Below, piece after piece: positions 1 through 64,000 of a stretch of DNA of 64,000 nt; within the stretch, counting starts at the first letter, position 1, and each line of letters begins with the position of its first letter. The notes below the pieces were generated by a model. It made no database searches, was not told the DNA's origin, and saw nothing but the letters and a program-made list of their open reading frames with translations. Made by a program: the position numbers and the translations under genes. Source of the DNA: Dryomyza anilis (taxonomy: Eukaryota; Arthropoda; Insecta; Diptera; Dryomyzidae); the NCBI GenBank assembly GCA_951804985.1, contig OX638131.1, positions 43,189,121-43,253,120 on the forward strand, written 5' to 3'.

Positions 1-533
1 AGGGTATATTCAGTTTGACATTCCGTTTGTAATACCGTGAAGGTATGTCTGTTGAAATCACAATTACAGGAAATCTGAAAGAGCTAAATCAATAAAATTC
101 CGAACTTAGATTAAAAATACATCTTTGCTTTCTACGATTGAAAATAAGCGTCGATTTTGACATGTGACCCCATCACTTATGTTTAAATACCTCATATAAC
201 ACTCATACCTCATAAACATACGTGCGAATTTTACTTTACACTGGCCGAAGTGGACCGTTTTGCTCAAATATATATAGGCTTTAAGTGTCAAAATAATGGA
301 CTTGCGATTCCCTAAAAAAAAAAACAAAATTCGGTACACCAACTATTCGCTTATATGGGTACTCAAATGAAAGGAAATTCTTCAGCAAGTGCAAGTGTGT
401 AGTAAACCCTGGTGAGCTCTAATCCACTTTAAACGATAACCATATAAATTGCCATATTTATTGACCGACTTAGACCAACTATAACTTTTATAATTCTTAC
501 TAACTTCATCACACCAACTATCACCATTTCCCA
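1..533 (+). mobile_element. Mini-me-like element, B type, decayed, left part cut by window edge
   Basis: This begins inside the AGGGTATATTCAGTTTG start shared with the B-type copies at 16582, 35835 and 50634. It follows the same internal order: the TGTTGAAATCACAATTACAG block, the CCACTTATGTTTAAATACCTC block, CAAATATATATAGG, AAATTCGGTACACC, then an eroded CCCTGGTGAGCTC segment and CCGACTTAGACCAACTATAA. The TA-rich and GTCY microsatellite core is deleted between about 45 and 52. Its 3' end (TTCCCAAC) is interrupted by the next element at 534. No coding capacity is visible. Confidence comes from its collinearity with three other copies in the window. Confidence 0.75.
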
Positions 534-730
534 ACACTCAGAAAAAAAAATCCAATTAAAATTCGTCAATAGGACAGTTATTGATTCAATAGTATACAAA
601 AAAATAAATATTTTCATAAAAACACAACAACAATTTAATATTATTTAATAATACTTTTATTTATTTAATTATTTAAATAATAATTTATTCTATTGTCTAA
701 TTTTAATAGCAAAAACTATTTATTTCAGTT
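534..730 (+). mobile_element. MITE-like element, family M (CACYCAGAAAAAAA termini)
   Basis: Starts with CACTCAGAAAAAAAA and continues with the family-M block AATTCGTCAATAGGACAGTT then TATTGATTCAATAGTATAC. The centre is AT-rich, and the right half mirrors the left (CTATTGTCTAATTTTAATAG). Better copies are at 13178-13401 and 44433-44681. The right terminal repeat is decayed, so the right border is approximate. It sits in the 3' end of the mini-me-like element before it. Confidence 0.55.
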
Positions 731-1359
731 TACATGGAACATTTTGAAGTAGTAATGTCAACCACCTAATCAAAACTTATCAAAAACTTACCATTTTAAA
801 ATCATTGTAATTGATAAGAAAGTACTGGGAATGAACTATCATTCTAAATCTATCATTATAAATTAGAAAAAATGGGATGATCCATAATGGGGTGATCCAT
901 AACGAAATATTGAGAAAATCAATGTCATTTCAAAATTTGTATTTTTATTGTTGTCAATTGCAACTTTACGTACATTTTGAAAAAGGAACAAATCATGGAG
1001 TTCAAAGATGTCATATGCCATTGGAAAGGTTATTTAATTGTGAAAAATTGGTATTTATTTATCAACAGATTATACTTTATAACCAACATTCTTGACTAGA
1101 TTATGTAATTAATATGCAATTCTAAAACACCCTATATCTTAAACTGGGTTCAAAATTAGACTTTTTTTACATTCACTTATTTTTGTTGATTCAATGAATG
1201 GTCTGCTGAATTATTGACATTGATGAACCTAACACCATGTATAAGAAATCTAATCTATTTATTGATTTAACTAAACTAGGTTTCCTGTAATCGTTATTTC
1301 AAAAGACAGATGAACAGACGGAATCGAGTTGATTTAGCGATGGCCGACTGTCTGCATCG
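731..1359. other. AT-rich spacer, no gene seen
   Basis: No open reading frame here resembles a known protein. A short direct duplication (GGGATGATCCATAA / GGGGTGATCCATAA) occurs at about 874-902. Nothing else stands out. Confidence 0.6.
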
Positions 1360-1697
1360 CTAAATAATAATAATAATAATAATAATAGTTTGGCGCTACA
1401 GTCCTGTATAGAACTTCGGCCGAGCTCTCTCACCATTTTGAGCTGTGCGTGTTATATTTGTACTCAAAGTGGTGGGACCTACAGTTTATTGCCGAATCCG
1501 AACGGTGGGTGAGAGCTTTTTCATAGGCAATGGTTTTACTCTCGTAGGTTTGCCATTTACTGCCGAGAGGTAGCGCGGTATAGAAAAATGTTTCTATGAA
1601 AAGATGTTGTTTAGCCCCAGTCCAGGCTTGAACCGGGGACCTTTCGGCTCGCAGTCCAACGCACTAACCACTGAGCTACCGCGGCTACTACTAAATA
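1360..1697 (-). mobile_element. tRNA-derived SINE, near full length, (AAT)n tail
   Basis: On the minus strand the head is tRNA-like: an A-box-like TAGCTCAGTGGTTAGTGCG and a B-box-like GGTTCAAGCC, with a loop reading CTGCGAG. It is followed by a roughly 230-bp body ending in CCAAACTATTATT and an (ATT)n tail, which appears as (AAT)n on the plus strand at 1363-1386. CTAAATA at 1360-1366 and again at 1691-1697 is a plausible 7-bp target duplication. At least five further copies occur in the window, two with long clear target duplications. It is noncoding and would need a LINE partner for mobility. Confidence 0.85.
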
Positions 1698-2043
1698 GAC
1701 TCAGAAAATCACGCTGATCAAGATTATATACACTACTAGCATGGACCCGTGCTTCGCTATGGAGGTTTTTTTTATTCGTGTTGTAAATGTAGTAACGAAA
1801 ACAAAAATAACCCTCCTCAAAAAAAACATTTCCTCGGACTGTTCTTCCCCAAAAAATGCTTTCCGCAGAATTCTTCTCAGTAGAATTTTTCCCCGTAGAG
1901 TTTTTATCAGAAGAAGTTTTAGTGTGGTGGGTTTTAGTTTGGTAAGTTTCTGAGTGGTGAATTTTAGTGTGGTGAAACATTAACAAGGAAAACGCTGTCA
2001 GCCTGGAGATTAACCGAAGAATAACTCTTGTTACTTTGGGCTC
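1698..2043. repeat. Short GTGGTGA-type minisatellite and spacer
   Basis: At 1916-1980 a degenerate repeat of the form TTTTAGTGTGGTGA occurs several times. The same motif resumes at 2424-2465, so the reverse-transcriptase fragment between them appears to have interrupted one simple-repeat tract. The rest of this stretch is unremarkable. Confidence 0.5.
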
Positions 2044-2350
2044 AGTAGGCAATTGAGTAGCATGTTCCTCTCTCGACGGCCAAAAATTACGCTCTATAAG
2101 GCGCTCATCATGCAAGTCCTCCTCTATGGCGCTGAGGCATGGACGCCGACGAGCGAGCTTTAGGAGCGTTCGAGAAAAAGACATTTTGGAAAATCTATGG
2201 CCCGATATGCGTTGAAAAAGAGTACCGAACGACGAGCTGTATGAGCTCTACGCCGACATTGACATAGTCAGGCGCATTAAGATCCAGCGCCTACGCTGGC
2301 TTGGACTCAATCGTATGGATGAAAGCGCTCCATCAAAATAGGTGTTGTCC
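2044..2350 (+). pseudogene. Non-LTR retrotransposon reverse transcriptase, C-terminal remnant
   Basis: Conceptual plus-strand translation gives pieces typical of the C-terminal end of insect LINE reverse transcriptases: KITLYKALIMQVLLYGAEAW in one frame (about 2083-2145), a stretch after it in a second frame containing FEKKTFWKIYGP, and DELYELYADI followed by RRIKIQRLRWLG in a third frame (about 2232-2305). A TAG stop interrupts the first frame at about 2160, and at least two frameshifts separate the pieces. The remnant is far too short (about 100 codons) to encode an enzyme, and neither RT catalytic motif nor endonuclease is present. The clade is not assigned. It is GC-richer than its surroundings, as expected for a decayed coding fragment. 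Confidence 0.75.
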
Positions 2351-2966
2351 TCCGTAAGGCGTAATTGCTGCGGCCGAGACCGAATATAGGTTGTAATGGC
2401 CAAATAAGTAAGTAAGAAAATTTTGTGGTGAGTTTTAGTATGGTGAATTTCGGTGTGGTGAGTTCAGAGAATTTGGGATGCTTGGTATACACTGTTGTGA
2501 TATATATTGACATCACTGTAATAACTATCGACATACACCGTCTTGAAAATAAACCTTCAATGGGTGGTCACGCCCAGTGGTCCAGTTACGCCCACATTCG
2601 GAGAGTCTATTTAGAATGGTTAAATATTACGCTTACAAAAATTTCATTAAATTTGCTATCCCAATTGCTTATAATATATGTTTTTAATTTTTGGGTTATA
2701 TGGGAGGTGCCACGGCCAGTCCAAAAATCTCACCAACATATAGCCTATACTCTGAACACATCGAACATACATCTTAATTTTATTCAATTCGGTTCAGTCG
2801 TTTTGACGCTTACATACATACAGAAACAGATACAAACATTCACAAATAGATTCCGGACACGCCTCCTTCTGGATAGCGTGTCCGGATAACTAAATCGATA
2901 ACTAAATCGAAAATCATGTGAATTAATCATTTTTCAGTGTTTTTCGTGATACTAATTTTTAATAGT
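2351..2966. other. Spacer, no gene seen
   Basis: Contains the resumed GTGGTGA minisatellite at 2424-2465. The stretch at about 2560-2890 (ACGCCCAGTGGTCC, then CCGGACACGCCTCC near 2856) resembles decayed mini-me-like DNA. No coding region is supported. Confidence 0.45.
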
Positions 2967-3266
2967 AACGAGTTGGGAAAGTTAGGTCACATGGGTAAGT
3001 TCGGTCACATGGGGCGGATTTTTATAGTCGGTCGGGCCCGACTATGGAATACCCTACACCTTTGGTGGAGATATTAATGAGGAATATTTAATTGTATACC
3101 TTAATTTTAAATTTTTAACGAGTTGGGAAAGTTAGGTCACATGGGTAAGTTCGGTCACATGGGGCGGATTTTTATAGTCGGTCGGGCCCGACTATGGAAT
3201 ACCCTACACCTTTGGTGGAGATATTAATGAGGAATATTTAATTGTATACCTTAATTTTAAATTTTT
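2967..3266. repeat. 150-bp tandem duplication inside copy A1
   Basis: Positions 2967-3116 and 3117-3266 are the same 150-bp unit, starting AACGAGTTGGGAAAG and ending in TTAATTTTAAATTTTT, with no difference that I can see. Copy A4 carries only one unit at the equivalent place (about 5515-5664), so the duplication is specific to A1. Confidence 0.9.
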
Positions 3267-3962
3267 AATTATGCTGAACCTCAGAATATTATTCATATAT
3301 CAGAAATTTACGTCTTATATCCCCATAAATTAAAAAATTTATATAAAAGTATAAACAACTAATAAAAAATTGAAAAATATAATTGGGCGGACCACGCCTA
3401 TATTTAAAATTTTGAAAGGCTAATTTTTCATAGATTTGATTTTAATAATTTACGGATCAAATTTTTACTATGAAAACCCGGGATATAATGAAAAAAAAAA
3501 GTGGGCGGATCACGCCCATTTTTGGACCACATATTTTTAGGTAAATTCTAACAATACGTTTTAAATTTTATAACTATACCTTGAATACTTTTCGAAATAT
3601 TAGTTTCGAAAGAGTTATATAAAAGTGACTTGTATGGGAGGTGGGCGTGTCCGTTGACCGATTTTGCTCATTTTCAAACTCAGTTCCTACTTTTGGCTAA
3701 AATATATTGAGACGAAATTTCATCGCATTCTGATCAGTATTTCTCAAGTTATTCTGTATTCGGACAGCAAGACAGCAAGACAGCAAGACAGCAAGACAGC
3801 AAGACGGACAGACAGACAGACAGACGGACATGGCTAAACGGACTCGGGTAGTGATGCTGATCAAGAATATATATACTTTTCCATACCGGACACGCCTCCT
3901 AAGGGGCGTTACAATATATGCACAAAGTTAATATACCCTGTACCTCATAGGTGTAGGGTATA
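2967..3962 (-). mobile_element. Mini-me-like element, A type, copy A1
   Basis: Read on the minus strand it starts with a hairpin (TATACCCT ... AGGGTATA), then CGCCCCTTAGGAGGCG, a TATATATATTCTTGATCAGCA core next to a TA-rich run, and a (GTCY)n tract at about 3766-3830. It ends after several CGCCCAC blocks and GTCGGGCCCGAC near TTCCCAACTCGTT. A core between TA-rich and GTCY proto-microsatellites is the hallmark of dipteran mini-me elements, which have been described as non-LTR-derived. No protein is encoded. This copy carries a 150-bp tandem duplication at its far end. It is near-identical to copies A3-A5, so the family was recently active. Confidence 0.85.
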
Positions 3963-4119
3963 ATTATGCTGAACCTCAGAATATTATTCATATATCAGAA
4001 ATTTACGTCTTATATCCCCATAAATTAAAAAATTTATATAAAAGTATAAACAACTAATAAAAAATTGAAAAATATAATTGGGCGGACCACGCCTATATTT
4101 AAAATTTTGAAAGGCTAAT
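3963..4119 (-). mobile_element. Mini-me-like element, A type, fragment A2
   Basis: Matches A1 from ATTATGCTGAACCTC (3270) to GAAAGGCTAAT (about 3427), then stops abruptly where A3 begins. Its missing continuation (TTTTTCATAGATTTG) is found at 5665. A2 and A5 are therefore the two halves of one element split by insertion of A3-A4. Confidence 0.85.
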
Positions 4120-4255
4120 TATACCCTACACCTATGAGGTACAGGGTATATTAACTTTGTGCATATATTGTAACGCCCCTTAGGAGGCGTGTCCGGTATG
4201 GAAAAGTATATATATTCTTGATCAGCATCACTACCCGAGTCCGTTTAGCCATGTC

Positions 4256-4288
<33 letters not shown>

Positions 4289-4822
4289 TGCTGTCTTGCT
4301 GTCTTGCTGTCTTGCTGTCTTGCTGTCCGAATACAGAATAACTTGAGAAATACTGATCAGAATGCGATGAAATTTCGTCTCAATATATTTTAGCCAAAAG
4401 TAGGAACTGAGTTTGAAAATGAGCAAAATCGGTCAACGGACACGCCCACCTCCCATACAAGTCACTTTTATATAACTCTTTCGAAACTAATATTTCGAAA
4501 AGTATTCAAGGTATAGTTATAAAATTTAAAACGTATTGTTAGAATTTACCTAAAAATATGTGGTCCAAAAATGGGCGTGATCCGCCCACTTTTTTTTTTC
4601 ATTATATCCCGGGTTTTCATAGTAAAAATTTGATCCGTAAATTATTAAAATCAAATCTATGAAAAATTAGCCTTTCAAAATTTTAAATATAGGCGTGGTC
4701 CGCCCAATTATATTTTTCAATTTTTTATTAGTTGTTTATACTTTTATATAAATTTTTTAATTTATGGGGATATAAGACGTAAATTTCTGATATATGAATA
4801 ATATTCTGAGGTTCAGCATAAT
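4120..4822 (+). mobile_element. Mini-me-like element, A type, copy A3 (3'-truncated)
   Basis: Begins TATACCCTACACCTATGAGG with its hairpin and contains the TATTCTTGATCAGCATCAC core and a (GTCT)n/(CTTGCTGT)n tract at 4256-4330. It stops at GGTTCAGCATAAT, about 150 bp short of the full 3' end, exactly where A4 starts. The 91-codon open frame on the opposite strand is a by-product of the repeat and not a gene. Confidence 0.85.
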
Positions 4823-5664
4823 TATACCCTACACCTATGAGGTACAGGGTATATTAACTTTGTGCATATATTGTAACGCCCCTTAGGAGGCGTGTCCGGT
4901 ATGGAAAAGTATATATATTCTTGATCAGCATCACTACCCGAGTCCGTTTAGCCATGTCCGTCTGTCTGTCTGTCTGTCTGTCCGTCTTGCTGTCTTGCTG
5001 TCTTGCTGTCTTGCTGTCCGAATACAGAATAACTTGAGAAATACTGATCAGAATGCGATGAAATTTCGTCTCAATATATTTTAGCCAAAAGTAGGAACTG
5101 AGTTTGAAAATGAGCAAAATCGGTCAACGGACACGCCCACCTCCCATACAAGTCACTTTTATATAACTCTTTCGAAACTAATATTTCGAAAAGTATTCAA
5201 GGTATAGTTATAAAATTTAAAACGTATTGTTAGAATTTACCTAAAAATATGTGGTCCAAAAATGGGCGTGGTCCGCCCACTTTTTTTTTTCATTATATCC
5301 CGGGTTTTCATAGTAAAAATTTGATCCGTAAATTATTAAAATCAAATCTATGAAAAATTAGCCTTTCAAAATTTTAAATATAGGCGTGGTCCGCCCAATT
5401 ATATTTTTCAATTTTTTATTAGTTGTTTATACTTTTATATAAATTTTTTAATTTATGGGGATATAAGACGTAAATTTCTGATATATGAATAATATTCTGA
5501 GGTTCAGCATAATTAAAAATTTAAAATTAAGGTATACAATTAAATATTCCTCATTAATATCTCCACCAAAGGTGTAGGGTATTCCATAGTCGGGCCCGAC
5601 CGACTATAAAAATCCGCCCCATGTGACCGAACTTACCCATGTGACCTAACTTTCCCAACTCGTT
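4823..5664 (+). mobile_element. Mini-me-like element, A type, copy A4 (full length)
   Basis: A complete copy in the same orientation as A3, forming a head-to-tail dimer with it. It includes the 3' segment that A3 lacks: AAAGGTGTAGGGTATTCC, the GTCGGGCCCGAC palindrome, and the terminal TTCCCAACTCGTT. It differs from A3 by scattered single bases (CGTGGTCC against CGTGATCC) and by the length of its GTCT tract (about 4961-5020). Confidence 0.85.
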
Positions 5665-6032
5665 TTTCATAGATTTGATTTTAATAATTTACGGATCAAA
5701 TTTTTACTATGAAAACCCGGGATATAATGAAAAAAAAAAGTGGGCGGATCACGCCCATTTTTGGACCACATATTTTTAGGTAAATTCTAACAATACGTTT
5801 TAAATTTTATAACTATACCTTGAATACTTTTCGAAATATTAGTTTCGAAAGAGTTATATAAAAGTGACTTGTATGGGAGGTGGGCGTGTCCGTTGACCGA
5901 TTTTGCTCATTTTCAAACTCAGTTCCTACTTTTGGCTAAAATATATTGAGACGAAATTTCATCGCATTCTGATCAGTATTTCTCAAGTTATTCTGTATTC
6001 GGACAGCAAGACAGCAAGACAGCAAGTCAGCA

Positions 6033-6065
<33 letters not shown>

Positions 6066-6201
6066 GACATGGCTAAACGGACTCGGGTAGTGATGCTGAT
6101 CAAGAATATATATACTTTTCCATACCGGACACGCCTCCTAAGGGGCGTTACAATATATGCACAAAGTTAATATACCCTGTACCTCATAGGTGTAGGGTAT
6201 A
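5665..6201 (-). mobile_element. Mini-me-like element, A type, fragment A5
   Basis: Continues precisely from the break point of A2 and runs to the terminal hairpin GTGTAGGGTATA at 6201. It has its own GTCT/GACAGCAA tract at about 6001-6067. See A2 for the split-element interpretation. Confidence 0.85.
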
Positions 6202-6269
6202 AAAATTGTAAAGTTAATATGAGTATCTGTTTGATTAATAATATTGTTATGGTTTTCTATTTTTAAAAG

Positions 6270-6492
6270 TACCAAAGTGGTGGGACCTACAGTTTATTGC
6301 CGAATCCGAACGGCGTGTGAGAGCTTTTCATAGGCAATGTTTTACTCTCGTAGGTTTGCCATTTACTGCCGAGAGGTAGCGCGGTATAGAAAAATATTTC
6401 TATAAAAAGATGTTATTAGCCCCAGTCCAGGCTTGAACCGGGGACCTTTCGGCTCACAGTCGAACCCACTAACCACTGAGCTACCTTGGCTA
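6270..6492 (-). mobile_element. tRNA-derived SINE, lacking its 3' tail
   Basis: Same family as 1360-1697. The tRNA-like head is present on the minus strand (TAGCTCAGTGGTTAGTG, then GGTTCAAGCCTGG), but about 100 bp of the distal body, including the (ATT)n tail, is absent. No target duplication was recognised. Confidence 0.8.
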
Positions 6493-8608
6493 TTATATAC
6501 AACATTTTTTTAAACCTTAATATTGGTTCCGAAACCGTTCATATCAGTTATGGATTATTTTGGACTTGTTGTCGTAGTTTTAATAGAAAAAATATAATAT
6601 ACACTATGTTCAAAACAAAGATGGGAACTGAAATTATATTCTCCACGATTCCAGTTCAGATTACAATAAAAAAAAAGAAAAGATCACGCAAATTATTTTT
6701 CTTTCAGATTCAGTTTTGTTTCTTGTTCCAGTTCCGGTTATAAAATATGTTTTCAATTGCGAATCCGGTTCCATAAGCACACAAGAAAGTGCAATACTTG
6801 TGTATAGGGGAATTGTGACTAAAAAAAATTCGTTCAGTTTATTATTTAAAAATTTCGAGTTCGTATTTTATATTTTTAATTTTCTATTTTAGAGGATTTC
6901 GTTTGTTTGTATAAAAATATATAAAGTTTTGTAAAAAAATTGCTTTTGTGGTTCTGTAATTGAATTTCCAGTTATTGTTCAAAAATTAAAATTTATTCGT
7001 TTCCAGTTCCTGCTTCTTAAGTAGTTGAAAAGCCATTTTTTGGAATTACAGTAATGCATATATTTTAAACAAAAACTATAAATTTGGAGTATTAATGGAA
7101 TATTTACATGTTTCATCATTTAATACAAATTTTGAATTTGCAGATCAGAAATGGTCAGATAAAATACGATTTTTCTAAACCTGAGTTATATTGAAATGTA
7201 GTTATTTTTTGTTTCCCATTTTCTCCGGTTTACCAATTTTGTTATCGGCGGCTTAGATTTTTTGTCCTTTACGCATGGCCACGAATTACATGATGAGTCA
7301 CGCCAAATTAGAAGCCTTATCAGCAGTCAAATGTCGGAGGGTAACAATGACAAAGCCGACAAAAATAAAACAATTAGCACAGGTTACTACGATGGTGGAA
7401 TAAAATACAGTCGAGCATAAGTTTATTACGGCAGATAAGAGCCACCAACATGGCTGAAACATAAAAATTCCTCAAGAGCCATACACAAGAAAGGCATGTG
7501 GACGAAGAAGAAGAAGAAGCTGTGAACGAAATGCACAACATACCAACTAGGATGCCAACGGGTGGAAAAGGCACTTGTATCACTTTCAAGAACAATCCAC
7601 ACCCGACCCGATCCGATATCAAACGATGACACAGTCGAGTGGTGCATTACGGCGCAGGGAGAGCGAAAAAAACTGGCAGCTTATGGATTATTACAATCGA
7701 AACAAATAAAGTATTAACCAGCCATCCGAATGGAGACGAAGAATGTAATGATGGAAGCAAGCGAAGATCAAACGGGCTGGCTGTGATCCATTGAGAGGTT
7801 ACGCTCTCATCTGCGGCTCTGATTTAACGAATGTCTTCTTAGATAAGAGAGTTATAGCCTTTGTCAGCGCCCTGCTGATCCGGTGGGTTTGCATAGCATG
7901 TGACGAACGTGCTGGCCCGAGTGCCTCTAGGTTGGTCAGGTAACTAAAGCCGGACATGATTTCTATTGACCATTGGTCAACATTCGATTTGGACTTTATC
8001 AGTGAGTTCGCATCTAGATTTGCACCGATCTTCTCTGTTTATTAATATTTTTCCATTTTCTATGAAAACGTCGAGGCATCATTTATTAGAGGCACTGCAC
8101 CGAATCATTCATGACATGTCGAGCAACAAACAGTATCGGTTTATCTAGACCAACATCTAGCAGCTTGCATTAAAATTGCGAGAATTTATTTTTGGTTTTT
8201 TTGGTATTTTGTGCGATCGGCTCTCAGCAGTTGGTCGAAATTAACAGCCTGCAAAAATTGGTCGGTCGTCTTCTAAGAATGCTATTTCAATTTATATCGT
8301 TGCGTCGTCACTTTGCAGCGACCACGTCCCTTCTTGATATCGGGCACAATTTAATTTTTCATTTTCGATTGAATACATCTTGCTGTGGGCACTTAGCGGC
8401 AGCGGTTGACTCATCTGACAAACGGACACCTCGTGTTTTGGGCGGTCCATCCGGTTGCGTCTCTACTGATAGCAACGCTAAGTGGCCCAATAAAAAAACT
8501 ACATTGTAGGTTATAAAAAAAAAAACGTCTTACTGATTACTGCCAAGGTGAGTCATAGTAAAAACCAAAAAAATAAAAAATAAGTTTATATAATCTAATA
8601 TATTACAT
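6493..8608. other. Nonrepetitive stretch, no gene recognised
   Basis: 6493-7250 is AT-rich with repeated GGTTCC/CCAGTTCC words. 7250-8500 is GC-richer and looks like low-copy DNA, but its short frames do not resemble any protein family I know. It may contain conserved noncoding sequence: it lies about 12 kb beyond the 3' end of dpp, and in Drosophila the dpp disc enhancers lie on the 3' side. Nothing firmer can be said. Confidence 0.45.
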
Positions 8609-8700
8609 TCCTTCGAGCCGGATTTGAACCAGCGACCTATGGATAGCTACACTTTCAACCGAACTACAGTCCACCGCTCTACCAACTGAGCTATCGAAGG
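8609..8700 (-). tRNA. tRNA-Tyr-GTA: tRNA-Tyr (GTA) with a 19-nt intron
   Basis: The minus strand gives a full cloverleaf. The acceptor stem CCTTCGA pairs with TCGAAGG, followed by discriminator A at 8609. The D arm contains the A box TAGCTCAGTTGGT. The anticodon loop reads CTGTAG then A, with anticodon GTA. The T arm contains the B box GGTTCAAATCC. A 19-nt intron interrupts the loop after position 37, the usual place for eukaryotic tRNA introns; tRNA-Tyr genes in flies characteristically have one. Removing it leaves a 73-nt mature tRNA. T-rich sequence follows downstream on the minus strand (plus-strand A run at 8563-8580), suitable for pol III termination. The gene looks intact and functional. 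Confidence 0.95.
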
Positions 8701-9094
8701 TGTTGTCATGCGATTGTTCGATTCGATTCGAATCGAATCTTGATGCTGTTTCGCTGAGTTTATATTCGAATATATTTAATTTTCATTATAAATTATTGTT
8801 ATGCTTTAATTAAGTGGGTCAATTGTTTTGTCAACGCTTATCTCTGCTGTATACCATTGGCATTGAATCTTGAGCATATTGTATAAATTATACTACATAG
8901 CGATAAGAGCGGTTCGAACATTGTAGAGGAAATTAATATTTTTTTTAATCACATTTTAACGTCCAAATATTGCGAACAATTAATCACTAATTAATTTAAA
9001 TGACATGTTTCTTTTGTTTTTGTAATAGTTCTTTAAATATTTATTATTTTTTACATAACCAAAATCTTGTATCATCCAGAAAATCTTCTCAACA
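8701..9094. other. AT-rich spacer after the tRNA gene
   Basis: The 5' flank of the tRNA contains a short palindromic run (TTCGATTCGATTCGAATCGAA) at about 8718-8740. Nothing else is recognised. Confidence 0.5.
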
Positions 9095-10632
9095 CGCAAA
9101 AAAAAATATATGTTTTATGGTAAACGTAATATGAACCAGTAGAAATTGTTCGTAGTGATTGCCTTATGTGGCCGGCCAGGCACATTGACGACAGATAGTA
9201 TTTTTACACTGCACAGAATGACATTTTCGACGAAAGTCATTGAAAAATCAAGCATAAGAATCGCTAAAGATATCACAAATATTTCATAGAGAAATTTTAT
9301 AAAGCATATGTTTATGATGACATAGGTTGTATGATATCTTCAATGGATTATCTTTTGGGAAGTACATACTCGGATAGAAAAGATTTGTATGAATATGTTT
9401 GAATGTAATTAAAAAATAATACGAAATCACATATTACTATGTGTAAACATTTTATGTATTCCCCAGCAGAATCTGTCAAACTTATCATAAATATGTTACA
9501 ATACATACGTACAATTATAATTGCATTTGAACATACTATTTCTTGGCAGTTTACTTGGTTATAACTATGTTTCAAAACAAACAGAAAATGCTTCAAATCT
9601 AATTATAACGTATGTTCGCAACGCTCGTCTTTATTCGATTAGTTGTCGGTGTACGAAGTTGGCAACGTTGCGCAGTATTTTCTACCTACGCCATCTTTTG
9701 CAATCGTTTGGACATATTGATGTTTAAAAACAAACAAAAAAAAAAATTGGATTTAATTAATGTATTCTTCCAACATTCTTCTTGTATATGAAGTTGGCAC
9801 TCGTTGAGCAGAATATTCTATCTACTTCTCTTTTGTCATCGTTTAAAGTATGTATTGGTCCTTTTAAACATACTGATGTTTGAAAAGAAAGAAAAAAAAT
9901 TAAATAGGATGTAAATAAAAGTATTCTTGCAATATTCTTCTTGTATACGAAGTTTACACTCGGTCATCAAAAAAACTACAACTGAAAAATCAGCTTCTAT
10001 TTTCAAACAGAATTCGGCATGGTTTTTTACAACAGGCTCTGCGAATTCCTTGCCAACGCTATGTGCTGCACTGAGACTTGTACTTGCAGTTTTAATTCAA
10101 TTATTTATTTATGCATTTAAAAATTTGTGTATGAATTAAAATATAATTAATTCCCACTGTCCATGTTTAATTTAAAATTTAATTTAATTTTTAATAAAAA
10201 TTAATAAATAAAAAACAATATTTTATTTTTATTTTCAGGATTCTTTTCCAAAAATATTTAGATATGAAAACATACTACTTTTTGAACTGAAACAACTGAT
10301 ATGTTTCTCTGGAAACATATTTATATTAAGGTCGTTCCAAATCATGTTATATTTTAAACATATATATGTTTCGGTTCAAATATTTATTGTGTTTGGATGT
10401 AGTAATTATTATGTTTCTATTAGAACATACACCATTTTAAAGGGGCAACATCAAAATGTTTCCGTGATATTATAATGTAAGTCAGAGCTCATTACAACAC
10501 TGTTCAAGTCTCAAGACAACTCTGTTTACAAATGATTTATCAGGCAATTACATATTATGTTTACATAAAATTCCAAACATACATGTTAATGCCTGCAAAA
10601 TTATGTTTGGGAGAGCGATTTTTGCAGCGTGT
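9095..10632. repeat. Old AT-rich repeat with CATATATGTTT words, probable decayed element
   Basis: The left edge ACACGCAAAAAAAAATATATG and the right edge TTTTTGCAGCGTGT are roughly inverted to each other. CATATATGTTT-like words recur throughout, and similar words appear at 16.2-17.8 kb. The borders and the class are uncertain. Within it, 9650-9960 carries diverged tandem units, described separately. Confidence 0.3.
9650..9965 (+). repeat. Diverged tandem repeat, 2.3 units
   Basis: The word GTAYGAAGTT starts related units at about 9651, 9786 and 9945 (spacings 135 and 159). Each is followed by a GCAGWATWTTCTAYCTAC block and then TGATGTTTRAAAA plus an A-rich run in the first two. The function is unknown, and the units are too diverged to be a recent satellite. 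Confidence 0.55.
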
Positions 10633-10805
10633 ATATAACCAACAAACGAATAATTTGAACCTTTAGCTTTTAATTTGAACCTCTAGCTTTTATGATTACC
10701 GAAATATGGTAACATGAAATCTAAAACAATCATTAAAAATTGACAAATGTTTGTTAATATAATTGCATATATCTTAGAAATTAGTTTACCTAGAGAACAG
10801 GTGAG

Positions 10806-11045
10806 ATGTCGTTTCAGAGGTATTCTAATCTATTAAATGACCTGATACCTAAATGTATGGCTAATAATTCAAAAGCATGGGTGTTGAGATATTTCTTCCC
10901 AAAATTTCGATCAAGTTATAATGGCCTTTCATCTTTGGAAACTAAAATTAATTCTTATGTCGTATTAAAGATCTTTCAAACGATAGCTGAACTGCATCCT
11001 GGGGTTCCGCAAGGGACATTCGTACATTTAAAACTTACGATATCT
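10806..11045 (+). pseudogene. Possible retrotransposon RT remnant
   Basis: An 80-codon open frame ends in LHPGVPQGTFVH. GVPQG is the invariant core of an RT block in jockey-like LINEs (usually followed by S-x-L-G-P). The preceding residues do not match strongly, and the frame stops soon after. It may be a small fragment of such an element or a coincidence, hence the low confidence. Confidence 0.3.
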
Positions 11046-11099
11046 TGAAGACAAATTAATGTATTTTCTTTTGTGCAAGTAGTATTGACTAAACATTTG

Positions 11100-11780
11100 G
11101 AGAAAGTTTAAAAGATATAAATTAAATAGTGTTCGTTCCGTACGGGACAAAAACGGAAGGGCATGTCGAGGTTCATATCGAAATTTCAAAAAATCAGCGA
11201 ATTTTGCATGGAAAATATTGTTTGTATTATTTTCAAAATTCAAGCTAAAATCATGTGCTTTCTTTTTACACACGCATTATGTTCCTAAAATTTAAAGAAA
11301 TTTAAAATATAAAATTTAAATTTAAAATAGAAAAAAAAATAATTTAGAGAAAAATTCCTGATAGTACAAAAAAATTCAGCATATAAATTCTTTAATATTT
11401 TTTTCTAAAAATACTTTTTGCGTACACTATATTTTATTGTATTATCTAGGAATATAGCAGAGACAATTTAATTTATTTTTGTGTATATACTTTGTTCATA
11501 AAAATTATAGTTATTTCGTAATAAATTACAGAAAGCACTACGATTTTTTGCTTAAAAAAATTGTCTATATCTGACCATATTAATAATCATTATAACGAAA
11601 TGAAAAGTGATGTACGATTCGAATTTCCAGATATTTGTCAAGTTTTCTATTATTTTTGACTATTTTTAAGATTTTATTATTTTTTTTTTTAATTTTTTAT
11701 ATTGTGGTTTTTAACTTTTGGTATTCAAAGTTCCGGACGGGACAGATTTCAATCAGCTTTTAAAATTTGTCTAATATTAC
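11100..11780 (-). repeat. Dispersed repeat family C (GTTCCGKACGGGACA motif)
   Basis: Contains GTTCCGTACGGGACA near 11131 and GTTCCGGACGGGACA near 11730. On the minus strand the block ATATGAACCTCGACATGC then GTCCCGTACGGAACG is collinear with 59600-59640, and a third copy occurs near 47860. The interior is very AT-rich and shows no coding capacity. Confidence 0.55.
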
Positions 11781-11862
11781 TAGGAGATCGATGTTTACAT
11801 TTTTGAAAATGACGAGGAAATTCAGATTTAGTATCAGAGGATTTAACTCTTTAAAAAATGTG

Positions 11863-12251
11863 TACACTCAGAGGAAAAACACATTTTAAAATCAAGCACA
11901 GTCATAGTTGTTTTTAAAATTTTCAACTTTTGGTCATACAACCATGTTTTAACAATGCAAAATTTTAATACTAGGTTGAAATACATCGAATCAAAAATTA
12001 AAACTTTAAATTAAAAATGCATTTCCAATTTTAAGTTGCAGCAATCTAATATCAAGAGTGGACCAACTTTGATTTAAGATTATATCAACTTTAAAAAAAA
12101 ATTAAAAATGCAACGCGTTCTCATTTCAATCTTAAATCAACGTTGTTCGTTGGTGAATTAAAAAATATCAACCTTACTCGACTTTCATGACGGCTTTTGC
12201 TTGATTTAAGGTGGTTTTTGCTTGATTTTACAATGTTTTTCCCTGAGTGTA
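11863..12251. mobile_element. MITE-like element, about 35-bp terminal inverted repeats
   Basis: The left end TACACTCAGAGGAAAAACAC and the right end (read on the minus strand) TACACTCAGGGAAAAACATT are inverted repeats that stay similar for about 35 bp, to TTTTAAAATCAAG and TTGTAAAATCAAG. Total length is 389 bp. A TA flank on each side would fit a TA target duplication as in Tc1/mariner-type elements. No transposase is present. Confidence 0.7.
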
Positions 12252-12365
12252 AGTTTAAAATAATAATAAATATTTTTTTGGTTCCGGAAGAGAGGACCTT
12301 ATACAAAAATCAACATTTTTCCGTTATTTTAATTTAAATAATAATTTTTAATTAGAAATATAAAT

Positions 12366-12641
12366 GGCGCAAAACGCAGCCTATCACCTGACATTTATAC
12401 ACATTCTTCAACATATATTGCTCCGAAAACATATGAAATCAAATGCTTTTAATATTTTTTATAAACACTTTTGTGCTAAGATTTCCTATGTATATAAAAA
12501 TGTTTGTATGCCTTGTTATTTAGGAGTTATGAACTTTTAAAATTGTTTGCTACGTTTCATCAAATGATGAAACTGCGTATAAATGTCATGTGAAAATGAA
12601 AAATGCGCTTAAATGTCAGGTGATAGACTGCGTTTTGGGCC
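12366..12641. mobile_element. MITE-like element, 32-bp terminal inverted repeats
   Basis: Left: GGCGCAAAACGCAGCCTATC then ACCTGACATTTA. Right on the minus strand: GGCCCAAAACGCAGTCTATC then ACCTGACATTTA. Two mismatches separate these 32-bp arms of a 276-bp element. Flanking AT on each side is the only target-duplication candidate, and the superfamily is not assigned. Confidence 0.75.
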
Positions 12642-13177
12642 ATATTCATGCTGTCTGTATTTATTTCGTAAAATACACGAAAGCTTTTTGTAAATTTTTG
12701 ATAAAATTACGAATATTAATTGTTTATTTTACGAAACTATTCGTAGATTTTATATATGAAAGCCATTTAAAATGAAGCTTCGTAATTTGTTGAATGTTTG
12801 TGTACCTTTTCATGAATATATTCGTACATTTTACGAAAGTATTTATATTTTTGGCGATAGCATTGGTTAGTTTTATGAAACATATGAAACATTTTACGAA
12901 TCTTTTGTAAAATACAAGAATACTTTGTTTTAAAAAAAATAACTGACGATGAAACGACGATTGACTTTAAAACTGTATTTTATAACTATTTGATATTCTA
13001 CGAATTATTTGTGTATTTTACGAAATTAAAAATTACGAAAAAATATTGTAGTAATGTAACTTTATGAGTGTTTTTTATGGTATTCCGTTAACGTAATGGA
13101 ATATTGCGTTCAGATTTTTAGATCCACGCATTTCAAAGATTTGAGCATTTTGAATTTTTAGGTCATTTTGGAAATGC
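12642..13177. repeat. Stretch with recurrent TTTTACGAA words
   Basis: TTTTACGAA or its complement TTCGTAAAA, or one-base variants, recurs more than eight times between about 12668 and 13035 in both orientations, in otherwise AT-rich DNA. It could be a degenerate minisatellite or part of an unrecognised element. No gene is seen. Confidence 0.5.
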
Positions 13178-13401
13178 TACACCCAGAAAAAAATTCGCTC
13201 AAATCCCATTAAAATTGGTCAATAGGACAATTATTGATTTAATAGTATACAAAAAATAAAAATTTTCATATAAACTCAATGGCAATGTCATGGTATTTTC
13301 TAGTATTTAATGGTATTTTCCGATTAAAATAATAATTTATCCTATTGAATATTTTTAATAGTAAAAAACTATTATTTATATAGTATTTTTTTCTGGGTGT
13401 A
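13178..13401 (+). mobile_element. MITE-like element, family M, complete copy
   Basis: A 224-bp element bounded by TACACCCAGAAAAAAATT and AATTTTTTTCTGGGTGTA-like ends (16-bp terminal inverted repeats). The inner arms are also partly inverted: GGTCAATAGGACAATTATTG on the left against AATAATTTATCCTATTGA on the right. TA at each border fits a TA target site. This is the best reference copy for the family in this window. Confidence 0.75.
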
Positions 13402-15284
13402 TATATAAACCTTTTTTTTTTGAGAGAAACTTATATAAATTAAACCACCTTAATGGTTTTTTAACTATTCTTTCTCTTTTAAAGGAACCATAAATGTGAG
13501 AATTTAAATATTTTGAATATTTCTTAGTTTAATATAGTTTAATATAAATCTGCAAGTCCTGATATTAAAACCAATAATCTATAGAAAAACAATAGCTGTA
13601 TTTTATCATACTTAAAATGATTCAAATTGAAATTCATTTCAAATATTATACGACAAGCATTAACAACAATTAAACCAACATGGATGGCAGCTGGTTCAAT
13701 TCATTTGATCTACAAATTTTGTTGTTGTGAAATTAGTTTACAAGTTTTCTAGTGTTTGCTACTGTTCAAAAGATGTCGCAGCAATCAATTTTGGTGACAG
13801 TTTTTTAAATTGAGTACCAGAACAGTCAAACTGGTTTAAAAAAAAGTGTTTTTAAAATATCTTAAAAAGTTTTAATGCTCAGTCAGGGAACCATGATTCA
13901 ACTAATGGACCCCACAAGTCCCATACCAGCACTTTCGGGCATTCTTCGCTGCAATCATCAAAGAAATTCCGCTTTAAACCGGATATTGTATCCACACAAA
14001 CTGAAAATGTTTTATCATTGTTTAAGAACTCGAAACAAAAGAATGTCCTGCAAGATGCTATCACTGCATTTGTTCGTTCAATCATTCTTGCGTTCATTAT
14101 CCTGTTGCATTAGTGTTGATTCATGTTGACCACTTAAGTAGCAATTACTATACAGTGATCCCCAATTAAATTGTCAAATTTCCATTCAATGAAATATCGT
14201 TACATCAAGATTAACCATAAAAGAACCCAAAATTTTTGACCTAACTTGCCAGTCATTTTGAGTGTTTTTATTTTCATGTCGGATATTATGATAAATGCAT
14301 GAAATGAAATGTAATAAAATGTTGATAAACTTTTGTATAAATTTCCCATTCCTGTTTTAGAAAATGCTGTTAAGCCAAAAAAGAAAAAACCAATTGTATT
14401 TTTCAAACAATTTTTCATTTACTCTGCCTCAATTATAAATTTGACTAAAAGTTATAAAAATTTAATAAAAAATCTAAGTATGCAATTAAATAGCATCATT
14501 TACGATCAACAGAGTTACGATACGTAAAATATTCAAAATTTCAAAAAATTTGTATTCATTACAATCAGATATTAGAGTAGGTAAATAATATATTTTTCTC
14601 ACAGTACATTTTATAAATTTTTAAAATACAAAATACCCCGGACGGCAAACACGGCATCTTTTAAGCTGGAAATCAATGGGATTTCGGAAAAGAAAGCCAG
14701 AGTTTGTATGTAAAGCTGCTTTTTGTCTGCGCTAGAACAGAAAAAAAACTGTGTACATATAAAAAAATGTTAATCAATACAACAAATTTTTAATTGAAAC
14801 TCAGCCGAAGTAACTTTTAATTGTATTGAAGTCAATATTCGTAATAATGAGATGTCGTTCATTGATGAACATTTTACAACTTTTTTTTTGTTATATTGAT
14901 ATTAAAGTTGTTATATTTATTAAATGTTTAATAGAGAATTTAATGATCATTAATTACTAAATAACATCAATTAAAAATTTATTACGAATAACCTTTTTGT
15001 TTAATAGAAATTTATCTTTTGTAAAACCAATTAAAGTTTGTTTTACTTTGATATTATTTTTAATTGGAATAAATAAATTGAGGCCATTTTTATATTCTGG
15101 CCATTTAGTTAATATTTCCTGCGTCGATTTTTATTCAAGAATTTACAGAAACCGATATTGGTTACATCGTTCACATATTCTGCGAATTCATGAGCGGCTA
15201 TACGGTCATTTCTAAGACGGCCAAAAAATACTCTACGTTGCGAAAATATAAACACAAGCTAAATGAAAAACATAAGAAAAAATA
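13402..15284. other. AT-rich spacer, no gene recognised
   Basis: 13433-13500 (ACCACCTTAATGGTTTTTTAAC) recurs in diverged form near 54715. 13880-14100 is GC-richer with an open frame on each strand, but neither translation resembles a known domain. 14631-14735 is a short GC-richer block of unknown origin. No gene is supported. Confidence 0.45.
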
Positions 15285-15596
15285 GCACACGGCCCAGAAT
15301 TGCATTTTAGCATAATAAATATATAAATATACAAAAAAAATCGACTTTACAATTTTATATTTTCAAAACCACTTTAGATATTTAACGGATTTCAGTTTAT
15401 GATTTATGTGTTAATTGTTTAAAAAGGGCCCGTACAAAAAATAAATCTCAACTTTACGGATTTTTATCTCCAAAACCATTAAAGATACAAACTCCATTTT
15501 TTAAACTTAAGTTCTCTCAAGTTCTCACTTTTCGAAAATCAGTTGAGTGAAAATACTAAATTTCACCCGATTTAGGAGCGTTTGTGAACACTGTGC
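15285..15596. mobile_element. Transib-like nonautonomous element, decayed second copy
   Basis: The right end AAATTTCACCCGATTTAGGAG, then CGTTTGTGAACACTGTG at 15596, matches the right terminal repeat of the element at 18435-19007. The internal TTTTTATCTCMAWAACCATKAA block is shared as well. The left end (CACACGGCCCAGAATTGCAT) is only weakly similar, and no matching target duplication is seen. Confidence 0.5.
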
Positions 15597-16581
15597 TATA
15601 GAAAACTAGTTGTTCTAAATATTTTAAATGCAGTTTATGTTTCATTTTCAATTTTTAAGACTAATTTAAATATATAAATAAATGCTAATATTTCTACACG
15701 TTCCCAGCCTGTAGCGTCTCTCAGGTTTTGGATGTCCCGAACTAACTTCAATAAAAATGAGTTCGATATCGTAGCTTTATCAATTCTAATTTTTTTTTTT
15801 TTAATTGCTCGTTTTATTTATATGATAAGATATGACTTTTGACATCTCGAAACAGTCTTGGAGCGATATCGAATCGAATGACTTGTAAACATTTGATATA
15901 AATTCGAAAGAGCAACGAGATCTATCAGATTCACGTGTTTTTTGCATAATGTAAATATGAATTATAGAAATAAAAAAAAAAAACTTTAACCGATATAACA
16001 ACCACATAGTTTTTTGTTCTCAGAGTGAGTTCAAGAACTATTTGAGGCTTCGAAGAGCTTCGAGATATGCCAGTCTGACGATTCGATATCGTTTCGAGAC
16101 TGATTCTAGATGTCCAGGAATTAATTCGACCTTGATTACGATTTCGTATCTATACACGCAGGAAAAAATGTAATTGGATATGTATGAACTCAAATATAAT
16201 TTGTTCTTAAAAACCAATTAAAAAATTAGTTTAGATGTAATTATAATATGTAATATGTGATTATAATTATTTAAGCCATATACATATTTTATTTGCAGCT
16301 TCATTATATCATAATTATGTTTGCATAAAAAAATATAATATGTTTTGATATAAATATATTATATTTGCATAAACTTTGTATATATCGTTGTCTCTTTTTC
16401 ACTCATATAATATTTGCATGCGAGATAGATAAAATTGAGAGCACAATACCGAAGTCTTAATTTGCTGTGCCTGTTAAACAGTCTTAAATAAGTAAGTAGA
16501 AAAAATGTTAAAAATTAAACATATATTTGCAAATTAAACAGCAAAGTAAATTATCTGAGCGAAAGAAAAGAACGCGCTTTT
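15597..16581. other. AT-rich spacer with CGATATCG words
   Basis: GATATCG/CGATATC words occur at about 15765, 15868 and 16085 in decayed repeat DNA, with similar phrases at 17.8-18.0 kb. From 16.15 to 16.58 kb it resembles the CATATTAT-rich old repeat. No gene is seen. Confidence 0.4.
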
Positions 16582-17300
16582 TATACCCTACACTAAAAGT
16601 GAAAGGGTATATTCAGTTTGGTACGCCGTTCGTAACACCCATAAGGAAGCATCTCCGGTATGGAAAAGTATATATATTCTTGATCAGCATGACCTCCTGA
16701 GTCGATTTAGCGATGTTCGTCTGTCCGTCTGTCCGTCTGTCTGTCTGTCTGTCTGTCTGTTGAAATCACGATTACAGAAAAAATAGAAGAGCTAGAGCAA
16801 TGAAACTTTAGATTTGGAGTACTTACATATCTGAGCTATCTGAACAATTTGGCATGCCCGGTCAATTGTAACCTGAGAACCGACCACTTATGTTAAAATA
16901 CCTCGTATAAAATTTATATCTACAGATCAATTTTACTGTATACGTGCTTAGGAAAATTTTTTTTGGTCAAATATATATTGACTCATGTTTAAATACATGA
17001 AAATAATGGTTTCCGGCGAAACGACTTGTGGTTCCAAAAAAAAAAAAGTGAAATTCGGTACACCTACCCATTTGTTAATACGGGTATTAAATGAATGGAA
17101 ATTCTTCAGCGATTGAAAGTTTGTATTTATTTTCAGGATTCGTATACCCTGGTGACCTATATACCATTTTTAATGGTAACCACACATATGTGTAGGGTAT
17201 TTATAGTCGGCTTAGACCGACTATAATATTGGCAATCCTAACTATCATACTTAAACCTACTTTAAAATTTTCCATGTGATCTAACCTTCCCAACTGGTTA
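16582..17300 (+). mobile_element. Mini-me-like element, B type, full-length copy
   Basis: Begins with the hairpin TATACCCT ... AGGGTATA, followed by TTCAGTTTGGTACGCCGTTC, the TATATATATTCTTGATCAGC core and a (GTCY)n tract at about 16718-16760. It ends with the TATAGTCGGCTTAGACCGAC hairpin and TTCCCAACTGGTTA. Compared with 50634-51364 it is collinear throughout. It shares both ends with the A type but has a different middle. Noncoding. Confidence 0.85.
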
Positions 17301-18082
17301 AGTGTATAATAGTTACATCTCATCAGCCAAACATAATTTGCTTTGAAAATCAATTTGCGTATAATTTGATATTTTACAATTTGCTTTGTTTTTTTTTATT
17401 TTTTGCTCAATATATAATTAAACTATATTTTCTGTATTTTCAGCACCCGTGCTTGTGCACATGTACTGGATAAAGTTCTCAACATCTAGATCACCCACGA
17501 CAAGGCCACCCCCGACAAGGCTGGGGCTTCTTGTGCTGAAGATGGCGCAATACATTATGATTCTTTGTTTCAAATATTATTGAATTAATTATATTTAGAT
17601 CCAAATAAAAAAATGTTTGATCCAAACAAAAGTTTTCATTGCATATAAAGAAAATGTTGTTGATGCAAAAACCCACATAAATATATAAATATAATGTTTA
17701 GAGCCAAGCATATTATCTTTGGAATATACAATTTTCTATTTTCATGCAAACATATTATGTTTAGAGCCAAACATATTATGTTTACATTATCCCCAATATA
17801 TTATATTTGCAGGGTTCTACAAATATATACGTTTTTTCCCATCGCATCGAATATCGAGATTGATTCAAAAAACATTGCATTATCGATGTGATAAATATTT
17901 AAATATCGTATCTTTTCCTTAAATTTTATTGCAACGAGATCGAACTTTTTTATCGCAGTTAGTTTGAGAAAATTTCGATCATCGAAAGCTCCGAGTCGTG
18001 CCAGACTCGGTGGGTTTTTTTTTATTTAATGTCGGTTCAATTTTATGAAATGTCTCGTACCGAAAAAAAAATCGACAGAACG
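17301..18082. other. Spacer flanking the B-type element, no gene
   Basis: Continues the CATATTATGTTT-rich repeat interrupted by the mini-me-like element: GAGCCAAACATATTATGTTT-like words occur at 17700-17790. A small GC-richer patch, CACGACAAGGCCACCCCCGA, lies at 17491-17530. No gene. Confidence 0.4.
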
Positions 18083-18160
18083 CATCGATATCTACTAACC
18101 ATATCGATATCGTTACGATAAAGTTTTGTGACACTTTATCGTTTTATTTCGATAATTAGA
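18083..18160. promoter_or_regulatory. Cluster of CGATA motifs (candidate BEAF-32/DREF sites)
   Basis: About seven CGATA/TATCG pentamers fall in 80 bp: CATCGATAT, ATATCGATATCG, TTACGATAA, TTTATCG and TTCGATAAT. In Drosophila, BEAF-32 binds clustered CGATA and DREF binds TATCGATA, often at domain boundaries. The cluster lies just 3' of dpp. Function is inferred from the motif only. Confidence 0.35.
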
Positions 18161-18434
18161 TCTAAACTCAGATAATTGTATTCTGCTTAGAATATTTTTG
18201 ACATATATTTTATTTAGGATGTAATGATAAAAATCATTTATAGTTACCAAGATCATAGTCCAAACTCAAGATATCTATGGTGAGGTTTCAAAGAAAGTTC
18301 TGGGAAAAATACAAAACAAAGACAATAACATTCAGAATGCACAAAAATCAATGGAATGTCTTCAACCTATCTATGAACAAGGAAAGTTTTCGGTTTAGAT
18401 ATGGATCTGGTTGGTCTATGTGAGGCTTACGCCG
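18161..18434. other. Spacer left of the Transib-like element, no gene
   Basis: No coding or repeat family recognised. The target-site copy CGCCG for the next element is at 18430-18434. Confidence 0.45.
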
Positions 18435-19007
18435 CACAGTGTGCCCAAATGCTCTTAAATCGGGTGAAATTCAGTATTTTCGGAACCACTTAACCGATTT
18501 TATGTATGCGTAAAAGTCCAATTTTCAAAAAATTAAAAAATTGAAAATAAAAAAAAATCGAATTTACTTTTTTATATTTACTAAAAACGGTTTTCAGTGT
18601 ATTATTTATTTATTAATTGTTTATAAAAGTCCCATACACATATTTTGATTTCATGTATAAATATGTAAAGTAAAGTCTTCAAAAATTTAAAAAAAAATCA
18701 TGTTCCAGTCTGTATCTTTAAAACTAATCAAGATATTTTCTTATGTAAGCACATTTTCTTTAGATCTCAATGTAAGCTTTTTATAAATAAAAGAATTTTG
18801 AAAATCAGATAACTTTTGGATTTTTTTACAATTTTTGAAAGATTTTTCATGAAAAAAATGCCAAATTTACTGATTTTTATCTCAATAACCATGAAAGATA
18901 CAAACTTAAGTTCTCTCTATACAAACTTTTTAAATTTTTAAAATCGGTTGAGTGGTTCCGAAAATACTGAATTTCACCAGATTTAAGAGCGTTTGGGCAC
19001 ACTGTGC
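18435..19007. mobile_element. Transib-like nonautonomous DNA transposon
   Basis: A 573-bp element with about 72-bp terminal inverted repeats. The left end starts CACAGTGTGCCCAAATGCTC, and the right end on the minus strand starts CACAGTGTGCCCAAACGCTC. Both continue through TTAAATCKGGTGAAATTCAG to CCACTYAACCGATTTT. CGCCG lies immediately outside each end (18430-18434 and 19008-19012), a perfect 5-bp target duplication. The CACAGTG terminus and the GC-rich 5-bp duplication are the known signature of Transib elements, whose transposase is the relative of RAG1. No transposase is encoded, so it would depend on an autonomous element. Two overlapping AATAAA signals on the minus strand (18605-18614) lie inside it. 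Confidence 0.85.
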
Positions 19008-20392
19008 GCCGTCAGCCTATATTAATAAACTTCGTCAACTGTGATGATGCTTGCAAAAAACTGAAATTTATATAAGTCCATATTACCTCAATTATTAAAA
19101 AATAAAAACAAAATTTGATTTTCTTATGTAAAAATTCTTTATATTTTTTCTATCATCATTTCTTTTCTCAATATTTATAAATAAATAAAATGTGTTTGTT
19201 GTTGTGTGAGTGTTTATAACATTTTGTTCACTTAAACATAATAGTATTTTATAATATAAAAACATACTCTCGTGTTCTTCGCATACTCGTTAAATATAAT
19301 ATATAGGTATAGATACAGTAGGAGTAACCTTATCAACTAGGTTTTGCTTTAAATTAGTACATGCGAATTCCTCCGAATTCATTACAACTAAATACATTAT
19401 TATCAAATAATTACATACAGATCCGATCCTTGCGTAAATTAAGGATGCTTCAGAGATTACATTACATATATATAAAATAACTATATATATAGTTTACACA
19501 TACAAAACTAGTTTATACAACATTTGGAGAGGCTCAGTGTGAGAGGGAGTTCGAGTGTTGCGTTTCGAGATTCGAATGTCGAGTGTCGATTGTCGAGGTT
19601 CCCAATACCGACGAAACACTTTTCAATTTTTCTTTCAACTATGATTCACAATACATAATCATATTTTTACACAATAAAAAATACATCTTTAACAAAACAA
19701 CTTTAAATTAGAATAAACTTAAATTAAAAAATTTATACAATTTGTTCAGTTGCATCGGTCGGTCGATCGATCGTTCTAGTTCCTGTTGTGGGTCAGATGG
19801 ATGTGAACGGCTCCTGACTGGTGGCTGCGGCGGATGCGGGGGTTGTGGATGTGAGTATGGCGCAGGTGCAGTAGCTGACGCAGACGCTGACAGGGGCGTG
19901 GCAACAAATGACGACGAACGGCGGCAACGATTTCAGGGCAAGCAGTTTAGGTACATTGCGGCTTGGCTAACGTGACAGCGACCATGACAGCTGTCAACGT
20001 TTCTGACAGCCAAGCTGTCAAATGTGACAGCCGTTAATGCAGCTGCAGCTGCTGCCTCTGCTGACTTTATAGTCTAAAATTTACACTTAAAATTCAAAAT
20101 TCAGTCCATTTTTTGCGTTTGCTTAATTTTTTGTTAAACTTAATAAAGCGTTGGCTGCTTTCTCATCTTCTCGGTTCTACTATATTTGATAAATCTAGCA
20201 TTTTATGCTCTCTCTCTCGCTCGACCTTGGTTCGCTCACGCTGTGGTGCTCGTCAAGGTGCTCAGGCCGATGACGTTCGCTGGGTCGCGGTTTTCTTGCG
20301 CACAGCACTTTGACAGTTTGGCAGTCGCTGTGGCCGCAGATTTGCTTGTATCCCTCGCTTACGCTTCGTGTACGGCGCGCGTTCGCGAATTT
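19008..20392 (-). other. dpp 3' UTR and 3' flank
   Basis: Directly downstream of the dpp stop codon on the minus strand. I see no canonical AATAAA on this strand between 19008 and 20392, only variants such as TATAAA (about 19209, 19250 and 19730). An AU-rich ATTTATTTATAAATA lies near 19170 on the minus strand. 19530-19600 has repeated TCGAGTGT-like words. The part nearest the gene (19740-20390) is GC-richer and includes a TGACAG cluster. The extent of the mRNA cannot be fixed from sequence. Confidence 0.6.
19973..20030. promoter_or_regulatory. Cluster of six TGACAG motifs with a TGACAGCTGTCA palindrome
   Basis: TGACAG occurs at 19973-19978, 19985-19990, 20004-20009 and 20025-20030. Its complement CTGTCA occurs at 19991-19996 and 20015-20020, so 19985-19996 is a perfect 12-bp palindrome. 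A further TGACAG is at 20311-20316. TGACAG is the core site of TALE homeodomain proteins (Homothorax/Meis, TGIF-type Vismay/Achintya), and the palindrome is the TGIF/Meis dimer site. It lies in the presumptive 3' UTR or 3' flank of dpp. In RNA the inverted copies could also fold into a hairpin. Confidence 0.5.
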
Positions 20393-21270
20393 CTACCGAC
20401 AGCCGCAGCCGACCACCGTCATGTCCTGATAGTTCTTCAGCACAACTGTGTTTTGGTCATTGAGATAGAGCATCGATATGCCGGTCAGCTGTGTGGGCAC
20501 ACAACACGCCTTTGGTACCTTCCCTGGGTTCAGATTATTGACTAAGGTCTGCACGACCGCGTGGTTCGTCGAGTTCAGATGCTCCGCCAGCGGAAACGGA
20601 CACTTTCCTTGACAGTAGTAAGCATCGTAGCCGGGTGGCGCTACGATCCAATCACTCCAGCCCACTTCCGAGAAGTCCACGTACAGCGACTGCCGGCGGC
20701 AGATCTCCTCATGGTTTTTCCTGCGGTGCGGCCGGTGTGAGCGACCGGCGCGCTTCGAACGCGTGCTCACGTCGCGAATGGAGCGCGACTTGTGCCGTCC
20801 GTCGTCGGTGTAGGTGAAGAGTAGTGGCTGCTTGTGTGACCAATCGTCGTGCGTCTCGTCCGCGCTGCGGCGCAGTCGCACATGATGATGTGGGGCCGGC
20901 TTGAGCGCGCGGAATGTTCGCACCTCGATGAGCAGGCCGTAGTTCTTCTTCGGTGTGTCCAGCCACCGATCGACTGCCGGTTGCACGTCCAGGCTGACGG
21001 TGTCAGTGCTGTTCAGACGTATCGTTTTGTTGTCCAACAGCAAATATGTGGGCTCCCGCTTTCCACGAATGCCGACGCGCGTGATGTCGTAGACGAGGAT
21101 CTGGTAGCGGGTGCGGTTGGCCATGTGCGGATTCCACGCCGCATGACTGATGACGTCGCGCGACAATTGCAGTTCCGCCGCCTTTAGCTTCTCGTCCGAC
21201 GGTATGCTCTTGGTGTCGAACTGCAGACGAAATCTGTGATGGTGTGGGAATCGATCGTCTATTTTACTAT
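20393..21270 (-). CDS. dpp: Decapentaplegic (Dpp) BMP-type ligand, coding exon 2 (C-terminal half)
   Basis: Second coding exon, residues 304-595, ending in TAG at 20393-20395. The acceptor is TTCCACTTCCAG at 21271-21272, and the split codon G|AT rebuilds the conserved [14 protein letters not shown]. It encodes the rest of the TGF-beta propeptide domain, with N-glycosylation sites ANRT and LNST. Furin-type sites are RLRR (435-438), RSIR (466-469) and RSKR (474-477). Then comes the mature ligand, whose cystine knot begins at Cys494: seven cysteines in the pattern C..YYCQGKC..KACC..GCGCR, with [14 protein letters not shown] conserved. The secreted dimer signals through Thickveins/Saxophone and Punt receptors to Mad. 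The mature domain is nearly identical to D. melanogaster Dpp. No frameshift or stop is seen. Confidence 0.98.
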
Positions 21271-22088
21271 CTGGAAGTGGAAGAGAGAGAAAAGAGCATT
21301 GGTCAGCATTTCTTCGGTACAAAGTAGTTGTTTTGAGAGTACGGGTCTAGTCTACAGTAGGCGTCATGTAAGCCGCATTAAATCCTCTTAAGGGATGTGA
21401 CACGAGCGAAACCTAGTGATCTTGTCGTCACCTCTAAGTCAGCTAAATTGTACGGCTGGCGCCTACAAAAACAGTATTTACGAGTGCACGATCACCATGA
21501 TCATAAAATGCATATCCTTCTCCAAGGAATTTTGGTCAGAGCCAATACCCATAGGAAGAAAACAAATTTCTTTATTTTAATTGCAACCACTTGAGTGCGA
21601 ACAAAAGAATCGTAAAACGGTTTAGGCACGGGAAATGAACCTGTCTTAGCGCAGGCTTAATCAGCTCTATGCCGACGGACAAACACAAGTAATACCCAGT
21701 TCTAAGACGCCATGTAAATTAGTTGTAACAGCTATTTTTATAGTGTATCTTAACCATTGTATTCGATAATGACGTTTAGCACATGCATTAAAGATCTCGC
21801 AGAATTCTCGTGAATTGTTTTCAAGGTCACGATCAGGCTAACATTGCCGCTAGGTAAGGCCACCAATGCTTTTGCATGCATGGTGTCCTTTTTCTCAACG
21901 ATCGTTGTGTAGATTTTAGTGAAGAAGATCTATTCAGCCCTACACCACGTTAATGATGATTAAATTTGCATTTGCGCTTAAGCGATATTGAAAAAAGGTC
22001 GATGACACAAATTCCAGAGAATTTTCTATATCATAACTACTTCACATTATATATTAATAAATAATACTGTTTTCTCAGCAAAACTTAC
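21271..22088 (-). other. dpp intron between the two coding exons
   Basis: An 818-bp phase-1 intron. The donor is CAAG|GTAAGTTTTG (22089/22088) and the acceptor is CCACTTCCAG|ATAG (21271/21270). Its position matches the intron between the two coding exons of Drosophila dpp, after FTHK/FTHQ. Reading through the donor would add only GKFC before a stop. No other gene is recognised inside it. Confidence 0.95.
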
Positions 22089-22998
22089 CTTGATGTGTAA
22101 AACTGCGTACGGTGTTCGCTGATTTTGTTAACAATCCAGGTTTCGGTATGTTTACCGAGTCGATTTCGTGTCCCATAATTTGGGCATACAACTGCTTCAT
22201 TGCTTCTGGAATGATGATTTTGGAACGATCTATTTTTGGTGGCCTCTTCATGTTGAATAATGATAGCAGGCTATTCTCGATTTGGACTAGTGTTGATGGA
22301 TCTGGTTGAAGTTTTTCGCTAATAGTCTCTTTATTACTAAATGATTCGTCGTCGTCATCGTCATGTAATGAGTCACTGTCAACACCATCAGCATCATCGT
22401 GGTGATGGTCTTCATGATCCTCCTGTTCATCATGCTGTTGGTGGCGGTCATGTGAGTCATGGGAATTACTTTCTTCCACGGCCATTACTGGTTTCAATTG
22501 TACTTCCTCTGGTGACGATTCAGATTTTTCCGTTTCTTGCTTATGATTGTTTTCAATATTTTCTAATTGGTCTACTTCAGTTTTTGTTCTGAGGTTTTCC
22601 ACACTTGGATGAATTGGGTTGGCGGCACCCTCCGTTTCTTCGATATTATTAATTTGTATAATTAAATTATCGTCACTTATATTACTTGAATAATTATCAC
22701 TATCACTGTTTTCATATAAAAATGTTTTGGCTAATGACGATGATGTTGATTTGGATGATGATTTCGATTTGGATGATGATTTCGATTTGGATGATGATTT
22801 CGATTTTGTTTTTGATTTCAATGTCGATGATATATCTCCGATCACTGGATTCGCTTGATGTGGTGTCAATGCTAATGTGGTTGTAGATCTCATTGATATC
22901 GCTGTGATGAATCTCGATGATAAATCCTCGGTGCTAGCAACTTGAACGATCGGTTTAAAAGTCGCCAGCACTGCGAGGAGTAGAAGCCATGCGCGCAT
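22089..22998 (-). CDS. dpp: Decapentaplegic (Dpp), coding exon 1 (signal peptide and prodomain)
   Basis: First coding exon, residues 1-303 plus one base of codon 304. I start at the ATG at 22996-22998 because it gives [14 protein letters not shown], the same signal peptide start as Drosophila Dpp, followed by [11 protein letters not shown]. The upstream in-frame TTG is not a credible start. The middle of the prodomain is poorly conserved and of low complexity: a KSKSSS repeat at about residues 62-82, then an acidic/histidine-rich stretch ([20 protein letters not shown]). The conserved part resumes at [20 protein letters not shown], then [18 protein letters not shown] and [20 protein letters not shown]. 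The exon ends in phase 1 at the donor GTAAGT. The joined gene gives 595 residues. Confidence 0.97.
22742..22812. repeat. 18-bp tandem repeat inside dpp coding exon 1
   Basis: Plus-strand unit GATTTGGATGATGATTTC, just over three copies. On the coding strand it encodes the six-residue repeat KSKSSS. It keeps the frame because the unit is a multiple of three. The tract lies in the variable prodomain and is probably length-polymorphic. Confidence 0.85.
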
Positions 22999-23013
22999 GG
23001 TCGCTTGCAACTC
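22999..23013 (-). other. dpp 5' UTR stub and 3' splice site
   Basis: Minus-strand TTTTTGTATCGTTTCAG is followed by only AGTTGCAAGCGACC before the ATG (AG at 23014-23013, exon from 23012). Drosophila dpp likewise has alternative noncoding 5' exons spliced onto a common coding exon just upstream of the ATG. Confidence 0.75.
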
Positions 23014-23095
23014 TGAAACGATACAAAAACATTGAAAATGTTAAACACTGGTTAAAGGGTTAAAAACTCAAATTAGTCAGAATAAGATCACTGTG

Positions 23096-23192
23096 CACGA
23101 GAGCGCGCTCTCACTCTCTCTCTTGCTCTACGTGATAATGTGCGTGGGAGTGAGATAGCATCAATATATATGTACACTTGTTAGAGAGAGCA
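23096..23192. promoter_or_regulatory. GAGA-type (CT)n tracts just upstream of the dpp coding exon
   Basis: GAGAGCGCGCTCTCACTCTC and the following CTCTCTTGCTC (about 23100-23128), plus TTAGAGAGAGCAC near 23180, are GAGA-factor/CLAMP-type sites. GAGAGCGCGCTCTC is a perfect palindrome. A TATATAG lies at about 23197. It may be an internal promoter or a chromatin-opening element. Confidence 0.4.
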
Positions 23193-23383
23193 CACTATAT
23201 AGGTAAAGAATTATTGCTCACATTTTTGCGCTCTGCAGAGAATTAAACTCATTAAAGGGTTAGTTACTCTATCGTGCCGAGTCTTCTCTAAAAACAAAAA
23301 TCAGAAACTCTGGAGAGTGCCTGCGTGTGTGCGTGCAGGAGAGGATGCAGTGCTCGAGTGTGCGTTCATTCGTTAGAATATTC

Positions 23384-25013
23384 GGAAAACCCCGTGACAG
23401 TCTCAATCAGCATCACTAAAGCACCAGCCAACGCAACCCTCAATATTGCATTGCTCTCCCTGTTTCAGTCGGCACTACCTGATACATCCATGGGATGCAC
23501 TTGCGCGATGTCGTGCAGGTACAGAGACCCGGGCAATCTGTGCGAGTGTGAGTGTTTATTGAGCCTCATCAAGTTTTGTTCTAAATCTCTCTCGGTTAAG
23601 GATACGATTTATGCTTGAGTAATTGCAGGTAGCCGCAGTTATTAATTCTAGGGATTAACTAGGACACAACACTATAAAACATATATGGTATTTTGTTTAT
23701 TACTATTATTTTGCATTAATATGGGTGCAGTACGTGCGACTCAGAATGCATTGTTCTAGAAGAGTCAATATCAAATATTTGGACGAGTGTTATATCATTT
23801 TTGATGATGATCAACGCAAGTATTTGATTTAGCCACAAAGTTCGTAAATTAATAAACGATTGCATAATATATATCCGTTTATAATTATGCGGTACAAACA
23901 ACGAAACATTAAATAGAGAAGCCATTTCCTGAGAGCCTTCTTCGTTACTTAGAACCTACTTTCAAGCAAACTCTATGAACGAGAGCGAAGATTTTGATGT
24001 AACCTACATTCGAAGTTTCCTTTTTTTTACAATTACTGATTTATTACGAAGAAAATACTCTTCGTGTATATGATGTACCAAGCATTAGCCTAATTGTTCC
24101 TATTACTAAATCACTAAAACAAACTAAACAATCAAATTAAGTAACGTTGAAATATCCACTTATCGCATATCGCATATTTACATCAGTGTTACAAAATGTT
24201 TTTCCCCCTCCAGTTCTTGATTTCTCACAATTAGTTACTCTTTAAAATTGGTGTACATCGGTCGATCACTATGCAACTGTTTGGTATGCGGAACCCATAT
24301 CAAATCTAAGTACAATCTTGTTCTTCAAGCCATTAAATCTCTCTTGGAATCAAATCAAAGCAACCGTGCGTGCGTGAGTGGTACCTTTTTCCAAACACTA
24401 TCGTACAAAAAATGTATATTAGAAAATTATTGAATTGGTTATTTTTTTTAGTATTTGGTAATAAATTTCCCTGGCGGATGCTTAGAGCTCTAGATGAGAC
24501 TCAGAGATAGAGCCGTCGAGCCCATGAACGCATGCATGTTGTGTGAAGACGACAAAATCTACATCAAATTGCGGCATGTTTTTCACATAAAGATTAAAAT
24601 CTAATCAACATTATTGTTAAATATTTTTAAGTTCAAATTATCTTGGCACACGCGGGGGGTGACGCATCGCAAGGTTTAGGTACACATACTACATGCTCGT
24701 TCCGACGTTTCGAAAAGAAAATCGATGATTTCGATAAGAAGTGTATATTGGGTTAGCCAGACAACTAAGTGGCGGACGGATACCTACTTGATAGATCTAT
24801 TGTTTGTACTCTGACGTCTCTTATTGGTATCTCTGGTATGCTGAAATAAGTGGGATTTTCCATGACATACTTGAATTGCAGGTTTATTATGGCTCATCCG
24901 GTGCAGGCGAAAATTTTGCCTGCTCCTAGCTCGAGCAATTTGGCACTAAAGCAGTTCACAACTAGTTGGGGTTTTCCACAGCCGGTCAGGCCGAATCGGT
25001 AACGCACTACCTG
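23384..25013. promoter_or_regulatory. Candidate early-embryo dpp enhancer and ventral-repression region
   Basis: Zelda sites: CAGGTAG at 23475-23481 (minus), 23626-23632 (plus) and 25007-25013 (minus), plus the variant CAGGTAC at 23516-23522. Dorsal sites: GGGATTTTCCA at 24852-24862 and GGGTTTTCCA at 24969-24978, both full consensus, plus GGGTTTTCCG (minus) ending at 23384, one mismatch. Two Dorsal sites and one Zelda site fall within 162 bp. Drosophila dpp is activated across the early embryo and repressed ventrally by Dorsal through intronic silencer elements, so location and motif content both fit. Confidence 0.6.
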
Positions 25014-26981
25014 TTACCGTTATGTTGAGTAAGAAGCATACATATTAACGAGGTGCATAAAAAGCAGTCTCTATTCAAGTTTAAAATGGAAATACCACGC
25101 GCGTGTATTAAACGACATTGAGAATATTTCATAATTCGGAAATACGCGTGTATTTCACTTTCTATACAAAGTGCCAAATAATAATTGCAAAAGTATTCAA
25201 AATATTTACACAAGCCCAAGCAAGAATCCAGCTAGCTAAATTATTTAAAACTTTTCAAGTATCGTTAACGATAGTCCAAACTATTGCCCAAGATAAAACA
25301 TTTTTGGCTGGCGCACGTATCGGCATCGATCGAACCCACGTCGTGCGCAGAAACAGAAAAATTATATTTTATAGCATTTCTCCGACATATGTATAAAGAA
25401 GAAAGAATGAGTGCGAAAATAATAGAATTATTAAAACATGGCGATAGCAAAGTAATAATAGAGACAAGCTCCAGATATAAGTGTTGAACTTCGCGAACAA
25501 TTTTATTTGAGAACAATAAAAACGATTTTAGGAAACTTCTCGGAACTTCTCTAGGGTGTCGCATACAATATTGCCACAATTTCACACATTTTAGTGGAAT
25601 ATATAACGCTGTACATCACGTAATTTTGTAGTTTTTCTTTTTTTTTATTATTGAATTGAACAACGATAAGAGGTACCTCTTACAGCACACACACAGCGGT
25701 TTGAAGGTGAGAAGTAAGACATTGTGAGATATAGTGCGGGATAATGGTATAAATCATTTACAAATATGTTTACCGTTATGTGGGTAGGCACTACTCAAGG
25801 GTGCTACAGTCACTCATACAGGTGTTCTGTCGTTCACACGTAACAGATCGATTCAATATCGTAGATATTATCGGCGCAAAGTGAAAAACATATGTGAAAC
25901 TAATCTGTGGTAAGTAAGATACTTGTTATCTTAAGATATTTTACATAACTACCAACAGAATTCTTATGCATTACAATATAGCAGTCAATGTCAATAATGT
26001 ACACCCCCAAATTATGCAGTTTAATCAAAAAATGTGTTAAAAAAGAACACCTAAATCTTTTAAATACATTCTCCATTTTATCTTAAGTCATTTCTAAATA
26101 TTGAGTGAGTAGAAAATCTGGATTGATTAATTAAATTAGAAAAAAATATATTTTCAAAAATGATTTCCAATAAATTATTTTGTTTATTTAGGTTTAATAT
26201 TTATATATTATGTTTGATCCCCCCCAATGTTAATAACATTGAAACAATTTTTGCTGAGACATATGAAAATGTAAATGGAAACTACAACAAGCCAATATAG
26301 AGTTCAAAATGATGTGAAGACTAATACAAAAAAAAAACAAACTTTAATTAAAGAATTAGCAAATTTGAAATGAAATTCAATAGTACTACATGTTCGAAGT
26401 TAAGTATTTGTGTTTCAGCAAATAATTTAAACATGAGACCGTTTTTTTTTCTTTTTTAAGACAGTCCCAAAATGTTGGTTTAATTGTCAGCTGGTTGGTA
26501 TGCCAGAAATTTGATTTAATTCCAAACAATCGAAAATGCTGACCAAACAAACTAGAAAATCGAATTGAAACCAATGTGGTAAATAAACTACAATCGGTTC
26601 TAAACAATTGATGATCAGCTTTAGATATTGTATTGCTTTAGGTTTAGTTTTTGAGACACATTTTCATTTTAAACTTAGTTTAAACCTAATGCCATTTCTT
26701 TTAGAGTCAACATATTTTAAAAATGCCACATTACCAGACAGCTAATTGCCTTTCTGTCTGTAAAATTTAATGATATTCTGCCGTTTTGATTAGAAAATAT
26801 AAACGTTTTAAAACTGCGTAAAAGTTTAAACTAAGTTTTAAACTTGCACTGAATAACTGGAACTCAGTGAGATATATAGACGAAATCGATGCAATATTAA
26901 TAATAAAGAGACTCCATTACAGAGCTATACTCAATTTTTAATTATTTCTAATCGTAATAAATATGTTTTATTAAGATTCTC

Positions 26982-27202
26982 TATACTCAGAACAAAGCTA
27001 CAATTCAATTAATTGTTTTTACTATTGAAATTAGTCAATATGATTAACTATTAATATAATTTGTAAATCCCATTCATATTAAAAAATACTATACAAATAT
27101 TTTTGAGTTTGTATGAAAATATTTATTTTTTGTATAGTATCAAATCAAAAACTATCGTATTGAAAATTTTTCATAGGATTTTAGGAGATTTTTTCTGAGT
27201 AT
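26982..27202. mobile_element. MITE-like element, family M, diverged
   Basis: Left end TATACTCAGAACAAAG and right end GATTTTTTCTGAGTATA are inverted. Internal family words are present (ATTGAAATTAGTCAATATGA and TTTTTTGTATAGTATCAAAT). About 220 bp, noncoding. Confidence 0.65.
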
Positions 27203-27423
27203 AGTATTTGCTTACGATTTGAAATATATCATGATAATCATATTGTCGGTGATACTGCAAATCCGCCTATCTACATTTTTTAATACCTCTTACAAAATAA
27301 ATTTTACAAAAAAAACAAAACTAATTTGAGTCTCAATTTTGAGCTTACTTCATACAAAATTCAACGTAATTTTCACATGCAGTTAGGCGGTTTGCAGTAT
27401 CGTCGACGATATTTCAAAAATTT

Positions 27424-27770
27424 GAATGGATTTTCTGAGTAGTAGTCATTACAAAGGTAGAGATAACTTTTACTATCTCTACTATGTTCCGAAATCATTG
27501 GTATTTTAATGTTGGAGATCACCTATTCTATCGAGAAATGCAAAATACAGAGTTTGTCGCCTATTTGACCATCTAATAAGGTAAATTTAACCGGGAAATA
27601 TAGAGTAGTATCTTTTCACAATTATATATGAAAAACTCGTTTGGATTCTCCGAGTAGTAGTCATTACAACGGTAGAGATAACTTTTACGGTTCTGCTTTA
27701 AAATATGTTCCGAAATCATTGGTATTTAAATATTGGAGATCACCTATTGTATCGAGAAATGCACTAGTAA
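27424..27770 (+). repeat. Two-copy direct repeat, about 120 bp, 229 bp apart
   Basis: The block TGAGTAGTAGTCATTACAAA then GGTAGAGATAACTTTTAC, ATGTTCCGAAATCATTGGTA and GGAGATCACCTATTSTATCG occurs at about 27436-27540 and again at 27664-27766, with small differences. It adjoins the foldback element and may be part of the same larger element. Confidence 0.7.
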
Positions 27771-27771
27771 G

Positions 27772-28147
27772 GAAGAATTATACCGCGAAATACACTAGCC
27801 CTACAAGAAATTGAACTAGGGTTATGAACGTGATTAGTTTATTGTATTTTTAACTTGCCCCAACCCCCAACAGTTAGATTACTAAAATGATAAGACCATG
27901 ATCATGTCTTTCCTAATAGGGCAAATTTCTGCTAGGGTACCAAAGTTACATGGTCGAATAGATGGAAATGTACTTTTTTTAGCGTAGCAGAAATTTACCC
28001 TATTAGGAAAGACATGATCATGGTCTTATCATGTTGCTAATCTAATTGATGGGGGGTTGAGACAAGTAAAAAACACAATGCACACACCTCGTTCATGCCC
28101 TTAGTTCAATTTCTAGTAGGACTAGTTTATTTCCCGTTATAATTTAT
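27772..28147. mobile_element. Foldback element with about 165-bp inverted arms
   Basis: The left arm starts GAATTATACCGCGAAATACA, and the right arm on the minus strand starts AAATTATAACGGGAAATAAA. Both continue through CTAGAAATTGAACTA-like sequence to a near-identical block: GATAAGACCATGATCATGTC then TTTCCTAATAGGGYAAATTT then CTGCTA. Only about 40 bp separate the arms. A transcript of either strand would form a long hairpin. No coding capacity. Confidence 0.8.
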
Positions 28148-28218
28148 TTTATTAAACTAAATTGCACTGCGTAATTAACCCGAGTAATACTCGAGTTGAA
28201 ACCATTTTCAAAACTCAC

Positions 28219-30950
28219 CTCAGTCTTATAAAGTTTCCTGTGTTTGTCAGTTGATGATTGTTCCGTCGAGCGGCTGTCTCGAACGGTATGCCTCGATGTG
28301 TGTATGTGTTATTGTAAATTGTTTACAAATTACTTAATGAAAATGATCGATGATCAATACAGATGAGTGTACGTAGAGTGTTCCGTGTGAAGGAACGAAC
28401 GTTGTTGGGTCGAATGTCAATAAATGCGACACTTTCTGAGAATCAATATTTGATCGTTGTTTTATGGTAGCGGCTGCTTCCGTTTTTTATTTCTTATTTT
28501 TTTTGTCACTCAATGTGTAAAAATTCAAAAATCACAACGGGGTAAATAACACAAATTTTCACTAGTTTGTTTTCTGTTTTCTTTTTTTTATTTTTCTTTT
28601 CTGTGCAGCCTGTTGCTAGTGCAAATAATGCAAACTGTTCGAGTATGAGAAATGCACATTAAATGTTGCCTTTGGTGGGTTGGGGAGGGGGGTGTTGTGG
28701 TTGTTTAAAATGTTTTACAATTTTCGGCGATAGTTGTAAATGAAGAATATGAGGTTTTTATTAAAAACTTTCCACTTTTTGCTCAACAGTTTTTGTGGTG
28801 TGCGTTGAGGTTGTCGTTGTTGCTGGCGTCTGTTGTGTTGCTGTTGGCGGCGATAACGAGGTTGCTGTTGTCGGGGATGCGTCGTTTTTGGTGGCAAACA
28901 ATTTGGACATTTGACGGAGCTTATTATCGGGTTGAAGGCAAACAGCATCTAGTAGGTGGCAGCGTCTGACGTTAACGGTAACTGGCGTGGTGCAAGGCGT
29001 CGTGTTGGAACGGCGTAACATGACAATCAGCGCACGTCCTATGGCTGTCTGTCCTGCTCGTCCTGCGTTCGAAGTCTAATGGCACTGTCGTTGGGTAAAG
29101 CCTTCCGGACTCTGTGGCATGATCTTCGCTAGTCGCCGATGTTGAATGTTGCCAACGTGGATGGTGGATCAGTGTGGCAGCAACAAACAGCTGGATGTTG
29201 TGGGGCGGTTTCAGCAGCAGCAGCAACGTAATCCAGACTCACTAAAGCAACTACTACGGTTCCGTAGCGCACACGTTGAAAATCCAGTTATTGTTGTTAA
29301 TACGAAAACAAACAACAACAACATTAGCAGTAGCAGTAGCAGTAGCAGCAGCAATGTTCGAATAGCAGCAACAACATTATCTACACACAAAATTCATATA
29401 TAATCGCATGAATTAATAACAACGAAAAAATTAAAACTCGATATTCACACAGGTGTCTCATGTGTGGATCGTGTTGGCCCCGCTCTCCGTGCGCCTCGTT
29501 CCGATCCGCTCTCTTTTACCTCACTTCACTGTATCGTATATCTTACAGATATTTATTTATTTTTCTTGATGTTGTTATTTTTGTTGGATTTTTTCGATTT
29601 TGTAAATTTATTTTGAATGCTTTCTGGTACCAAATTGAAATACAAAAACCCAAATAAAAAAAAAAGAAAAACGCGCGCCGCGTAGCTTTCGACGTTACGT
29701 CGTTTCTGACGTTGTATCGTCGTCGTTGTTTATCGTGACGCGTAACGTGTTTAACGTTTCAATTAGTACATTCCGAAATGTGTTACGATTTTCGGATCTA
29801 TATATCGATCGTTCAGTTATCACAGAGATCACTTTTCCAGAAATTGCTTGTTTAGTTGTTTTTGTTGTTGTTGTTGGTTGGTGTTGTATTTGTTTTCTCA
29901 CTGACACAGTTATCCAAATACCGAACCGATCGACCGCGCTCTGACAATTCGTATTTTGATGATTTGTTGAGTTTTTGTCAGTTTCTCAATTTTTATTTAA
30001 ATTTATCGTTCAAAATTTACACTTGATGTTTTCAGAGTTTTCTATGAGATTTCAATCCAACTCGTCGGATTGCATTCCATTCAAATTGTTTTGCCGAAGT
30101 TGCGAGTTGCTTAATTAGTATGCGTAAGTTGCTCTTGCTTTATTGTTTTAATTTGTGAAGAAATTATTTTTTCAATCAGAATATTTTTTTTCTTTGTAAA
30201 TTAAAAAAAAAAAATCAATGTTAATTTTGAAAACTTTGTTTTTTTTCGAAATATTTTTTTTCTGTTGCTGATCGCTTTCAATATGCAGCAGCGATCTTCA
30301 CAAAATAGATTTAAACTCGATCAGCGCTGTAGAACGACTAACGCCTATCTGTCTACCTGAATCAATAATCCGTTGAATGCGATCGGGCACTCGTTCGTGC
30401 GACTCTGCGATCAGTTCGGTTCGGCTCGCCTGTCTACAGCAGCTACAGAGTAACGTTGTCTCATATGCAGTCGCTACCGCCGCCGCCGTCGTCGTCGGCT
30501 TTGCTGCTGCTGCCGATCGAGCTGTTGCTGGTGCTTTGGCCTTAGCGCCTGCCAGCACCTCTGCGGATAGTGCGTATATGCAGCGCGTCGTGCGCTCTCT
30601 TCACCAGTCTGCGCCGCATCAGCCAACGACATCAATGTCTCTCTCTCGATCAAGCCACTTGAAGACGCCTTGCCTTCACTCTCAGTTCAGACTGCGATCG
30701 TTTGTAGTTGATTGCATGCACATTCTCATCCACGGAATCTGTGTCCGATCGATCGTTCGTTCGTCTGGAATCTTAAACCAGAGGATTCGCTCAAGAGTGT
30801 GTGTTGTTGTTGTTTTTGTTTTAGACGGTACTATATGCCTTGGACGAGTGCCGAGTACTGACGGCATTCGATGATAATTGGTTGTCGTGGAGCAGCACTC
30901 TGCATTGTTTACAATTGCCTCTCAGAGCTAAAACAAGTGCGTTTAGTTAG
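28219..30950 (-). promoter_or_regulatory. Candidate dpp noncoding 5' exon(s) and promoter region
   Basis: The donor ACTGAG|GTGAGTTTT at 28219/28218 would end an exon extending to higher coordinates. The region is GC-richer than its surroundings and has several trinucleotide tracts: GTTGTTGCTG-like at 28800-28870, CAGCAGCAGCAGCAACG at 29213-29230 and AGCAGTAGCAGTAGCAG at 29325-29350. Drosophila dpp has a long embryonic 5' UTR exon. I find no convincing initiator or TATA box that fixes the start. The open frame at 30377-30874 on the other strand is alanine/valine-rich low complexity and is not accepted as a gene. Confidence 0.45.
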
Positions 30951-31020
30951 TCTCTCTCCGTCTAATTTATTATTCGTTCTCGACGCAATTTCTCTCGCTC
31001 TCGCTCTGTCTGTGGCAGAG
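30940..31020. promoter_or_regulatory. CT-rich tract (GAGA-factor type) upstream of the candidate dpp promoter
   Basis: AGTCTCTCTCCGTC and TTTCTCTCGCTCTCGCTCTG lie at about 30946-31010. Such tracts are common at promoters of developmental genes in flies. Function is inferred from motif and position. Confidence 0.35.
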
Positions 31021-31390
31021 TGGGAGATGCAGTGTTAACACCTCGATATTTTGGTGTTATACAAAAATATTAAAAAATTCATTGTTTAGAATTTTTAGTA
31101 AATTCAAAATGTTGCAATTAAGGACGCAGCGTTTTTTATCCGGTACATTTAAATTTAATTCTCAGTTTTAAAGTAAAATAAATCTGAATATTTGAATTAG
31201 CCCATTAATCATTTTATAAGCGCGCTGAAAATGAAGTCTTAATGGAGACCTATTTAAGACAGTTTTCAGAACTCTCCACAATATTACGCACAAAAGAGTC
31301 ATATTGTGTTGAGTTATTTTGGAGCCTAAGGACTCGTAAAAGTAAATGAACTCATAAAATTGACCATACCCTCCAAATATTGGTTCGCTG
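31021..31390. other. Spacer, no gene seen
   Basis: AT-rich and nonrepetitive as far as I can tell. No coding region. Confidence 0.5.
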
Positions 31391-31480
31391 AAGAGTCTCG
31401 TAGCGTCGGTGGCTCAATGGTTAGTGCGCTGCACTGCGAGTCGAAAGGTCCCGCACAGGTTTAAATCAGCACACAGAATA
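31391..31480 (+). mobile_element. tRNA-derived SINE, second family (GTAGCGTCG head), fragment
   Basis: GTAGCGTCGGTGGCTCAATG, then GTTAGTGCGCTGCACTGCGA and a decayed B box (GGTTTAAATCAG). The GTAGCGTCG start is shared with 38920-39056 and differs from the main SINE family. The body after the head does not match the main family. Confidence 0.55.
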
Positions 31481-31934
31481 GAGATTTTGGTTCTCGCAAT
31501 TGCTTAGTCTGTTCTTATAGTGAAACCTAAAGAGTTGTAGTTGGGACAACAACCAATTTCGAATAGTTAGTTGATACAACTAGCTTTTTCTTTTTTCCAA
31601 CCTAACGCCAGAAAAAGATTATTCTGTATGTGGGCTTTGTAAGTGAACATTTTTAAATAGAAATAAGTTTTTCTATACGGCGCTACATCATTACAGACCT
31701 CCGAATGTAAACACCGGCCATTAAAAATGTCTCACTTTGTCATTCGAGTTCGGCATTAGGATGAACGTGCTCAAATGTACAGTAACATAGACGTAGAGAT
31801 CCGTAGAATTTAGATTTCTACAATACGTTCCGTGTTGGTCACATAAGTTATTAATGCAAGTTCAGCAGTCAGTTTGGGCTCTTGTAATTGTCAAATATGA
31901 ATGTATCATATAAAATAGAGAATTGCTTCGCAGA
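31481..31934. other. Spacer, no gene seen
   Basis: May include decayed body of the SINE before it, such as TTTTTCTATACGGCGCTAC near 31665, which resembles the main SINE body. No gene is recognised. Confidence 0.4.
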
Positions 31935-32240
31935 GCCCTCTTGGATCCAATTGACGAACATACAAGGAAATATAAATTGAGATGGATTGGCTATACACTA
32001 CGAAAAGACGAAAGATGCATTGCTCGAAAAGCAATGCAATGGAGTAGAACCCGATGGGAGGTGTGATGAGAAATTTCGGGCGACCAAGAGAAACATGGAG
32101 AAGATCTCAGTCGATAGAGAAGCTAAGAAACTCGGAAAAAGTTAGATCGAGTTAAAGGCAATTGCCAAAAACCGTACACGATGGCGTGTAGACGTAGTTA
32201 ATACCCTAAGTCCAGCTAGGGATCTAAGGAACTGAAGAAG
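31935..32240 (+). pseudogene. Non-LTR retrotransposon reverse transcriptase, C-terminal remnant 2
   Basis: Plus-strand translation gives KYKLRWIGYTLRKDERCIAR, then after a frameshift FGRPRETWRRS, then after another shift VDREAKKLGKS, a TAG stop, and IELKAIAKNRTRWRVDVVN. This order (RWIGHTLRK, GRPRETWRRS, REAKK, R.RWR) is the usual C-terminal tail of insect LINE reverse transcriptases. It has at least two frameshifts and a stop and is about 100 codons long. It comes from a different family from the remnant at 2044-2350. It is inactive. Confidence 0.8.
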
Positions 32241-33569
32241 AAGTCCGATAAATTTGAGGATTTTGGATTCATAAAATCTTTTGTTCTATCCAATTTTCGG
32301 GTGATGATAACCTTCAAAAATATGACCTAGTTAAGAGTCATAAAAGAGTTAAAAGGTCTGATAGGAGGAGCAACATTATGTTATATATGGCAGTCGTTTT
32401 TAGAGTTAAGTGTGGCCTATTTTATAATCTCAAATAAAGAATGTATATAATTTTCAAATTCAAAGGATGGACGAGGAATGTCTTGAAAACTTTTACCACC
32501 TATCCGGCTTTGATCAGGAAATTTGCAACACAGATAAAAAATGTTTTTAAAATATGCGTATATTTAAAGTATAAATTGAAAATGGTGCTATATTAACTAA
32601 GACTATTAATTGAAAAATGTACAAAAATTACCAATGAGTCTCTGAACTTACACAGAAAGTGACAACACCGGTTTAATTACTACTATCAGCGTAGACTGTG
32701 GTGAGTTTGAAACTAATTCCCAATGAGCATAAACAAATCAAGAGAGCGCCATAACCCTCTCACGTTCGCTTCGTATGCAAGTAGAGTAGACAGAGAGAGA
32801 GAGAGAGAGTGAGAGTTCTCACTGGTTATCACTCACTAATTCTGGTACATATCTTGAGTTTTACTTCAAGTCTGTATTATTTGACACAACATAGTTTTCT
32901 CGTGTGTATATTGCGCAAGTATAAATCATGTTTAGCACCGAGATACTGTAAGGATTTAACCTTGAAATTATTGGTTTTGTACTTGTTTTGTGTTTTTGGA
33001 CGACAGGTGCTTAAAGAGTGCGATCTAAGCAAGTGTCGCAATGAGCGAGGATAATCGGGCGTAATGCTTTAGTTCGTATCGATGCAGAACAAACTCTCTG
33101 TGACATCTGGGCCACTTGAGATAAGTTTAGCTTAGGGTGTTTTTGCAAGGCCGTTTTCAGAGACTCGATTTAAGTATACAACCGATTAGAATACTTCTTC
33201 AGTGTGAATTCTGGTATTTCAAAAATATAACAAAATACGATAATGACATTTCCAATGTAATATTTTTTTGCATCTGAGACCTATATTTAATCTAATCAAT
33301 TTTTCAAAAATGGTATATTCTATATAAATTGTGTCGAACTATATAATTTCGGAAAATGAGAATCTCTTTCTTTTCTAAAGTAAAATAGGTTTAAACCCCT
33401 ATTAAAGGTTTCCGTAAAAGGGGAAGAATAAGAATTCAAACTACTCATAACCTTCTACTCATCCGTATAACTCAACTAAGTATTTCAGAGAGTTCTTTAC
33501 GCCAAGGCAGATATACAGCGGCAGAAACATCCCGAACCCCCTGCCATCTCAGACGCTGTGTTACACAAG
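32241..33569. other. Spacer with a (GA)n tract, no gene
   Basis: (AG)n runs at about 32789-32815 (AGAGAGAGAGAGAGAGTGAG). The rest is AT-rich with no recognisable protein. Confidence 0.5.
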
Positions 33570-33962
33570 ATTCAACTATTGGTTAGAACGATCTGCAGAG
33601 AGCAGTGCGCCACGACAGGTGAAGCCGAAGCGCATGCATATGCGGTCCCTGTCGCGCATGCTGGCACCATCGTTGGCTGGCAACGTGATGAGTAAAACAC
33701 TCCCTCGCAAAACAGCAGACTAACTGTTGCGACTGAATGTTGGTTGCCTCCACAAAGTCTTCGCGGCTTCTTTTGGCTCAGGGGCACCTGTCGTGGTGTG
33801 CGTGGCTGTCTGCATGTGCGCGGTGGTGTTGCGCAGTCGCATGTGCAACCAAAATACTTACGTCGGACCGAACGGAGCTACTGCTGTTGCTGCCGTTAAT
33901 GACGCAGCAATAATGCATCCGCACAACGTATGACGCTGCATCTGGCTCAGAACGGAACAAAA
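33570..33962 (-). promoter_or_regulatory. GC-richer island with a strong minus-strand splice donor
   Basis: On the minus strand GGTCCGAC|GTAAGTATTTT (33862/33861) is a near-perfect donor preceded by GC-rich, low-AT sequence. That is the appearance of a noncoding exon with a promoter above it. An alternative distal 5' exon of dpp is the simplest reading, since Drosophila dpp has several. No open frame here looks conserved. Confidence 0.35.
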
Positions 33963-35834
33963 AAATCAACACGAAAAAAAAAACAGTCAATAGCCATGTT
34001 AACAGGCAACAGAAAGCCAAAGACGTCTTGACGACATGATTGTACATGTTAATGCAGAAAGTATACCAAGAGTTGCGGGGGTTTGGTTTCTTACAGACAT
34101 TGTTGATCGTCTGGCTTGTCAATAAACATGTCTTGAACAAAAAAACTTCTTCTGCATAATATGTATTTATTCCACAATACTTCATTCCTCCGCTTTCTTT
34201 AGAATTAAACCAGGCATAGTGTCCTTAAAGTTAAAGACTCCTTCCTAAGTCACTTGTATAAATATATTCCGTCGGTGTTTATAATTTATACATGTGAGGG
34301 AACAAAACGTAGAATCAAGATTCAAAAACACTATATGTTATCGAAGAAACACTATTTTGTATATTCTTTTTTAAATGCGCCAGACATAGTGGCTTTTATG
34401 TAAAAGTTAAACATTCGTCCATTTTTTAGAAGGACAGTCCTTCTGTTAAAAATGACTTACCAAGTACTTCTCCATGAATGCAAAAAAAAAAGAATACCTT
34501 CGGTATCCACACGACCAACAAAAAATCCCCAAGCCCATTTTGAGTAAAATTATTGGCTGGAGGCAGTTTGGAATAGTGGAATGACGCCTCTATTTTTCCA
34601 TAAGTTTTTTAAATTATTGTGGTGTAATGAAGTAATATAATGGAGTAATAATATTATCTATTATGAACATTATTTTTACCAACTTAAATACATTATTTTT
34701 ACAAGGGGGGGCTGTTTTAAGTATTCTATCCAGGGACTAAAACCCTTTGGATTATCCTTAAAACCCTTTGGATTTCACTTCCAAGATTTTTAAAATAGCG
34801 GTTCCGATACTGATACCGGTTCTGATTCCGGTTCCAACCAAAAAAATTAATCGGGTTCCGATTCCGGTTCCACACATTTTTAACAACGGTTCTGGTACCA
34901 AAAATCCTATTCCGGTTCTTTGTGGTCCTGCTTCTATCATATTTTTACAAAATCCTAATAAAGGATTTCGATTTTTTTAAAGTTTTTAAATAACTTTATT
35001 TTATTTTTATGATTTGACCTTTATGTTCGAACTTCGATTTCATAGAATAAGACTTTTTTTAAATGTTCTCTTGTTCCAACTTTGTAATTGGATATTCCAA
35101 AAGTCTCAAAAGGATCCAATTTGGCAAAGAAATATCCAATGACACAGATCCTACTTGAACTTTAAAGTGATCAATGATTTTCTTTTCTCTCTTTAAAAGT
35201 TATATATAAAAAAATAAAATTTATATTGTCTAAATTTTAATGCATGAAAATATACCAACCCATTCCATAACATACTAATTCGACTACGAATCTTTTTAAT
35301 ATTATTCCATTTTTGGATTCTGTATATCCAGCAAATTTTGATGCAGATTGGTCGATCCTGTCCCAACTTATAACCAAAAATGTTCTAGTATAAATGAGCA
35401 ATTTTAAAAAAACTTAGACTTTCTCATAGAATATATAAAATTGAAACACTGAATATTATGTAAACGGCCCTCTGTATACTTACTTGGAAATTTTTGTATT
35501 TTGTAACTTCCTAGGTAGACATATATTTGAAGAAAAACCCATTTTTTTCATTTCAATGTTTAATTTTAATCTTTCGGCAGGGAATATTCCAAAATCATTA
35601 CATAATCTGAATGAAAAAAAGAATTAATTTGTATGCGCGATTGTATTTTCTTGAATTCTCTCTTTAAAATTAATATATTTTTTCAAAAGCAGCCCGATCG
35701 AAAATCCTGGCTACTGGTCTGCTTACCATTATACATTTAAAAAGTTCCAAGAAATTCATGTTGAATTCGAAAGAATAAACAATACTGTAATTACTAATGT
35801 AACTTATGGTTTGATTTTTTGCGTCTTTCTTTTT
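33963..35834. other. AT-rich spacer with a GGTTCCGATACC-like repeat
   Basis: 34800-34925 contains seven or more degenerate GGTTCYGATWCCGGTTCC words, a short minisatellite; similar words occur near 6730 and 56390. Elsewhere nothing is recognised. Confidence 0.5.
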
Positions 35835-36145
35835 TATACCCTACACTAAGAGTGAAAGGGTATATTCAGTTTGGTACGCCAGAAGAAAGCATATCCGGTA
35901 TGGAAAAGTATATATATTCTTGATCAGCATGAACTCATGCGACGATGTCTGTATATCCATCTGTCTGCCTATCGTCCTATTGAAATCACGTTTGCAAGAA
36001 ATATATATCTACGCTGTCTCCACAAGAAAATTGGAATGAACGGTCAATTGTGACCTGTGAACCGACCACTTGAGTTTATGCACAAATATATAAGTTTTCA
36101 CGAACCGACTTGCGGTTTCCAAAAAAAAATCTAAATTCGGCACAA

Positions 36146-36655
36146 TTGCACTCATAAAAAATACCTTAAATTTAACAGTTTTTAATAATGCAGCATATGT
36201 AGCTCAAGGTTAGTGCGTTGGACTGCGAGCTGAAAGGTCCCAGATTCAAGTATGGACTGGGGCTAACAAAATCTTTTCATAGAAATATTTTTATATTATG
36301 CGCTGCCTCTCGGCAGTAAATGACAAACATACGAGAGTAAAAAAACCTTGCATATTAAAAGCTCTCACCCGTCGTTCGTATTCGGTATTAAACTGTAGGA
36401 CCCACCACTTTGAGCAAAAATATAACACGCACAGCTCAAATGGTGAGAGAGCTCGGCCCAAGTTCTTATAGGATTGTAGCGCCAAACTATTATTATTATT
36501 AATATTGAAATTAGTTAATAAGATTAATTTAATCGGTAAATCTCATTAAGTTTGTATAAAAATATTTATTTTTTGTATACTATTAAATCAATAACTGTTC
36601 AATTGACAAATTGTAATGCGATTTTATGAAATTTTTTCATGAGTGTACCCATTTG
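36146..36655. mobile_element. MITE-like element, family M, inserted in the mini-me-like element and itself split by a SINE
   Basis: Left end GCACTCATAAAAAATACC; right end AATTTTTTCATGAGTGTA. The right half carries the family words ATTGAAATTAGTTAATAAGA and TTTTTTGTATACTATTAAAT. The SINE at about 36188-36503 sits within it. Confidence 0.65.
36188..36503 (+). mobile_element. tRNA-derived SINE, nested copy
   Basis: Head GTAGCTCAAGGTTAGTGCGT followed by TGGACTGCGAG, a decayed B box (GATTCAAGTATGG), the full body, and CCAAACTATTATTATTATTA at the tail. The flanks TTAATAATG and TTAATATTG are a likely diverged target duplication. Confidence 0.8.
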
Positions 36656-36912
36656 TACATATAGGTATCAAATGAAAGGAAATTGTTTAGCGATTGCAAG
36701 TTTGTAGGCATTTTCAGGATTCGTATACCCTGGTGATCTCTGCAACACTTTAAGTGGTCACCGCATACATTATCACATATGTGTAGGGTATCTATAGCTT
36801 AGACCGACTATAACTTTCATTAGAAGTTAGTAATCATTTATCACAATTTCACTAATTATCACAATTTCCCCACTTCAAAATTTGCCATGCGAACTAACCT
36901 TCCTTACTGGTT

Positions 36913-38919
36913 TTGTCTTTTTTTTTTGCCTTTAAAATATCTAAAAACGATATCTGTCTTGTATTATTAAGATATCGTTTGGTTTTGGACCTTTAATGAT
37001 TGATACTTTCCTAGACAAAATCGTGACCTGATCGTGACGGTAATATCTACAAAAACTTAGGCTATAAACTATAAAATCAACTATTATTTTAGACTATAAT
37101 TTTATTCTAAGTAAATTATTAGAATGTTTTCAGTTAAAACTTTTGAAAACTCTATCATGAATCATCATTTTTAAAAATGTTATAGAAAATAATATATAAA
37201 CATTTATAGACCAACGAGACAATACAAAATTGTTCAAATTCGGGAAGTTCAATTTACATTCTGAACTATATAAAGTTTTTACATTATTCTATTTGTTTTT
37301 ATATGCAGATTATATCAGTCAGTTCTATTGTTCAATATGGTTAGGATTTCTAAGCTAGTGCATTTGCATGAAAACTAAAAAATACCATTGTCTTCAATAC
37401 AATGTCCAAATGTATTTAAGGCGCCACCGTTAAGTTGGTTGTCTGGACCTATTGTCTGACAGTAGCGGCTTCTGCATCCTTTTGAAAGCGACCGATCTCG
37501 TGTGGTCCACTTGAGAAGATCGGACAGTGATCATATTTCCAACTAATTTGTCTATGTTTTGAAACGTTTGACTGGCGAAATGTGCCAACAAAGTGTTTGT
37601 GCGCCTAATTAAGCGGAAAAGCCGGAAGGCACGCAGCCGCAGTACAAAAAAGTGTCTCGTTCCATATTATCCAAATAGGCGAATAACCAAAATTTACAGA
37701 CTTAAAAATATTCAAAAGAAACATTAAAAAGAAATATTTAAAAAATGCTCACATCGAGCAACCCCAACATGAGTGAAAAATACTTTCTGAGATCAACATC
37801 CATTTTGAGAATACCTCGAGAATGAGCATGAGTCATAAGGTGTATACAGCAGAAATCGGAGGGGGGAGAATTGAATAAAGTATGCTGTGATGATGATGAT
37901 ATTGCCGTCGAAAAGGTAACGCAGTCGTTATGCGCTGCCATTGGTTCAGCACTTGAGACGCGCAGAAGGAGGAGCTCCACACATTCTGGGAATCCTTTTG
38001 TATGTTAATCCCTCGATTTGTGACGAATTTGTGTTTCTTGGTGTGTGCGCCGTACCGCGCCGCGCGCATTGTTTTTGCCATTCATTTCGTTGGATCGTTC
38101 GATCGTTCATTCGAATTCTCATTCTTTTCAGTTTCTTTTAGGCAGGCGCTGTTTCGCCGACCTGACTGCCTGCCCTTTGTATGTTAGAAGGAGATGAAAG
38201 TTTTGCCCCAAACATGTCTTCACAAAGGGCAGCCAACCAGTCGTCGAAGTTGTTGCTGGGTCAGCCATTTGTATGTAGGTATATGCTGGGATCATCTCAG
38301 AGAGGGATACAAAAAGAAATCTTAAAATAAAACAAAAAATATTTTTATGCTGAATTCCAAACTCAGATCAAATGGATTTTAATATTTTTTTTTAGTAAGC
38401 GATCAAAAATATGCGAGAAATGCTGAATTTGATGTATATTTTACTTTATTAAAATGTTTGGGATCCGTACATTATGTCGCAAAAAAAAATGTGGAAACCG
38501 AAACTAAAAATGTCGAAAAAAAATTGAAAGCTAGTAAATGGTAAAAACTTTGAAAACTTTTTATATAAGCAAAAATGAGTCATTCAACACCAAACCGATA
38601 AATTGCAACTCATCCACTTTGATTTGAGTAAAATTTGGACAACAAGTAATAGTTTGTTTCGATATTTTAAAATTTTCAAAACCTATAAAATAGGACTGTT
38701 AAAATTCTCAAAACCACAAATTTGGGACAGTTACAATTATCAAAACCTATAAAATAGGACTGTTCAAATTCTTCAGTCTGATTATCTGCTAAACTAATTT
38801 AATATTACTTTACAAATTTACACTGTTAAAAAATATAACTTTTCTGCTGAAAATATACCATACTTGGATCAGAACTGATTTAAAAAAAAGTCTATAGTTA
38901 TAGAAAAATCACACAAGTT
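36913..38919. other. Spacer with a GC-richer nonrepetitive island at 37.4-38.3 kb
   Basis: 37420-37650 and 37900-38290 are GC-richer and look low-copy, with GCGCCTAATTAAGCGG near 37600 (homeodomain-type core) and GGATCGTTCGATCGTTC near 38092. TGCCCTTTGTATG (38171) is inverted at CACAAAGGGCAG (38220). No coding frame resembles a known protein. It is a possible regulatory island, by position and composition only. Confidence 0.4.
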
Positions 38920-39056
38920 TCCAAAATACACAGTCTATCTACAAAAAAAAGCTGTCTAACTTTTTCTTTTTCATTGACAGTCGCTGGGATCGAACACGGG
39001 ACCTTTCGACTGGAAGTCTAACGCACTAACTAGTCGAATTCAACGACGCTACACAG
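38920..39056 (-). mobile_element. tRNA-derived SINE, second family, copy
   Basis: Minus strand: TGTAGCGTCGTTGAATTCGA, TAGTTAGTGCGTTAGACTTC, then CGAAAGGTCCCGTGTTCGAT with an intact B box (GTTCGATCCC). It is followed by an A/T-rich tail. Together with 31391-31480 it defines a second SINE family. Confidence 0.6.
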
Positions 39057-39568
39057 AAAAAAAAACGTAAATATAACCAAAAATTATATCAATATAATTA
39101 AATGTGTGCTGAAACTGCGCTGACTAATTTATTAATTGCATTAGCGTACACATCTTCATATTAGCAATCGCATTTGTTGGCAATAGCTTTGACCACGACG
39201 CGCCGGTGTTGTGTGGATTCTTTTACATCGTTGGTGTAGCGAATTCGCTTTGAATTAGAATTTTTAATTGGTGCGCATATCAATCATAATTGGCCCATGT
39301 CAACAGAAACAATTATATAGCTTAGTCATCCTCTATTAATGTAGTTAAAAATGATGATGAAGGCAATGGTTGCATATTTAGTTATGCTACCTACATTATC
39401 AGAACAGTATATTTGTTATGTACTTTCACAAAAATTTATAATATTATTTTTTAATAAACAGAAAGAGAATTATAAATATAGGTACTGTAAGAATAATAAA
39501 AATACTTATAAACCATATCCAATACATAACAATAAAATTATTTGCCACTTACACAAAGTCGTTTAATG
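39057..39568. other. AT-rich spacer, no gene seen
   Basis: A short GC-richer patch, GACCACGACGCGCCGGTGTT, lies at about 39190. Nothing else is recognised. Confidence 0.5.
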
Positions 39569-40085
39569 CACTCAGAAAAAATCTCATAAAATCCCAAATT
39601 TGTAAAAGGACTGTTATTGATTTAATAGTATACAATTGATTGATTTAATTGATTTAATTAAAAGTATTTTGTAGTATATAATGAGATTTAGCGATTGAAT
39701 TAATTGTTTATACTATTGACTAATTTCTATATTATTGTATCTAATTTTATGTAACCGCGGTAGCTCAGTGGTTAGTGCGTTGGACTGCTCTGCTCGCAGT
39801 TCCCGGTTCAAACCCGGACTGGGGCTAACAACATCTTTTCATAGAAACATGTTTCTATACCGCGTTACCTCTCGGCAGTAAATGGCAAACCTACGAGAGT
39901 AAAACAATGCCTATGAAAAGCTCTCACCCGCCGTTCGGATTCGGCAGTAAACTGTAGGTCCTACCACTTTTGAGTACAAATTAACACGCACAGCTCAAAA
40001 TGGGGAGAGAGCTCGGCCGAAGTTCTTATAGGACTGTAGTGCAAAACTATTATTATTATAATTTTATGGTATGGTTTTTCTGACT
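39569..40085. mobile_element. MITE-like element, family M, split by a SINE
   Basis: Left end GCACTCAGAAAAAATCTC with TTATTGATTTAATAGTATAC. The right end after the SINE is TATGGTTTTTCTGACTGTG. The two halves join cleanly when the SINE and one target duplication are removed. Confidence 0.65.
39752..40058 (+). mobile_element. tRNA-derived SINE, full-length copy with 10-bp target duplication
   Basis: TAATTTTATG at 39742-39751 and 40059-40068 flanks a 307-bp SINE. The head is TAACCGCGGTAGCTCAGTGG with B box GGTTCAAACCC. The body runs from GGGGCTAACAACATCTTTTC to AACTATTATTATTA. The anticodon-loop region differs from the other copies (CTGCTCTGCTCGCAG). A clean duplication and short A/T tail show LINE-type retroposition. 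Confidence 0.93.
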
Positions 40086-42954
40086 GTGGTTTATTTCGAC
40101 GCATAAAACATTATTAGCGAATATGTTTGCTAGCTACATGAAAATGGCAAAGATTTCATTTCTAGACCAATGAATAGTCTATTAATTTTGATTGTGCTAA
40201 CGATTATTTTTTTCTTTATATTGAATTACGATGGTTTAAATAAACTAAGCAAAAATTTGCGACCATTTTTTCCTTATTATATATTAGAGCAGGCATGTCA
40301 AACTCATTTGGCATCAAAGGCCAACATAAGAGTAACATAAGAAAAAAATCGTTTGTTTTACATTTGGTAAAAAACTTTAATGTTAAGATGATCAAATTTT
40401 AAATTGATCTTCTTTGAAAGCACCGCAGGCGAAATTTTTTGCGAAAAGTGGTGCGATTTTTGTCTGTGTGAAATATATCGAAAAATGTCCGAACTTCTTT
40501 GATCCAGCCAAAAATTATGTCTGATGTATTTACAATGGAGTATATTTCCAACACTAGAGAAAATTTTCTAAAACAGACAGATTTTATAAAAAGTTGCAAC
40601 AATTTTGGATGATTTTTTTAAAAACAAAAGAAATACATTTTATTTTTAATTTCGGTATAAATTAAAAAATGTCAGCCTGAAAATTTGGCAGAAGAAAATA
40701 TTGTACGTCATCTTTTTGTATACTTTTTGCTGACGTAAACCGGTTGCCTTTCAGTTGTTAATAAGTCTACGTTTAGATAACAACCTTAAGGTATCTTTAT
40801 GTATAGCATTAGGACATCATTCAGACAAATCAAAAAGGCATCTTCCGGTCAATCATTTGTATTACAAAAAGACATCTTTTACGTAACATTTTGGACAAAT
40901 TTCGGACATCGATAACATTTAAAAGATAACTTAAAGATATCTTCCAGACATAATTTGTCTAGTTGGGATAATGAAAAAGTTTGTTTAGTAAATACCGTAT
41001 ATAAATTTGATATTGAATAAATTTCGAAAATGTTTTCTTTTTATAAACAATTAATTTAAATTGCAAACACAATGACAATGATTTACAACTTATGACGAAG
41101 TTGCTTTTATTATTAGAAAAATCATTACCATTCAAATGAGACCGAATATTTTACTTATAGCTCTCCTTCTACACATTGAATACACTGAATGCAAAATACA
41201 TTTTCAATTTCTATTTTTTAAGACATAAATTGATTTTAATAAATAATAAAAACGTGTTATATATTGTAAAAACGAAAAACACTGAAAAAACGATTTTAGT
41301 TCAATGACTGAAATCATCAATATGATAAATACTGGTTGTTGGTGCAAATTTTTTTTTTTTTGTGTAAGCAATGATCGATCTGATGCTCACTGAGAATGTA
41401 TTTTGTAATCTAATATAAAATTAAAGAGACCCTTTAGAAGTAAAAGTCTTTACTTTAAAACTTAAAGTTTATCATGAATATATAAAATCTATTTAAAATT
41501 TTAAGTAAATACTTTGAAATATAAAGTTTTCAAAACGAGTAACTTTCATGAGAACTTTTTGCGCAGATATTTAAATCAAGAAGCCCATTTCCAACGAAAT
41601 GACTAATTTTTTGTTATCACGTTACCCTCTTTAGTTTCTGATATTTTGGCACTATGCAGTTCAATTGTTTTCCTCTTTTTTACTATATATAGAGCTACTT
41701 ACGCCCCATATTTAATAAAAGAGAACACAAAATAGAATCAAACTGCATGGTTCTAAAATATAAGCAATTAATGAGGGTGCCATAAAGTAGACTTTTCTGG
41801 GGAAATGTCCATATTCCTTATATAATATTATTAAAACTTGTTTAAAGTCAGATTCCGGGCATACAAAACAGATTTGTAGCGAATTATCTAATTTACAATG
41901 AATGAAGTAGTGCTATAAATAATTGGCCTTATCGTTAAAACATACGTATTTCTAGCGCCTATAACTTTCTACTTCAAATACAAAAAAAAAACGCAAAACC
42001 ACACAGCAATTCACTGGAAATTCGATTGTAATCAAGCAATTACTTAACCTTTGACAACATTGCCGAAACAAACATCATAAATACCTAAAATTAATGTCCG
42101 ACCAAAACTCATTTACCAAAACTCTATCTTATCGAGTATTTAATGAAGTTCCACATGAATTTCAAAGGAAATTTGCCAAAAAAAAAAATATTTGGCCAGC
42201 AAAAAACAACACACAGCCCGACAAGAGCAAAATTGTTTATCTTTTTCTCAGGATACCAATGAGATGAACTGATACTTTAAAAATGAAGCATCTTTCAAGT
42301 GCATGGCATGGAGTGAGAGAAATCTTTATCAAATGAGTGCGCACAGCGGCGAGCACGTCAAGTCCCAGCAGGATTCGATGCGCCCAAGATAGAGCAGGCG
42401 TCAGTAAATGAGCGTACGCGTCGCACGCCCGACATCCTGCATCTAAACTAACCTAACCTAACAAAACGAAAATCTTTCGAGGACAATATTAGCAACAATA
42501 AGTTACAAAACACCCGGCAACCAACGACCATCCTTGGACTGCTGCTGCAATACAAAGCGATTGTCCGTAGCATAACACGTCATACTTCCCGCTGCCTATG
42601 AAGTCATAGGTCTGAAGTGGTGTCGGGCAACACCTGAAAAGACGGACCGGCAGTATCGAGAAGAACAGACTTAAGTACCTTATTGGAATGACACTTTTTG
42701 ACCAAAGGTAATAAACTTCTAAGACTCAAGAGGTATTTGACATTAATGCAAACCATCAGCATATTTATAATATTCTTTATTTCAAAAATCCGCATAACAT
42801 GGCTAACTAAAGAACAAAACTTCGAACAAAACTTCGCGAATTCAGAATAGTTGAGTTTCCTAATAGCACCATAGTTTCAATAAATTTTTTATATTTCTTA
42901 TTTTCTTCAATATCATTTAATTTGTGATGCCTTCACTACTGGATTTAAAGAAGT
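40086..42954. other. AT-rich spacer; small GC-richer patch at 42.3-42.6 kb
   Basis: 40086-42230 shows only AT-rich DNA. 42300-42620 is GC-richer and looks low-copy (GTGCGCACAGCGGCGAGCAC, then ACGCGTCGCACGCCCGACAT), with no protein match. ACTAACCTAACCTAAC near 42450 is a short CCTAA run, too short to call telomeric. Confidence 0.45.
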
Positions 42955-43995
42955 TATAGTTATGGCGGGTCTGGTACGATAAGTCGATATTTAAAATATC
43001 GAAACCAAAAATACCGAAGACAAAAATGTAGAAAATAAAAATGCCGAAACCTAAAAATGTCGAAAACAAAAATGTCGAAAACCAAAATGTCGAAAGCCAA
43101 AATGTCGAACAAAAAATGTTGAAATCTAAAATGTTGAAAAACAAAATGTCGAAAACTAAAAATGTCGAAATTTAATATGACGAAATCATTTTTTGCCGAA
43201 AAAATGATGGAAAATGTCGAAAAAACTCGAAGATAAAGATATTAGAAAAGAACGAATTCTGATTTTTAGCTACTATAGGATTCATGCGGAGATTTTTAAA
43301 TATGCTGCCTTCAAAATACCATCTTGGAATTTAGCTTCAACACTTGTAAAAAATCAACAAAAATTTCGATTTTTTTTTAAATACTTTTTTAAGGACATGC
43401 AATTCAAAGTTCAAGGATAACGACCATTGGTCATATGTTCATGTTAAGAAGAATTTTCCAAAAGATTGTTTTATTAGTTTTAAAACGAAACCTTATCAAA
43501 GTTTCCAGTATCAAGGGATATTTCAATAGGAACCACCATACAAAAGTTATCATTGACAATTTTTTAACTTTGGTCCGTATCTCTGGAAAAAGTGATATCT
43601 TTGGAAATAGTGGTCGGAAAAAAATGGTGAATGCAGATCCCGATACCCTTCATCAGTTGCCAAAATATCATAGAAATCGAAGAAAGTGAGTTGCAAATCC
43701 TACGAGATTCGGTGTGGACTTGCTCATATAGGATTTGAAATTTGTATTTCAACATTTTGATATTTCGGCATTTTAATTTTCGACATTTTTTGATCCTATA
43801 AAAAAAATGTTTTTGTATTTATAGTTTAAAAAATTTGTCGACATTTTCTAGCTTTAAAATATTTTTCGACATTTTGTGATTCGGCCAAATATTGTTTCGG
43901 CGTTCTAAGGATTTTATAATTTCGACATTTTAAGGTTTCGACATTTTTTTTTATCGATATTTCGGATCCCCATTTGATTTGTCTGCATTTCTTGC
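42955..43995. mobile_element. Foldback-like element with inverted minisatellite arms
   Basis: The left arm (about 42989-43235) is a degenerate roughly 15-bp tandem repeat, AAAATGTCGAAAACC. The right arm (about 43740-43960) carries the complement, TTTCGACATTTTAAGG. About 500 bp of unrelated AT-rich DNA lies between. Long inverted repeats built of short tandem units are the known structure of Drosophila FB elements. The central part is related to 59.9-60.3 kb. Its short open frames have no recognised domain. Confidence 0.65.
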
Positions 43996-44432
43996 TATTC
44001 GGATATTCCATTTAAAATCAACGAAAAAAAAACATTTTAGACATAATTTTCTTTGAAATTAATAACATTTTTGATGAATGTTCTCTAATACTAAACTAAG
44101 AAAATTTTAAATATTTGGACCTCTAGCTTATATGGTTCCAGAAATATGGCAGCTTAAAAGTGAAAATATAGTGAAAAAATCACAAAGGTCGATTTACTTA
44201 AGTTCGTTTGTCTTAAAAAGGATTTTTCATAAAACGTCATTTGAGATATTATTTAAAAAATATTAAGATGCCCCTTAATATGGCATATATGACATATTTA
44301 ATAAGGTACAATATTTGTATACCTATTCAGTTTTATCAGAAGGGGGGAAATCAGTTTGTTCGTTATAAATGATTCTGTGAGACGATTTGCTGAAACCTCG
44401 ACTACAGAAAAAGAAAAGTAAAATCTTGGCAA
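43996..44432. other. AT-rich spacer, no gene
   Basis: GACCTCTAGCTTATATGGTT then CCAGAAATATGGCAG at about 44120 is a diverged repeat of 10670-10715. Nothing else. Confidence 0.5.
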
Positions 44433-44681
44433 ACCTAGAAAAAAATACTATATAAATAATAGTTTTTTACTATTAAAAATAGTCAATAGGATAAATTATT
44501 TTTTTAATCGGAAAATACCATTAAATACTAGAAAATGTCATGACATTGCCATTCAATTTGAATTTGAAAAGATTTATTTTTTTATAAATAATAATTTAAT
44601 AATTAATAATAATAATTTAAATAAATAATTGTCCTATTGACCAATTTTAATGGGATTTGGGGGAATTTTTTTCTGGGTGTA
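44433..44681 (-). mobile_element. MITE-like element, family M, minus orientation
   Basis: On the minus strand it begins TACACCCAGAAAAAAATTCC and runs AATCCCATTAAAATTGGTCA then ATAGGACAATTATT, matching 13178-13401. The other end (CCTAGAAAAAAATA) is decayed. Confidence 0.7.
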
Positions 44682-46064
44682 TCAAAAAAGAAATGGAATT
44701 TGTTGCGAATTTAAAATGTTCAGGCAAGTGTTTTGAATTAAATTTAAATTTTGTAAATATAACTGGTCGTCTTTATCAATTTCCAATTTTGCATGCAGAA
44801 GTCACTCATTGGAAATCATTGAATATTTTTTACTTTGTGTCATTATATTGCATTTTACTTTATGCCCAATGTCAAATTTAAAAGCAGAAATTCTGATTCT
44901 ATGTTAAGTGCACGTCTCGGAGACTTTTGTTACCTTGAAACTTTCAAGGTTCGATCTCTTAGCTTTCACTACTACAAATTTTAAAATTTGTCGTACATTC
45001 ACATTTTATCCCAACCCTACAAACCATTTGACGATAATTTTTGAATTCGATAAAATGAAGATTAATTTACGATATGAAACTCAAAATATTTTGAAATTAA
45101 ATTGTATGTTTTTTGAAATTATTGTCAAAAAGAAAATGTTCTGAACAAATTAAATTTGTTTATCGAATATAAACACTTTTTCGATATCAACTCGATATCT
45201 ATATCGACAAAAATAACGATATCGTTCTAGATAGGTTCGTATTTATCGAAAACCCTATCATTCTCGTATCATTTTAGATTATCGAAAACGATAATTTGGG
45301 CATAAAAAATGATTACGTTTCGATATCGTAAAAATATCGTTTGGTTTGCTGGGAAGATACGATATTTAAACATTTATCACAACTATAACGCAATATTTTA
45401 CGATGCCATCTTCGTTTTTGGATTTTTGTTTAATTTCGTTACTGATACACTCATTCATCGAGATATTACTATTTTTGGAGCACTATATATCATACAGGAC
45501 TCCTAGTTCATAAGTTTATCTAGTACTTATGATAGTTCTATTAATTTGTACAAAATTAGTAACTGAATACTGAGTGTTTTGTGTTAAAAATAACGATTGA
45601 GGTTTATTTTTAATATTAATTTATAATTTATATCGTTTTATATGTGTTTCAAAACGATTTTACACCGATTGTTTGAGTATTTTTTCGAATATTATGATCT
45701 AAAATAATCCAGAGTTCGTTATTTATTCGTGAGTAGGGTTTGTCGATACCGGACTGTTTATCCCGGATTTTAGGAATTTTATAATACAATACTCAAAATC
45801 CCGGTATTATTCTTGGGATTTCGGTAAGATCAAAAAAACTTAATTTTACATTTTGGGATTATTTTGAAACTTTAATTAGTCAAATCCTTGGTGCATTGGA
45901 TAATGCGAGACGTATTGTTTCATATTGAAATTTGGCGTGGAGGACTGCCAATATCAACAATTTGAAAAATTCATTATAGTTACTTTCGGTATTAAACCGT
46001 AGTTACAATAAAACGTAAAATTAACATAAAATAAAAAATGCTAAAACTTTGAATACAAAAATAA
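44682..46064. other. AT-rich spacer including a CGATA-rich patch
   Basis: 45160-45345 has about a dozen CGATA/TATCG words (TTCGATATC, CTCGATATC, ATATCGAC, ACGATATCG, TTATCGAAA, AACGATAA, TTTCGATATCG). Density is comparable to 18083-18160. The origin could be an old repeat, because similar words occur at 15.7-18.0 kb. No gene. Confidence 0.45.
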
Positions 46065-47110
46065 CACAGCACAACAAAAAAAAATTATCCGCGATCTATA
46101 TATGATTTTTCGATGGATGTCAAGTTTCTATCACTACATCATACTCAGTTATTTCATATTGCCTCAAGTTTATGAGTTATTACGTAAAACAAGTATATGG
46201 CAATTCTCGCAGATTTGAGTTTTCGATCACATTTCTCTGATTATGATCAGTCAAACGCAAACAATATGAATTTTAAGGTGTACCTATTATGTGTTGCATA
46301 TCATCTGTGATTTTCATAATGAATCAAACTTGATCTATAATTCTATACTTCCTCTTACTTTGTTTTTGCAAATCACTGTTTAAGTCCTGAGCTTAAAGTG
46401 AAATTCACAAATTCGTTTGAAAAATGTGTCTACCTTTTTTTGTTCGATATGAACATATTATATTTTATTTTAAAAGTATGAATTAGTATGAATCATTTGA
46501 CTTTATTTAAGGATACAGAGGAAAACCCTTGTAAAGTAATACATTTATGCAAATGGTTTAAGTTTTTGTTGAATTTCTATGAATAATTGATGGAGAAAAA
46601 AATTATATTGAGCACCATAAAAGAAAACTTAAATCAAAAATCGTAAACCTGAATTTGTATTTAATCTGAAGACTTAAAGAGTGATTTATAAAATCAAACT
46701 AAGAGCAATCATTCAATTATGGATCTAGTTTCACATATAATATATAATTTTATTGAATTATGAAAACTTTATATGTTATGCGATAAATAATAGGTACACC
46801 TCAAAATTAATATTTTTTGTGTTTGACTGGTCATAACTTCGTTCAGATTAATCCGAATTTCAAGTAGCTTATTTCAGAGAAATATATTAAAGAAATTGGA
46901 TCGATAACTCAAATCTGTAAAATGTTAAAGTCCCAAATATGTAGAAAAACATGAAAATTGCAATATATTTCTATTACGTAATAACTCAAAAACTTGAGAC
47001 AATTTCAAAAAAACTAAGTATGAGGTAGTTACTAGAATCTTTAAACTCATCGGAAAATCATACTTAGATCGTGGATAATTAAAAAAGGTCTCCATTTGTT
47101 GTCTAGTGCA
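46065..47110. mobile_element. Large foldback-type element with diverged long inverted arms
   Basis: Left arm about 46075-46320 (TTATCCGCGATCTATATATG, AAGTTTATGAGTTATTACGT, CAGTCAAACGCAAACAATAT, AAGGTGTACCTATTAT). The right arm, about 46770-47090, read on the minus strand gives TTATCCACGATCTAAGTATG, AAGTTTTTGAGTTATTACGT, CAGTCAAACACAAAAAATAT, GAGGTGTACCTATTAT. The left arm has internal deletions. Total about 1 kb, with a roughly 430-bp centre that encodes nothing recognisable. Confidence 0.7.
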
Positions 47111-47308
47111 ATTGATGAAATAATAAGGATCACTTTTATTGTTTATTCCATTTGTTCTATATTTAAGCTATAAATATACTCTTAGTTTCAGAAATTCAAC
47201 TAATTAATTCCAAAAAAATGTCAACTACGACCGAAATATTCAAATTGCTGAAATCTTTGATATTACAGTGAATTTGAAACTTAAATATTTGATCTAAATA
47301 TGTGAATA
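47111..47308. other. AT-rich spacer
   Basis: No gene. The left target-site copy of the next SINE, AAATATGTGAATA, is at 47296-47308. Confidence 0.6.
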
Positions 47309-47619
47309 ATAACAATAATAGTTTGGCGCTACAGTCCTGTACAGAACTTCGGCCGAGCTCTCTCACCATTTTGAGCTGTGCGTGTTATATTTGTACTCAA
47401 ATTGGTGGGACCTACAGTTTATTGCCGAATCCGAACGGCGGGTGAGAGCTTTTCATAGGCAATGGTTTTACTCTCGTAGGTTTGCCGTTTACTGACGAGA
47501 GGTAGCGCGGTATAGAAAAATGTTTCTATGAAAAGATGTTGTTAGCCGCAGTCCAGGCTTGAACCGGGGACCTTTCGACTCGCAGTCCAACGCACTATCC
47601 ACTGAGCTACCGCGGCAAC
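47309..47619 (-). mobile_element. tRNA-derived SINE, full length with 13-bp target duplication
   Basis: AAATATGTGAATA at 47296-47308 and 47620-47632 flanks a 311-bp SINE on the minus strand. The head is GCCGCGGTAGCTCAGTGGAT with B box GGTTCAAGCC, and the tail is AACTATTATTGTTATT. It shares about the whole body with 39752-40058. It is one of the youngest-looking insertions in the window. Confidence 0.93.
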
Positions 47620-47632
47620 AAATATGTGAATA

Positions 47633-50218
47633 TAAAATTCTATTCCATTAACGGTAAAAATAATACAAATTTTGATTTTATATTATTTTCTATTATTTCT
47701 AGTAAGAAACATAAACAAACAATTTTTTTTACTCAAACATTTTTATACGGTTTAGAATTTCTGGAACAAAGTGTATATATACAAATAAAGTACATTATCT
47801 CAGCTATTTTTTTAAATAATTCTATTAAATTTTTTGTTTTGTCCATTTTTACCTCAGAATGCACTCCCGTTTTCTGTTCCGTCCGGAACGATCACTATTG
47901 AATATATATCATTTGAACTAGTGTATATAATTTTAAAAATGTTTACAACCCTAGACAAAATTTCCAGTATTTTCTGGAAAACACACAGATAAATGAAATA
48001 TTTTGTCAATTGTTGTGGAATTTTTATGACAGTATCACGGCACATTTTGGAATCGGGCAGATAATAGGAAGCTTCTGCTACAAACTCTGTCTGCTTGAAA
48101 TCATTTGAAAAAAATTGTCTGGAGAAGATAATTTTAAATACTACTTGTTCAAACCTGTTCTGAGTTACTTAATCAATTTCCCTTCGACATATTAACGAAT
48201 ATCCTGTCTGGAATCCCTAGGAAATGGCCATATTATTTTTGATATTGTTATATTATTATTGACTAATCCTGCTTGTAGACCTTATAAACACATTTAATAC
48301 CATATCATTTTTATTTACCTAAATATTAATTTCAAACAATACAATAAGCCTTTTGCAATACAAATAAACATTTATTATACGATCGGACAAACTAACAAAC
48401 AAAATATAAAGAAAAACCTTCAACTCCAAACAAAAGTTAACTGTATGATGCGATAAAGTTATCAAAAGAATCATACAGAAAGAACCCACAAAAGGTGTAG
48501 CATAAATGGCACAAAGCCAACAAACAGGAGGAATCTTTGTGAACAATCGAGATATTATAGCGTTGCAAAGTACCATTGTTGTCCTGATCTCGAGGACTGT
48601 CGGCATATGCCACGTGGTGCAGACAATGCCCTGATGGAAAGGTGTCTGTTATAGGGGACGCTTGTAGTACTCAGGCCATTTGACTTGACTGACAATGGCC
48701 AACAAAGGCAATAACAAAATAATTTTAAGGATACCACGATTGTTAATGAACACAATGATAAAGATGTGTTGCCAAACAGACAAACAGACATTGTTCGGAT
48801 CTGTCATTTGGGTTCAATTAAAAGAATATTATTCACATTCAAGTACCAAAGATGATCGTGAGAATAAATGGAAAATCGTAGATCTTTTTTTTTCTTTTGT
48901 CGCAGTATGTGCTCCACCCGAAAACTCGATATGTTCTAACAGTTGGACACATTGTAGCGCCGATTTAGCTGTTGTAATGAGATACCATTCTTAGATTAAT
49001 GAAATGCGGTCCCGAATTTACGATATACTTATATAAAAAAAAGAGTTTGTTTCGATTGCCACAAGATAATGCGATTATCTAGATGTTATCTGCCAAAATG
49101 CGCTGGCCATTAGATATAAAGACCAATTGATTTATGTAACTAATTCAATTTAAGCTGGTATTTGTTTAAAAAGAATGTTCCAGCGAAGCACCGCATGTGG
49201 CCATTGGACCCGGTGGTTTCCACGCTGCATGAGTATCAATTATTATATTTATCAATATTTTATATGCGTGCATTTTTCATCAATTCAAAACCTCAATTTT
49301 ATGAATAAAATATAAAGTTCCACCTCTTGTATCCTGTTTTATGTCTTTTGGTGTTCCTTGTTCTTCTGGGTCCCTGCTGTTTTCCGTGTTTTCACTGTAA
49401 GCGCCATCAGCAGCGAAAGTAAATTCAGTTTTCTTTCTGTATTTTATTTTTTATATCTATTTTTTTGTTTTGTTTTGTTTGTGTTTATAGTTTGAAAAAT
49501 GCGTTTCACTCGTCGAAACAGTTTCGATTTGAATTAACACAGCATGAAACTACAATTTAAATGCAATCATGAAGCATTTAAGTCAATCGTAATTGCAACA
49601 TAAAGTAGATGCTCGTGCGATCAAAGCACATAAGCCGCGCATCATTACAATGTAGGAGCGAACTATGCTAACAAGGTGCTGAAACTTATCGGACATGTTT
49701 TATATACCTACATACACTGCGAGAATATCCTTGTTAAATTAAATCGATTAAATCGAGCGAATTTAAAAAAAATCGGTATTTCGCTCAGGAGTTGACCCTA
49801 CTCATGAAATCGTAGTTTTTATCGTGGAATAGAATGATGTGTTAAAGGGAAGGATGGTAGATTGAGTAGTGTCGGTGGATGTTTGTATTTTCCAATATCA
49901 AAAATTTCTCGAAAAAACAGACGTAGCGAGATTGTTCCACAAACGTATCTTGCGACTGAAGAAGCAATTTTCTATGTAATGTGTAGTTCTGTTGAGAGCC
50001 GAGTCAATTACGAATGCGTAGACTTGATTCAATTCCGGAGTAGAGTAACGGTTCATCAGAGAATCAATAGCAGTTCGGTTGCCAGTTTCTTGTCAACAAT
50101 TATGGATACATGCAGAAGTAAATAAACGTCAAAAATTTTCACAAGTCGAAAACAATAAGAAGTTCATTAATTAAGTTACATTGCGAAATAAATATACAAA
50201 TATTAATGAAATAATATA
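47633..50218. other. Spacer with a family-C repeat fragment and a nonrepetitive stretch
   Basis: 47850-48240 matches dispersed repeat family C: GTTCCGTCCGGAACGATCAC near 47876 and TCCCTAGGAAATGGCCATA near 48212, collinear with 59630-59840. 48400-49000 and 49600-50120 look low-copy and slightly GC-richer, but no frame resembles a known protein. Confidence 0.45.
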
Positions 50219-50282
50219 ACAACCTCATGATCACCAACTTGGAGGTTGCAATAACCTCATGTTCACCGTTTTGGAGGTTGCC
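50219..50282 (+). repeat. Two-copy 32-bp repeat, each unit an AACCTC...GAGGTT hairpin
   Basis: ATAACCTCATGATCACCAAC then TTGGAGGTTGCA, followed by ATAACCTCATGTTCACCGTT then TTGGAGGTTGCC. A further GAGGTTGTTGCAAC follows at about 50300. Each unit can form a small stem-loop. Function unknown. Confidence 0.75.
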
Positions 50283-50633
50283 AGAACCGAATTAAGAGGT
50301 TGTTGCAACTACTATATCAATTGTTGCCACAACCGAATGATTCGGTAGGGCAATTTAGTTGGCAACGCAACAAATCAGTTTCCTGTGTCTACTTGTAATA
50401 TTATCAAATTAATTTTAAACTATTCGAAATTGGACCATACGAACAGCAGTTAGCAGTTGAGAGAACCGAATCAGTTGGCGCAATAAATTTCTATTATGTG
50501 TGAATTAAGTACTAATAAATGCCCAATTTCGAAATGGGAGTTATAAGTGTTTGTTTAATATGGAAATGTTCCTCAAAATAATGGGAATTATAGCCATATT
50601 GGACTCGGACATAGAACCTATTTTAAGATTTTT
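50283..50633. other. Spacer, no gene
   Basis: CAACCGAATGATTCGGTAG at about 50331 is another small inverted repeat. No coding region is supported. Confidence 0.5.
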
Positions 50634-51364
50634 TATACCCTACACTAAGAGTGAAAGGGTATATTCAGTTTGGTACGCCGTTTGTAACACCCAGAAGGAA
50701 GCATCTCCGGTATGGAAAAGTATATATATTCTTGATCAGCATGACCTCCTGAGTCGATTTAGCGATGTCCGTCTGTCCGTCTGTCTGTCCGTCTGTCTGT
50801 CTGTCCGTCTATCTGTCTGTTGAAATCCCTAAGACTTTTAAAATTGAAGAGCTAGATAAATGAAACTTATAACTTAGATTACTAATATACCTACGCTGTA
50901 TGTGCGAAAAAATTGGCGAGATCGGTCCATTGTGACCTATGATCCGACCACTTATGTTCAAATACCTCATATAAAATTTACATATACAGATCAATTTTAC
51001 TGTATACGTGCTTAGGTAAACTTTTTTGGTCAAATATATATTGACATCATGCTCAAATACATGATAATAATGTTTTCCGGCGAAAAGACTTGTGGTTCAC
51101 CAAAAAAGAAATCGAAATTCGGTACACCTACCCATATGTAAATATGGGTATCAAATGAATGGAAATTCTTCAGCGATTGAATGTTTGTAGTTATTTTCAG
51201 GATTCGTATACCCTGGTGACCTATATATCACTTTTAACGGTAACCACACATATGTGTAGGGTATTTATAGTCGGCTTAGACCGACTATAATTTTGATAAT
51301 CCTAACTATCATAATTACACCTACTTTAAAATTTCCCATGTGATCTAACCTTCCCAACTGGTTA
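50634..51364 (+). mobile_element. Mini-me-like element, B type, full-length copy
   Basis: Start hairpin TATACCCTACACTAAGAG ... AAAGGGTATA, the TATATATATTCTTGATCAGC core, and (GTCY)n at about 50769-50820 (TCCGTCTGTCCGTCTGTCTG). The 3' end is TATAGTCGGCTTAGACCGAC then TTCCCAACTGGTTA. It is the best-preserved B copy in the window. Confidence 0.87.
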
Positions 51365-51625
51365 GTCTTCGTGTAGGTCTTCTAAAACTGCAGAGTAGAA
51401 ATAGAAGGCAAATAGTATAATTTCTCTAATATCAATAAAATGGTACTAAAATTCACTAAATTATCAGCACACTCAGAAATTTATGACAGAAAAATGTTTA
51501 ACACTCGTATTAAATACACATGACAAATTTTTCTACAGAAAACAAAAACAAGTTTTAAAAATTAACAAGATATTTTTTACATGTTCGGAAAAAATGTTCG
51601 TCTTCAAAGAATTAAATTCGTCAAC
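51365..51625. other. AT-rich spacer
   Basis: Nothing recognised. Confidence 0.6.
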
Positions 51626-51842
51626 TTAGGCCGAGCTCTCTCACCATTTTGAGCTGTGCGTGTTATATTTGTACTCAAAGTGGTGGGACCTACAGTTTAT
51701 TGCCGAATCCGAACGGCGGGCGAGAGCTTTTCATAGGCAATGTTTTACTCTCGTAGGTTTGCCATATACTGCCGAGAGATAGCGCGGTAAAGAAAAATGT
51801 TTCTATGAAAAGATGTTGCGACCTTTCGGCTCGCAGTCCATC
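51626..51842 (-). mobile_element. tRNA-derived SINE fragment with deleted head
   Basis: Body of the main SINE family on the minus strand, from AACTTAGGCCGAGCTCTC to AAAAGATGTTGCGACCTTTC. The T-arm/B-box part is missing: GTTG joins directly to CGACCTTTCGGCTCGCAGTC. Confidence 0.75.
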
Positions 51843-51961
51843 GAATAATAGTTTGGCAATACAGTTCTATAAGAACTTAGGCCGAGCTCTCTCACCATTT
51901 TGAGCTGTGCGTGTTATATTTGTACTCAAATTGATGGGACCTACAGTTTATTGCCGAATCG
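51843..51961 (-). mobile_element. tRNA-derived SINE fragment, distal body
   Basis: AATAATAGTTTGGCAATACA starts a second fragment that repeats the distal 115 bp of the SINE body and stops at TTGCCGAATCGGG. It abuts the preceding fragment, so the two form a truncated tandem pair. Confidence 0.75.
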
Positions 51962-53968
51962 GGATCATGTATCTTCTTTTAATGATATGGTTAAAAGTTA
52001 TAAATCTCTATTAAAAATAAAACTTTTTTGAAAATTTAAACAAGTCAAAATGTTTATTTTTGTATATGATATATTTAAGAACATACATGGTACTGCACAA
52101 AAATGCATACAAATTATTTTCACAAAATAAAATATTTTGTATTAACAAAATGTGTTATATTGTTGTCGAGTAATAATATATTTCCAAGAAGACTTAATTC
52201 AACATTTATGTAAGGACTAATATTGGTTATTATTTGCCCTACACTTCAGAAAAGGTCCATGTTCGGGTATTTTATTGTTTTAAGAGACGAATATTTTCTC
52301 CAAAGACATTATGATCGATTTCTGACTTCTTCTACTTGTTATAACTCCTTAACGATATTTAATAGGAGAAATCCATTAAAAATAGTGGCAAAATTTAAGA
52401 TACAAACTTACAATATTCTCCTTACAGTCAGAAACGCACAACGAACAATCCCGCTATAAAGTGAGGAAATACATTGGATATCGTTTGAATCTTTTTGGAC
52501 CTCATAGCGTCTAAACCAGAAGTGAAGGAGTTTAAGTTTATACTTCATTTTTGATCCACTGACCATGTAAATCAAGTATTATCAACCCAAGTAAATTTTA
52601 TTAATTATTGTTGTATAGGATATAATAAAAAATAATTAATTGATTACCAAATTTCGTTTCATTTAATATTTCTATATTGGGAAAAACAATGGGAACATGT
52701 TAATATAACGAGAGAATTAATGTTAATTTAACACGGTTTATAATGTAATTTGCACATCATGATACTGTGGCGTAGTTACATTATATACTTCTTTTATTTA
52801 AAATGTCTACCTCTAATATTTTATTTTAAATTTTGTTAATTATTTTTTTTTAAATTTTGATTTTATTTTCATTCTAAAATTTTCATTTTTATGAATTTTT
52901 ATGAATTTCTACCTTTAATATTTTATTTTAAATTTTGTTAATTATTATTTTTTTTAAATTGTTATAAAAATTATTTAATTGAATTTTTTAATAAATAGTT
53001 AAATATATAAAACCACATTTTTAACTATAATACTATTGAATTAACAGTACAGAAAGGTAAAACAACACGATGAATCATGTCAATTGCAATTTTAATTTAA
53101 CAAGACATCGAGTTATTCTAACAAGTTATCAAATGTTAATCTAACATTATACAACTGTCACATTAAAAATATAGCATTGAGAATCAAACCGATAATGCAT
53201 GTTCATTTAACAGTTTGTACTGTTAATAATTAACATTAGGAAATCATGTTAAATTCCTATATCTTGTAAAAAATTAACACTATGAATCTGTTTGAAAAAA
53301 ACAACATGAAATCTGTTTAATTTCTGTTTAAATTTACATGATTTTTTTCCCTGAGTGTAATACTTATTCATTATAATAATTATATATACTAGTTACTTTT
53401 TTTTGACAAACAACAGTCAAGAGATGGGCACGCGAGATCAAGCGTGATTGTGATTGAAACTTAATTTACTCACGTGATTGAGAGTGAGTGTGAGTTGAAC
53501 AAAAAATCCAGTAAGTGTTTGTGAGTTATTAAACAATTTCTTTTGTGAGCGTGAGTAAACGTGAGTCAAAACTCACAGACATGCTCATCTCTAATACAGT
53601 CCATATACTTCTTGATTCCTTCTGGTTTTTTACACCAAATATGAAAAATTAAAAAAAAACAAAGTTAATATGAAATAGAACTTTATTTTTGTATACAAAA
53701 GTTAAATGCCATTATCAAATGATATAGATTTTATATTTATATTATTGTATGTTTTCTTTTCGTATTTGTACCAAAATTCATTGGTGTACTCTTATCGGTT
53801 CAGTTTTAATTACAAATGTCAAAGTAAATTGAAATTCGTTTATAAGATCTGATTTGATTTTTTATTTAAAAAAAAAATCAAATAAATCTGAAAATAATTA
53901 CTTGAAATCACATTTTTATTTACAACTCAGGAATCAATACGACTACATCTATGATATTGAATACATAT
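51962..53968. other. Very AT-rich stretch, no gene
   Basis: 52690-53360 has recurrent TTAACA/TGTTAA words and ends TTTTTTTCCCTGAGTGTAAT, like the terminal repeat of the MITE at 11863-12251. It is perhaps a diverged relative with an unclear left end. 53430-53600 has a GTGAGT-rich repeat (TGATTGAGAGTGAGTGTGAG). No coding region. Confidence 0.45.
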
Positions 53969-54501
53969 TGTTACGAAAAGATGTAATTTGCCCCACAGTG
54001 CAAGCATTCAGCAATAATAAATGAGACGCAAGACAAATCAGCGCACTAAGCATGTGTTAGAAAGAGACGGAAGATCATTCAGCGCACTGAGGCAGTGTGC
54101 GAGAAAGAGATGGAAGATCAGCGCATTAAAACACATGAGTGCGAATGAGATGCCAATAGCATGCGTCATTCACGAAACGAGTAGAATGTTCTCGAAACAA
54201 GTCGAAGCTTGTCGAAACGTGTCGAACTGATGCATGCAGTATTTAAGGAAGCCGCATCTGAGGTACAGCACTTCAGTAGTGATTGTAAAGTGGTCGAGTG
54301 CATCTCGTGTGATAAATGTCAAGTTAAATTGTGGACATGCAGCAGTTGTTAGAATTTGTTATTAATAAAGTTGTTTATTAAAGTGAATTAATAAAGTTAA
54401 TTGTTATAATTTAAACCAAACATAAGAGTGTTTTTATTTTGTACACAATCCAGCGATACGAACTCGTAGAACAGTTTTCCGTAGACTGAATTTTCGTAAC
54501 A
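53969..54501 (+). mobile_element. Solo LTR of an LTR retrotransposon
   Basis: A 533-bp unit beginning TGTTACGAAAA and ending TTTTCGTAACA (TG...CA with an 11-bp terminal inversion), flanked on both sides by ATAT (53965-53968 and 54502-54505). A TATTTAA box at about 54241 and AATAAAG signals at about 54365-54400 give the plus orientation. Three copies of CAGCGCA (54039, 54080 and 54119) mark internal units of about 40 bp. No internal coding region, primer-binding site or second LTR adjoins it, so it is a recombination-derived solo LTR. The 4-bp duplication suits a gypsy-type element, but the family is not assigned. Confidence 0.85.
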
Positions 54502-54927
54502 ATATGTTAAAAATAAAATCAGCAATTACATATATTTTTTGAATATTTTAAAAACATGGATTTTTAAGAAACATAATCCCAAAATATTACTAATTTTATA
54601 TGGACCTTTAGTCTTTGAAAGCACAAATGAAATCATGTGTCATATTAAATTCATCTTAATACCTCTCAAATTGACCTTGTATATGAACTGCTTTTAAGGT
54701 AAACGTAATGTAAGAAATCCACCTTAATGATTTTTTAACTGGTTTTTTTAAAGCCGCCATATTTCGGAAACTGTTTTTTTCTAATCTTTCTTAGTTTAGT
54801 ATGAACGAACATTCATGCAAAATTTTATCAATTTCAAAGAGGATAACGTGTAAAATTATAATTTTTTCGTTAATTTAAAATGCAATATCCCAAAAGTTAC
54901 TTTTGTATGACTGTTCAATTTGAGATT
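54502..54927. other. AT-rich spacer, no gene
   Basis: CCACCTTAATGATTTTTTAAC at about 54720 is a relative of 13443. Nothing else. Confidence 0.5.
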
Positions 54928-55620
54928 CATCCCTACGGGGAAACGAACCGGTCCTAGACTAGGCACGTGACTGGTTCCTCGGAGATAGTTTACCGGTCCT
55001 AGTTCTGGCTCTTTTATATGAAACCAAGCGGCAACTTTAACACGACATTGTCCTAGAGAGGGGTCAATTAACACCTCCTGCAGGCCTATAGACCTATCAA
55101 AAGACTGGTCTTAAAAATCGTGTTGTGGGACCGGTAACTTTAGACCTAACACAGAACTAGTCCTCAAAATCCTGTTCTGTGACTGGTATCAATTCAGTAA
55201 AAAAATATTTTTTTTTATTTATTTTTTATTGTTACTTTTTTATATATTTTAAATTTTACTTATTTTATCTTATTTTACCTTCTTATTCAAGCATTCACAT
55301 TTCATTAATTATTCCAGCTGGCATGAGTTCATTACAATTACTTGGAATTACTTACAATTACTTGCAGTATCGAAAAACAGTCTACGAATTATAGACGCAT
55401 TAGTTGCAGCGTGTATGTAAGTCTTGTGACTATGGCGCCACCTAGTGCCTTTTCGCTCCCCTAGCAACATATTTAGCATTGACACGATCCATCTCCTCAT
55501 GCATACCTTTAGACCTACTACAGAAATGGTCTTCAATAACCTGTCCTTAGTCGGTACCATGGTACCGGTCACGTGATAGGTAGTTTTAGACCAATTGACA
55601 CTTTTTTCCCGCAGAGATAT
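54928..55620. mobile_element. MITE-like element with ATCYCTRCGGGG ends
   Basis: Left ATCCCTACGGGGAAACG; right on the minus strand ATCTCTGCGGGAAAAAA. The inner arms are also inverted: CACGTGACTGGTTCC on the left against CACGTGACCGGTACC on the right, each preceded by a GGTCYWRAAC-like word. The interior repeats the motif ACCGGTCCTAG/GACCGGTAAC. About 690 bp; no transposase; no clear target duplication. Confidence 0.6.
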
Positions 55621-58599
55621 CTCTTGAATGAGAAATATTAGAAACCTAATTAAGATCAACTATGTATGTAATAAAATCTGCACTAAAATGTAAAAAAATG
55701 TGATATACTTGTTGTAAATATGAAATGGTTCATATTATATAATTTTATACATTATGGCAATTTTGTTTCATAAGTTTCAGGACATTTAATATGTTAATGA
55801 TTTATAACCTGTATTTACTTAAATGAAAATGTAAAATGCATATCGAATAATTAAAATCGATTTAAAATTTATAAGCAATGCTATTGTTTTACAATTTCAA
55901 TATCATTGGACCATGTGCTGATTTATAGTATTTCACAAGGTCATGTTGCCACGTGCCGCCAAACACACTACGGACCAGTACTCGTAACATAACAGTTCGT
56001 CGTATTTACAGTGTACGTACTAGGTACAATTGCAAATATGTAGGCACTATCGTACTCCTTGTACGTTTAATTACTGGACTGCATTCGGGCACAACTCGTT
56101 CATGGAAACACATCACCGACCGAATCGATCAGACACCGATTCAGAATGCAATTCGGGAGTCGGCAGTCGGCAGTTGAGAACAACTGCACTCGAGAGACTC
56201 AAGAGTAGGTGCCACTTACTGGCGGCGCTTACTGCCAGAAGACAGCCTGGCAAAAATCCAATAAAAATTAATTGCCACAATTACCGTTAATGTAATGGCG
56301 GAGCAAATGGGCAATCAAACAAACAATTCAGCGCAACTGAAGCCCATCGAACTAGAATCGAAATCCAAATTGAGAACCGCATCGAAACCGAAACCGATAC
56401 CGAAATCTAACCAACCGTCGATTGGTGGCAACCAACGAGAACATTAAAATTTATTACTAATGAGGTGTGAATTGCAACGTGAGGGCGGCCGGTTTGTTGG
56501 TGCAACACACACGAGGAGGCCTAGCAACAGCAACACGAACCATGGGTGCTAATTGAAAACGCTTTGATGTTGCCAACTGAGGAGGAAAAATCAAAAATTA
56601 TTTAGATTTAAATAAATGCGATAAACCCAGTACGCAGCACAGATGAAAAGACAAAACTTCACAACACACAGATACAACATATATCGTACAGTGTATGAAT
56701 GAGATAAACAAAATACAAAAAAAAGTGGACCTATGCACCGAATTCACCATTAAAATTGTCCATTAACACCCGCGCCGGCAGCAACAACAATTACCATCGC
56801 CATAATCATCGAAACTCTCATTGTAATCGTCATCATAATCGTTACCGACCTCATCAAAATCATCAACATCCTCACCACAACAACAGCCAGCACTACAATA
56901 ACAACAAAGTAATTGTGATGTGATGGTTTGTCAGCCGAGATTGCAGTCGACCCCGACCCGACGCACTCGATCCCAATACCAATCACCAATTTCTCCCAAT
57001 GCGCAGCCAGCCTCAGTCGCACCCAACGTTTTGACAAAGGAAACATCAAATTTTATGATTTCATAAATAAATTCATCAGTGATTAGGTTCGCAGCGCGGC
57101 GCGTCACGGCGCGTCTCTGCATGCTGCTGGGTTGACTTCATAATCCACTTGGTGGATCCTACAGGGTCTCCGATTGATTGTTTATTTGTTTGTTTTTGGA
57201 TGTTGTTGTGTAAACAATGACGGGCTGCATGCGCCCCGAACAGCACCAGTAGGACCACAACATAACAATATGGAGATTGTGTAAAAAACAAAGTTTATTT
57301 TCATTGTTTATTAAAATAACGAAATTACTTAATTTTCAACAAAAAAAAAGTTGATCAATAGTCTTTTAAAATTTGATTGATCCCATTTTAGAAGAGCATA
57401 TCTTGATAAGTAATCATGTAACATTTAAATTATCCCGAAAAATACCGTGATAACGTTGTAAACTTGGGATTGATACCACAACCAATATCTATACCGATAC
57501 CAAAAGCAAAACCATACACAAAAAACAAAAATAAATTAGATATAAGAGGTTCCGAGTTGATAACGATTTTTAAATTTTGCAAATAATTTAACATTATTTA
57601 TACTATTTGTTATACTATACATTATACTATTGATCGAATTGCGATATTTGTGTAAAATGGTAAACACTTTCTGGGGTAAAGTGGGATATGTAATTTAAGC
57701 AATGCTTGTTTTAAGTTTGTGAAAATATTTAGTTATATGAACTATTTAATTGGTTTACCCTGAAAAAAAAAACAGAAAAAGCTAAATTTTAACTTTATCT
57801 GAGATAAGATCTGAATTAACAAGAGGTAAAAGAATATATCATTAAAGGTTCTTTAACTACATCAGTAGATGAAGAATTTTGTACAATATACTTGAATGAA
57901 ATTCCGAAGAATTAAAAGAAGAATTAAACAATTCAGTCAACTGCAATTTCTGTAAATGGTCTGTATACTTGAAATTTGCGAACTATACGAACAGCAATTA
58001 CACCTGCGACCATTGCCAGTCAGAATATTCTGGTGTCCGGACTTAGCCTCCACGGACATAATCCACATTTTCGAAATGAGATTTTTGGATATAACCCCCA
58101 TTTTTTCAAAACTAAAAATGGGGATTATGACCGCTTGCCAAGAGGTCATAAGCCCCACGGGGATTAAGTCCTTTTATTTAGGGAAATGAGTTGATTTAAT
58201 AATTTCAATCTGTTCAAACGAAATTTGTAAAGGAATAAAGCTCAAAATCCAATCCAACGAAATGGGGTTTATATCCCTTCATGAATTTTATTACCTTCTA
58301 ATCCTTTTTTCATACTTAATATATTTGACTTTATTGTAAAAAAATAGCATAAAAAAGAAAGACTAAAACACCATTTTGATTAAAAATTTAAAGTCCTACT
58401 TTACCCCATAATTTTTCAACAAGTCCAAAATAGAGCTGTTTTGTAAAATCGTTCAAAAATAAGTTAAAATACATATTAATGGTATTAGGTTAATACAAAA
58501 AGTAAGATCGTAAACCAGTCTATGGAATAGACCCTTCAAAAGATTCTTAAAACATAAGTCACAGGTCACAATCTTCCGATCATACCTATTTTCAATACC
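55621..58599. other. Spacer with a GC-richer nonrepetitive island at 55.9-57.3 kb
   Basis: 55930-56290, 56320-56560 and 56740-57260 are GC-richer and look low-copy. They include AACCGAAACCGATACCGAAA repeats near 56385 and CACGGCGCGTC words near 57105. No open frame is convincing as a protein. 57300-58600 is AT-rich, apart from a self-complementary patch at 58050-58160 (CCCCATTTTT / AAAAATGGGG). It may hold distal dpp regulatory DNA, inferred only from composition. Confidence 0.4.
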
Positions 58600-58790
58600 A
58601 GATAGTATAGGTATATAAGAAATATAACTTCGGAGTTTCATGGATATAGGTCTTATACAGACAAAGAGAAGCAGACGGGCAGAAATACGCAGACAGAAGT
58701 CGATTTAGGGACTCATATCAAGATCAAGATCATATACTTTTTGCAATACCGGACACCTATTTTGGGTGTTACAAACGTATGACGAAAGTT
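58600..58790 (-). mobile_element. Mini-me-like element, decayed fragment
   Basis: The minus strand carries AGTATATGATCTTGATCTTG then TCCCTAAATCGACTTCTGTC and further GTCTG-like words, followed in the other direction by an ACACCCAAAATAGGTGTCCG start. This is the order of the mini-me core, but heavily decayed. Confidence 0.5.
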
Positions 58791-59559
58791 AACTTACTTC
58801 TTTTCTTTGAGAGTTTTAATATTTTTTATCGTGTCTCCATTTAAATTTAAAATTATTTTTCCACAATACGGTATAGTAGTAGTTAAATGTTAAATGTTAA
58901 ATGTTAAATTTAAAAGACTAATGATAGACTAATATGTTCGTATATATTGGTACCAATATTAGCCACATGGATCAGTAATTTTCACATATAATACAAAATT
59001 ATTTGTTTCTCCTACAACAACGATATATAATATTTTGAAAATATAACTTGTGAAATATAAAATCAATGTTTAAAAACAATAATAAAATTACTTGATGTCT
59101 GAGTCTATTTTATAAATAGCTTTCACTTAGTTTATATGTTCCTGAACGATAAAATATTAAATATCCTCATGTTTAACAAGTTCATAAATTCTCATTGAAA
59201 TTAAGCATGCAACAAAATATCAAAATATCGCAAGATATTTTGATATACAGAGTGCAGATGCATTATAGATTTTGATCAAAATACAAGTTTGAAATTTCGC
59301 GCATGTAAATTGACATTGAACGTTTCAATGGAAACCGAAATGAGTTGTAAAGAATTATAATTTATTTTAGAATTACAGTTTGTTTTATTGTATACTCTAT
59401 AGAATTGAAAGTGTATACGCGAAACTTAATAGGGTTTAGGCAGTTAAGGGTTCGAAATATGGTCAATTTTATTATTAATTATAGGCTTTTAAAACTTAAA
59501 ATATTTAAAACAAAATGGTGCAATTTATAAAATATATGCTGAGGGTGTTCAGTATTATT
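58791..59559. other. AT-rich spacer, no gene
   Basis: (TTAAATG)n short repeat at about 58882-58912. Nothing else. Confidence 0.5.
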
Positions 59560-60265
59560 TAGAATTTTTAAATTTACATGTACAATAAATTTTGTTCCAT
59601 ATGAACCTCGACATGCACTTCCATTTGTGTCCCGTCCGGAACGTCCACTATTTCATTTATATCTATTGATCTACCGTATAGAATTATCTAAATTTTTGCA
59701 GATGTTTAATTTTAAGACTTTTTTAAATACTGCATTCATAGGAAAAATCAAGTAAATTCATTAATTTTCCTTCGAGATATTAAAGATTTAAGCGTACGAA
59801 TGTCCCGTCCGGAAGCCCAGGAAATGCCCATATGTCATTTTGTGCACATATGACTTTAATTTTAAAATTTTTCATAAATTGGGTTTTTCGAAATCAACGG
59901 TATAACGGAAAAAATGTTGCAATTTGTTCGTTTCCTTACTTTGTTGCAATCGAAAAAAAATTTACAATGAAATACTTTAAAATTTGGAATTTATTTATTC
60001 TGATACCATCTTAAAATTTGGCATGCACATTTAAAATAAATCAACAAAAATGTCTAATTTTTTCAGAATTTTAAATAGCGTATTTATTAAGGACAGACGT
60101 GTTAAAGTGTATTAGTTTTGACTTAAATTTTCTAAAAGATTGTTTTATTAACTTTTAAGCAAGAACTCAGTAGGGTTTGTACAAGAACTATTGTAAAATA
60201 CACAACCAAAGAAAAGTTATTTTGGGTCTATTTTATCTAACTTTGGACCCGGTGCAATGATCCAA
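59560..60265 (+). repeat. Dispersed repeat family C, longest copy
   Basis: Contains GTCCCGTCCGGAACG at about 59627 and GTCCCGTCCGGAAGC at about 59801, collinear with 47850-48240 and, inverted, with 11100-11780. Its right part (59990-60240, with CTAAAAGATTGTTTTATTA) is related to the centre of the foldback-like element at 42955-43995. No recognisable protein. Confidence 0.6.
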
Positions 60266-60299
60266 AATTAAACAAATGAGCTTGAAATATTAGTATAAT

Positions 60300-61066
60300 A
60301 TAGTATATTCTATGAATTTGTCATTGCGACTCATTCAATCACCATATTCATCCCATTTATGAATCGTTCATAAAACCTAATGAAAAAATTCATAAAATTG
60401 ATGAACAAATTCATAAATAGTATGCATTTTTTTCTGTTATGTATAAACATTTTACATACTTAAAAAATATTTTATTTTTATTTGCTTATTTTTTATTATA
60501 TTACTTTTACTTTTAATTTTTTTCTTTACTACTTACATTTTATATCTACTATTGCAGTTAATGCCTATTGCTGCTTGTTGTTGATTGATGTTAGGTACCT
60601 GCGGCACACGTCGTAAACAACAAAGAAAACTGTTTGCCCTATATGTACGAAATAACATACGAATAAAAGGCCAAGAAATGTATCTGTCATCATCGACTAT
60701 AGACGCGTCGCGACGCGCAGTGAAAATAATCACTGCCCGTCGTTACTCATGACGCACACATACGTTCATACTCAAATATCTACCTTCCCTTTTCTATACT
60801 GGGTTTTTATTTTATTTTTCAGCTTCGTCTTTACCATAGACTGAATTACACATGACGTGGAGTCTGCGCTGAATATGAATACCCAAATGAACGCACTTCA
60901 TAACAATAATGAACGCGTTTATTATGTTAGTTTTGCACAAAATGTGCGATTCATATATACGAAGAATAGTTCATAAATAGAATGATTATTTTCATAAATA
61001 TTATGAATCGTGTCTCAATTATCGACGTTCATTCCATTTATGAACTACATTTTTCTGTGTTGGATC
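60300..61066. repeat. TTCATAAAT-rich repeat flanking a GC-richer core
   Basis: TTCATAAAT or TTTATGAA words recur at 60355-60440 and 60960-61050, and the two blocks share the order ATTCATNCCATTTATGAA and TTTTTCTGT. Between them 60540-60950 is GC-richer low-copy DNA. It is possibly a decayed element with terminal repeats. Confidence 0.4.
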
Positions 61067-64000
61067 TACAGTTGAAGTAATACCGAATCCGAACGACACA
61101 CAGTGGTTCAGAAAAGTTTTTTATGGCCCAAAACAATGTATCTTTTGATGAAGTCAATATTTTTGAGAGAATAAATATTTGTTTAACTTGATAATAAATA
61201 CATAATGTAGTAGAAATAGTGGTTTATCACCACATTTCAGATCGCATATTTAAAATGTGCCTAACTGAGTTGAATTGGTTTTGTTTTCAAATATCTGCAG
61301 CTGAATGATCGCTTCAAAAACTCATTACATAGTTTCGCATTGATCATTTCATGTAGCAACGACTTCCTGCTATGAGTGCATTGCGTGATCTTTGTTACAA
61401 CTACGTGTCGTCACCATTCTTACAAGAATTCTGCACATAAATTAGTGCCAAAAATGGTTAAAGTGAGCACAATTACAACCACGTACAACACAATCGAAAC
61501 AGTTGCCATTCCACAGCGGTTGATCATCAACGGGGACCGAACTGGGTCCGAGTTCCATGTTTAAGGCCAAGATCAGTATGCAAGCGACGTCGATAAATAG
61601 CGAAACAGCAATGTTGAGGATGACAATTCGTTTGGTTGTTCGGTGCGTTTGGCTGTTGTTATTACTGTGCTTGTTTGCCGCTTGACAGTGATAACTTAAG
61701 AAAAATCTGCACGCACAAATAGATCGCAACTGGACTCGATCTCGATTTGGTCAAAGCAACAATAAAGCGCTTGCTTGCCTGCCAACAATGCAGCGACAGC
61801 AACATGCGCCTCATCAATGGAGGCTGCTGAATGGCTGACTGCAGTGAATGGTCACCGATCACCATCGATCACTGCATGAATGAAGCAGTAGCTGCAGCAG
61901 CAGCACCAGAAGATGTGACTCCACTGATCACGAATGCGAGACGCAGCATTGCAGACGCAGTGAATTGCGCGATCGCGTGTAACAACCAAATATGGCGACC
62001 AATGAACGTTTTAATTAAGATAATTAGTTGTTTCCGGTTTGCAGACGAGCTGCTGCTGCTGCAGCCTGCAGAATGTTGCTGATTGTGGCAACTGTTGCTG
62101 CTGCTGCTGAATGACGACTCATGAATGGAGCAGCATTTCTGCCAGTTGGAGCAACTTTTTGAGCGCTCGCTGTGGGTGCCCATAAATGGTACAAATTCGC
62201 AAGTCTAGGCAGGCATTCTGTTGCATGTGGTTTTGAATTTTAATCACTGCTCTAGGACAGACAGACAAACAAACAAACGAAAAAAAAGTGAAACAAGTAA
62301 AGGGGAAAAATTCTATTTGTTGTCGCCGATTTACGTGTCGGCGCACTATATAACAGGCAATATTTTCATAACCACGAATTCCATCCACATATACGAAAAA
62401 AAGTCGAAGAAATATTAAATGCCATTCCTCAAAAATGTTGCTGCTTTAAAATATCGTATAAAGCAATCGATTAGAGTGAAATCCATGCACTGAGGGTATT
62501 GTGCTGGTTTCCAGTAGATACGATAGTTAGATCAAGATCAAGATCGCATCGATGCGATACGCCACAAAAACGATGCACCAACAGCAACAACATACCGTGT
62601 ATCTACAAAATAGCACTGTGCTTGTAGATACTCGACAAGCACAGACCAAACCAAACCAAACTCATTAGAAATTCCGATCAGATACGATACATGGACATCG
62701 GAAAATAGTTTTTAATGAAAATTATTAAAAATGTTTAGAATGGTTTTGTGTTGCTCACAATAAATAATAAATATATCTAGTAGATACAAAAAGAAACTTG
62801 TTTACGTCCAGATGGGAGCGCATATGAATGAAGTTAAAAATGTATATTTCAACCACAATGTATCTGCAATCCTCACAGATGCAACGCCAATTTATGCTGG
62901 TATGTCTTGCAGCCAGTTCAGTTTTTATTATATCCACATTTTTCGTGTAATTTTTTTTTGTTTTGTTTTTTGTAATCACAAAACTGCAGAAGAAGACAGT
63001 TCGGCGACTGTGGTTGGGAAAACGTCATCGTTGTTAACCGATAGTTGCAGACTTTTCATAAAAGACTCATACAAGGGAATGACAACGGATTTTTATGATT
63101 TAAAATTAAGTAAAGGTACAAATATATTATGCCATTTGATGAGTATATAACAATTTCCATATAAATCCAGTTATGCGACTTGGGACCTGACTATTTTCGG
63201 CCTAAGATGAAATACAAGTCGCATATTTAGGCAGGGGCTTTTAAAACTATTTGGAGTTCATGGATCGAATCTAACAACGTGCAATATTTTTAATAGGTCA
63301 TGAAAATATTTCGTCCTATATTGGTTCTCTTGAGCACCGAAGGATCGTAGGGTGTGTTATAGGTATTATTTTACAATGGTAAGTATTCGAGGCAAATACA
63401 TGATCTAATTGGTCGTTCCACTCGGACATCGAACATAGTCCACCCTTTCGTAGTTCACTCAGCTCTGAACAGAACAACGCATTATAGAGACAATTCGTTC
63501 TAAAGTCGCACGATACATTTGTTTAACAATCTCCCTCCGTCTGTTTTTCCGGACGTTTTTATATTGGCAAATTCAAAAAAAAAATTTACCGAGACTAATC
63601 CATCTCTCCTCCCTCTAATCTATAATCCTTTTCTACGATCAACACTAAAAAATTAAGTGTGCCGATTTTTCGAAAATCCTTAATATTGATGATAAAATAA
63701 CGAAATAGAAAATTTAATTACATTCAAAACATTCATATCATTTCCGTTTTCATGAAAGTATTCTTCAGATTAGGGTTCAATAAATCCAGAAAATATGTTT
63801 AAGTATGATCATTTTTTATAGACAAATCATTAGCACCATAATTCATTTGTTTTTAAACTACGAGAAACTTAAAATTTTAAAAGTAGAAATTCCTTAATAT
63901 TGGACCTACGGAGGTTTTTGTTACATATTAACCAACGCTCACGGGATGCCCCTTATTTCTAAAAAACACAGTGTTGGTCGTAGGAAAGAAAGGTTGAAGA
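61067..64000. other. Nonrepetitive, GC-richer stretch at 61.3-63.2 kb; no gene recognised
   Basis: 61.35-62.7 kb is GC-richer with CAGCAGCAGCAG/GCTGCTGCTG tracts (61890, 62050 and 62095), AACGTTTTAATTAAGATAAT with a second TAATTAG (homeodomain-type cores, about 62010-62025) and ATCGCATCGATGCGATACG (62543). The open frames over the CAG tracts are low complexity and on both strands, so I do not call a gene. 63.2-64.0 kb is AT-rich with nothing recognised. Confidence 0.4.

Follow-up and report, generated by a model that had tools for sequence, protein, structure and literature searches.

The stretch between positions 23384 and 25013 of the window (the 64-kb piece of Dryomyza anilis DNA that was analysed as a whole) is, with a probability of roughly 0.8, an early dorsal control element of the dpp gene. 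By analogy, it would be the functional equivalent of the intronic ventral repression region of Drosophila, joined with early activator sites. The sequence-only reading, which took the cluster for an early dorsal-ectoderm enhancer, is very probably right. The evidence comprises the gene itself, the Zelda and Dorsal sites, their density above background, the single copy of the stretch in the genome and an oriented pair of sites that is also present at zen.

Two coding exons on the minus strand of the window (22998–22089 and 21270–20393) join into a Dpp protein of 595 amino acids. The product is a Dpp-type TGF-beta ligand with a prodomain, as is proper to a dpp orthologue; a domain search of the second coding exon returns TGF_beta (E 4.3e-37) and TGFb_propeptide (E 1e-20). 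Its closest solved relatives in the PDB are BMP2 chains (best E 6.2e-54), and its 8 best-ranked protein matches, all of them named fly Dpps, display 82–87% identity across 63–65% of the length. In a tree of 25 rows, which was rooted at the midpoint and contains several long branches, the protein stands beside, not inside, a 19-row group of drosophilid, calyptrate, Glossina, tephritid and Teleopsis proteins (support 96/91). Judged by its predicted protein, the gene is the dpp orthologue of a schizophoran fly. The prodomain also has an 18-bp unit repeat at 22739–22831, encoding a Ser/Lys-rich run, and a long Asp/His-rich stretch.

The site cluster is very probably intronic in dpp, because a splice acceptor at 23013 and the best donor of the gene strand at 28219 flank it. 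The acceptor sits 14 bases ahead of the dpp ATG, and the donor (GAG/GTGAGT) scores highest among all 3307 GT dinucleotides of that strand. A position within a dpp intron, one of the features of the ventral repression region, is thus found on the predicted intron 28218–23013. Up to the donor at 28219 the gene strand has A- and C-rich stretches, and 30301–30900 is G+C-rich; by composition, the DNA that precedes 28219 resembles a long untranslated leader. The coordinates of all features are given in the table.

Features of dpp, its predicted 5' intron and the site cluster (positions in the window; a slash marks a splice junction)
Feature	Positions	Strand	Remarks
dpp second coding exon	20393..21270	-	mature ligand and C-terminal prodomain; acceptor CCACTTCCAG/AT
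dpp first coding exon	22089..22998	-	ATG at 22998; donor CAAG/GTAAGT, rank 2 of 3307 GT on the gene strand
Predicted dpp 5' intron	23013..28218	-	5206 bp; acceptor GTTTCAG ends at 23013; donor GAG/GTGAGT after 28219
Dorsal-like site CGGGGTTTTCC	23384..23394	-	near-consensus GGAAAACCC at 23384-23392; 11-mer common to a zen Dorsal site
CAGGTAG, Zelda word	23475..23481	-	exact word match
CAGGTAC, weaker Zelda word	23516..23522	+	among the Zelda heptamers in an excerpt of PMC3197689
CAGGTAG as TTGCAGGTAG	23626..23632	+	10-mer common to the zen cluster
Dorsal site GGGATTTTCCA	24852..24862	+	full consensus
Dorsal site GGGGTTTTCCA	24968..24978	+	contains GGGTTTTCCA at 24969-24978; identical 11-mer upstream of zen
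CAGGTAG, Zelda word	25007..25013	-	28 bp from the Dorsal site ending at 24978
Predicted 5' leader exon and promoter region	28219..30900	-	end coordinate guessed from composition
Fourth CAGGTAG of the window	30353..30359	-	within or close to the predicted leader/promoter

Each Zelda and Dorsal site named in the sequence-only reading is present where it had been placed. Its count of two Dorsal sites and one Zelda site in the 162 bp from 24852 to 25013 was accurate, and its assignment of the cluster to the dpp 5' intron agrees with adjoining exons that encode Dpp and with the acceptor and best donor that flank the predicted intron. The window contains four CAGGTAG words, three of them in the cluster and one at 30353–30359; CAGGTAC occurs once elsewhere, at 60595. 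The CAGGTAG at 25007 lies, as seen by eye, within a short inverted repeat (CGGTAAC...GTTACCG, 24997–25019). Elsewhere in the window, strict Dorsal words form a close pair just once, in a perfect tandem duplication at 2966–3268, the 150-bp unit of which contains the Dorsal-like word GGGTATTCCA. Rfam detects two tRNA-like genes on the minus strand, at 8609–8700 (61 bits; with 92 bases it may contain an intron) and at 47544–47616 (38.8 bits).

Site density was compared with that in 20 stretches of this AT-rich genome, which were not randomly drawn and amount to 195 kb of readable DNA. This background contains 3 CAGGTAG and 7 strict Dorsal places per 195 kb, so that about 0.025 and about 0.06, respectively, are expected per 1630 bp; the cluster has 3 and 2. 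The count of CAGGTAG thus lies above background, as in a Zelda-bound early enhancer (3 vs 0.025 expected), and so do the several Dorsal sites typical of a ventral repression region (two full and one near-consensus). Background windows of 1630 bp have at most one CAGGTAG each, and it is combined with a strict Dorsal site in 974 of the 162,420 overlapping windows. The Poisson product for at least three CAGGTAG and at least two strict Dorsal sites in a given 1630 bp is 4e-9, or 4e-7 at the upper-95% background rates; the stretch having been picked by eye, neither value is corrected for this selection. The chance figure of 0.2 CAGGTAG in 1.6 kb, given by the sequence-only reading, is correct for even base composition; the genome background rate gives about 0.025, and the enrichment had therefore been understated.

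Chance was also simulated with an order-3 Markov model of the window, recording the largest count per 1630 bp in 400 runs. Three CAGGTAG were reached in 0.5% of the runs and the loose Dorsal count alone in 1%; the combined counts of CAGGTA with strict Dorsal words (6) and of CAGGTA with loose Dorsal words (8) were each reached in 0 of 400. The counts of CAGGTA alone (4), of strict Dorsal words alone (2) and of a wide set of eight Zelda words (5) are within chance, being reached in 8%, 10% and 28% of the 400 runs, respectively. The model overproduces CAGGTA (15.3 vs 7 in the window) and underproduces strict Dorsal words (1.9 vs 6); it is therefore strict for CAGGTA and lenient for Dorsal. Three of the six strict Dorsal words in the window are one word copied, two of these copies in the tandem repeat. 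The strong Zelda word and the combination carry the signal; the weak sites do not. Measured against simulated and unrelated DNA, the proposal of an elevated motif density is borne out for the strong words and for their combination; in the simulation, CAGGTA alone, strict Dorsal words alone and the wide Zelda set stay within chance.

These last three frequencies are what speaks for a chance gathering of short words. That the cluster is such a gathering, or a set of splice donors (CAG/GTAG), or a repeat, is nevertheless hardly probable at all, since no simulated run reached the combined count and since the same combination of sites stands at zen. As splice donors the CAGGTAG words were rejected: the two on the sense strand take only ranks 115 and 116 among the 3307 GT, and of the four Zelda words two lie on the opposite strand. 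A repeat or transposable element was rejected likewise, the stretch being single-copy in the 656.6-Mb genome with one full-length place and one partial match of 45 bases elsewhere.

The zen gene of the same genome was located at C3:53892000 through its homeobox, which is 92% identical to that of Drosophila, and the 6 kb upstream of zen were read. Between 4.4 and 4.9 kb ahead of the homeobox, two CAGGTAG, GGGTTTTCCA and GGGAAATTCCA are found within about 475 bp, and a further strict Dorsal word, GGGATATCCA, lies 1.3 kb off. At both genes GGGGTTTTCCA is followed by CTACCTG in equal order and orientation; the gap measures 28 bp in the dpp stretch and 39 bp upstream of zen. The pattern GGGTTTTCCAN{20,50}CTACCTG, framed only after the sites at both genes had been seen, has exactly two matches in the searchable (non-N) genome, at dpp and upstream of zen. 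Genome-wide, there were 0 matches for its backwards-read control and 0 for the pair at a gap of 51–81. The other orientation gave one match in the genome, an isolated pair; the 8 kb read around it contain no additional strict site and no open frame of more than 115 aa. Two copies of the word GGGGTTTTCC are present in the dpp stretch and one at zen; the 20 background stretches have none.

With the wider word GGGWWWWCCM and a gap of 10–40, 6 places were obtained vs 9 for the backwards control; besides dpp and zen, the 6 places comprise a single repeat in four near-identical copies (C3:59760267, C5:13960993, C5:29377082 and C6:19121757). The other orientation gave 5 vs 14. Dorsal-Zelda pairs are thus not enriched genome-wide, because the wide-word counts stay below those of the backwards controls. 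The telling point is which two genes carry the exact pair, not how frequent the pair is. Outside the sites, the dpp and zen stretches share 17 9-mers vs a background mean of 17.06, which is no excess, and an overall similarity of the two stretches beyond the sites was rejected. Their longest common exact word is the 12-mer ACCTACTTTCAA (at 23954 and at position 2959 of the zen locus L025), found, among the loci compared, at these two places alone and in loci that overlap with them. Two CAGGTAG likewise precede the homeobox of a second zen-like gene at C3:53905265 (75% in the homeodomain); together with GGGGTTTTCG, which is one base off a Dorsal site, they lie within 110 bp (L024 1089–1194), some 300–400 bp before the homeobox.

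It is conceivable, though in our estimate rather unlikely, that dpp and zen share an oriented code of GGGGTTTTCCA, a spacer of about 28–39 bp and a convergent CAGGTAG, the fixed order of which may help to mark the Dorsal site for repression and not for activation, either replacing or complementing the partner sites known from Drosophila. A narrow search of open papers, which cannot show the pair to be unreported, found no report of it.

The match with zen also bears on how far the cluster acts as one unit. As a tentative alternative, which we regard as plausible without favouring it, 24852–25013 alone would be a Dorsal-responsive silencer and the Zelda trio at 23475–23632 a separate, Zelda-opened element with other duties. 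A distance of 1.2 kb separates the trio from the full Dorsal sites, and neither CAGGTA nor a strict Dorsal word occurs in this interval; it is the tight oriented pair that is mirrored at zen. The third Dorsal-like site, CGGGGTTTTCC, argues against this division, however, as it is also present at zen and is separated from the proximal trio by about 80 bp. A single early dorsal control element extending over the whole cluster remains our preferred reading.

Sites alone cannot separate repression from activation. The kappa-B consensus is common to Rel proteins, and GGGGTTTTCC fits it in its general form; the stretch might accordingly drive Dorsal-activated expression, or bind another Rel protein (Dif, Relish) in an immune role. 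Both are very unlikely, as the presence of Zelda words next to the Rel sites points to the blastoderm, the match at zen points to Dorsal repression, and the Twist word CACATG is absent from 23013–25700. In lateral (neuroectoderm) enhancers that are activated by Dorsal, Twist and Snail words are linked to the Dorsal sites. Such linked words were not found in 23013–25700, and an enhancer of this type is disfavoured because both CACATG and the Snail word CAGGTG count 0 there; a single palindromic CATATG stands at 25386.

Other words were counted in the same interval, 23013–25700. Dri-like RATTAA shows no excess (6 vs 10.2 expected), the Capicua word TSAATGAA counts 0, and one GAATGAA at 23365 lies near the Dorsal-like site at 23384. 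Among the Dri-like and Capicua words counted as candidate partners of repression, none stands out. The STAT word TTCNNNGAA likewise shows no excess, with one palindromic site. A core promoter inside the stretch is not favoured (Inr-like words 4 vs 9.1 expected, TATA-like words 1 vs 7.1). Among further targets of Dorsal, the Dorsal-activated gene brk was read over its 3.2-kb locus and 5 kb of the 10 kb upstream; this DNA lacks both CAGGTAG and strict Dorsal sites, and contains one CAGGTAA and two TAGGTAA. The site words are thus not confirmed at a further target, because the brk DNA read lacks a strict site of either kind. The 3.3 kb around a sog-like CHRD exon also contain no strict Dorsal site and no CAGGTAG; sog enhancers may be distant.

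Ventral repression regions were reportedly described for Drosophila dpp by Huang and colleagues in 1993 and for zen by Ip and colleagues in 1991; both studies are cited in PMC5331681. According to an excerpt of this later paper, Dorsal represses zen and dpp through such regions, that of dpp being intronic, and Groucho is bound early at both. The same excerpt states that partner factors beside the Dorsal sites are needed to turn Dorsal into a repressor, and calls the way in which they do so unclear. In zld mutants, dpp expression is abolished, and Zelda binds dpp regions (PMC3197689, in part). In S2 cells, a fragment of the dpp promoter responds jointly to Zelda and STAT, and its Zelda site supports activation (PMC3102735, in part). 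For Musca, the accessible part of PMC5956798 has site analyses of tolloid and sog, dpp not being among them, and the accessible parts of PMC11469670 and PMC10847725 contain nothing on the dpp intron.

The cluster resembles the Drosophila dpp ventral repression region in its gene, its intronic position and its Dorsal sites, and a Dorsal-dependent ventral silencing would be expected here by analogy. It belongs to another fly, however, and the two are likened by gene, intron and type of site, not by sequence alignment. With the zen cluster of the same genome it has in common that strict Dorsal sites and CAGGTAG stand together, with the pair equally ordered and oriented; the zen cluster differs in being upstream, not intronic, and its site flanks look more AT-rich by eye. 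The 1.3-kb promoter of Drosophila dpp contains one Zelda and two STAT92E sites (PMC3102735, in part). Here, a CAGGTAG likewise lies in or near the predicted leader or promoter, at 30353; the lack of a TTCNNNGAA excess in 23013–25700 is a difference.

Based on this dataset, we propose a mechanism in which binding, activation, repression, the Groucho step and timing are carried over from Drosophila. Zelda, which is present in all nuclei, would bind the CAGGTAG words and open the chromatin, which would permit broad activation of dpp at the start of zygotic transcription. Ventrally, nuclear Dorsal would bind the GGGTTTTCCA and GGGATTTTCCA sites and, together with Groucho and a partner protein, would silence the promoter, which we estimate to lie 5 to 7 kb upstream. 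Such ventral silencing would leave dpp on dorsally.

An element type that is already known from Drosophila would thereby be placed, as an early control element of dpp, in a fly that has a large genome and belongs to none of the usual model groups. The oriented Dorsal-Zelda pair common to dpp and zen may be new, and this exact motif pair provides a testable lead on Dorsal repression that is common to two classic repressed genes.
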